Below, piece after piece: positions 1 to 36,772 of a stretch of 36,772 nucleotides of DNA. Position numbers and translations under genes: made by a program. Within the stretch, counting starts at the first letter, position 1. Each line of letters begins with the position of its first letter. Source of the stretch: Altererythrobacter sp. (lineage in GTDB: Bacteria > Pseudomonadota > Alphaproteobacteria > Sphingomonadales > Sphingomonadaceae); NCBI GenBank assembly GCA_029265155.1, contig JAJUJV010000009.1, positions 1-36,772 on the forward strand, written 5' to 3'. The notes under the pieces were generated by a model that ran no database searches, was not told where the DNA came from, and worked only from the letters and a program-made list of their open reading frames with translations.

Positions 1-112
1 AGGTGACGACACGATGCAGGATGTCGGCGCGCGGCTCCACGCCGAACACGGCGTCATTGAGCTCGATGTCGCCAGCCGCTTCGCCGCCGAGTTTTTGGAC
101 CTTCACCTTCAC
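1..112 (-). CDS. rplD: 50S ribosomal protein L4, N-terminal part (truncated by window edge), GTG start
   Basis: Reverse complement reads [37 protein letters not shown], the typical L4 N-terminus; directly downstream of rplC. Confidence 0.9.
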
Positions 113-115
113 GGA

Positions 116-1006
116 TCAGCCCTCCTTCGATTCATCGGCCGAAGGCGTGTTGCCTTCGGCGCTGTTGGTTTCCTCGGCGGCCGGGGTGTTGTCGGCAGCA
201 GCGCCTGCCTGCTGCTCCTGCAGCAGTTTCTCCTGCTGCTCCGGCGACACTTCGGGAGTGACCTCATGCTCGGCAGCCGCCTCGACCATGCCGGCGGGAG
301 CCTCTTCACGCTCGGGAGCAGAGCTCTTCTTCTCCAGGATCGCGCCCGGGAAAGGCGCACCTTCGGGAAGCGGGAGCTTCACGGCGTCGCGTACGAGCAG
401 CCACGCGTTCTTCGAACCGGGCACGGAGCCCTTGACGAAGATGAGACCGCGATCGGCGTCCGTGCGGACCACTTCCAGGTTCTGCTGGGTGCGCTGGCGG
501 TCGCCCATATGGCCAGCCATCTTCTTGTTCTTGAAGACCCTGCCCGGATCCTGGCGCTGACCGGTGGAGCCATGCGAACGGTGACTGACGGACACGCCGT
601 GCGAGGCACGCAGACCGCCAAAGTTCCAGCGCTTCATGGCGCCGGCAAAACCCTTACCCTGGGTGTGACCGGTAATGTCGACCATCTGGCCGGCCACGAA
701 GTGCTCTGCGCTGATCGTAGCGCCGACCGGCAGCAGAGCCTCTTCGCTCGCTACGCGGAACTCAGCGACCTTCTTCTTGAGCGGCACCTGCGCCTTGGCG
801 AAGTGCTCGCGCTGCGGCTTGGCGACATTCTTCTGCTTGGCTTCGCCGGCACCGAGCTGAAGCGCGACGTAACCGTCACGATCCTCGGTACGATGCGAAA
901 CCACCTGACAATCCTCCAGCGCCAGGACGGTGACCGGCACGTGGCGGCCGTCTTCCTGGAACAGGCGGGTCATCCCGACTTTCTTTGCGATCACGCCCGT
1001 GCGCAT
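116..1006 (-). CDS. rplC: 50S ribosomal protein L3 with long acidic/Gln/Ala-rich C-terminal extension
   Basis: [36 protein letters not shown]... typical alphaproteobacterial L3; operon context. Confidence 0.97.
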
Positions 1007-1243
1007 GATCCGACTCCTTCAACAGAGGCACACGAGACCATTCTCGTGTGCTTGCCAGCCCAATTGTCGTGCATCGCCCCGTCCGGGCTGAGTGCTGCCG
1101 CCGAGGCGGAAGCGAGACGGGGGACGCTGCCCGGCCTAGATGCGCCCCGAGAGGCGGCCGGCGGTATCCCGATGTCCGGATCGGCGGAAGGTCAATTCCT
1201 GCCGATCGAGACCCCCACGGTGCGGGGGTTGAAATCAGCCCGC

Positions 1244-1555
1244 TTAGGCGAGCTTGATTTCGACGTTAACACCCGCGGCCAGATCGAGCTTCATCAGCGC
1301 ATCGACCGTCTGGGCGTTCGGCTGCACGATGTCGAGCAACCGCTTGTAAGTGCGCACCTCGAACTGCTCCCGCGACTTCTTGTCGATATGCGGGCCGCGG
1401 TTCACGGTGAACTTCTCAATGCGCGTCGGCAGGGGAATGGGGCCCCGAATAAGTGCGCCTGTGCGACGGGCGGTATCCGCGATCTCGCCCGTTGCCTGGT
1501 CGAGCACGCGGTGATCGAAGGCCTTGAGGCGAATACGGATATTCTGAGCTTCCAT
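1244..1555 (-). CDS. rpsJ: 30S ribosomal protein S10
   Basis: [76 protein letters not shown]... Confidence 0.98.
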
Positions 1556-1598
1556 GTCCTACTACCGATGCGAAAGAGCCACGGCGATCTCCTGACCG

Positions 1599-1661
1599 CC
1601 AAAACAAAAGACCGCCCCGCCTCACCAGCCTTCCTCGGGAAGCGTCTGGGAAGGGGCGGCC
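1599..1661 (-). terminator. Intrinsic terminator / attenuator-like hairpin between tuf and rpsJ
   Basis: Minus strand GGCCGCCCC (1661-1653) pairs with GGGGCGGTC (1618-1610), with a nested CCAG..CTTCC CGA GGAAG..CTGG stem, followed by TTTTGTTTTGG. Confidence 0.75.
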
Positions 1662-1718
1662 CCCCTGAAATTCCGGCCGGGCGAATCCGCGAAGGACCCG
1701 CCCGGCGCGGCGCCTATA

Positions 1719-2909
<1,191 letters not shown>

Positions 2910-3002
2910 TTCCTATAACCTCTGTTCTTCGGTAGCTCGTTCTGATGGGAATTGGCGGGCACCCGCTGATTCAGGCGCCCGCCCCTAAAGGGTGAACCTG
3001 CC

Positions 3003-5096
3003 TTAGGCAAGCTTCTCCTTGACCTCGGCCGCCACGTTCGCCGGCACTTCGTCGTAGTGCGAGAACAGCATCGTGTACTGCGCGCGGCCCTGAGTGAACG
3101 AGCGCAGTTCGTTGACGTAACCGAACATATTGGCGAGCGGCACGAAAGCTTCGACCACCTGCGCGTTGCCACGGCTGTCCGTGCCCTGGATCTGCCCACG
3201 CCGGGAGTTCAGGTCGCCGATCACGTCGCCCATGTACTCCTCGGGAGTCACGACCTCGACCTTCATGATCGGCTCGAGCAGCTTGATGCCTGCCTTCTCG
3301 GCCGCAGCGCGCATGGCGCCCCGCCCGGTGATCTCGAATGCCACCGTGCTCGAGTCGACGTCGTGGTACTTGCCGTCGATCAGCTTGATGGTGAAGTCGA
3401 TGATCGGGAAGCCGATCAGGTAACCGCTCTCCGCCTGCTCGCGCATGCCCTTCTCAACCGAAGGGATGTACTCGCGGGGGATGTTGCCGCCCTTGATCTG
3501 GTCGTCGAAGATCACGCCCTGGCCGCGCTCGCCCGGGGTGACGACCACTTTCGCCTCACCGAACTGACCCGAACCACCCGACTGCTTCTTGTGGGTGTAG
3601 GTGACTTCGACTTCACGGGCGAGGCTCTCGCGATACGCCACCTGCGGTGCACCAACGTTGGCCTCAACCTTGAACTCGCGCCGCATGCGATCGACGAGGA
3701 TGTCGAGGTGAAGCTCGCCCATGCCCTTGATGATCGTCTGGCCCGATTCATGGTCGGTCGAGACGCGGAACGACGGATCCTCGGCAGCCAAGCGCGACAG
3801 GGCAACGCCCATCTTCTCCTGGTCGGCTTTGGTCTTCGGCTCCACCGACAGCTCGATGACCGGATCCGGAAACTCCATCCGCTCGAGAATGATCGGGTGC
3901 GCGGGATCGCACAACGTATCGCCGGTGGTCGTATCCTTCATGCCCGCAATCGCAACGATGTCGCCGGCGAATGCCTCGTCGATGTCCTCGCGGTTGTTGG
4001 AGTGCATCAGCAGCATACGGCCGATCTTTTCGCGCTTCTCCTTCACCGAGTTCAGCACCTGCCCCTTAGAGAGGCGGCCAGAGTAGATGCGCGTGAAGGT
4101 CAGAGAGCCGACGAACGGGTCGTTCATGATCTTGAACGCGAGCGCCGAGAACGGGGCATTGTCGTCGGACGGACGGGTATCCTCCTCGTCGCTATCCGGC
4201 TTCACGCCCTTGATGGCGGGAACGTCGACCGGGCTCGGGAGGTAGTCCACAACGGCGTCAAGAAGAGCCTGCACGCCCTTGTTCTTGAACGACGACCCGC
4301 ACAGCACCGGCACGAACGCCTGCGCCAGCGTACCCTTGCGGATCAGCTTCTTCAGCGTCGGCACGTCGGGCTCGTTACCTTCGAGGTAGGCCTCCATCGC
4401 CTCGTCGTCCTGCTCGACGGCGAGCTCGATCAGCTTCTCGCGGTATTCAGCAGCCTTGTCGGCCATGTCTTCCGGAATATCGACATAGTCGAACTTCGCG
4501 CCGAGGCTCTCGTCGTGCCAGATGATGGCGCGGTTGTTGACCAGATCGACCAACCCCTTGAAGTCGGACTCGGTACCGATCGGCAGGTACAGCGGGGCCG
4601 GCACCGCGCCGAGACGATCGATGATCGTCTGTACGCAGTAGTAGAAGTTCGCACCGGTGCGATCGAGCTTGTTGATGTAGCACATCCGCGGCACGCCGTA
4701 CTTCTCGGCCTGGCGCCACACCGTCTCGGACTGCGGCTCCACGCCGGCCACCCCGTCGAAGGCGGCCACAGCACCGTCGAGCACGCGCAGCGAACGCTCC
4801 ACCTCGATGGTGAAGTCCACGTGTCCAGGCGTGTCGATGATATTCAGCCGGTGCTCGGGGCCCTTACCATCCTCGGCCTGCCAGAAGCAGGTCGTGGCGG
4901 CGGAAGTGATCGTGATACCCCGTTCCTGCTCCTGCTCCATCCAGTCCATGGTGGCAGTGCCCTCGTGGGTCTCACCGATCTTGTAGTTCTTCCCGGTGTA
5001 GAAGAGGATCCGCTCGGTCGTCGTGGTCTTGCCGGCGTCGATATGCGCCATGATGCCGAAGTTGCGGTAGCGCTCGATGGGATGGCTGCGGGCCAT
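3003..5096 (-). CDS. fusA: Elongation factor G
   Basis: [70 protein letters not shown]... EF-G. Confidence 0.99.
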
Positions 5097-5129
5097 TGTC
5101 TTTACTCCAGTGGGATTGGATTCGCGCCG

Positions 5130-5600
5130 TTACCAGCGATAGTGGCTGAAGGCGCGGTTGGCGTCGGCCATACGGTGGGCGTCCTCACGCTTCTTGACGG
5201 CATTGCCGCGGTTGTTGGCCGCGTCCATCAGCTCGCCAGATAAACGGGCCGCCATGGTCGTCTCCGCGCGGCCCCGCGCAGCGGCGATCAGCCAGCGAAT
5301 GGCCAGAGCTTGGGCACGTTCCGGGCGGACTTCGACCGGCACCTGATAGGTGGCACCACCGACGCGGCGGCTACGCACTTCGACTTGCGGCGCGACATTC
5401 GCGAGCGCGTCATGGAACAGTGCGACCGGATCGCTCTTCGCGCGGCTCTCCACCGTCTCCAGCGCGCCATAGACGATACGCTCAGCGACGGACTTCTTCC
5501 CGTCCAGCATCAGGTTGTTCATGAACTTCGATAGCACCTGATCACCAAACTTGGGATCGGGCAGGATTTCCCGCTTCTCGGGACGACGACGACGTGACAT
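5130..5600 (-). CDS. rpsG: 30S ribosomal protein S7
   Basis: [47 protein letters not shown]... S7. Confidence 0.98.
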
Positions 5601-5667
5601 CGGAGAATTCCTTTACCTTTGACCGCAGCACACCTCAGGCGGCGCGGTCGAAAACCAGCTGAAGAGC

Positions 5668-6039
5668 TTACTTGGGCCGCTTGGCGCCGTACTTAGAACG
5701 GCTCTGACGACGATCCTTCACACCCTGGGTGTCGAGGACGCCGCGCAGCACGTGATAGCGCACACCCGGAAGGTCGCGCACCTTGCCCCCGCGGATCAGC
5801 ACCACGGAGTGCTCCTGCAGGTTATGCCCTTCGCCCGGAATGTAGGCGATGACTTCGCGCTGGTTGGTCAGGCGGATCTTAGCGACCTTGCGCAGCGCCG
5901 AGTTCGGCTTCTTCGGGGTCGTAGTATAGACGCGAGTGCAGACGCCGCGCTTCTGCGGGTTCTGCTCCATCGCCGGAACCTTGCTCTTGGCCTTCTGCAA
6001 GGTGCGGCCCTTGCGGACCAGCTGGTTGATCGTCGGCAT
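5668..6039 (-). CDS. rpsL: 30S ribosomal protein S12
   Basis: [59 protein letters not shown]... S12. Confidence 0.98.
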
Positions 6040-6064
6040 TGAATACCTTCACCTTATCTGCCGG

Positions 6065-6103
6065 CCCGTCCGGCGGGAGCGAGGCCCCACTTTCCCGGAC
6101 GGG
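6065..6103 (-). promoter_or_regulatory. Leader hairpin upstream of rpsL
   Basis: Perfect 9-bp inverted repeat CCCGTCCGG / CCGGACGGG with a 21-nt loop, ending 26 nt before the rpsL start codon. Confidence 0.5.
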
Positions 6104-6270
6104 AACGGTATATGGCGCCACAGGAGCAAAGGTGAAGGGGCCGAGGGTCATGCGCCGCACACCGGCAAGCCGGAGTCGAACTGCACGAGCCTGAAACGCT
6201 CCACCCAGGCTGCACGAGCACCGGGTTACTTTGACGGCCGCCCCGCAAGAGCTTGCGCTCCAACAGAGAA

Positions 6271-6296
6271 AGGCCTTGGCGCAATCGCAAAGGCCT
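6271..6296 (-). terminator. Probable terminator downstream of the DegP-like gene
   Basis: Minus strand AGGCCTTTGCGATTGCGCCAAGGCCT then TTCTCTGTT; 7-bp stem + mismatch + 3-bp stem; weak U tract. Confidence 0.4.
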
Positions 6297-6424
6297 CCGG
6301 GACGTGACCGGCAATGTTCAGCTCTATTTGCCCGAGGACGGTCCGACGCTCATCGGGTCCATCCAGCGGATGCGCGCCCCTAGGTGGAATCGGCTCCTCA
6401 GTCAACTGCCGAGCACGCAGCGCT

Positions 6425-7516
6425 TCACGGCTGCACCTGCACCGGCACTTCGGAACGTTCACCCGAGCGCATTACCGTCAGCGTCACCCGGTCGCCCACT
6501 TCGGTCAGGCCGATCGCATTACGCAAGGCGACTGCGGTGGGAGTCGCCTTGCCGTCTGCGGCGACGATGATGTCGCCTTGCCTTACGCCCGCAGCCGCCG
6601 CCGGCGAGCCTACAGCGACATCCGCGACCAGTGCGCCTTCGGCCGGGGGCGTCGCCCCGCCCGGGGGCGGCAGAGTCTCCGTCACCACGACGCCGATGCG
6701 GCCTCGACGCACCTCGCCGTGCTCGCGTATCTGATCCATCACGAAACGTGCAGTGGTGGACGGCACAGCGAAGCCGATGCCGACATTGGCGCCGGGACCG
6801 AATATCGCGCTGTTGATGCCGATCACGCTGCCGTCCAGCGCGATCAGCGGCCCGCCCGAATTACCTGGATTGATAGGCGCATCGGTCTGGATGTAGCTCT
6901 CGTAGCCGTCTTGGCTGAGGCCGCGTCCCAGAGCGCTGACGATCCCCGCAGTCACCGTTTGCCCCAACTGAAACGGATTGCCGATCGCCACCACATAGTC
7001 CCCGACTCGCAGCCGGTCGGAGTCGCCCAGCGGAAGCTGGGGCAGATCGGACCCGCGAATCCGCAGCACCGCGATGTCGGTCGCCGGATCGCTGCCGACG
7101 AGTTCGGCCTCGAAACGGCGGCGGTCTGGAAGCGAAACCTCGATGAGCCGGGCTCCGTTCACGACATGGTGATTGGTAAGCACGATGCCCTGATCGCCGT
7201 CCACGATCACCCCGGACCCGGCGGCAAGGACCGGATCGAGCGCGGCGTCGGGAACGCCAAAGTGTCGGCGGAAAAAAGGATCGCGCAGCAGCGGGTTCTG
7301 GTCCGCTGGTGCCGATTGGACCACGGCGATGTTGACGACCGCCGGGGCGGCAGCCTGCACCAGCGGGGCGAGGCTACGCTCGTCGATTGGTTCCACACGG
7401 GACGATGCCGCGCCGGGTGCTGTGGCGTTGTCTTCGGCCGATTCTCGGCATGCGCCGGCGAGCAAAAGAAACGCGAGAACAAGGCCGGAGCCGAGGCGGC
7501 GGGCGGTCTGCGTCAT
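6425..7516 (-). CDS. Trypsin-like serine protease of the DegP/HtrA (S1C + PDZ) family, lipoprotein-type signal peptide
   Basis: [25 protein letters not shown] lipobox-like N-terminus; [22 protein letters not shown] (His-Asp-Ser triad motifs) and a C-terminal PDZ-like segment. Longer frame to 8008 rejected. Confidence 0.93.
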
Positions 7517-7544
7517 CGTTGGCTCCGAACCTTCACGTTGCGCC

Positions 7545-7570
7545 AACCCTGAGAGGAGCGTGCCGGTTCC
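7545..7570 (-). promoter_or_regulatory. Candidate EcfG-type (general stress response) promoter for the DegP-like gene
   Basis: Minus strand GGAAC-N17-GGTT, close to the alphaproteobacterial EcfG consensus GGAAC-N16/17-CGTT, 29 nt upstream of the start codon. Confidence 0.4.
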
Positions 7571-7651
7571 ATAACCGCAAAATCGTGGGAATGTCAGATC
7601 GGACCAGCTTTGCTCCTGGCACACCGCGCATCCTTGGGTAGAGACGGTCCG

Positions 7652-7834
7652 ATGACGATCGTCCTCATCGATGCCATCTGCGCCGTTGCGGTGATAGCCG
7701 GGCTGATATTTGCGTTCCGCGGCACCACACGGACCGACGATCCGGGGGTCTACGCGCGGCGGATCTCCGGCATGATGGTGGCGGCCTTCGCCTTTGCCTT
7801 GGCAGCCATGCTGACCGCCTTCCACCTGGCCTGA
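7652..7834 (+). CDS. Small membrane protein (about 60 aa), two predicted TM segments, unknown function
   Basis: [60 protein letters not shown]; divergent from the protease gene. Confidence 0.6.
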
Positions 7835-7863
7835 CGCTATGGGCGAAGCCCGACGAGTCAACC

Positions 7864-8655
7864 TCACCCGCGGGTCAAATGATCGACCAGCGCTCTGACC
7901 TTCTTCTGCCGCCACTGCGGACGCGGCGCGATCAGCCAATAGGCCCGGCGCCCCTCGTCCGGCCCCTCGAGCACTTGAAGCCGGCCGCTGCCGATGGCTT
8001 CCTCGCACAGCAGCAGCGGCAGCATGGCCTTGCCCAGGCCCGCCAGCGCGCTGGCGAGCGCCTGGCCGGCGTTCCCCGCCTGCATCGCCGGTTCGGCCCC
8101 TTCAGGCGCCGGCGCGCCGGACCAGTCGATCCACGCATTGGGAGCATCAGGGGCCGCAACTATCACGCGCTGCGCCGGTGCAAGTTGCACACCTTCGAGA
8201 TCGCCTGGTCCCTCCACCAGACGGACCGCCACATCAAGATTGGCTTCGGTGAAATCCACTTCATCCCCGCCGATGAGCTGGTAGCGAACTTCGGGATTCT
8301 CGCGGCGAAACTCGGCCAGACGCTGGGCGAGCCATTGCGCGTAAAATTCACGCGGCGCGGCAATCGTGTAGAAGTGGCTCGACTGACCCGCTTGCATCGC
8401 CTGCACCGATTCTTCGAAACGCAGGAAGCCCTCGCGCAGCGGCTCCAGTCCGGCTTCGGCTTCATCGGTCAGTTCCAACCCCTTGCTGGTGCGGCGGAAC
8501 AGCACCACGCCGAGGACGTCCTCCAGCGCGCGGATCTGCTGGCCGACGGCTGCAGGCGTAACCGCCAGCTCGTCCGCCGCGCGGGTGAAGGACAGGTGCC
8601 GAGCGGCCGCGTCGAACACGCGCAGGGCGTTGAGAGGCAGGTGCGTGCGCTTCAT
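7864..8655 (-). CDS. LysR-family transcriptional regulator (GcvA-like)
   Basis: [55 protein letters not shown]: LysR HTH; upstream residues in the longer ORF are probably not coding. Confidence 0.92.
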
Positions 8656-8866
8656 GTCGAGGTGGCGTGTAGATGGGCCAGGCCGCTCGGGCAACATTGC
8701 ACCTCGGCCCACGTGCGCGCTGGGCCGAAGCCGCGAAGGAATACCGTCGAAGCCGAAGTGGCGGTGGTCGACACTCCTCCGATCTCACACCGACCTTCGT
8801 TCGCTAAGCCGCAGCCGGTCGCGCAGCGGGCTTCGGAGTTGGCGTGTAGCGTTCGCCCAATGGGGC

Positions 8867-9280
8867 TTAACGTTGAGCGACGGCCGGGGCTGCCAGCGGG
8901 AAAAACGGGATCGCCACCTCGAAGGGCTCTCCGCCTTCGTCCACGAACGTGTAGTGACCTTCCATCGATCCGATGTTGGTCATGAGCTCGCACCCCGAGA
9001 CATAGTCATGCGCCTGGCCTGGCTCGAGGACCGGCGTTTCCCCGACGACGCCTTCGCCGTCGACCAAGCTGACCAATCCGCGCGCATCGGTGATCCGCCA
9101 GTGTCGGGTGCGAAGCTGCACCGTATCCTTCCGACCGTTTTCGATGCGGATATGATAGACCCAGAACCAGCGCTTGGCTTCAGTGCGCGATTGGTCCGGC
9201 ATGAAGTTCACCGCCACCCGCACCGTGATGCCCGCTGTCATAGCCGCGTGCTGGAACAGGCTGGAGAGAACGTCTTGCAT
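8867..9280 (-). CDS. apaG: ApaG-domain protein
   Basis: ITVRVAVNFMPDQS...WFWVYHIRIENGRKDTVQLRTRHWRITDARG...VVGETPVLEPGQAHDYVSGCELMTNIGSMEGHY. Confidence 0.95.
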   Translation of the reverse strand: MQDVLSSLFQHAAMTAGITVRVAVNFMPDQSRTEAKRWFWVYHIRIENGRKDTVQLRTRHWRITDARGLVSLVDGEGVVGETPVLEPGQAHDYVSGCELMTNIGSMEGHYTFVDEGGEPFEVAIPFFPLAAPAVAQR

Positions 9281-9343
9281 AGGACGAGCCTAACCCTTTT
9301 ACCCAACACGAGCAAAGGGCATGCGGTGAACCGTCATTGACCC

Positions 9344-10552
9344 TCAGAGTCCCGCGCGAACGAGCGCTTGGTCAAGATCCTCGATCAAATCCCGCGGATC
9401 TTCGAGACCGATGTTGAAGCGCAGCATACCTTCCTCGACGCCCATCTCGTCGCGCGCTTCGGCCCCCATATTCGCATGAGTGGTGCTGGCGGGATGACAG
9501 GCGAGCGACTTCGCGTCGCCAATGTTGTTCGAGATGTCGATGAGTTCGAGCGCGTCGAGGAGTGCATGCGCTTGCTCTCGACCCCCATCCAGAACTACGC
9601 TGAAAATGGGACCACAGGCTTCCATCTGGCGCATCGCCAAGTTGTGCTGTGAGAAGCTCTCTAAACCCGGGTGGAGCATCCGAGGAACGCGGCCTTCGAG
9701 GAAGCGGCCCACCTCCAACGCGTTGCGGCTCTGCCGGTCCGCTCGCAGGCTGAGCGTCTCCAGCCCCTTCAGCACCACCCAGGCATTGAACGGCGACAGG
9801 TTCGGCCCGGTGTTGCGCTGGAAGGGCAACAGCACGTTGTCGATCCAATCCTGGCTCGCGCAGACAGCCCCGGCCAAAACGCGCCCCTGGCCGTCCATCA
9901 GCTTGGTCGCGGAATAAGCCACCACGTCAGCGCCAAACTCCAGCGGCCGCTGCAGCGCTGAGGTGGCGAAGGCATTATCGACGACGCTGGTGATGCCGCG
10001 CGACCGTGCCAGCCCGCAGACGAACTCCAGATCGACGATGTCCATTGTGGGATTGGCAGGCGTTTCGAAGAAAAACACTTTGGTGTTCGGCCGCACCGCC
10101 GCCTCCCAGGCGGCATTGTCGCGGGCGTCGATCACCGTGGTTTCAATTCCGAACTTCGGCAGCAGGTTGTCCACCAGCCAACGGCACGATCCGAAGGCAG
10201 CGCGGCCAGCGACCACGTGATCCCCCGTCTTCACCTGGCACAGCAGAGCCGCGGTCATTGCCGCCATTCCGCTCGCCTGTACCCGGCATGCCTCGGCACT
10301 CTCCATCGCTGCGATCCGTTCCTCGAGCATCGCAACAGTCGGATTCTGCAGGCGAGAGTAGGTCATCCCCACTTCTTCGCCAGCAAAGCGCGCCGCCACG
10401 CTGGCAGCGCTCTCGTACGTGTAACCGGAGTTGAGGAACAGCGCTTCGCTCGTTTCGCCGTGCTCCGAACGCCACGTGCCGGCCCGAACCGCGCGGGTCT
10501 GCGGGCGCCAGCGTGAGGTGATCGAGCGGTCGGTTCCCGTGGTCTTCTTCAT
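9344..10552 (-). CDS. metZ: O-succinylhomoserine sulfhydrylase (PLP-dependent Cys/Met metabolism family)
   Basis: TRAVRAGTWRSEHGETSEALFLNSGYTYESA...YSATKLMDGQGR...; MetZ-like start and full length. Confidence 0.93.
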   Translation of the reverse strand: MKKTTGTDRSITSRWRPQTRAVRAGTWRSEHGETSEALFLNSGYTYESAASVAARFAGEEVGMTYSRLQNPTVAMLEERIAAMESAEACRVQASGMAAMTAALLCQVKTGDHVVAGRAAFGSCRWLVDNLLPKFGIETTVIDARDNAAWEAAVRPNTKVFFFETPANPTMDIVDLEFVCGLARSRGITSVVDNAFATSALQRPLEFGADVVAYSATKLMDGQGRVLAGAVCASQDWIDNVLLPFQRNTGPNLSPFNAWVVLKGLETLSLRADRQSRNALEVGRFLEGRVPRMLHPGLESFSQHNLAMRQMEACGPIFSVVLDGGREQAHALLDALELIDISNNIGDAKSLACHPASTTHANMGAEARDEMGVEEGMLRFNIGLEDPRDLIEDLDQALVRAGL

Positions 10553-10593
10553 GATGCGCGCGGTCTAGGAGCGCAAGGGCGCCCCGCGCAACG

Positions 10594-10618
10594 AAAAAGC
10601 GGGGCCGTAGCCCCGCTT
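10594..10618 (-). terminator. Intrinsic terminator downstream of the small acidic-tail protein gene
   Basis: Minus strand AAGCGGGGC TACG GCCCCGCTT TTTCG: 9-bp stem, tetraloop, T run. Confidence 0.8.
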
Positions 10619-10643
10619 CCCCTGATCCTAAGAATTGCTTCGC

Positions 10644-10862
10644 CTACGGGCTGACAGGCAGATCGTCGTCATCGCCGTCGTCGACGATGAGATAGATGCC
10701 TACAGCCACGGCAAGGGCGATCAACGCCGGCAGGAGGAGCCCCCCAGCCAGTTCTTCGCTATCGGAGGTCGGAGCCGGCGCCCGAACAGGCGCCGCCTGC
10801 GCAGCGATCGGCGCGGCGACGAGCGTCGCGGCCGCTGCAGACATCATCAACTTCTTAATCAT
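10644..10862 (-). CDS. Small exported/membrane protein with Asp-rich C-terminus (72 aa)
   Basis: MIKKLMMSAAAATLVAAPIAAQAAPVRAPAPTSDSEELAGGLLLPALIALAVAVGIYLIVDDGDDDDLPVSP: signal peptide, one TM, acidic tail. Confidence 0.7.
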   Translation of the reverse strand: MIKKLMMSAAAATLVAAPIAAQAAPVRAPAPTSDSEELAGGLLLPALIALAVAVGIYLIVDDGDDDDLPVSP

Positions 10863-11084
10863 TGCCCTCTTTTCCTCTGCCTTCGGTATCGTCCAAGTAG
10901 GGCGCGATACCTCGCCCCCCAACGCAGGCGCCTAGCCCAATAGCAGGCACTCGGCAATACTTGTCGCCCGCGACGTTTGGCACGTATTTCTTTAAAATAG
11001 GTCATAGCACTTACCTCTCGACCAGTCGGGCGGCGCTGATTACGCCGCTTGTGCCGCGGCTCAGGTCGGCTATCCGCGGAAGGC

Positions 11085-12359
11085 ATGCTCTCAGCTTCAA
11101 CCCGCCCGAAGGATCCTATTGGCTGGACCGCTGCCGCGACGGTGCTGTTCTTCGCACTGTCCCTCATCCGACTGGCCGTGCCCGCGACGGCCTACTTCGA
11201 CGAGGTGCACTATCTCCCGGCAGCCCGAGCGCTGCTCGACCTGTCGCACCTCGCCAACCCTGAACATCCGCCTCTCGGCAAGCAGCTGCTAGCGCTTGGG
11301 ATCGCACTCCTTGGTGACGGTCCAGTGGGCTGGCGCGTGTTCCCGGCAATCTTCGGTGCTCTGGGATTATTCGCGGCGATGCGCGCCATGTGGTTCGCCA
11401 GCAATTCACGCTTCGCGACATTGGCGACGGGTATCCTGCTCGCCACCGCATTTCCGCTGTTCGTCCACGCGCGCATCGCGATGCTCGATGGCATCATGGC
11501 GAGCTTCGTGCTCATCGCGCTCTGGATGTGCGCGGGCGCGATGCGAGAAAACGAAACGGCGCGATGGCGCCTTGCCATCGCCGGCGTAGCACTTGGGGCG
11601 GCAATGGCCACGAAGTGGAATGCGGTGCCATTGGCGATGCTTCCAGGTATCGCTTTCCTGGTGGTGCGGGCCCGATCAGTCGGATGGAACTTCTTGCTGG
11701 CTTCGCGAGCTCCGCCCATCCGCGGAATGTCCCTGCTCGAAGCGGGGGTCTGGCTGGGACTGATACCAGTGGGGATCTATTTTCTGACCTTCTTACCTTA
11801 CGCCTTCCTCGGCGATGGAGCGGTCAAGTCAAGCGCCCTGCTGGAGTTTCAGCAGCACATGCTTTCGCTGCAGGAGCGCGTGGTAGAGCCGCACACCTAT
11901 CAGAGCGTCTGGTACGAATGGGTCCTGAACCTGCGGGCGATCTGGTACCTCTACGAGCCGATCGACGGCGCCCAGCGCGGGGTAATGCTAGTCGGCAATC
12001 CGCTGACCATGTTGCTGGGCTTACCTGCGCTGGGCTGGTGCGCCTGGGCGTCATTCGCCCGCGGGCGCGGGGATGCTCTTGCCGTGCTCGTTCTCTACGT
12101 GGCGAGCCTCGGCATGTGGATCATCGCGCCCAAACCGGTGCAGTTCTACTATCACTATTTGCTGCCGAGTTGCTTCCTGATGGCCGCACTCGGCCTGGCA
12201 TTGGGTGAACTTTGGGAGCTGAACTGGCGCAAACTCGCCGTTGCTACGTTAGCAGCCTCTTGTGCGTTGTTCGCCTACTTTTGGCCGATCTTGACGGCTG
12301 CACCGCTCGACAACGGCCAGGCTTTCACCCGCTTTACCTGGCTCGACAGCTGGCGTTAG
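11085..12359 (+). CDS. Protein O-mannosyltransferase (PMT/GT39-like) family membrane glycosyltransferase
   Basis: YFDEVHYLPAARALL...NPEHPPLGKQL (DE and HPPLGK motifs), multiple TM helices. Confidence 0.85.
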   Translation: MLSASTRPKDPIGWTAAATVLFFALSLIRLAVPATAYFDEVHYLPAARALLDLSHLANPEHPPLGKQLLALGIALLGDGPVGWRVFPAIFGALGLFAAMRAMWFASNSRFATLATGILLATAFPLFVHARIAMLDGIMASFVLIALWMCAGAMRENETARWRLAIAGVALGAAMATKWNAVPLAMLPGIAFLVVRARSVGWNFLLASRAPPIRGMSLLEAGVWLGLIPVGIYFLTFLPYAFLGDGAVKSSALLEFQQHMLSLQERVVEPHTYQSVWYEWVLNLRAIWYLYEPIDGAQRGVMLVGNPLTMLLGLPALGWCAWASFARGRGDALAVLVLYVASLGMWIIAPKPVQFYYHYLLPSCFLMAALGLALGELWELNWRKLAVATLAASCALFAYFWPILTAAPLDNGQAFTRFTWLDSWR

Positions 12360-12360
12360 C

Positions 12361-13518
12361 TCACCGGAAGCGGCCCCATACGAAGCGGCTCGACAAGGCG
12401 TAGTTCCACACCGATCCGACCAGAACACCGGCGAGCGCCGCCGCGTAGGCAGGAATGCCAGCTCTCACCAACACTGTTGCTACACCCACGTTGGTCAACA
12501 GCCCTATCGAACAGGTCAGGGCGAACTTGAGCCAGCCCCCCAGCAAGGCTCTCGCCCCGCGCAGCCGCTGGTCGGCGTAAGTCAGTGCGTTATTGAGTAC
12601 GAAGTTGAAAGTCATCGCCACGAGTGCCGCCAAGCTTTGCCCAACTTCGAAACCCGTCACGTGATCTTCGAAGCTACCCCCAAACAACGTCAGGAATGCA
12701 CCCAAGACCGCCATGTGGACAATGACGCCAACCCCGCCGATCGTCCCGAACAGCGCAAACCGCGTCGGCACGATCCAACCGAGCCACTTGTCGTAGAGTC
12801 CAACCAAGAACTCGAAAACGATAGTCCGGTCGAGCTTGCTTTCCCCTTCCCTTCGGGCTGCAAAACGCAGTGGAAACTCTCGCACGCGCAGCGGCTGCTC
12901 GGCGGTAGCGAGGATGTCGAGCAGGATCTTGAAACCGATACCGGAGAGCCGATCCGCATCGCGGCGGACAACCTCGGTGCGGATCATGAAGAAGCCGCTC
13001 ATCGGGTCGGTCAGCGCCACGCCGACAACCTTTCGGGCGAGGCTGTTCGCCAGCGCGGACGCTTTTTCCCGATCCGGCCGGCTCCAGTCGGCGGTGCTGG
13101 CGCCCGGCATGAACCGCGAGGCGACCGCGACGTCGCATTCGCCGGCGCGGATTGCCTCGAGCATCGTCGGAAGCAGTTCAGGATCGTGCTGCAGGTCGGC
13201 GTCCATCACCGCGACTACCGGCGCGGCGGTAGCGCACATGCCCTCGATGGCAGCACTTGCCAGTCCGCGACGACCGAATCGTTGAATGACTCGAATTCGC
13301 GGGTCAACCGTCGCGATCCGCCGCACCTCATCTGCAGTGCCGTCGGTACTGTTGTCATCGACGATGATGGCTTCCCAACCAATTCCCGCAAGCGCAACTT
13401 CAAGCCGGGCGATGAGTGCACCGATATTTCCGCGCTCGTTATACGTCGGAAGCACGACCGCCAATTCTAAAGCGTGGGTAATGGCGCCGTCCGCTGGCCG
13501 GCTGGAGAGCTGATTCAT
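12361..13518 (-). CDS. GT2 polyprenyl-phosphate mannose synthase-like domain fused to a C-terminal GtrA-like membrane domain
   Basis: LAVVLPTYNERGNIGALIARLE...AIIVDDNSTDGTADEVRR...VAVMDADLQHDPELLP...; GtrA-like C-terminal half (RFALFGTIGGVGVIVHMAVLGAF...). Confidence 0.92.
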   Translation of the reverse strand: MNQLSSRPADGAITHALELAVVLPTYNERGNIGALIARLEVALAGIGWEAIIVDDNSTDGTADEVRRIATVDPRIRVIQRFGRRGLASAAIEGMCATAAPVVAVMDADLQHDPELLPTMLEAIRAGECDVAVASRFMPGASTADWSRPDREKASALANSLARKVVGVALTDPMSGFFMIRTEVVRRDADRLSGIGFKILLDILATAEQPLRVREFPLRFAARREGESKLDRTIVFEFLVGLYDKWLGWIVPTRFALFGTIGGVGVIVHMAVLGAFLTLFGGSFEDHVTGFEVGQSLAALVAMTFNFVLNNALTYADQRLRGARALLGGWLKFALTCSIGLLTNVGVATVLVRAGIPAYAAALAGVLVGSVWNYALSSRFVWGRFR

Positions 13519-13580
13519 CTCGATCTCTCCCCCTCCCCACGTCGCCTTAGGCCTTTCAAACTACTCCTAGCCCTCCATCG

Positions 13581-13624
13581 GAAAATGAGAAGGGCCGCCC
13601 CGGCTTGTGCCAAAGCGACCCTTC
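13581..13624 (-). terminator. Strong intrinsic terminator of a small minus-strand transcription unit
   Basis: Minus strand GAAGGGUCGCUUUGGC ACAA GCCGGGGCGGCCCUUC (16-bp stem counting G-U pairs, ACAA loop) followed by UCAUUUU. Confidence 0.75.
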
Positions 13625-13678
13625 GCATGGTCAGCGGCCGGTTGAGCCGCTCACGAAGCCTTTATCGGCGAAAAGAGA

Positions 13679-13735
13679 CTACCGATAATGCTCCGCGCGG
13701 GCCGTCACCGACCTCCCTGCTGAACCATGAGACAT
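13679..13735 (-). CDS. Candidate small ORF MSHGSAGRSVTARAEHYR (18 aa), unknown function
   Basis: ATG preceded by GAAAGGAGGTGATCCG, matching the 16S anti-SD over AAAGGAGGTGATCC, with GGAGG-to-ATG spacing of 7 nt; TAG stop; not in the supplied ORF track because of length. Confidence 0.55.
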   Translation of the reverse strand: MSHGSAGRSVTARAEHYR

Positions 13736-13916
13736 CGGATCACCTCCTTTCGCGCTTGAAAGCCACGCCCGCCGTTTCACCGGGGGCCAGGCACGCGTGA
13801 ACCGCGGGCCTGGGGAGAATGTGAGTCCGCACGCAGGTTAACACAAGCCTTGTGTTTGCCTTTTTCCCCGCCAGGATATGCGCTTCGCGCGTTTTCGTCC
13901 CCTAGGCTTAGTGCGG

Positions 13917-14462
13917 TCAGCGGCAATCCTCGATCGCGCGCGTGACTTCCGGATACGCGGGAACATAGAGCGTCGGCAGCGCGCTCACCTCCACGGCGAA
14001 ACGACCGCGGGAGAAGGCCATTGCATCGAGAAGCGGATCGCGAGCTGGAATCCTGGCGACAATCGTTGGTAAGGGCCCGCCGGTCGAGACAGCCGCTACG
14101 CCCCGTTCCATCGTTTCAGTCCGAACCGATATCTGTGTGGCTGCCGGGGCCGTTCCTGATCGGGCCAGTTCGACAACTCCGCCGGCACGGTCGCAACGCA
14201 GGACCAGTAGAGCTTCACTTTGCGGCGGGCCGAATCGCGCGGCCCCCGCGTCATAGAACCACTCGCCGGGCGTCTGGGGGGCATCGATCCAGTTGCCGGC
14301 AAATGGCGGCGCCGTAGGCGACGGCGAGGGAGCCGGTTGAGGCGCCGGTGCAGGCGCGGGAGCGGGTGTTGGCGGCGCCGGGGGCGGCGGCACGCACGCA
14401 GCCAGCGCCAGGCAGAGGAACAGCGTTGAGCGGTGCGTCTGAGCGAGAGGGCGATGGCGCAT
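13917..14462 (-). CDS. Proline/alanine-rich lipoprotein, unknown function
   Basis: MRHRPLAQTHRSTLFLCLALAACVPPPPAPPTPAPAPAPAPQPAP: lipobox LAAC and Pro-rich linker. Confidence 0.75.
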   Translation of the reverse strand: MRHRPLAQTHRSTLFLCLALAACVPPPPAPPTPAPAPAPAPQPAPSPSPTAPPFAGNWIDAPQTPGEWFYDAGAARFGPPQSEALLVLRCDRAGGVVELARSGTAPAATQISVRTETMERGVAAVSTGGPLPTIVARIPARDPLLDAMAFSRGRFAVEVSALPTLYVPAYPEVTRAIEDCR

Positions 14463-14547
14463 GAAATTGAGCTCCTGCGGCGGACGGCCAGATCGGTAAA
14501 GCAACAAGCGCTGGCCTGCCCGGTTTCATCGCCGTATCGCCCGCGCG

Positions 14548-15285
14548 ATGAAGGCCAAACGACGGATCGATCAGCTTCTGGTGGAGCGCGGGCTAGCGGA
14601 AAGCCGGTCGCGCGCGCAAGCGTTGGTGATGGCAGGACTGGTATTCACCGGCAATACGCGGATCGACAAGCCTGGACAGCAGGTCCGCCAAGACGCGGCT
14701 ATCGAAGTCCGCGGACGCGATCATCCTTGGGTGGGTCGTGGCGGTGTGAAGCTCGCCCACGCGATAAAGCACTTTCAGCTGGACCCGACGGGTGCTGTGG
14801 CCATGGATATTGGCAGCTCGACCGGGGGCTTCACAGAGGTCCTTCTCGAGCATGGCGCTACTCATGTCTTTGCAGTCGACGTCGGGACCAATCAATTGGC
14901 GTGGAAGCTGCGCCAGGATTCACGAGTGACGGTTCTCGAGCAAACGAACGCTCGTGCGCTCACGCCGCAGATGATCGATCGGGCATGCGATTGGGTCGTA
15001 TGCGATGCCTCGTTCATCGGCCTGGCCAAAGTTCTCGAAGTGCCGCTGCAGTTGGCCGCACCGCGTTGCACGCTGGTGGCCTTGATCAAGCCGCAATTTG
15101 AAGTGCGCCGCGTGGAAGTCGGCAAAGGCGGGATCGTTCGTGAGCCCGATTTGCATTCGCGGGTGTGCGCCGAGGTTCAGGCGTGGCTGGAAACCGGCGG
15201 GTGGGCCGTCATCGGCATTACGGAAAGTCCGATCACCGGCAGCGAGGGAAACGTGGAATTCCTGGTGGCGGCGCAGCGCGGCTGA
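14548..15285 (+). CDS. tlyA: TlyA family rRNA 2'-O-methyltransferase / putative hemolysin
   Basis: S4 domain (RRIDQLLVERGLAESRSRAQALVMAGLVFTGNTRIDKPGQQV) plus FtsJ-like domain (AMDIGSSTGGFTEVLLEHGATHVFAVDVGTNQL). Confidence 0.94.
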   Translation: MKAKRRIDQLLVERGLAESRSRAQALVMAGLVFTGNTRIDKPGQQVRQDAAIEVRGRDHPWVGRGGVKLAHAIKHFQLDPTGAVAMDIGSSTGGFTEVLLEHGATHVFAVDVGTNQLAWKLRQDSRVTVLEQTNARALTPQMIDRACDWVVCDASFIGLAKVLEVPLQLAAPRCTLVALIKPQFEVRRVEVGKGGIVREPDLHSRVCAEVQAWLETGGWAVIGITESPITGSEGNVEFLVAAQRG

Positions 15286-15340
15286 TTGCGCCGCGGCCGA
15301 GCGCTCGCTTATAGCCTTACCGAATCGGCCTGGAGCTCAG

Positions 15341-15895
15341 ATGAACCGCCTCGCCTCACCTGCACAGCTACGCGCCAGCTTCATTCGCTGGGCGCTGTTC
15401 CTGGTCCCGGCAGTGCTGTTGCTCGGCTATCTATCGGGTTCGGTAAGCGGCGAAGCCAGCGGGGACCCATGGTTTGTTGCGCTTGAAAAGCCCGCGCTCT
15501 TCCCTCCTTCAGCCACATTCGCAATCGTCTGGACCATACTCTACGTGCTGATGGGATTCGCCGCAGCAATGGTTTGCGCTGCTTGGGGATCGCGTTACCG
15601 CCTTGCCGCAATCGCGGCTTTCATGGTGCAGCTGCTCCTGAACCTCGCCTGGAGCCCAGTTTTCTTCGGCCAGCACGAAATCACGCAAGCGCTCTATGTA
15701 ATCCTGGCGCTAGATGTAGCGCTGATCATTACAATCTTGCTGTTCTGGCGGGTTCGTCGCGTCGCAGCCTTGCTGCTGCTGCCCTACCTCGGCTGGGTCC
15801 TCTTTGCTACCGTGCTGAACTACCAGTTCCTACAGCTCAATCCCGAAGCGGATGGCGAGGACGGCTCCTACGCAGTGCAGCGGATCGAGCTATAG
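15341..15895 (+). CDS. TspO/MBR family protein
   Basis: WFVALEKPALFPPSATFAIVWTILYVLMG...LLNLAWSPVFFGQHEITQAL: TspO signature residues. Confidence 0.92.
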   Translation: MNRLASPAQLRASFIRWALFLVPAVLLLGYLSGSVSGEASGDPWFVALEKPALFPPSATFAIVWTILYVLMGFAAAMVCAAWGSRYRLAAIAAFMVQLLLNLAWSPVFFGQHEITQALYVILALDVALIITILLFWRVRRVAALLLLPYLGWVLFATVLNYQFLQLNPEADGEDGSYAVQRIEL

Positions 15896-15932
15896 GCTTG
15901 TGTCTGCGCATAGAGAGCGCCAGATAAGGTCC

Positions 15933-16181
15933 ATGCAAAGTGAAAACCCCCTCATCGCCGACTTCGTCAAGCTCGCGAATGCAGCCGCCGGCACATTCGC
16001 CGGCATGACCCGGGAAGCGCGCGACGGTGCGCGGGAGCGGATGAAGGAAGCTCTTGGCGGCCTCGATTTCGTCTCCCGCGAAGAGTTCGAAGCGGTCAAG
16101 GACATGGCCGGCCGCGCGCGCGAGGAAAATGCCCGCCTCGAGGCTCGTCTCGCAGCACTCGAAGCCAAGCTAGCCCCTTAG
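15933..16181 (+). CDS. ubiK: UbiK/BMFP-family accessory factor
   Basis: MQSENPLIADFVKLANAAAGTFAGMTREARDGARERMKEALGGLDFVSREEFEAVKDMAGRAREENARLEARLAALEAKL. Confidence 0.82.
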   Translation: MQSENPLIADFVKLANAAAGTFAGMTREARDGARERMKEALGGLDFVSREEFEAVKDMAGRAREENARLEARLAALEAKLAP

Positions 16182-16217
16182 TATCTTCTCGGCGAAGCAG
16201 TGGTGTAAGCCGCACCG

Positions 16218-16817
16218 GTGCATCTTCGCACTCGAGCCATCCTGATCGCCGCGCGGTCGCACGGCGAGACCGCCGTGTTAACACGGCTGCTCACGCACGA
16301 GTTCGGCGTTGTCGCCGGCTACGTCGCAGGGGGGCGCGGGCGGCATCTGCGGCCGGTCGTCATACCCGGCAATCTCGTGGAGGTGCAGCTTTCCGCACGC
16401 ACCGACAGTCAATTGCCGTTCGCCAAGCTCGAGTTGCTCGAAAGCCGCGGTCCGTGGCTCGGAGAACCGCTGGCCGCAGCCGCCATTACCTGGGCCTGCG
16501 CCCTTGCCGCGACCGCGCTGCCCGAGCGACAGCCTTATCCGACTTTGTACGAGGCTTTGACGGGCCTGCTCGGCGCTATCTGTCACGCGCCGTCGGCTCG
16601 CATCTGGGTGAGGCCGCTCGTTGAGTACGAAACGCTCGTGCTTCGCGAGCTTGGCTACGGGGGAGGCGAACGGGCTCACGGTGACACGGCGGACTTGCTC
16701 GCAGCGATGGACGACCTCGGCAAGCCGCTCGACCACTACCTGCTTGCCGACCGACACGGCGATGTTATGGCCGCGCGCGCTCGACTGCGTGAACTCCTAG
16801 GACGGATTGTGAGATGA
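16218..16817 (+). CDS. recO: DNA repair protein RecO
   Basis: [64 protein letters not shown]. Confidence 0.93.
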
Positions 16818-17872
16818 AGATCGCTTGCCTAGCCGGTGACGGCATCGGCCCCGAAATTATGGCAGAGGCGCGCCGCGTGCTGACAGCGCTCGACCTGCCC
16901 GGCCTGACCATCTGGGAAGGTGACGTAGGTGGCACCGGCTACAAGCGGCACGGTCATCCGCTTCCGCCAGAGACGCTGGAGATGGCCCAGGCCGCAGATG
17001 CCGTGCTGTTCGGCGCGGTCGGCGATCCCTCGTGCGACAATCTGGAGCGTCATCTGCGTCCCGAGCAGGCCATTCTGGGGCTGCGCCAGGCGCTTGGTCT
17101 CTTTGCCAATCTGCGGCCTGCGACAATGTTTCCCGGCTTAGAAGACCTCTCCGCCTTACGTCCGGAGGTGGCACGCGAGATTGATCTTCTGATCGTACGT
17201 GAGCTCAACGGGGATGTCTATTTCGGCGAGAAGGCGATCCGAACGCTTGCAGACGGCCGCCGCCAAGGCTTCGACTTCATGTCCTATGCCGAGGACGAAG
17301 TGCGCCGCATTGCGCACACGGCTTTTCGAGCCGCACTGGGCCGCAAGAAGCGGCTGTGCAGCGTGGACAAGGCCAACGTGCTGGAAACGAGCCAGCTATG
17401 GCGCGAAGTCATTGTGGAAGTGGCAGCCGAGTACCCCGAGGTCGAAGCGAGCCATATGTACGTCGACAATGCGGCGATGCAGTTGGTGCGGAACCCGGGA
17501 CAGTTCGATGTCGTGGTTACCGGCAATCTGTTCGGCGACATCCTGTCCGATCAAGCCAGCATGTGTGTCGGCTCGATAGGCCTGCTCGCCAGCGCCTCGC
17601 TGGGCGAACAGCAAACGGAGTTTGGGGTCAAGGGATTATACGAGCCCATTCATGGCAGCGCGCCCGACATTGCCGGACAGGGAAAAGCCAATCCGATGGC
17701 GATGATCCTGAGTTTGGCGATGATGCTGCGCCATAGCTTCGGGCGAGAAGCCGAGGCCACGCGGGTCGAAAGCGCGGTGGCGCAGGCTCTGGCCGACGGC
17801 GTCAAAGGCGCCGATCTCGGAGGCAACGCCGGAACGGATGCGATCGGTGCGGCTGTCCTCGAGCGGCTGTAG
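16814..17872 (+). CDS. leuB: 3-isopropylmalate dehydrogenase
   Basis: [23 protein letters not shown]...[12 protein letters not shown]...[25 protein letters not shown]; overlaps recO by 4 nt. Confidence 0.97.
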
Positions 17873-18058
17873 CCTCAAGGTTACGTTCCGGATGCTATTG
17901 GCGCAGTAAGAACGCGACCAGCCCGACCGCTATTGGTCCAAAGCGGAGCCAACGCGTTTAGGCGTTCCTCCTTATTACGTGGCAGGGTCAGGAACAATAA
18001 CACCAGACGAGTGCGGCCTCTGGATGCGCCTGGCGGTCGCGGGGGGCAACGTAGCTGC

Positions 18059-18784
18059 ATGGAACGCACCACCCTGCACATTGTTTGCGGCGACAGTCGT
18101 TCCCGCGCGGAGCAGGCTCGGGTAGTATTCGCGCTGGGCCATCACGCGGAAGTCTATGCTGACCTTGCTGAACTGCTTGAACGCCCCACCACCGAAGGAA
18201 TTGTAATTGCGACCGACGACGGACGGCCCGGCCTGGCACAGGACCTGATCCGCAGGTTGGGTGAAGCGGGAATGTGGCTGCCGGTCGTGTTGGCTGCACC
18301 CGCCCCGCAAACCGCGCAAGTGGTAGCTGCTATCAAAGCCGGTGTTCTCGACTACTTGCGGCTTCCGCTGGAGATAAACAGCTTCGCCGCGCGCCTCCGC
18401 TCCGTTATCGAGGAAGCCAACCTCTATACAGATCGCCGCCGACGGGTGGTTGAAGCACGCCAAGCGATCGCCTCGCTCAGCCGCCGTGAACGTCAGGTGC
18501 TGGATTTGCTGAGCGCGGGCTGTTCAAACAAGGAAATTGCTCGACGGCTGAATATCAGCCCGCGTACGGTGGAAATTCACCGCGGGAACATGATGGGCAA
18601 GTTACGGGCCGGCCATGCCGCCGACGCAGTGCGGCTATGGATTGACGCGAAGCTCGGACCCGCCGCAGTCTCGAACGGCGCTACCAGGGAGTCCGAGGCG
18701 GAGTTTGGCGAGGTTGCCGGGCGGATTGGATCGAGCGATCGGCAGGGCTGGCAACCGCCGAACCCGAAGAGTCAGCGACAGTAG
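18059..18784 (+). CDS. FixJ/NarL-type transcription factor with atypical receiver-like domain and C-terminal LuxR HTH
   Basis: SLSRRERQVLDLLSAGCSNKEIARRLNISPRTVEIHRGNMMGKL (LuxR HTH); receiver-like N-terminus without the conserved Lys. Confidence 0.88.
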   Translation: MERTTLHIVCGDSRSRAEQARVVFALGHHAEVYADLAELLERPTTEGIVIATDDGRPGLAQDLIRRLGEAGMWLPVVLAAPAPQTAQVVAAIKAGVLDYLRLPLEINSFAARLRSVIEEANLYTDRRRRVVEARQAIASLSRRERQVLDLLSAGCSNKEIARRLNISPRTVEIHRGNMMGKLRAGHAADAVRLWIDAKLGPAAVSNGATRESEAEFGEVAGRIGSSDRQGWQPPNPKSQRQ

Positions 18785-19452
18785 CTCTTCGATCCCATGA
18801 CCCCTTCAAGATGAAGATGGTCGTGGTGGGCCGTGTTGTATTCGGGGCCCAACACCGTGTCGAAACGCTTGCAGGCGCTCTGCTGAATGACCCGGAGAAA
18901 TTCCCGCTCACGATCGGTTCCATCGAACCAAGCATTCTTGACCGTGATCCGCCGCCCATCCTCAAGCACGAAGCCGGAGACATCGATTGCCGCGCCAGTG
19001 GCATGCGCCGAGCGACGGCCGGAGCCGGCAACATTGCGGCAAGAGTAGCTGCCGAAAGTCTCGATGCTGCGAACCGGCGAACCGAGAATTTGCCGCGCCG
19101 CTCGATCGACGCCGTAGCGGGCCCAGCCGGTAAAGGCCCGGCTCACCTCGCAAGTAACCGGCCCCAAGTTCGTTACCGCAAGCATCGACTGGTCAGACGG
19201 CAAACTGGCCAATTGCACGCTGCCGACCAGGGCGCATCCGTCGCCATAGTAGGTGTCAGGAAAGGGGCTGTACCGCGCACCCAGCTGCGTCAGTTCGCTG
19301 TAGCATTGTCCGGTCGCAGGCGCGATCGGCGCCGGCGCGCCCCCTCGCGTCACCGTCGTTCCGGCACGCTGTCGCTGACTCGAGCTTTCTGGAAGCGCCG
19401 AGCACGCCCCCAGCGCAACGATACAGATCAAGCCAAAACTCAGGCGAAGCAT
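18772..19452 (-). CDS. Extensin-like C-terminal domain lipoprotein
   Basis: MLRLSFGLICIVALGACSALP lipobox; GSYSCRNVAGSGRRSAHATGAAIDVSGFVLEDG...HHDHLHLE. Confidence 0.88.
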   Translation of the reverse strand: MLRLSFGLICIVALGACSALPESSSQRQRAGTTVTRGGAPAPIAPATGQCYSELTQLGARYSPFPDTYYGDGCALVGSVQLASLPSDQSMLAVTNLGPVTCEVSRAFTGWARYGVDRAARQILGSPVRSIETFGSYSCRNVAGSGRRSAHATGAAIDVSGFVLEDGRRITVKNAWFDGTDREREFLRVIQQSACKRFDTVLGPEYNTAHHDHLHLEGVMGSKSYCR

Positions 19453-19537
19453 GTGCCCTCCCTCATCCTCTATCGTTAACGCATTGCTAACCAACAATGA
19501 ATGCCGTGGCGATTGACATCGAGGCCCAACCCTCTAA

Positions 19538-19591
19538 GGCCCGCCGCGGGCCACGCGGTCCCAACGCCGCGCGAGCTCTCTGCAAGGAGAG
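19538..19591 (+). ncRNA. Candidate serC leader RNA (three short hairpins, the last masking the SD)
   Basis: GGCCCG-ccg-CGGGCC (19538-19552), CGCGG-tcccaacg-CCGCG (19554-19571), CTCTC-tgcaag-GAGAG (19576-19591), then the serC ATG at 19597. Confidence 0.6.
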
Positions 19592-19596
19592 TCTAC

Positions 19597-20727
19597 ATGA
19601 CTGCGATTACGGTACCGGCGCGCAAGCCTGCGCGTCCGTTTTTTTCTTCCGGTCCCTGCGCCAAGCCGCCGGGATATTCCCCCGACGAGCTCGCGACTGA
19701 ATCGCTCGGCCGCTCGCACCGGGCCAAGATCGGCAAGGCACGCCTCGCCTACTGCATCGATCTGATGCGCGAAGTGCTGCAGCTTCCGGACACGCATCGC
19801 ATCGGTATCGTCCCGGGCTCCGACACCGGCGCCTTCGAGATGGCGATGTGGACGATGCTCGGCGCGCGCCCGGTGACCACGCTGGCCTGGGAGAGCTTCG
19901 GTGAGGGTTGGGTCACCGATGTCGCCAAGCAGCTGAAGCTCGATCCGACGATCCTGCGCGCCGGCTATGGCCAGATTCCGGACCTGAGCCAGGTCGACTG
20001 GTCTCACGACGTGCTGTTCACCTGGAACGGCACCACCTCCGGCGTGCGCGTGCCGAACGGCGACTGGATTCCGGCCGACCGCGAAGGCCTGAGCTTCGCC
20101 GACGCGACCAGCGCGGTGTTCGCCTACGACATTCCGTGGGACAAGATCGATGTCGCGACCTTCTCGTGGCAGAAGGTGCTCGGCGGCGAGGGTGCGCACG
20201 GCGTCCTGATCCTCGGTCCGCGGGCGGTGGAGCGGCTGGAAAGCCACGCGCCGGCCTGGCCGCTGCCGAAAGTCTTCCGCCTGACCAAGGGTGGCAAGCT
20301 CAGCGAAGGCATCTTCAAGGGCGAAACGATCAACACCCCGTCGATGCTCGCGGTCGAAGACGCGATCTGGGCGCTCGAATGGGCCAAGGGCCTCGGCGGA
20401 CTCGAAGGCCTGAAGGCGCGTTCCGACGCCAATGCCGCGGCGCTCGACAAGATCGTCGCCGAGCGCGATTGGCTGGGACACCTGGCCGAGGACGAGAGCA
20501 TCCGCTCGCGCACTTCGGTGTGCCTCACCGTCGAAGGCGCCGACACCGACTTCATCAAGGCTTTCGCCGGCCTGCTTGAGAAGGAAGGCGCGGCTTACGA
20601 CATCGCCGGCTATCGCGATGCCCCTGCGGGCCTTCGCATCTGGTGCGGCGCGACCGTCGACACTGCTGACATTGAGGCGCTCGGTCCCTGGCTCGACTGG
20701 GCCTGGGTTTCGCTCAAGGTGGCCTGA
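19597..20727 (+). CDS. serC: Phosphoserine aminotransferase
   Basis: [32 protein letters not shown]...; alphaproteobacterial SerC, followed by serA. Confidence 0.96.
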
Positions 20728-20788
20728 ACCTCTTCCGGCGGGCCACGCGCCCGCCGCTTTCCTCATTCAATTTTCCAAGGAGGCTTTC

Positions 20789-22372
20789 ATGACGAAGCCC
20801 AAAGTTCTCATTTCCGACAAGATGGATCCCAACGCCGCGCGCATCTTCGAAGAGCGTGGCTGCGACGTCGACGTGAAGCCGGGGATGAGCCCGGACGAGC
20901 TCAAGGCGGTGATCGGCCAGTATGACGGCCTCGCGATCCGATCGGCGACGAAGGTCACCAAGGAGATCATCGACGCCGCCACCAACTTGAAGGTGATCGG
21001 CCGCGCCGGCATCGGCGTCGACAACGTCGACATCCCCTATGCCAGCTCGAAGGGCATCGTGGTGATGAACACGCCGTTCGGCAACTCGATCACAACCGCT
21101 GAGCACGCGATCGCACTGATGTTCGCGCTCGCCCGCCAGTTGCCCGACGCCAACGCGCAGACCCAGGCGGGCAAGTGGCCGAAGAACGATTTCATGGGCG
21201 TCGAAGTCACCGGCAAGACGCTCGGTCTGATCGGGGCGGGCAACATCGGCTCGATCGTCGCGGATCGCGCGCTAGGCCTGAGGATGAAGGTCGTCGCCTA
21301 CGACCCGTTCCTCTCGCCCGAGCGAGCCGTGGAGATGGGCGTCGAGAAGGTCGAGCTCGATGACCTGCTCGCCCGCGCCGACTTCATCACGCTGCATACC
21401 CCGCTGACCGACCAGACGCGCAACATCCTGAGCCGCGAGAACCTCGCCAAGACCAAGAAGGGCGTGCGGATCGTCAACTGCGCGCGCGGCGGACTGATCG
21501 ATGAAGAGGCGCTCAAGGAGCTGCTCGATTCCGGTCATATCGCCGGTGCCGCGCTCGACGTGTTCGTCACCGAGCCGGCCAAAGAGCACACGCTGTTCGG
21601 CACCCCGAATTTCGTCGCCACGCCGCACCTCGGCGCCTCGACCAATGAGGCGCAGGTCAACGTCGCGTTGCAGGTGGCCGAGCAGCTTGCCGACTACCTC
21701 GTCAACGGCGGCGTGACCAACGCGCTCAACGTGCCGTCGCTCAGCGCCGAAGAAGCGCCCAAGCTGAAGCCCTACATGGCTCTGGCCGAAAAGCTCGGCA
21801 GCTTGGTCGGGCAGCTCACCACCGGAGCCATTCCGCGGATCTCGATCCACACCGAGGGCGCGGCGTCGGAGCTCAACATCAAGCCGATCGTTGCCGCCGT
21901 GCTGGCCGGCTTCCTGCGCGAGCAGTCCGACACGGTGAACATGGTCAACGCACCATTCCTGGCGAAGGAGCGCGGCATCGAAGTGCGCGAGGTCCGCACC
22001 GAGAAGGAAGGCGACTACCACACGCTGCTGCGCGTTTCCGTGAAGACCGACGCGGGCGAGCGCTCGGTGGCGGGCACGCTGTTCTCGAACTCCGAGCCGC
22101 GCCTCGTTGAACTGTTCGGCATCAAGGTGGAGGCGGAACTCGCCGGGCACATGATGTACATCGTGAACGAGGACGCGCCGGGCTTCATCGGCCGGATCGG
22201 GACGCTGCTTGGCGAGAACGGCATCAACATCGGCACCTTCAACCTCGGCCGCCGCGAGGCCGGCGGGGAAGCCGTGTTGCTGCTGTCAGTCGACAGCGAG
22301 GTGCAACCGGACCTGCTCGAGAAGGTCCGCGCCCTCCCCGGCGTGAAGCGGGCGATGGCGCTCACCTTCTGA
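20789..22372 (+). CDS. serA: D-3-phosphoglycerate dehydrogenase
   Basis: MTKPKVLISDKMDPNAARIFEERGCDVDVKPG...GLIGAGNIGSIVADRA...; C-terminal ACT domain. Confidence 0.97.
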   Translation: MTKPKVLISDKMDPNAARIFEERGCDVDVKPGMSPDELKAVIGQYDGLAIRSATKVTKEIIDAATNLKVIGRAGIGVDNVDIPYASSKGIVVMNTPFGNSITTAEHAIALMFALARQLPDANAQTQAGKWPKNDFMGVEVTGKTLGLIGAGNIGSIVADRALGLRMKVVAYDPFLSPERAVEMGVEKVELDDLLARADFITLHTPLTDQTRNILSRENLAKTKKGVRIVNCARGGLIDEEALKELLDSGHIAGAALDVFVTEPAKEHTLFGTPNFVATPHLGASTNEAQVNVALQVAEQLADYLVNGGVTNALNVPSLSAEEAPKLKPYMALAEKLGSLVGQLTTGAIPRISIHTEGAASELNIKPIVAAVLAGFLREQSDTVNMVNAPFLAKERGIEVREVRTEKEGDYHTLLRVSVKTDAGERSVAGTLFSNSEPRLVELFGIKVEAELAGHMMYIVNEDAPGFIGRIGTLLGENGINIGTFNLGRREAGGEAVLLLSVDSEVQPDLLEKVRALPGVKRAMALTF

Positions 22373-22402
22373 TCGAGCACGCGTAGCCTTGCAAAACTTC
22401 GT

Positions 22403-22465
22403 CACCCCCGCAAAAGCGAGGCCCAGGTTGATCGACATCACTGGGTTCCCGCTTTTGCGGGAGTT
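22403..22465. repeat. Sphingomonad-type intergenic inverted repeat (REP/MITE-like)
   Basis: CACCCCCGCAAAAGCGAGGCCCAG ... CTGGGTTCCCGCTTTTGCGGGAG: long imperfect inverted arms around a short centre. Confidence 0.7.
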
Positions 22466-22492
22466 GATGAGCAGGGGAAGTAGGCTTTTCGA

Positions 22493-23605
22493 ATGATCGA
22501 TCCGGCTGCCGATCTTCTGCCTGAAGGTCTCGAAGACCGTCTGCCGCAAAGCGCTGCGGCCGCGGCGCGGATTGAACGCGCCGTGATCGAAGTGCTGGAC
22601 CGGCACGGTTATGATCGTGTGCGCCCGCCGCTAATTGAGTTCATGCAATCTATGGCGCGGCGGATGGACGGGGTAAAAACCCGCAAGCTGTTCCGCTTCG
22701 TTGACCCGAAAAGCTTGCGGACGCTGGCCTTGCGCTCAGACATCACGCCGCAAGTCAGCCGCATCGCTGCGACGGGCCTGGCCGGCAAGCCGCGTCCATT
22801 GCGCCTCTGTTATGCGGGGCAGGTCGTGCGCATTGTCGGTGACCAGCTCGATCCCCGACGCGAAAACCTGCAGCTTGGCGCCGAGTTGATCGGCAGCGAC
22901 ACAGTGGCCGCGGCCGCAGAAATCGTCGAACTGGCCATCGCTTCGCTTGAAGCGGCGGGCGCGCGCGGCATCTCGGTTGATTTCACTCTGCCCGACTTGG
23001 TCGACACGCTAGCCCGTAGCGAATTTCCGCTGTCGGCCGATCAGGTTCGCGCGGTGCGCCGCGAACTGGATGCCAAGGACGCAGGCGCATTGCGCGATGC
23101 GGGCGGCGAGGCATACCTGCCACTGCTGTATGCGATCGGTTCGTTCGAGGTGGCGATCGAAAAGCTCGCTGCAATAGATGCTCAAGGCGCGCTCGCCAGC
23201 CGCATCGAAGGATTACGACAGATTGCCGCGCGTGTTTCCGGCCGCGCCCGTTTGACACTCGATCCTGCCGAGCGCCATGGCTTCGAATATCAGAGTTGGT
23301 TCGGCTTCATGATCTATGCCGAAGGCGTCCGCGGCGCACTTGGGCGCGGCGGAACCTACCGGATCGGCGGATCCGATGAAGTCGCGACGGGATTCTCGCT
23401 CTATCCCGAGGAACTAGTGGAGGTGATGAAGGCCGGAGAACCGCGTCGCGAGGCTGTGTTCCTGCCGGTCGGTCATGATCCGGCCGCGGCGGCACGATTG
23501 CGGAAAGACGGATTGCGCACTGTCGCTGCCTTATCGGAAACCGACGACGCCGGTTCGCTTGGCTGCTCACACCGGCTCGAGGGAGAGCGCCTCGTCGCGG
23601 TTTAG
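22493..23605 (+). CDS. hisZ: ATP phosphoribosyltransferase regulatory subunit (HisZ)
   Basis: Histidyl-tRNA-synthetase-like fold motifs: RPPLIEFMQSM...KLFRFVDPKSLRTLALRSDITPQVSRIAAT...; upstream of purA. Confidence 0.88.
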   Translation: MIDPAADLLPEGLEDRLPQSAAAAARIERAVIEVLDRHGYDRVRPPLIEFMQSMARRMDGVKTRKLFRFVDPKSLRTLALRSDITPQVSRIAATGLAGKPRPLRLCYAGQVVRIVGDQLDPRRENLQLGAELIGSDTVAAAAEIVELAIASLEAAGARGISVDFTLPDLVDTLARSEFPLSADQVRAVRRELDAKDAGALRDAGGEAYLPLLYAIGSFEVAIEKLAAIDAQGALASRIEGLRQIAARVSGRARLTLDPAERHGFEYQSWFGFMIYAEGVRGALGRGGTYRIGGSDEVATGFSLYPEELVEVMKAGEPRREAVFLPVGHDPAAAARLRKDGLRTVAALSETDDAGSLGCSHRLEGERLVAV

Positions 23606-23655
23606 ACGAACTGGCGGTGAAATCGCGCCCGCTTTCGGGTAGACGGGGACTCGCG

Positions 23656-24063
23656 ATGAAGAACCGGATTCTCTCCGACCCCGAACTGACGATGGGCGCC
23701 ATCGTGTGGATTGCCGCCGCCACCTTGCTGCCGCTTCAGCTCGGCGTGAGCAACGCGCCGCCCCTGGCTCTGGTGGTCTATCTTATCGTCGCGGGCAGCC
23801 TGCTCGCAGTGGCTGACGCTGTGCTCAATCCGGCGTCATACTACCGGCTGGGCGACGTCGGGCTGCAATCGGTGTTCTGGACGATCAGCCTGGCGTTCCC
23901 GGCCGTTCTTCTCTTCACACTCGGCAGCATCGTCGCGCCGGGCGCAGTCTCCTACTCCGACGACTTGTGCCGCATGGCAGGCCTTGCACACCTCGAAAGT
24001 GGCCCGGAAGGCGCACTGGAAGAGGCGCTAGAGCCCAGCGAAGCGTGCGAAACCGCGCGCTGA
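23656..24063 (+). CDS. Hypothetical membrane protein
   Basis: MKNRILSDPELTMGAIVWIAAATLLPLQLGVSNAPPLALVVYLIVAGSLLAVADAV...; start inferred. Confidence 0.6.
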   Translation: MKNRILSDPELTMGAIVWIAAATLLPLQLGVSNAPPLALVVYLIVAGSLLAVADAVLNPASYYRLGDVGLQSVFWTISLAFPAVLLFTLGSIVAPGAVSYSDDLCRMAGLAHLESGPEGALEEALEPSEACETAR

Positions 24064-24288
24064 ACGGCCGCTTCAAGGTTGCTCTACGTGGGTTTGGGCC
24101 TAACCCGCAAAAACGCGGTGCCAACAATTCTATGTCGGCGTTCGGTGTTGAACCATGATGATCGGTTGCGAGAGCGACCTTCCCTTATCCGGCTGCTGGT
24201 CACCTACCCCCTGACGTCCTCAATTATGCAAGGGCGGAAACCACGCTGGTCGCCATTAACACAGCGGTGACGATTGGCTCCTAACCGC

Positions 24289-24310
24289 GCCACGAGAGAG
24301 AACTCGTGGC
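24289..24310 (+). promoter_or_regulatory. Hairpin enclosing SD and GTG start of the GGDEF-EAL gene
   Basis: GCCACGAG AGAGAA CTCGTGGC: perfect 8-bp stem; GTG start (24306-24308) lies in the 3' arm. Confidence 0.5.
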
Positions 24311-26528
24311 TCCCAAATCCCTCATCCGTTGCCTGCTCCTCTCCGGGGCGTTTTTTGTCCTCACTTCGGTGGGGATTTGGCTGCTGCAGTGGAGTGGCGG
24401 CTTTCCGGTCATGTGGCCCGCGCCTGCGATCCTGTTGGCGTTGTTAGCAGCCGGACCGCGGCACAAAATTTTCCAGGCGCTTATCGCTTACATTTTGGGC
24501 GGTGCTGCAGCGATGATCCTATTCGGATGGCCGCCGGAAAATGCAGTGATGTTGGCTGCTACGCTGCTCCAGGTCGCGGGCGCTATCATTGTGCTTCGCC
24601 GGCTGCGCGGTAACGCCGTCGATTGGTTCGACAATCTCGATGGCTTGCTGACTTTCGTGTTTGTCGCCGGCGTCGCTATGCCGGCCGCCGCCGCCTACCC
24701 GATCTCGCTTGTGCAAGGCACCGACGCGTTCGACAACGGGCTGCTGGCGTGGTTCGCCTGGTTCGCCGGCAATGGCCTGGCGGTGCTGGTACTAACACCC
24801 TTGGCCTGGCTGGCGCTCAGCGGCAAGATTGCGGGGGAAGTTGCCGCTGCTCATCGCAGCGACAGGATCGTCCTCGTCGCCGCGCTGAGCGGAGTGGCAC
24901 TGACTGCCGTCCTGGTGTTCTCACAATCGACCGGTCCATTCCTCTTCCTGCCGTTCTTCCCCATGGTAGTGGCAGCATTCAAGATCGGCCGGGTCGGCGC
25001 CCTGCTCTCGGTCGTCATTCTCCTCACGGCTGCGATCTGGGGGCTGGCGATTGGCGCAGGGCCGATCGCAACCATGATGGGTGACTCGGCCTGGCGTTTC
25101 CAGGCGCTGCAACTCTATCTCGCGACCGGATTGCTCACCGCGCTGCCCGCCGCGGTCGAGATGGAGTACCGCCGCGCGACTACTCGTGAGCTGCGTGAGG
25201 CGCTCGAGAAGCTCTCCAGGAGCGAGCGCCGTGCCCGCCGCCTCGCCCATACAGATGCACTCACCGGATTGGCCAACCGCCGGTTCTTCCTCTCCGAATT
25301 GGAAGAAGCCGTTGCAGGCGATGCTCCGCTGACGCTGGCGATAATGGACGTCAATCAGTTCAAGGCGATCAACGACCAATGGGGCCACCTAGTCGGCGAT
25401 CAAGTTCTCAAGACCGCAGGCGAGCGCTTCCGCAAAGCGGTCGGCCCCGATGTGCTGGTAGCGCGATTGGGCGGTGACGAGTTCGCGGTGCTGACCACCG
25501 GCGAAACGCGAGATGGTCCTGGTGCAATCGGGCGCCGCATCACGGCAGCGTTGGATGAACCAATACCCGCAGGCGGCCGCACCTTGCAGGTTTCCTCCTC
25601 GTGTGGGCTGGTGCACTCCCCTTCCGGGGAGGAGCTGACCTGCTCGCGGCTGCTCGCGCGAGCCGACGCGGCGATGTACCACGCCAAGCGCAACCCCGCC
25701 CCGCACATGATGCTGTTTTCGTCCGCGATGGCCGCGGAAGAATCCCGCAAGCTCCGCATCCAGGAAGCTTTGGCTACGCCAGGCGGGCGCGCAGACATCG
25801 AACTCGTCTATCAGCCAATCTTCGACTTGCGGACCGGCCGAATGGCCTCTGCGGAAGCACTGGCCCGCTGGATCTGCCCCAGCGTCGGCCCGGTCGCACC
25901 TTCTGAGTTCATCCCGTTAGCCGAGCGCGAACGCGTGATCCGACCGCTGACCTGGCGCCTGCTCGAACTAGCGCTGAGCGATGCAGCACAATGGCCCGAG
26001 TGGCTCTCTCTGTCGTTCAACATCAGCGCGGACCATGTCTGCACTGAAGGCTTTTCACGAGATCTGCTCGGCATTGTCGAAGCGAGCCGCTTCGATCCCG
26101 CCCGGCTCAAGCTGGAGATCACGGAAACGGCGCTACTGCGCGATTCAGCCGTCGCAACCCACAACTGCGCCGCGTTGCAACGCCAGGGGATCCACATTGT
26201 GCTCGACGATTTCGGCGCAGGCTGTGCATCGGTGACCTATCTACGCAGCCTGCGCTTCGACGAGGTTAAGCTGGATCGATCGCTGACAATGAACTCCCGC
26301 AGCGAAGAGGGCCATCTGTTGGCCCGAGGCGTGATCGAACTATGCGCAACGTTGGAGGTGCCCTGCACTGCCGAACACCTCGAGACGCAACAGGATCTCG
26401 ATCGCTTTGTCGCGCTGGGATGCCGGTTCGGCCAAGGATACTTCCTTCAGAAACCGACGAGCGGGGAAGCCATTGGCGCTTTTGCGGGTGCGCCGAAACC
26501 AACTCCGCAGAAGTCGCTCGTCGCTTGA
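24306..26528 (+). CDS. Membrane diguanylate cyclase/phosphodiesterase (MASE1-like sensor + GGDEF + EAL), GTG start
   Basis: Multi-TM N-terminus; ARLGGDEFAVL; SAEALARW; LEITETALL; LDDFGAG; VKLDRSL; GQGYFLQKP. Confidence 0.95.
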   Translation: MAPKSLIRCLLLSGAFFVLTSVGIWLLQWSGGFPVMWPAPAILLALLAAGPRHKIFQALIAYILGGAAAMILFGWPPENAVMLAATLLQVAGAIIVLRRLRGNAVDWFDNLDGLLTFVFVAGVAMPAAAAYPISLVQGTDAFDNGLLAWFAWFAGNGLAVLVLTPLAWLALSGKIAGEVAAAHRSDRIVLVAALSGVALTAVLVFSQSTGPFLFLPFFPMVVAAFKIGRVGALLSVVILLTAAIWGLAIGAGPIATMMGDSAWRFQALQLYLATGLLTALPAAVEMEYRRATTRELREALEKLSRSERRARRLAHTDALTGLANRRFFLSELEEAVAGDAPLTLAIMDVNQFKAINDQWGHLVGDQVLKTAGERFRKAVGPDVLVARLGGDEFAVLTTGETRDGPGAIGRRITAALDEPIPAGGRTLQVSSSCGLVHSPSGEELTCSRLLARADAAMYHAKRNPAPHMMLFSSAMAAEESRKLRIQEALATPGGRADIELVYQPIFDLRTGRMASAEALARWICPSVGPVAPSEFIPLAERERVIRPLTWRLLELALSDAAQWPEWLSLSFNISADHVCTEGFSRDLLGIVEASRFDPARLKLEITETALLRDSAVATHNCAALQRQGIHIVLDDFGAGCASVTYLRSLRFDEVKLDRSLTMNSRSEEGHLLARGVIELCATLEVPCTAEHLETQQDLDRFVALGCRFGQGYFLQKPTSGEAIGAFAGAPKPTPQKSLVA

Positions 26529-26629
26529 CCCTGATGCAGGGCATTGACCCTGCCGAGACCGGCTTGCCCAATTCTCCCCCACGGCCTAGGGCCGCCGCGG
26601 TTTCCCAGCGAGAATAGAAGGCAGCACTC

Positions 26630-27919
<1,290 letters not shown>

Positions 27920-27961
27920 GTCTATGGGAACTCAGCCGAACCTGCGGGGATTGCAGCAACC

Positions 27962-28693
27962 ATGACTTCGCGTGAAAAGACGGCGCTCCTGACGCTGGAA
28001 GACAGCAGCCCGGCCCGTCCGATCACCGAGAAGCTCTTCACCATAGCCTGGGGCGCGATCCAGTGGCCTTGGCTTGCCCGGAGCCTGTGGGGAGGCAAGC
28101 TTGCCGACAAGAACGCGCTACTCGACAGGCTCGGCCTGCCGCACGATGCCTTGCCACACCTCGGCAGTTGGAAAGCGGACACCTACTTCCTGTGGCGGAT
28201 TGTTGGCGCGATCGAGAAGCTGCGCCCGCGCGAAGTAGTCGAGCTGGGCTGCGGCGCCTCTACCTTGGTGGTTTCCAAGGCATTGCAGTTGAACGGTGGG
28301 GGCCGGCTCACCAGCCTCGACCAGCACGCCGGCTTTGCGGAAGCCACGGCGAAGTGGCTCGCCAGCCATGACCTCGATGCCTCGCTACGCCACGCGCCTA
28401 TCGTCGAGGATCCCAGTGACTGGTCGCATTGCTGGTACGAGCTTCCGACTCTGCCGCAGCAGATCGACCTCCTGGTAATTGACGGACCGCCATGGACGCT
28501 GAACCCGTTCGTGCGTGGCCGGGCCGAGGTTCTGTTCGACCGCCTTGCCCCAGGCGGGATGGTGTTACTCGACGACGCGGCGCGGCCGGGCGAGCGAGTC
28601 GTGGCGCAACGGTGGAAACGCGATTGGCCGGATTTTCGTTTCACCTTGCTACCGGGTGCGAAAGGGACGCTGGTAGGAGAGCGGCTGCGCTGA
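27962..28693 (+). CDS. Class I SAM-dependent methyltransferase-like protein
   Basis: VVELGCGASTLVVSKALQ (motif I), DLLVIDGPPW, LAPGGMVLLDDAARPGE. Confidence 0.7.
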   Translation: MTSREKTALLTLEDSSPARPITEKLFTIAWGAIQWPWLARSLWGGKLADKNALLDRLGLPHDALPHLGSWKADTYFLWRIVGAIEKLRPREVVELGCGASTLVVSKALQLNGGGRLTSLDQHAGFAEATAKWLASHDLDASLRHAPIVEDPSDWSHCWYELPTLPQQIDLLVIDGPPWTLNPFVRGRAEVLFDRLAPGGMVLLDDAARPGERVVAQRWKRDWPDFRFTLLPGAKGTLVGERLR

Positions 28694-28703
28694 ACGCAGC
28701 TTC

Positions 28704-28736
28704 TTGACCTGAACCCATTTTGTTCACATCATGTTC
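28704..28736 (+). promoter_or_regulatory. Sigma70-like promoter overlapped by a LexA-type (SOS) box
   Basis: TTGACC-N17-CATCAT; GTTC-ACATCAT-GTTC (28722-28736) matches the alphaproteobacterial LexA consensus GTTC-N7-GTTC. Confidence 0.6.
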
Positions 28737-28758
28737 CTCCGACTCCGGAGTGAACCAG

Positions 28759-29733
28759 ATGACCCACACCGACTTCATTTACTCCTCAGCCTCTGATCTA
28801 CCGGCTGCCTCGCTTACTGCCTCGATCTTCGCTGATCGCGCACACCTGCGCGATCAGATACGGGACGACGTGGCGGCGGCTGGTTTGGCAGTACGGGAAT
28901 GCACGGCTGTACCGGCCCTACTTACGAGCGAATTGCGTCCGCTCAGCGAAGTCGTCTTGCTTGATTGTCCGCGAAGCGACGCGCGCACACTTGCGGCTCT
29001 GCTCCAGCTCGACAGCCAAGCTGCGCGTGCAGGAACGTGTCTCATCATCTCGACCAGCGTGGCTGCGCTCGAGGACGTTTTCGCCTGCTGCGATCAGAGC
29101 GCACCGGAGATTCTGGTCGACCCGAGCCGCACCGATCGTGTGTTGGCGCTGGGCCGGGTCGTCGGGCGAATACGCGGGTCGAGGGTGCGGGAGCTTTCCG
29201 AATTGGACCGCCTGGCACTGCTGCGTCTGACCAAACAAGTGGGAGAAATCGCGCAGCGGCTGGAGCAATTTGGCAAGACGCGTCGGATTTGCGGCGACAA
29301 AGAGCTCCGTCTCGAAAGCCCTTCACAGGTTTGGAACGGGACCACCGGCGGCGGCGCCGAAAGGCTGCGGTCCATCCGTCCCGCGTTGCCAGACCCTCGC
29401 CTGGTGCGGCGGATCATCCGCCAACGCCAACTTCGCGCCCGGTACTTCGAGGAGGAACTGTTCGGCGACCCTGCGTGGAACATGCTGCTCGACCTGACAG
29501 CAGCCCGCGCGGAACACACCCGAGTGTCGGTGACTTCGCTGTGCATCGCCAGCGGCGCTCCTCCGACAACGGCGTTGCGCTGGATCGGGCAAATGACCGA
29601 AGCCGGCCTGTTTCAGCGGGTTCAGGATGACACCGATCGTCGCCGCGTCTTCATCGCTCTTACCGATCGGGCGGCCGATGCGATGGCACGCTATTTCGAT
29701 GAAATCGGGGTAGACGCCGCAGAGTTCGTGTGA
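28759..29733 (+). CDS. Receiver-like N-terminal domain + C-terminal MarR-like winged-helix regulator
   Basis: C-terminal VTSLCIASGAPPTTALRWIGQMTEAGLFQRVQDDTDRRRVFIALTDRA (wHTH); N-terminal EVVLLDCPRSDARTLAALL... receiver-like. Confidence 0.75.
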   Translation: MTHTDFIYSSASDLPAASLTASIFADRAHLRDQIRDDVAAAGLAVRECTAVPALLTSELRPLSEVVLLDCPRSDARTLAALLQLDSQAARAGTCLIISTSVAALEDVFACCDQSAPEILVDPSRTDRVLALGRVVGRIRGSRVRELSELDRLALLRLTKQVGEIAQRLEQFGKTRRICGDKELRLESPSQVWNGTTGGGAERLRSIRPALPDPRLVRRIIRQRQLRARYFEEELFGDPAWNMLLDLTAARAEHTRVSVTSLCIASGAPPTTALRWIGQMTEAGLFQRVQDDTDRRRVFIALTDRAADAMARYFDEIGVDAAEFV

Positions 29734-29777
29734 CGGCTTTCGCGGCGCGCTTCGATCCGCTAAGGCGCCTCGCGCAA

Positions 29778-29853
29778 GGGCGGTTAGCTCAGTTGGTAGA
29801 GCATCTCGTTTACACCGAGAGGGTCGGCGGTTCGAGCCCGTCACCGCCCACCA
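29778..29853 (+). tRNA. tRNA-Val (anticodon TAC)
   Basis: 76-nt cloverleaf: acceptor GGGCGGT/ACCGCCC, anticodon loop TTTACAC, T arm GGCGG TTCGAGC CCGTC, encoded CCA. Confidence 0.97.
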
Positions 29854-29907
29854 TTGCGTCAGGCGGCCGCCCTCTCATCAAGGGGAACCGCGCACCGGCC
29901 GGGTCCT

Positions 29908-30966
29908 TCAGTCGAGCGGCGACCATGCCTTGCCGGCTTCCTCAGCATCCTGCGCGGCACCTAGCGTTTCGGTGCCGGTCCGGGCAGGTAGATGCTCCAG
30001 CACCGCATCGAGCAGGGCCGGAATACCCTGGCCGGTAGCACCCGAAATCGGGAAGACGCGGGCCGCTCCCGCAGCCTTCAACTCCTCGGCAAAAGCCGCT
30101 GCGAGTTCGGCGTCGGCCAGATCGATCTTGTTCAGCGCGATCAGCGTCGGCTTATCGGCAAGTTCGGTGCCGTAAGCCTCGAGCTCGTCGGTAACGATCT
30201 GCATCGCCTCGGCAGGATCGGCACCGGAGATGTCCACGAGGTGGATCAGCACTCGGCAGCGTTCGATATGCCCGAGGAAACGGTCGCCAATTCCCGCCCC
30301 TTCCGAAGCGCCTTCGATGAGGCCCGGAATGTCGGCAAGAACGAACTCGCGTTCATGGTGCCGAACCACGCCGAGTTTCGGCACCAGCGTCGTGAACGCA
30401 TAGTCGCCGACTTTCGCGCGCGCGTTTGAGACTTGGTTGATGAACGTCGACTTGCCGGCATTCGGCAATCCGACGAGCCCAACATCCGCCAGCAGCTTGA
30501 GGCGCAGCCAGATCGCCATCTCCTGCGCCGGCATGCCAGGCTGGTGTTGACGCGGAGCACGGTTGGTGGAGGTGGCATAACTGGCATTGCCTCGCCCGCC
30601 CATCCCACCTTCGAGCAGCACAACGCGCTGCCCAACCTCGGTGAAGTCCGCGAGGAGTTCCTCGCGCTCCTCATCGAAAACCTGGGTTCCGACCGGCACC
30701 TCGATCACCAGATCAGGCGCGCTGGCTCCGGTGCGGTTTCGTCCCATCCCATGGCCGCCGCGCTGGGCCTTGAAGTGCTGCGTATAACGAAAGTCGATCA
30801 GCGTATTGAGGCCCGCCACGGCAACCATGACAATATCGCCGCCCTTGCCGCCGTTGCCGCCGTCCGGACCACCGTACTCGATGAACTTCTCGCGCCGGAA
30901 GCTGACAGCTCCGGGCCCGCCGGCGCCCGAACGGATATAGATCTTCGCTTGGTCGAGGAAATGCAT
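29908..30966 (-). CDS. obgE: GTPase ObgE/CgtA
   Basis: [46 protein letters not shown]...[18 protein letters not shown]. Confidence 0.97.
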
Positions 30967-31024
30967 GGAATCACCTAGCCCGTTTTCGGCGGGCTTGTCG
31001 AACCGCACGCATCGGATGGACAAC

Positions 31025-31100
<76 letters not shown>

Positions 31101-31183
31101 GTTCCAGTGTCGCGCGGCAGCGTGTCCGCCGCGGAGAGCGCGCCCTTAGCGAATTGCCTCGGCCCTTGGAAGAACAAATATTG

Positions 31184-32068
31184 CTATTCGTCGCTACCTG
31201 GTTCGGGCACCGGTTGCACGATCGGCGTGCTCACCGTGTCCTCAGGGACGGCGATCAGCGGAATGCGCGCGCCCGTCTGCGCATCGGTAATTTCGCCAGT
31301 GGAAGCCGGAGCGTTCAGGTTCACCAGAGTAGCTGCTACCGTAGGTCCCGATACTCCGTGCACGGCCACGTATCCGGGTTGCGAGGAACCATAGCGAGAG
31401 CCGTAGCGAGCATCCCATGCCGCCGAAGCCACACGGTACTCTTCATACTGCCGGAAGAAGGTCTGGAACACCGCTTCATAACGCGGAAGGCTGCTCATCG
31501 CGAAGGTCTTGGGATCGTCGGGCGGAGACGCTTGGAACTCGCTCGCGATCTGCACCGCGACATTGCAGAAATCGGCGCGCGCCGGCGGCAGCGCGAAATA
31601 GTTATAGACTTGCGTCATGTAGGCTTCGCGCGCCTTCACTGCGTCGTTGCGTGAGCCGTGCTCACGGCGGAAGCGCTGGTCAATGGCAGTGTTCGTCGCC
31701 GAAAGCACCTTGGCGTACTTCTTCAGGAACGCACCATAACCTTCCAGAATTCCTGCATGCGCAGGGTCCATGCAGTTCAGCGCTGCCACGTTCCAGGCGG
31801 AGCGGAAGTGCCAAAGGGTGCTATCCTCATCGAGATTGCTGTTGACCGTCATGCGCTGCCCATTCGGGCCGAGCGGCGGCAGCAGCATCGCATAGTCCGC
31901 CCCGCCGGGCGGCACTGGCCGGTACGGCACAACTTCCGCAACGGGTGGGGGAGGCGGCGGAGGCGGAGGCGGCGGCGGTGGGGGGGGCGGAGTTGCGCAC
32001 GCAGCAAGCAGACCCACGGCCCCGGCGACGACGGCATGCCTGATCCAATGCGGGCGATTTGAACTCAT
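31184..32068 (-). CDS. Lipoprotein with 16-residue polyproline tract, unknown function
   Basis: VGLLAACAT + P16 + [19 protein letters not shown]...; lipobox LAAC. Confidence 0.82.
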
Positions 32069-32166
32069 GGTACGCCGATCCCCTCTGTCTGCGCGTGCTT
32101 ATCGCAGAGCGCGCCTTGCGCCGCGATTAAGCGCGCAATTTATCCGGTTGGAAGCACAAAGAAAAT

Positions 32167-32194
32167 GCCCGGGATGCATTTTGGCATCCCGGGC
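32167..32194 (-). terminator. Intrinsic terminator downstream of the BI-1 family gene
   Basis: Minus strand GCCCGGGATGC CAAAAT GCATCCCGGGC ATTTTCTTT: perfect 11-bp stem and T-rich tail. Confidence 0.85.
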
Positions 32195-32232
32195 ACGATG
32201 AAGCGATTCTGGCGTGCGCCGATTCGCGCGGG

Positions 32233-33021
32233 TTACTCCCTCTGACCCATGAAGCTGAGCAGGAACTGGAACATGTTGATGAAGTCCAGGTACAGGCTCA
32301 GAGCACCCATGATGGCCATCTTCCCCAGCGGGTAGGCGGCCGCGGCGTTCGGATTGGTCACCTTCATGTTCTGGATGGACAGGTATTCGCGCTTCAGGCG
32401 CTGCGTGTCGTAGGCGGTCAGGCCCGCGAAGATCAGCACGCCAAGGAAGCTGATCGCATAGCTCAGCGGTTCGGAGCCGATGAACATGTTGATCACCATC
32501 GCCAGCAACAACCCGATCACACCCATGATCAGGAAGCTGCCGAAGCCGGACAGATCCTTCTGGGTGGTGTAGCCAAACAGGCTCAGGCCCGCGAAAGCAC
32601 CGGCCGTAGCGAAGAATGCCGCCGCAATCGAAGCTCCGGTGTAGACGAGGAAAATCGTCGACAGCGAGAGGCCCATCAGCGTTGCGAAGCCCCAGAACAT
32701 CGCCTGAAGCGTGCCTGTGGAGAAGCGGTTGATTCCGAAGCTCATCGCGAAGACGATCGCCAGCGGCGACAGGATCACCACCCAGGCGAGAATCCCGCCA
32801 TTCATGAACAGCTGCGCCGCGGCCGATTCCGCACCGCCGCGCGAGAACAACAGCGCGACGATGCCGGTGAGCAGCACGCCGCTGGTCATGTAGTTGTAAA
32901 TGGAAAGCATGTGGCGACGTAGGCCAGCATCGAAGGTCGTGCGGCCCGCGACATCACCCGTCAGGCTCGGCGACGCTCCGAAGCCCTGCCGGGTCGCTCG
33001 GGGGTCGTTCCAGTCTGCCAT
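32233..33021 (-). CDS. Bax inhibitor-1/YccA (YbhL) family membrane protein
   Basis: MADWNDPRATRQGFGASPSLTGDVAGRTTFDAGLRRHMLSIYNYMTSGVLLTGIVAL...; multi-TM BI-1 family. Confidence 0.92.
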   Translation of the reverse strand: MADWNDPRATRQGFGASPSLTGDVAGRTTFDAGLRRHMLSIYNYMTSGVLLTGIVALLFSRGGAESAAAQLFMNGGILAWVVILSPLAIVFAMSFGINRFSTGTLQAMFWGFATLMGLSLSTIFLVYTGASIAAAFFATAGAFAGLSLFGYTTQKDLSGFGSFLIMGVIGLLLAMVINMFIGSEPLSYAISFLGVLIFAGLTAYDTQRLKREYLSIQNMKVTNPNAAAAYPLGKMAIMGALSLYLDFINMFQFLLSFMGQRE

Positions 33022-33110
33022 ACTAAATCCAAACTCCGTGTTGACAGCCTCACTCGTGGGCCGTTCGCCGTTCAATATCGGGGGAAGGCCTACGGGATTC
33101 AAGGAAAACC
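33022..33110 (-). ncRNA. Candidate ybhL-type leader RNA
   Basis: Position directly upstream of an alphaproteobacterial ybhL homologue, where the described ybhL RNA motif occurs; structure not verified. Confidence 0.4.
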
Positions 33111-33156
33111 GGACATCTGACCGAACGATCTTCCGCGCGACGGACTGTTCGCTCTT

Positions 33157-33957
33157 CTACCTCGCTTCTTCCGCCATTTCGGCGCTGCGATCGCGCGCTG
33201 CGCGCAAGGTCTTTTCGAGCAGCTTCCGCAGCGCTTCACCTTCGTCAAGCGCATCGAGCCCGGCCTGCGTCGTTCCTCCCGGGCTCGCCACGCGCCGAGC
33301 CAGTTCGCCCGGATCGTGGGGAGACATTGCCGCGAGCGCCGATGCTCCTTCCACCGTAGCCACTGCCAGTCGCCCGGCTTGGTCCGTAGCCAACCCCAGA
33401 TCACTTGCCACCGCGGCCAGCGCATCGATGAACCGATAGACAAACGCGGGACCCGATCCGGCCAGTGCCGTCACCAGGTGAAATTCCTCCTCCGCGATCC
33501 ACTCTGGAGTACCAAGTGGCGCCAGCAGTTGCGTTGCTGCCTTGCGCGCGCCTTCATCCAACCCTGAACCAGCCAGTGCCATCGGCGACTTGCCGAGCGC
33601 GGCTGCTAGATTCGGCATGACCCGCAGGATTCCGCCTGCGCGCGGGAAATGCTTCGCAAGCACTTCGAGTTCGGCGCCCGCAAGGATAGAGATCACGACG
33701 GCGTCCGATCCGGCGACCGGCTCCACCTGCGGCGCTACCTCGCCAAGAAGTTGCGGCTTCACGCCCAGCAGAATGGCATCGAACCGTTCGCCTTCTGGCA
33801 TCGCGGGCAAGCTGCGCACCTCTGGTGGCAACTCAGGATCGGCCGGGTCGACAACCGTAAAGCGCGCTGGATCAAAGCCGGCTGCGAGCCACCCCTGCAA
33901 CATCGCCCCGGCCATGTTGCCGCAGCCGACGATGAGAACTGAATCAAAAGTCGTCAC
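33157..33957 (-). CDS. proC: Pyrroline-5-carboxylate reductase (GTG start)
   Basis: VTTFDSVLIVGCGNMAGAMLQGWLAAGFDP...ALAGSGPAFVYRFIDALA...ASPGGTTQAGLDAL. Confidence 0.93.
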   Translation of the reverse strand: MTTFDSVLIVGCGNMAGAMLQGWLAAGFDPARFTVVDPADPELPPEVRSLPAMPEGERFDAILLGVKPQLLGEVAPQVEPVAGSDAVVISILAGAELEVLAKHFPRAGGILRVMPNLAAALGKSPMALAGSGLDEGARKAATQLLAPLGTPEWIAEEEFHLVTALAGSGPAFVYRFIDALAAVASDLGLATDQAGRLAVATVEGASALAAMSPHDPGELARRVASPGGTTQAGLDALDEGEALRKLLEKTLRAARDRSAEMAEEAR

Positions 33958-33995
33958 GTTGCGCCCTTCATCTTCTGTTCGGAGCAGGAGAGGTT

Positions 33996-34502
33996 TCAGG
34001 CCTCGCCCGCTGCGTCCACCAGCGCCGCCTCCAGGGCCTCTTTCGGCCGCTTGTCGCCCCACAACACGAACTGAAAGGCGGGATAGAAGCGATCGCACTC
34101 GGACACGGCGGTCTCTATCGTCAGTTGCGCCATGTCCAGGCTCAGCACGCCGTCGGCCCCGAGCATCAGGCCGTGCCGATAGAGCAACATGCCGCCATTG
34201 GACCAGATGTCGAAATGGCCAATCCAGAGCTGCTCATTCACCATCGCCAGCAGCTCGTAAGCCGCCTTACGCTTCGCTTCAGGCACGCGAATTTCGGGCA
34301 GGCACAGCAGCTGCAGCACACTGTCTTCGGTGCGCCAAATGCCTCGGACCTGATAAGTAGCCCAACTGCCCTGGATCTCGCCGCAGATCTCGTCATCGTT
34401 GACGAACTCGCACGGCCATCCATGCGCCTCGAACAACTGCGCGAGCATTTCCACCGGCGCTGCGTCTTCCGCTCCGTCGCCTTGCTCGCGCTCGATGTTC
34501 AT
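33996..34502 (-). CDS. YbjN domain-containing protein
   Basis: LAQLFEAHGWPCEFVNDDEICGEIQGSWATYQVRGIWRTEDSVLQLLCLPEIRVPEAKR; YbjN family next to proC. Confidence 0.85.
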   Translation of the reverse strand: MNIEREQGDGAEDAAPVEMLAQLFEAHGWPCEFVNDDEICGEIQGSWATYQVRGIWRTEDSVLQLLCLPEIRVPEAKRKAAYELLAMVNEQLWIGHFDIWSNGGMLLYRHGLMLGADGVLSLDMAQLTIETAVSECDRFYPAFQFVLWGDKRPKEALEAALVDAAGEA

Positions 34503-34662
34503 CGTTAACCTTCCCGTCCACTTGCCACCCGCCTGCTCATGCGACGGCGCAGCCTTGCGGAGCAATCAGGGGTTAGGAACCGGTTGGGCAAAACTCGACA
34601 ACCCTGTTGGCAAAGTGTGCAAAACCAGTGCGCAGCGTTCGTTCCGCTCGGTTGTCAGCAGC

Positions 34663-36231
34663 TTAGCTCAGCGGCTTGACCTCTTCGCCCTGAGCGCTGG
34701 TGAAACGGAAGGAATCGACGTCTTCTTCCTTGAGCTTCGCGACTAGGTCGTTAGCTTCCTTGGCGCTGGCGAACGGGCCCGCCACCAGACGGTTGGTCTG
34801 CCCCCAGGCTGCAACGTGCGGCGCCGCCTTGTCCAGGAGGCCACCAGCCTGGCGTTTGATACGCCGCCAGTCGAACGCCAGCGCGCTGGTGTCGCGGCCG
34901 GTTGCGACCTGCACCCAATGCCGGCTCGGATGGACCGGCTTCGGCGGCTCGGGCGCGGCCGCGGGCTCCACCTTCGGCTTTTCGCGAGGCGGCGCGATAC
35001 GAGTAATATCGACGGCGCCTTCCAGAACCGTCGGCTGCACCGGCAGCGAGAAATCTGCGAAGGCTTGCAGGAGGTCGACGTCCTCCATCGCCGGAGCAGG
35101 ATCGTCCTGAGCCAGATCGAGCGACGGAGCCGGCACTGCTTGCGCCGGAAAGACTGTAGCTTGTTCCACCGGCGCGAATGCCACCGCTTCCGGCTCCTGA
35201 GGCGTATCGACCGCGGCTGTCTGGATTAAAGACGGCTCCTGAGATGGGGCCGTCCCGCTCGCGAGCGGAGGCTCGTCGCGCGCAGCCACGGTGCCAAGCG
35301 GCTCACCTTGCGGGACCAGCCGAGAGTCGGCACTCCCGGTCGCAACCGGCGTGGATGGAGATGGGGGTGGCGCGAAGGCTGCAAGCGCCGGATCGTCGCG
35401 GCCGATTTGAGCCGCTTGCGGAAACGCTCCCAAATTTGCCGCGGCCGCTTGCTGAACTTTCGTGAGGCGCGGCATGTAGCGCAGATAGGGGGCCATCCTG
35501 CTCGACAACCGTTCGGGCAGCATTGTCTCGGCAATGGAAACCGCTTCTTCGGTCTTGCCGAGGATTGCCAAGGCGAAGGCGCGAGCGCGGTAGGCTGCAA
35601 GGTCTTGCCGCTGCAGCAATGGCAGCAGCGTCGCCTCGGAGGCCTGTTGATCACCGGCAATGGCTTGGCTGAGTGCTAGGCGGCGGGTCACTGCCGGATC
35701 CTCGCCCATCGCGAGGAACTTGCGATACTCCTCCTGAGCCTTCGCGTTGTCCCCGACTAGGTCGTAGGCAAGCCCGCGGTCGGCCGCATGAACTTGCATC
35801 GCCTCACCGGCCTGCTCGGCCTCGGCGAAATAGCGCAGCGCTTGGACAGGCTGTTGGCGGCGGACCATGATCGATCCCAAGCCTGCTTTGACCGCACCAT
35901 CGGCGGGAGCGACGGCTTCGGCGCGCCGGAAGAAACTCTCCGCCGCATCGATGTCGTCGAGGGACAGCGAGGCCTGACCCGCGTCGACGAGCGCGCTTAC
36001 TGACTGCGGGTCGCGCGCAAGGCGCCGCAGCGCATCGCTTAGCCGCGTCGAACCGGGATCAGGCAAAGCCTGAACAACCGGCCGCGAATAACCCTGTGCG
36101 AGGACTGCACCCGGCGCGACCGCAAACGCGGTCGCGGCGGCGAGCACGCCGATACGCGCTCCGGAAGAGAACAAAGATCCAGTGGCGGAGAACACGGTGC
36201 GATACGTTAGCCGAGGGCGGCTGAACCGCAC
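34663..36231 (-). CDS. TPR-repeat protein with C-terminal SPOR domain
   Basis: N-terminal signal, TPR-like region, Pro-rich linker, C-terminal HWVQVATGRDTSALAFDWRRIKRQAGGLL...TNRLVAGPFASAKEANDLVAKLKEEDVDSFRF (SPOR). Confidence 0.87.
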   Translation of the reverse strand: MRFSRPRLTYRTVFSATGSLFSSGARIGVLAAATAFAVAPGAVLAQGYSRPVVQALPDPGSTRLSDALRRLARDPQSVSALVDAGQASLSLDDIDAAESFFRRAEAVAPADGAVKAGLGSIMVRRQQPVQALRYFAEAEQAGEAMQVHAADRGLAYDLVGDNAKAQEEYRKFLAMGEDPAVTRRLALSQAIAGDQQASEATLLPLLQRQDLAAYRARAFALAILGKTEEAVSIAETMLPERLSSRMAPYLRYMPRLTKVQQAAAANLGAFPQAAQIGRDDPALAAFAPPPSPSTPVATGSADSRLVPQGEPLGTVAARDEPPLASGTAPSQEPSLIQTAAVDTPQEPEAVAFAPVEQATVFPAQAVPAPSLDLAQDDPAPAMEDVDLLQAFADFSLPVQPTVLEGAVDITRIAPPREKPKVEPAAAPEPPKPVHPSRHWVQVATGRDTSALAFDWRRIKRQAGGLLDKAAPHVAAWGQTNRLVAGPFASAKEANDLVAKLKEEDVDSFRFTSAQGEEVKPLS

Positions 36232-36246
36232 GCTAATAGCTCCGGG

Positions 36247-36772
36247 CTACTGATTGTTCTGGCGACCGAGGAAGCGAGGAATGCGCAGTGAACTGGCGTT
36301 ACCGTCCTCATCTTCATCATCATCACGCGTATGAGCGTTGGCTCTTGATAAGTTAGCCATCCGTTCGAACAGCGTGCTGCCCCCGGTCGGCGGCGCGGCG
36401 GGAGCGCGGCGCTGGGGCGCGGGAGTGGGCTCGGAAATCTCCTCGGCTTCCTCGAGGCCCCCGAGCATGCGGCGACGACGACCCGGAGTGCCGGGCTGCA
36501 CGGGCTCGTCCGCTTCGGCGAGTCGGCTGGCGTCGAGCAGAAGCTCGTCCTGGGCCGGCTCTTCGGGTTCCCCTTGGGCTTCGAAGGTGAGCTCGAGCGC
36601 GTCGTCCTCGTCCTGCGTCTCGGCGGGCTCGCGATCGATGCTCGTCCCGGCGAGCGACGCGTAGCCGCTCTCACGCTCGGCAAAAGCGCTGTCATCGGCG
36701 GGCTCGGCCACGCCGGTGTCGTTGTCTTCACCCGCATCGAACGGCCGAATTCCTGACGACCCCGCAAGCGGA
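36247..36772 (-). CDS. ftsZ: Cell division protein FtsZ, C-terminal part (truncated by window edge)
   Basis: Acidic linker, GGSTLFERMANLSRA and C-terminal IPRFLGRQNNQ resembling the FtsZ conserved C-terminal peptide; frame stays open to the window edge. Confidence 0.82.
   Translation of the reverse strand, partial: PLAGSSGIRPFDAGEDNDTGVAEPADDSAFAERESGYASLAGTSIDREPAETQDEDDALELTFEAQGEPEEPAQDELLLDASRLAEADEPVQPGTPGRRRRMLGGLEEAEEISEPTPAPQRRAPAAPPTGGSTLFERMANLSRANAHTRDDDEDEDGNASSLRIPRFLGRQNNQ

Follow-up and report, generated by a model that had tools for sequence, protein, structure and literature searches.

A divergent sphingomonad form of the CC2171 small RNA with a complete 16S-tail Shine-Dalgarno sequence and a probably translated short ORF

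Sequence comparison supports the presence, in the window (the whole 36,772-nucleotide stretch of Altererythrobacter sp. DNA analysed here), of a conserved, usually single-copy, structured RNA gene whose neighbours change between genomes and whose ORF is selected for its start, frame and stop. The element lies on the minus strand and its small RNA is probably translated. Judged by its alignment and shared motifs, it belongs with the alphaproteobacterial CC2171 RNA as its divergent sphingomonad form, and hence is not wholly novel. The reading that we prefer, with a probability of about 0.55, is that the element is an independent small RNA which is translated, and that selection acts on the capture and short transit of a ribosome and not on the peptide; we infer this target of selection from the pattern of conservation described below.

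The element occupies a 398-bp gap between a GT2-GtrA gene and a lipoprotein-like gene (Table 1). In same-genus relatives the place of the GT2-GtrA gene is taken by an ilvE-like gene of aminotransferase class IV. A preliminary description of this DNA had reported an 18-aa minus-strand ORF with a Shine-Dalgarno sequence (SD), a hairpin and a terminator, and all of these are seen in the sequence. Its terminator stands as a 16-bp stem with an ACAA loop, which an independent terminator search also found, but the tail is just moderately U-rich. The two-hairpin 5' leader is found in close relatives, while Sphingomonas/Sphingobium leaders are shorter and lack it. Five Sphingomonas/Sphingobium loci, among others, have long clade-specific insertions between the stop codon and the 3' half, which hold extra hairpins such as GGGGGGTATCCTCCCCC.

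Table 1. Features of the small RNA locus, in window coordinates.
Feature	Position	Strand	Basis
GT2-GtrA gene	12361-13518	minus, as element	Pfam Glycos_transf_2 and GtrA
Lipoprotein-like gene	13917-14507		no Pfam match
Small RNA gene, SD through terminator	13589-13750	minus	
Candidate promoter: -35 TTGTGT, 17-nt spacer, -10 CACATT, preceded by AAGNCTTG context	13818-13846	minus	conservation
GANTC (CcrM methylation) site at -10 element	13823-13827	.	positional conservation
5' leader, clade-specific, two hairpins (GGCCCGCGG..CCTGGCC; CCCGGTGAAACGGCGGG)	13768-13810	minus	folding and relatives
SD AAAGGAGGTGATCC, 14 nt, complementary to whole free 16S 3' tail	13737-13750	minus	
ORF, 18 codons, ATG..TAG, MSHGSAGRSVTARAEHYR	13679-13735	minus	start and stop positions conserved
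P1, start-codon hairpin, CCGATGTCTC with GGGAGGTCGG	13708-13738	minus	RNAalifold
P2 long-range helix, 5' strand CATGGTTCAGC = codons 3-6	13719-13729	minus	
P2 long-range helix, 3' strand GCTGACCATG	13626-13635	minus	
H2 hairpin, CGCGGAGC-A-TTATCGG / CCGATAA-AG-GCTTCGTG, stop codon in apical part	13652-13697	minus	
H3 hairpin, GCGGC/GCCGC	13634-13650	minus	
Intrinsic terminator, 16-bp stem, ACAA loop, tail TCATTTTC	13589-13624	minus	

An Rfam search of the window at the gathering threshold returned two tRNAs and nothing else. In a relaxed search the element matched RF01867 (Caulobacter sRNA CC2171; E=7.7e-10, 51.6 bits) over the full length of the family, positions 1-159 of 159, with the conserved core motif included; the remaining low-scoring matches, in which the terminator is mainly what aligns, were set aside. 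Because 51.6 bits lies below the Rfam gathering cut-off of 75 bits, we call the element a divergent homologue and not a curated member. Across the class RF01867 was found in 61 of 289 genomes, above the cut-off in nine; six of 15 class loci that were rescanned reached it, class members score up to 90.5 bits, and the family was detected in the control genome, Caulobacter vibrioides. The core CGAAAGGAGGUGAUCC-R-UGUCUCAU is common to both forms, as are a long-range helix (CAUUGUC/GACAAUG in CC2171) and the terminator; the CAUxGU segment pairs with an ACxAUG segment, as in RF01867, and this partner co-changes across the class. The sphingomonad form differs in its ATG start, its helix CAUGGUUCA/UGACCAUG and its 18-codon ORF. 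Two copies occur in one genome of the same family (G072), at C1:805104-805255 and C1:2921849-2922077; the CC2171-like copy scores 68.9 bits and the other has the sphingomonad form. MH_s33 of Mesorhizobium huakuii has been assigned to RF01867, in a study where predicted sRNAs were compared with RNA-seq (PMC5596092). Identity with CcnA was considered and set aside on the published description of CcnA as CCNA_R0094, located at the Caulobacter origin (PMC8959179).

By DNA similarity the element is present in 29 of 61 genomes (its own and relatives), and a DNA pattern located at least 120 loci among named genomes from Sphingomonadales, Acetobacteraceae, Hyphomicrobiales, Azospirillum and Caulobacterales. 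With the SD, RTG and TC fixed, the pattern matched 79 of 385 class genomes, against none for the reversed-pattern control, and a phylum sample gave a single match outside Alphaproteobacteria, the rest falling inside. A distant blastn search of plasmids gave no match to the element. For the family we used a covariance model built without the SD and without the start codon, which matched 121 of 151 genomes, one match per genome. Absent from the model, the SD was nonetheless complete (14 nt) in 63 of the 70 matches read back; ATG was present in all 70, and the ORF had 18 codons in 59, 19 in seven, 20 in three and 15 in one.

The predicted RNA structure is also conserved. The 167-nt RNA folds 6.3 s.d. 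better than its dinucleotide shuffles, none of 200 being as good. Over 36 sequences the proposed structure has 97.4% of cells paired, compared with 31-50% when the partners are slid, and 22 pairs have changed on both sides, with 0/500 shuffles as good. The compensatory stem changes that the preliminary description had looked to as a test were found, with double changes at 13 of 15 H2 pairs and covariation at nine of 13 counted terminator pairs. H3 has 99.4% of cells paired and P1 97.6%. Within the sphingomonad clade P1 is nearly invariant and P2 invariant, so neither yields covariation there. Across the class P2 co-changes, with a complementary 6-mer in 125 loci out of 149 where permutations gave 53 on average and 64 at most; P1, read by eye, pairs as CCGA/UCGG here and CCAG/CUGG in other orders (GAUCCAG/CUGGAUC in the GTG clades). 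The minimum-energy fold of the window RNA contains P2; P1 and P2 may coexist in a pseudoknot or be alternative folds.

Selection on the ORF is seen at both of its ends. In 160 loci collected without fixing the first start-codon base, just ATG (89) or GTG (71) was found. In sphingomonads the ORF has exactly 18 codons in 72 of 78 distinct loci, whereas stops in the other two frames scatter, and codon 19 is a stop in 72 of 81 loci (TAA 42, TGA 25, TAG 5); as all three are used, the stop is kept as a function and not as letters. Elsewhere the ORF is mostly 20-26 codons long. Among 74 class-wide loci picked by SD and start alone, frame 0 has a stop at codons 14-30 in 66 and an earlier stop in none; the other two frames have one in that interval in 16 and 11 loci, and earlier stops in 35 and 38. 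Locus counts overstate independent events, the loci being related by descent, but comparing frames within the same loci controls much of this. In Azospirillum and some relatives in the class (five loci) the same SD and start open a 56-59-aa ORF with a signal-peptide-like N-terminus, reflecting either convergence or a family turned into a small exported protein.

The clearest competitor to our preferred reading is a small mRNA with the 18-26-aa peptide as functional product, the SD serving high output and the helices stabilising the message. The class-wide conservation of frame, start and stop fits it, as do the recurring MSH[CG] N-terminus and the TWIxAS (GTG clades) and EQPS (others) motifs. 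The substitutions point the other way in sphingomonads. Of the 89 single-base codon changes counted past codon 6 over 46 independent pairs, 21 are synonymous where 24.6 are expected, and the changes number 38, 30 and 21 at codon positions 1, 2 and 3, the third changing least in codons 7-17. The variable sphingomonad peptide thus shows no synonymous excess, in a comparison limited in power by its 89 changes and confounded by RNA structure, and most of the peptide is without sign of purifying selection. Outside sphingomonads there is a mild excess that favours a peptide product (26 of 65 synonymous in 14 pairs of GTG-start loci, expected 20.8). The first six codons (MSHGSA) are nearly invariant, so that this N-terminus may be functional, but the MSHG codons overlap P2, TWIxAS overlaps the internal anti-SD CUGGAUC, and peptides of different orders have little in common. 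A further short-ORF group, of seven loci, ends in EQPS/EQPL-like residues, whose codons may form another internal anti-SD. The conservation that the preliminary description had set as a test holds strongly for stems and ORF boundaries, but not for most of the peptide sequence. Translation itself seems to matter more than the peptide made, and we regard a functional peptide product as doubtful.

What would attract the ribosome is the SD. Counting the G that precedes it, it extends to 15 nt and is the complement of GGATCACCTCCTTTC at the 16S 3' end. Its duplex with the 16S tail has an energy of -29.9 kcal/mol, whereas the upstream regions of the large ORFs tested within the window reach -18.3 kcal/mol at best, in agreement with the earlier remark that it outranks the SDs of the annotated genes inspected here. 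The 14-mer occurs once in the 2.36-Mb assembly, and its spacing to the start is nearly constant across loci. Some clades (four loci and others) have AAAGGAGGTGGTCC, in which A to G retains 16S pairing via G-U. The transcript had also been proposed to be heavily translated; pairing with the entire 16S tail might equally produce an initiation site that is slow or that traps the ribosome. Outside sphingomonads, complementarity of the ORF to the SD exceeds that of shuffles (mean z -1.3 in 86 loci and -1.4 in 38), which suggests that the ORF there carries an internal anti-SD resembling the 16S tail, and with it a switch opened by that tail. Over 67 sphingomonad loci the mean z is -0.4; the internal anti-SD is not evident, and the switch would be weaker or different in this clade.

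These data allow us to propose a mechanism for a translated RNA of this kind. Single-stranded AAAGGAGG would act as a toehold for the 16S tail, which would pair onward through GUGAUCC and open the start-codon hairpin P1; in most other clades the start region would be held by the anti-SD segment within the ORF. The ribosome would then open P2 and H2, terminating in the H2 apex, leaving the RNA in either a ribosome-bound or a folded state. Its output could be titration of 30S subunits, or targets could gain access to the 3' strand of P2. We favour an RNA that regulates in trans and is gated by ribosomes whose anti-SD is free, and a dual-function sRNA, as offered in the preliminary description, is possible.

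A more specific proposal is that the RNA senses ribosome state: mostly ribosomes with a wholly free anti-SD, such as those lacking bS21, idle or newly made, would open it, and the bound/folded switch would be coupled to the cell cycle through a GANTC promoter. It builds on the match of the SD to the 16S tail over its full length, the portion near the start codon included, to which bS21 is argued to bar access; in E. coli, bS21 has been argued to hinder extended SD pairing (PMC13009471). We hold it to be unlikely in this specific form. We also consider it unlikely that the element is a base-pairing regulator with an incidental ORF, its SD-like stretch binding not 16S but other RNAs, such as anti-SD sRNAs of Alphaproteobacteria that it might sponge. 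The anti-SD CCUCCUCCC does occur in the alphaproteobacterial sRNAs SmelA075/SmelA099 (PMC3927594), and the SisA-D siblings are opposed by a sponge, CrfA (PMC12559287). Here, however, conservation continues through UGAUCC, matching 16S rather than CCUCCUCCC loops, and a sponge leaves the conservation of start, frame and stop unexplained.

An independent, translated small RNA should also have its own transcription signals. Of 79 sphingomonad loci, 66 have the motif AAGNCTTG upstream of the element. In 47 of these 66 a GANTC falls 10-30 nt past the -35 TTG; the distance is exactly +19 in 36, against an expectation of about 1.4. A strict sigma-70 consensus scan of the upstream region gave no promoter match, so the promoter call rests on conservation. 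GANTC near the -10 element is typical of CcrM/GcrA-controlled promoters, and its fixed place in the candidate promoter of many sphingomonad loci suggests cell-cycle (CcrM/GcrA) control. The element ends in its own terminator, as an independent intergenic small RNA should. The dedicated small transcript of the preliminary description is thus backed by the terminator and a conserved candidate promoter, while its probable translation rests on comparison.

The same description had suggested a leader or attenuator of the same-strand downstream gene. The GT2-GtrA gene does start 70 bp past the terminator stem, and many family members, same genus included, have a same-strand gene for a class-IV (branched-chain type) aminotransferase next. 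Against this, the gene that comes next is not the same in the window as in its own genus, and in other orders the neighbours differ again, so that no constant gene class follows and the element is not a cis leader; the aminotransferase, where present, lies 104-804 nt from the start codon, the intervening terminator is strong and covarying, and the peptide has no run of regulatory codons. We consider a leader highly improbable. On the plus strand, GGATCACCTCCTTT equals the 16S 3' terminus, but the idea that the element is a displaced piece of the 16S 3' end, or mimics it, can practically be dismissed: this match spans just ~15 nt, neither the gathering nor the relaxed Rfam search gave an rRNA match, and every signal for a promoter, an ORF or a terminator is on the minus strand.

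An RNA family filed in Rfam as an sRNA thus appears, from comparative evidence, to be translated and spread through much of Alphaproteobacteria, with a built-in anti-SD in many clades; should its function lie in being translated, the RNA would be a natural switch that the 16S tail opens. CC2171 is filed in Rfam as an sRNA gene, whereas the comparisons made here favour translation. The literature searched, to which the original 2008 report did not belong, contained no description of RF01867 as a translated RNA with a whole-tail SD, and a search for a 16S-complementary alphaproteobacterial sRNA gave no match. In the accessible part of Schrader et al. 2014 (PMC4117421), two previously predicted Caulobacter ncRNAs, not named there, are translated, and ~75% of Caulobacter genes are without an SD.

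Several known systems share features with this element. The alphaproteobacterial rnTrpL/peTrpL and Pos19 are likewise short RNAs with a short ORF (PMC10117765, PMC5036791), but rnTrpL is a leaderless attenuator with a functional peptide, whereas the RNA described here has an extreme SD and a drifting peptide. SisA-D/CrfA of Caulobacter are alphaproteobacterial sRNAs that pair via anti-SD-like motifs; the Sis RNAs carry an anti-SD motif where our element carries an SD, and the accessible part of the report gives no role to a Sis ORF (PMC12559287). In the extended SD of Staphylococcus aureus, start-proximal SD:anti-SD pairing continues beyond GGAGG, as it would here; the extended SD is general in many S. 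aureus mRNAs (PMC13009471), whereas in the Altererythrobacter assembly it is a near-unique site.
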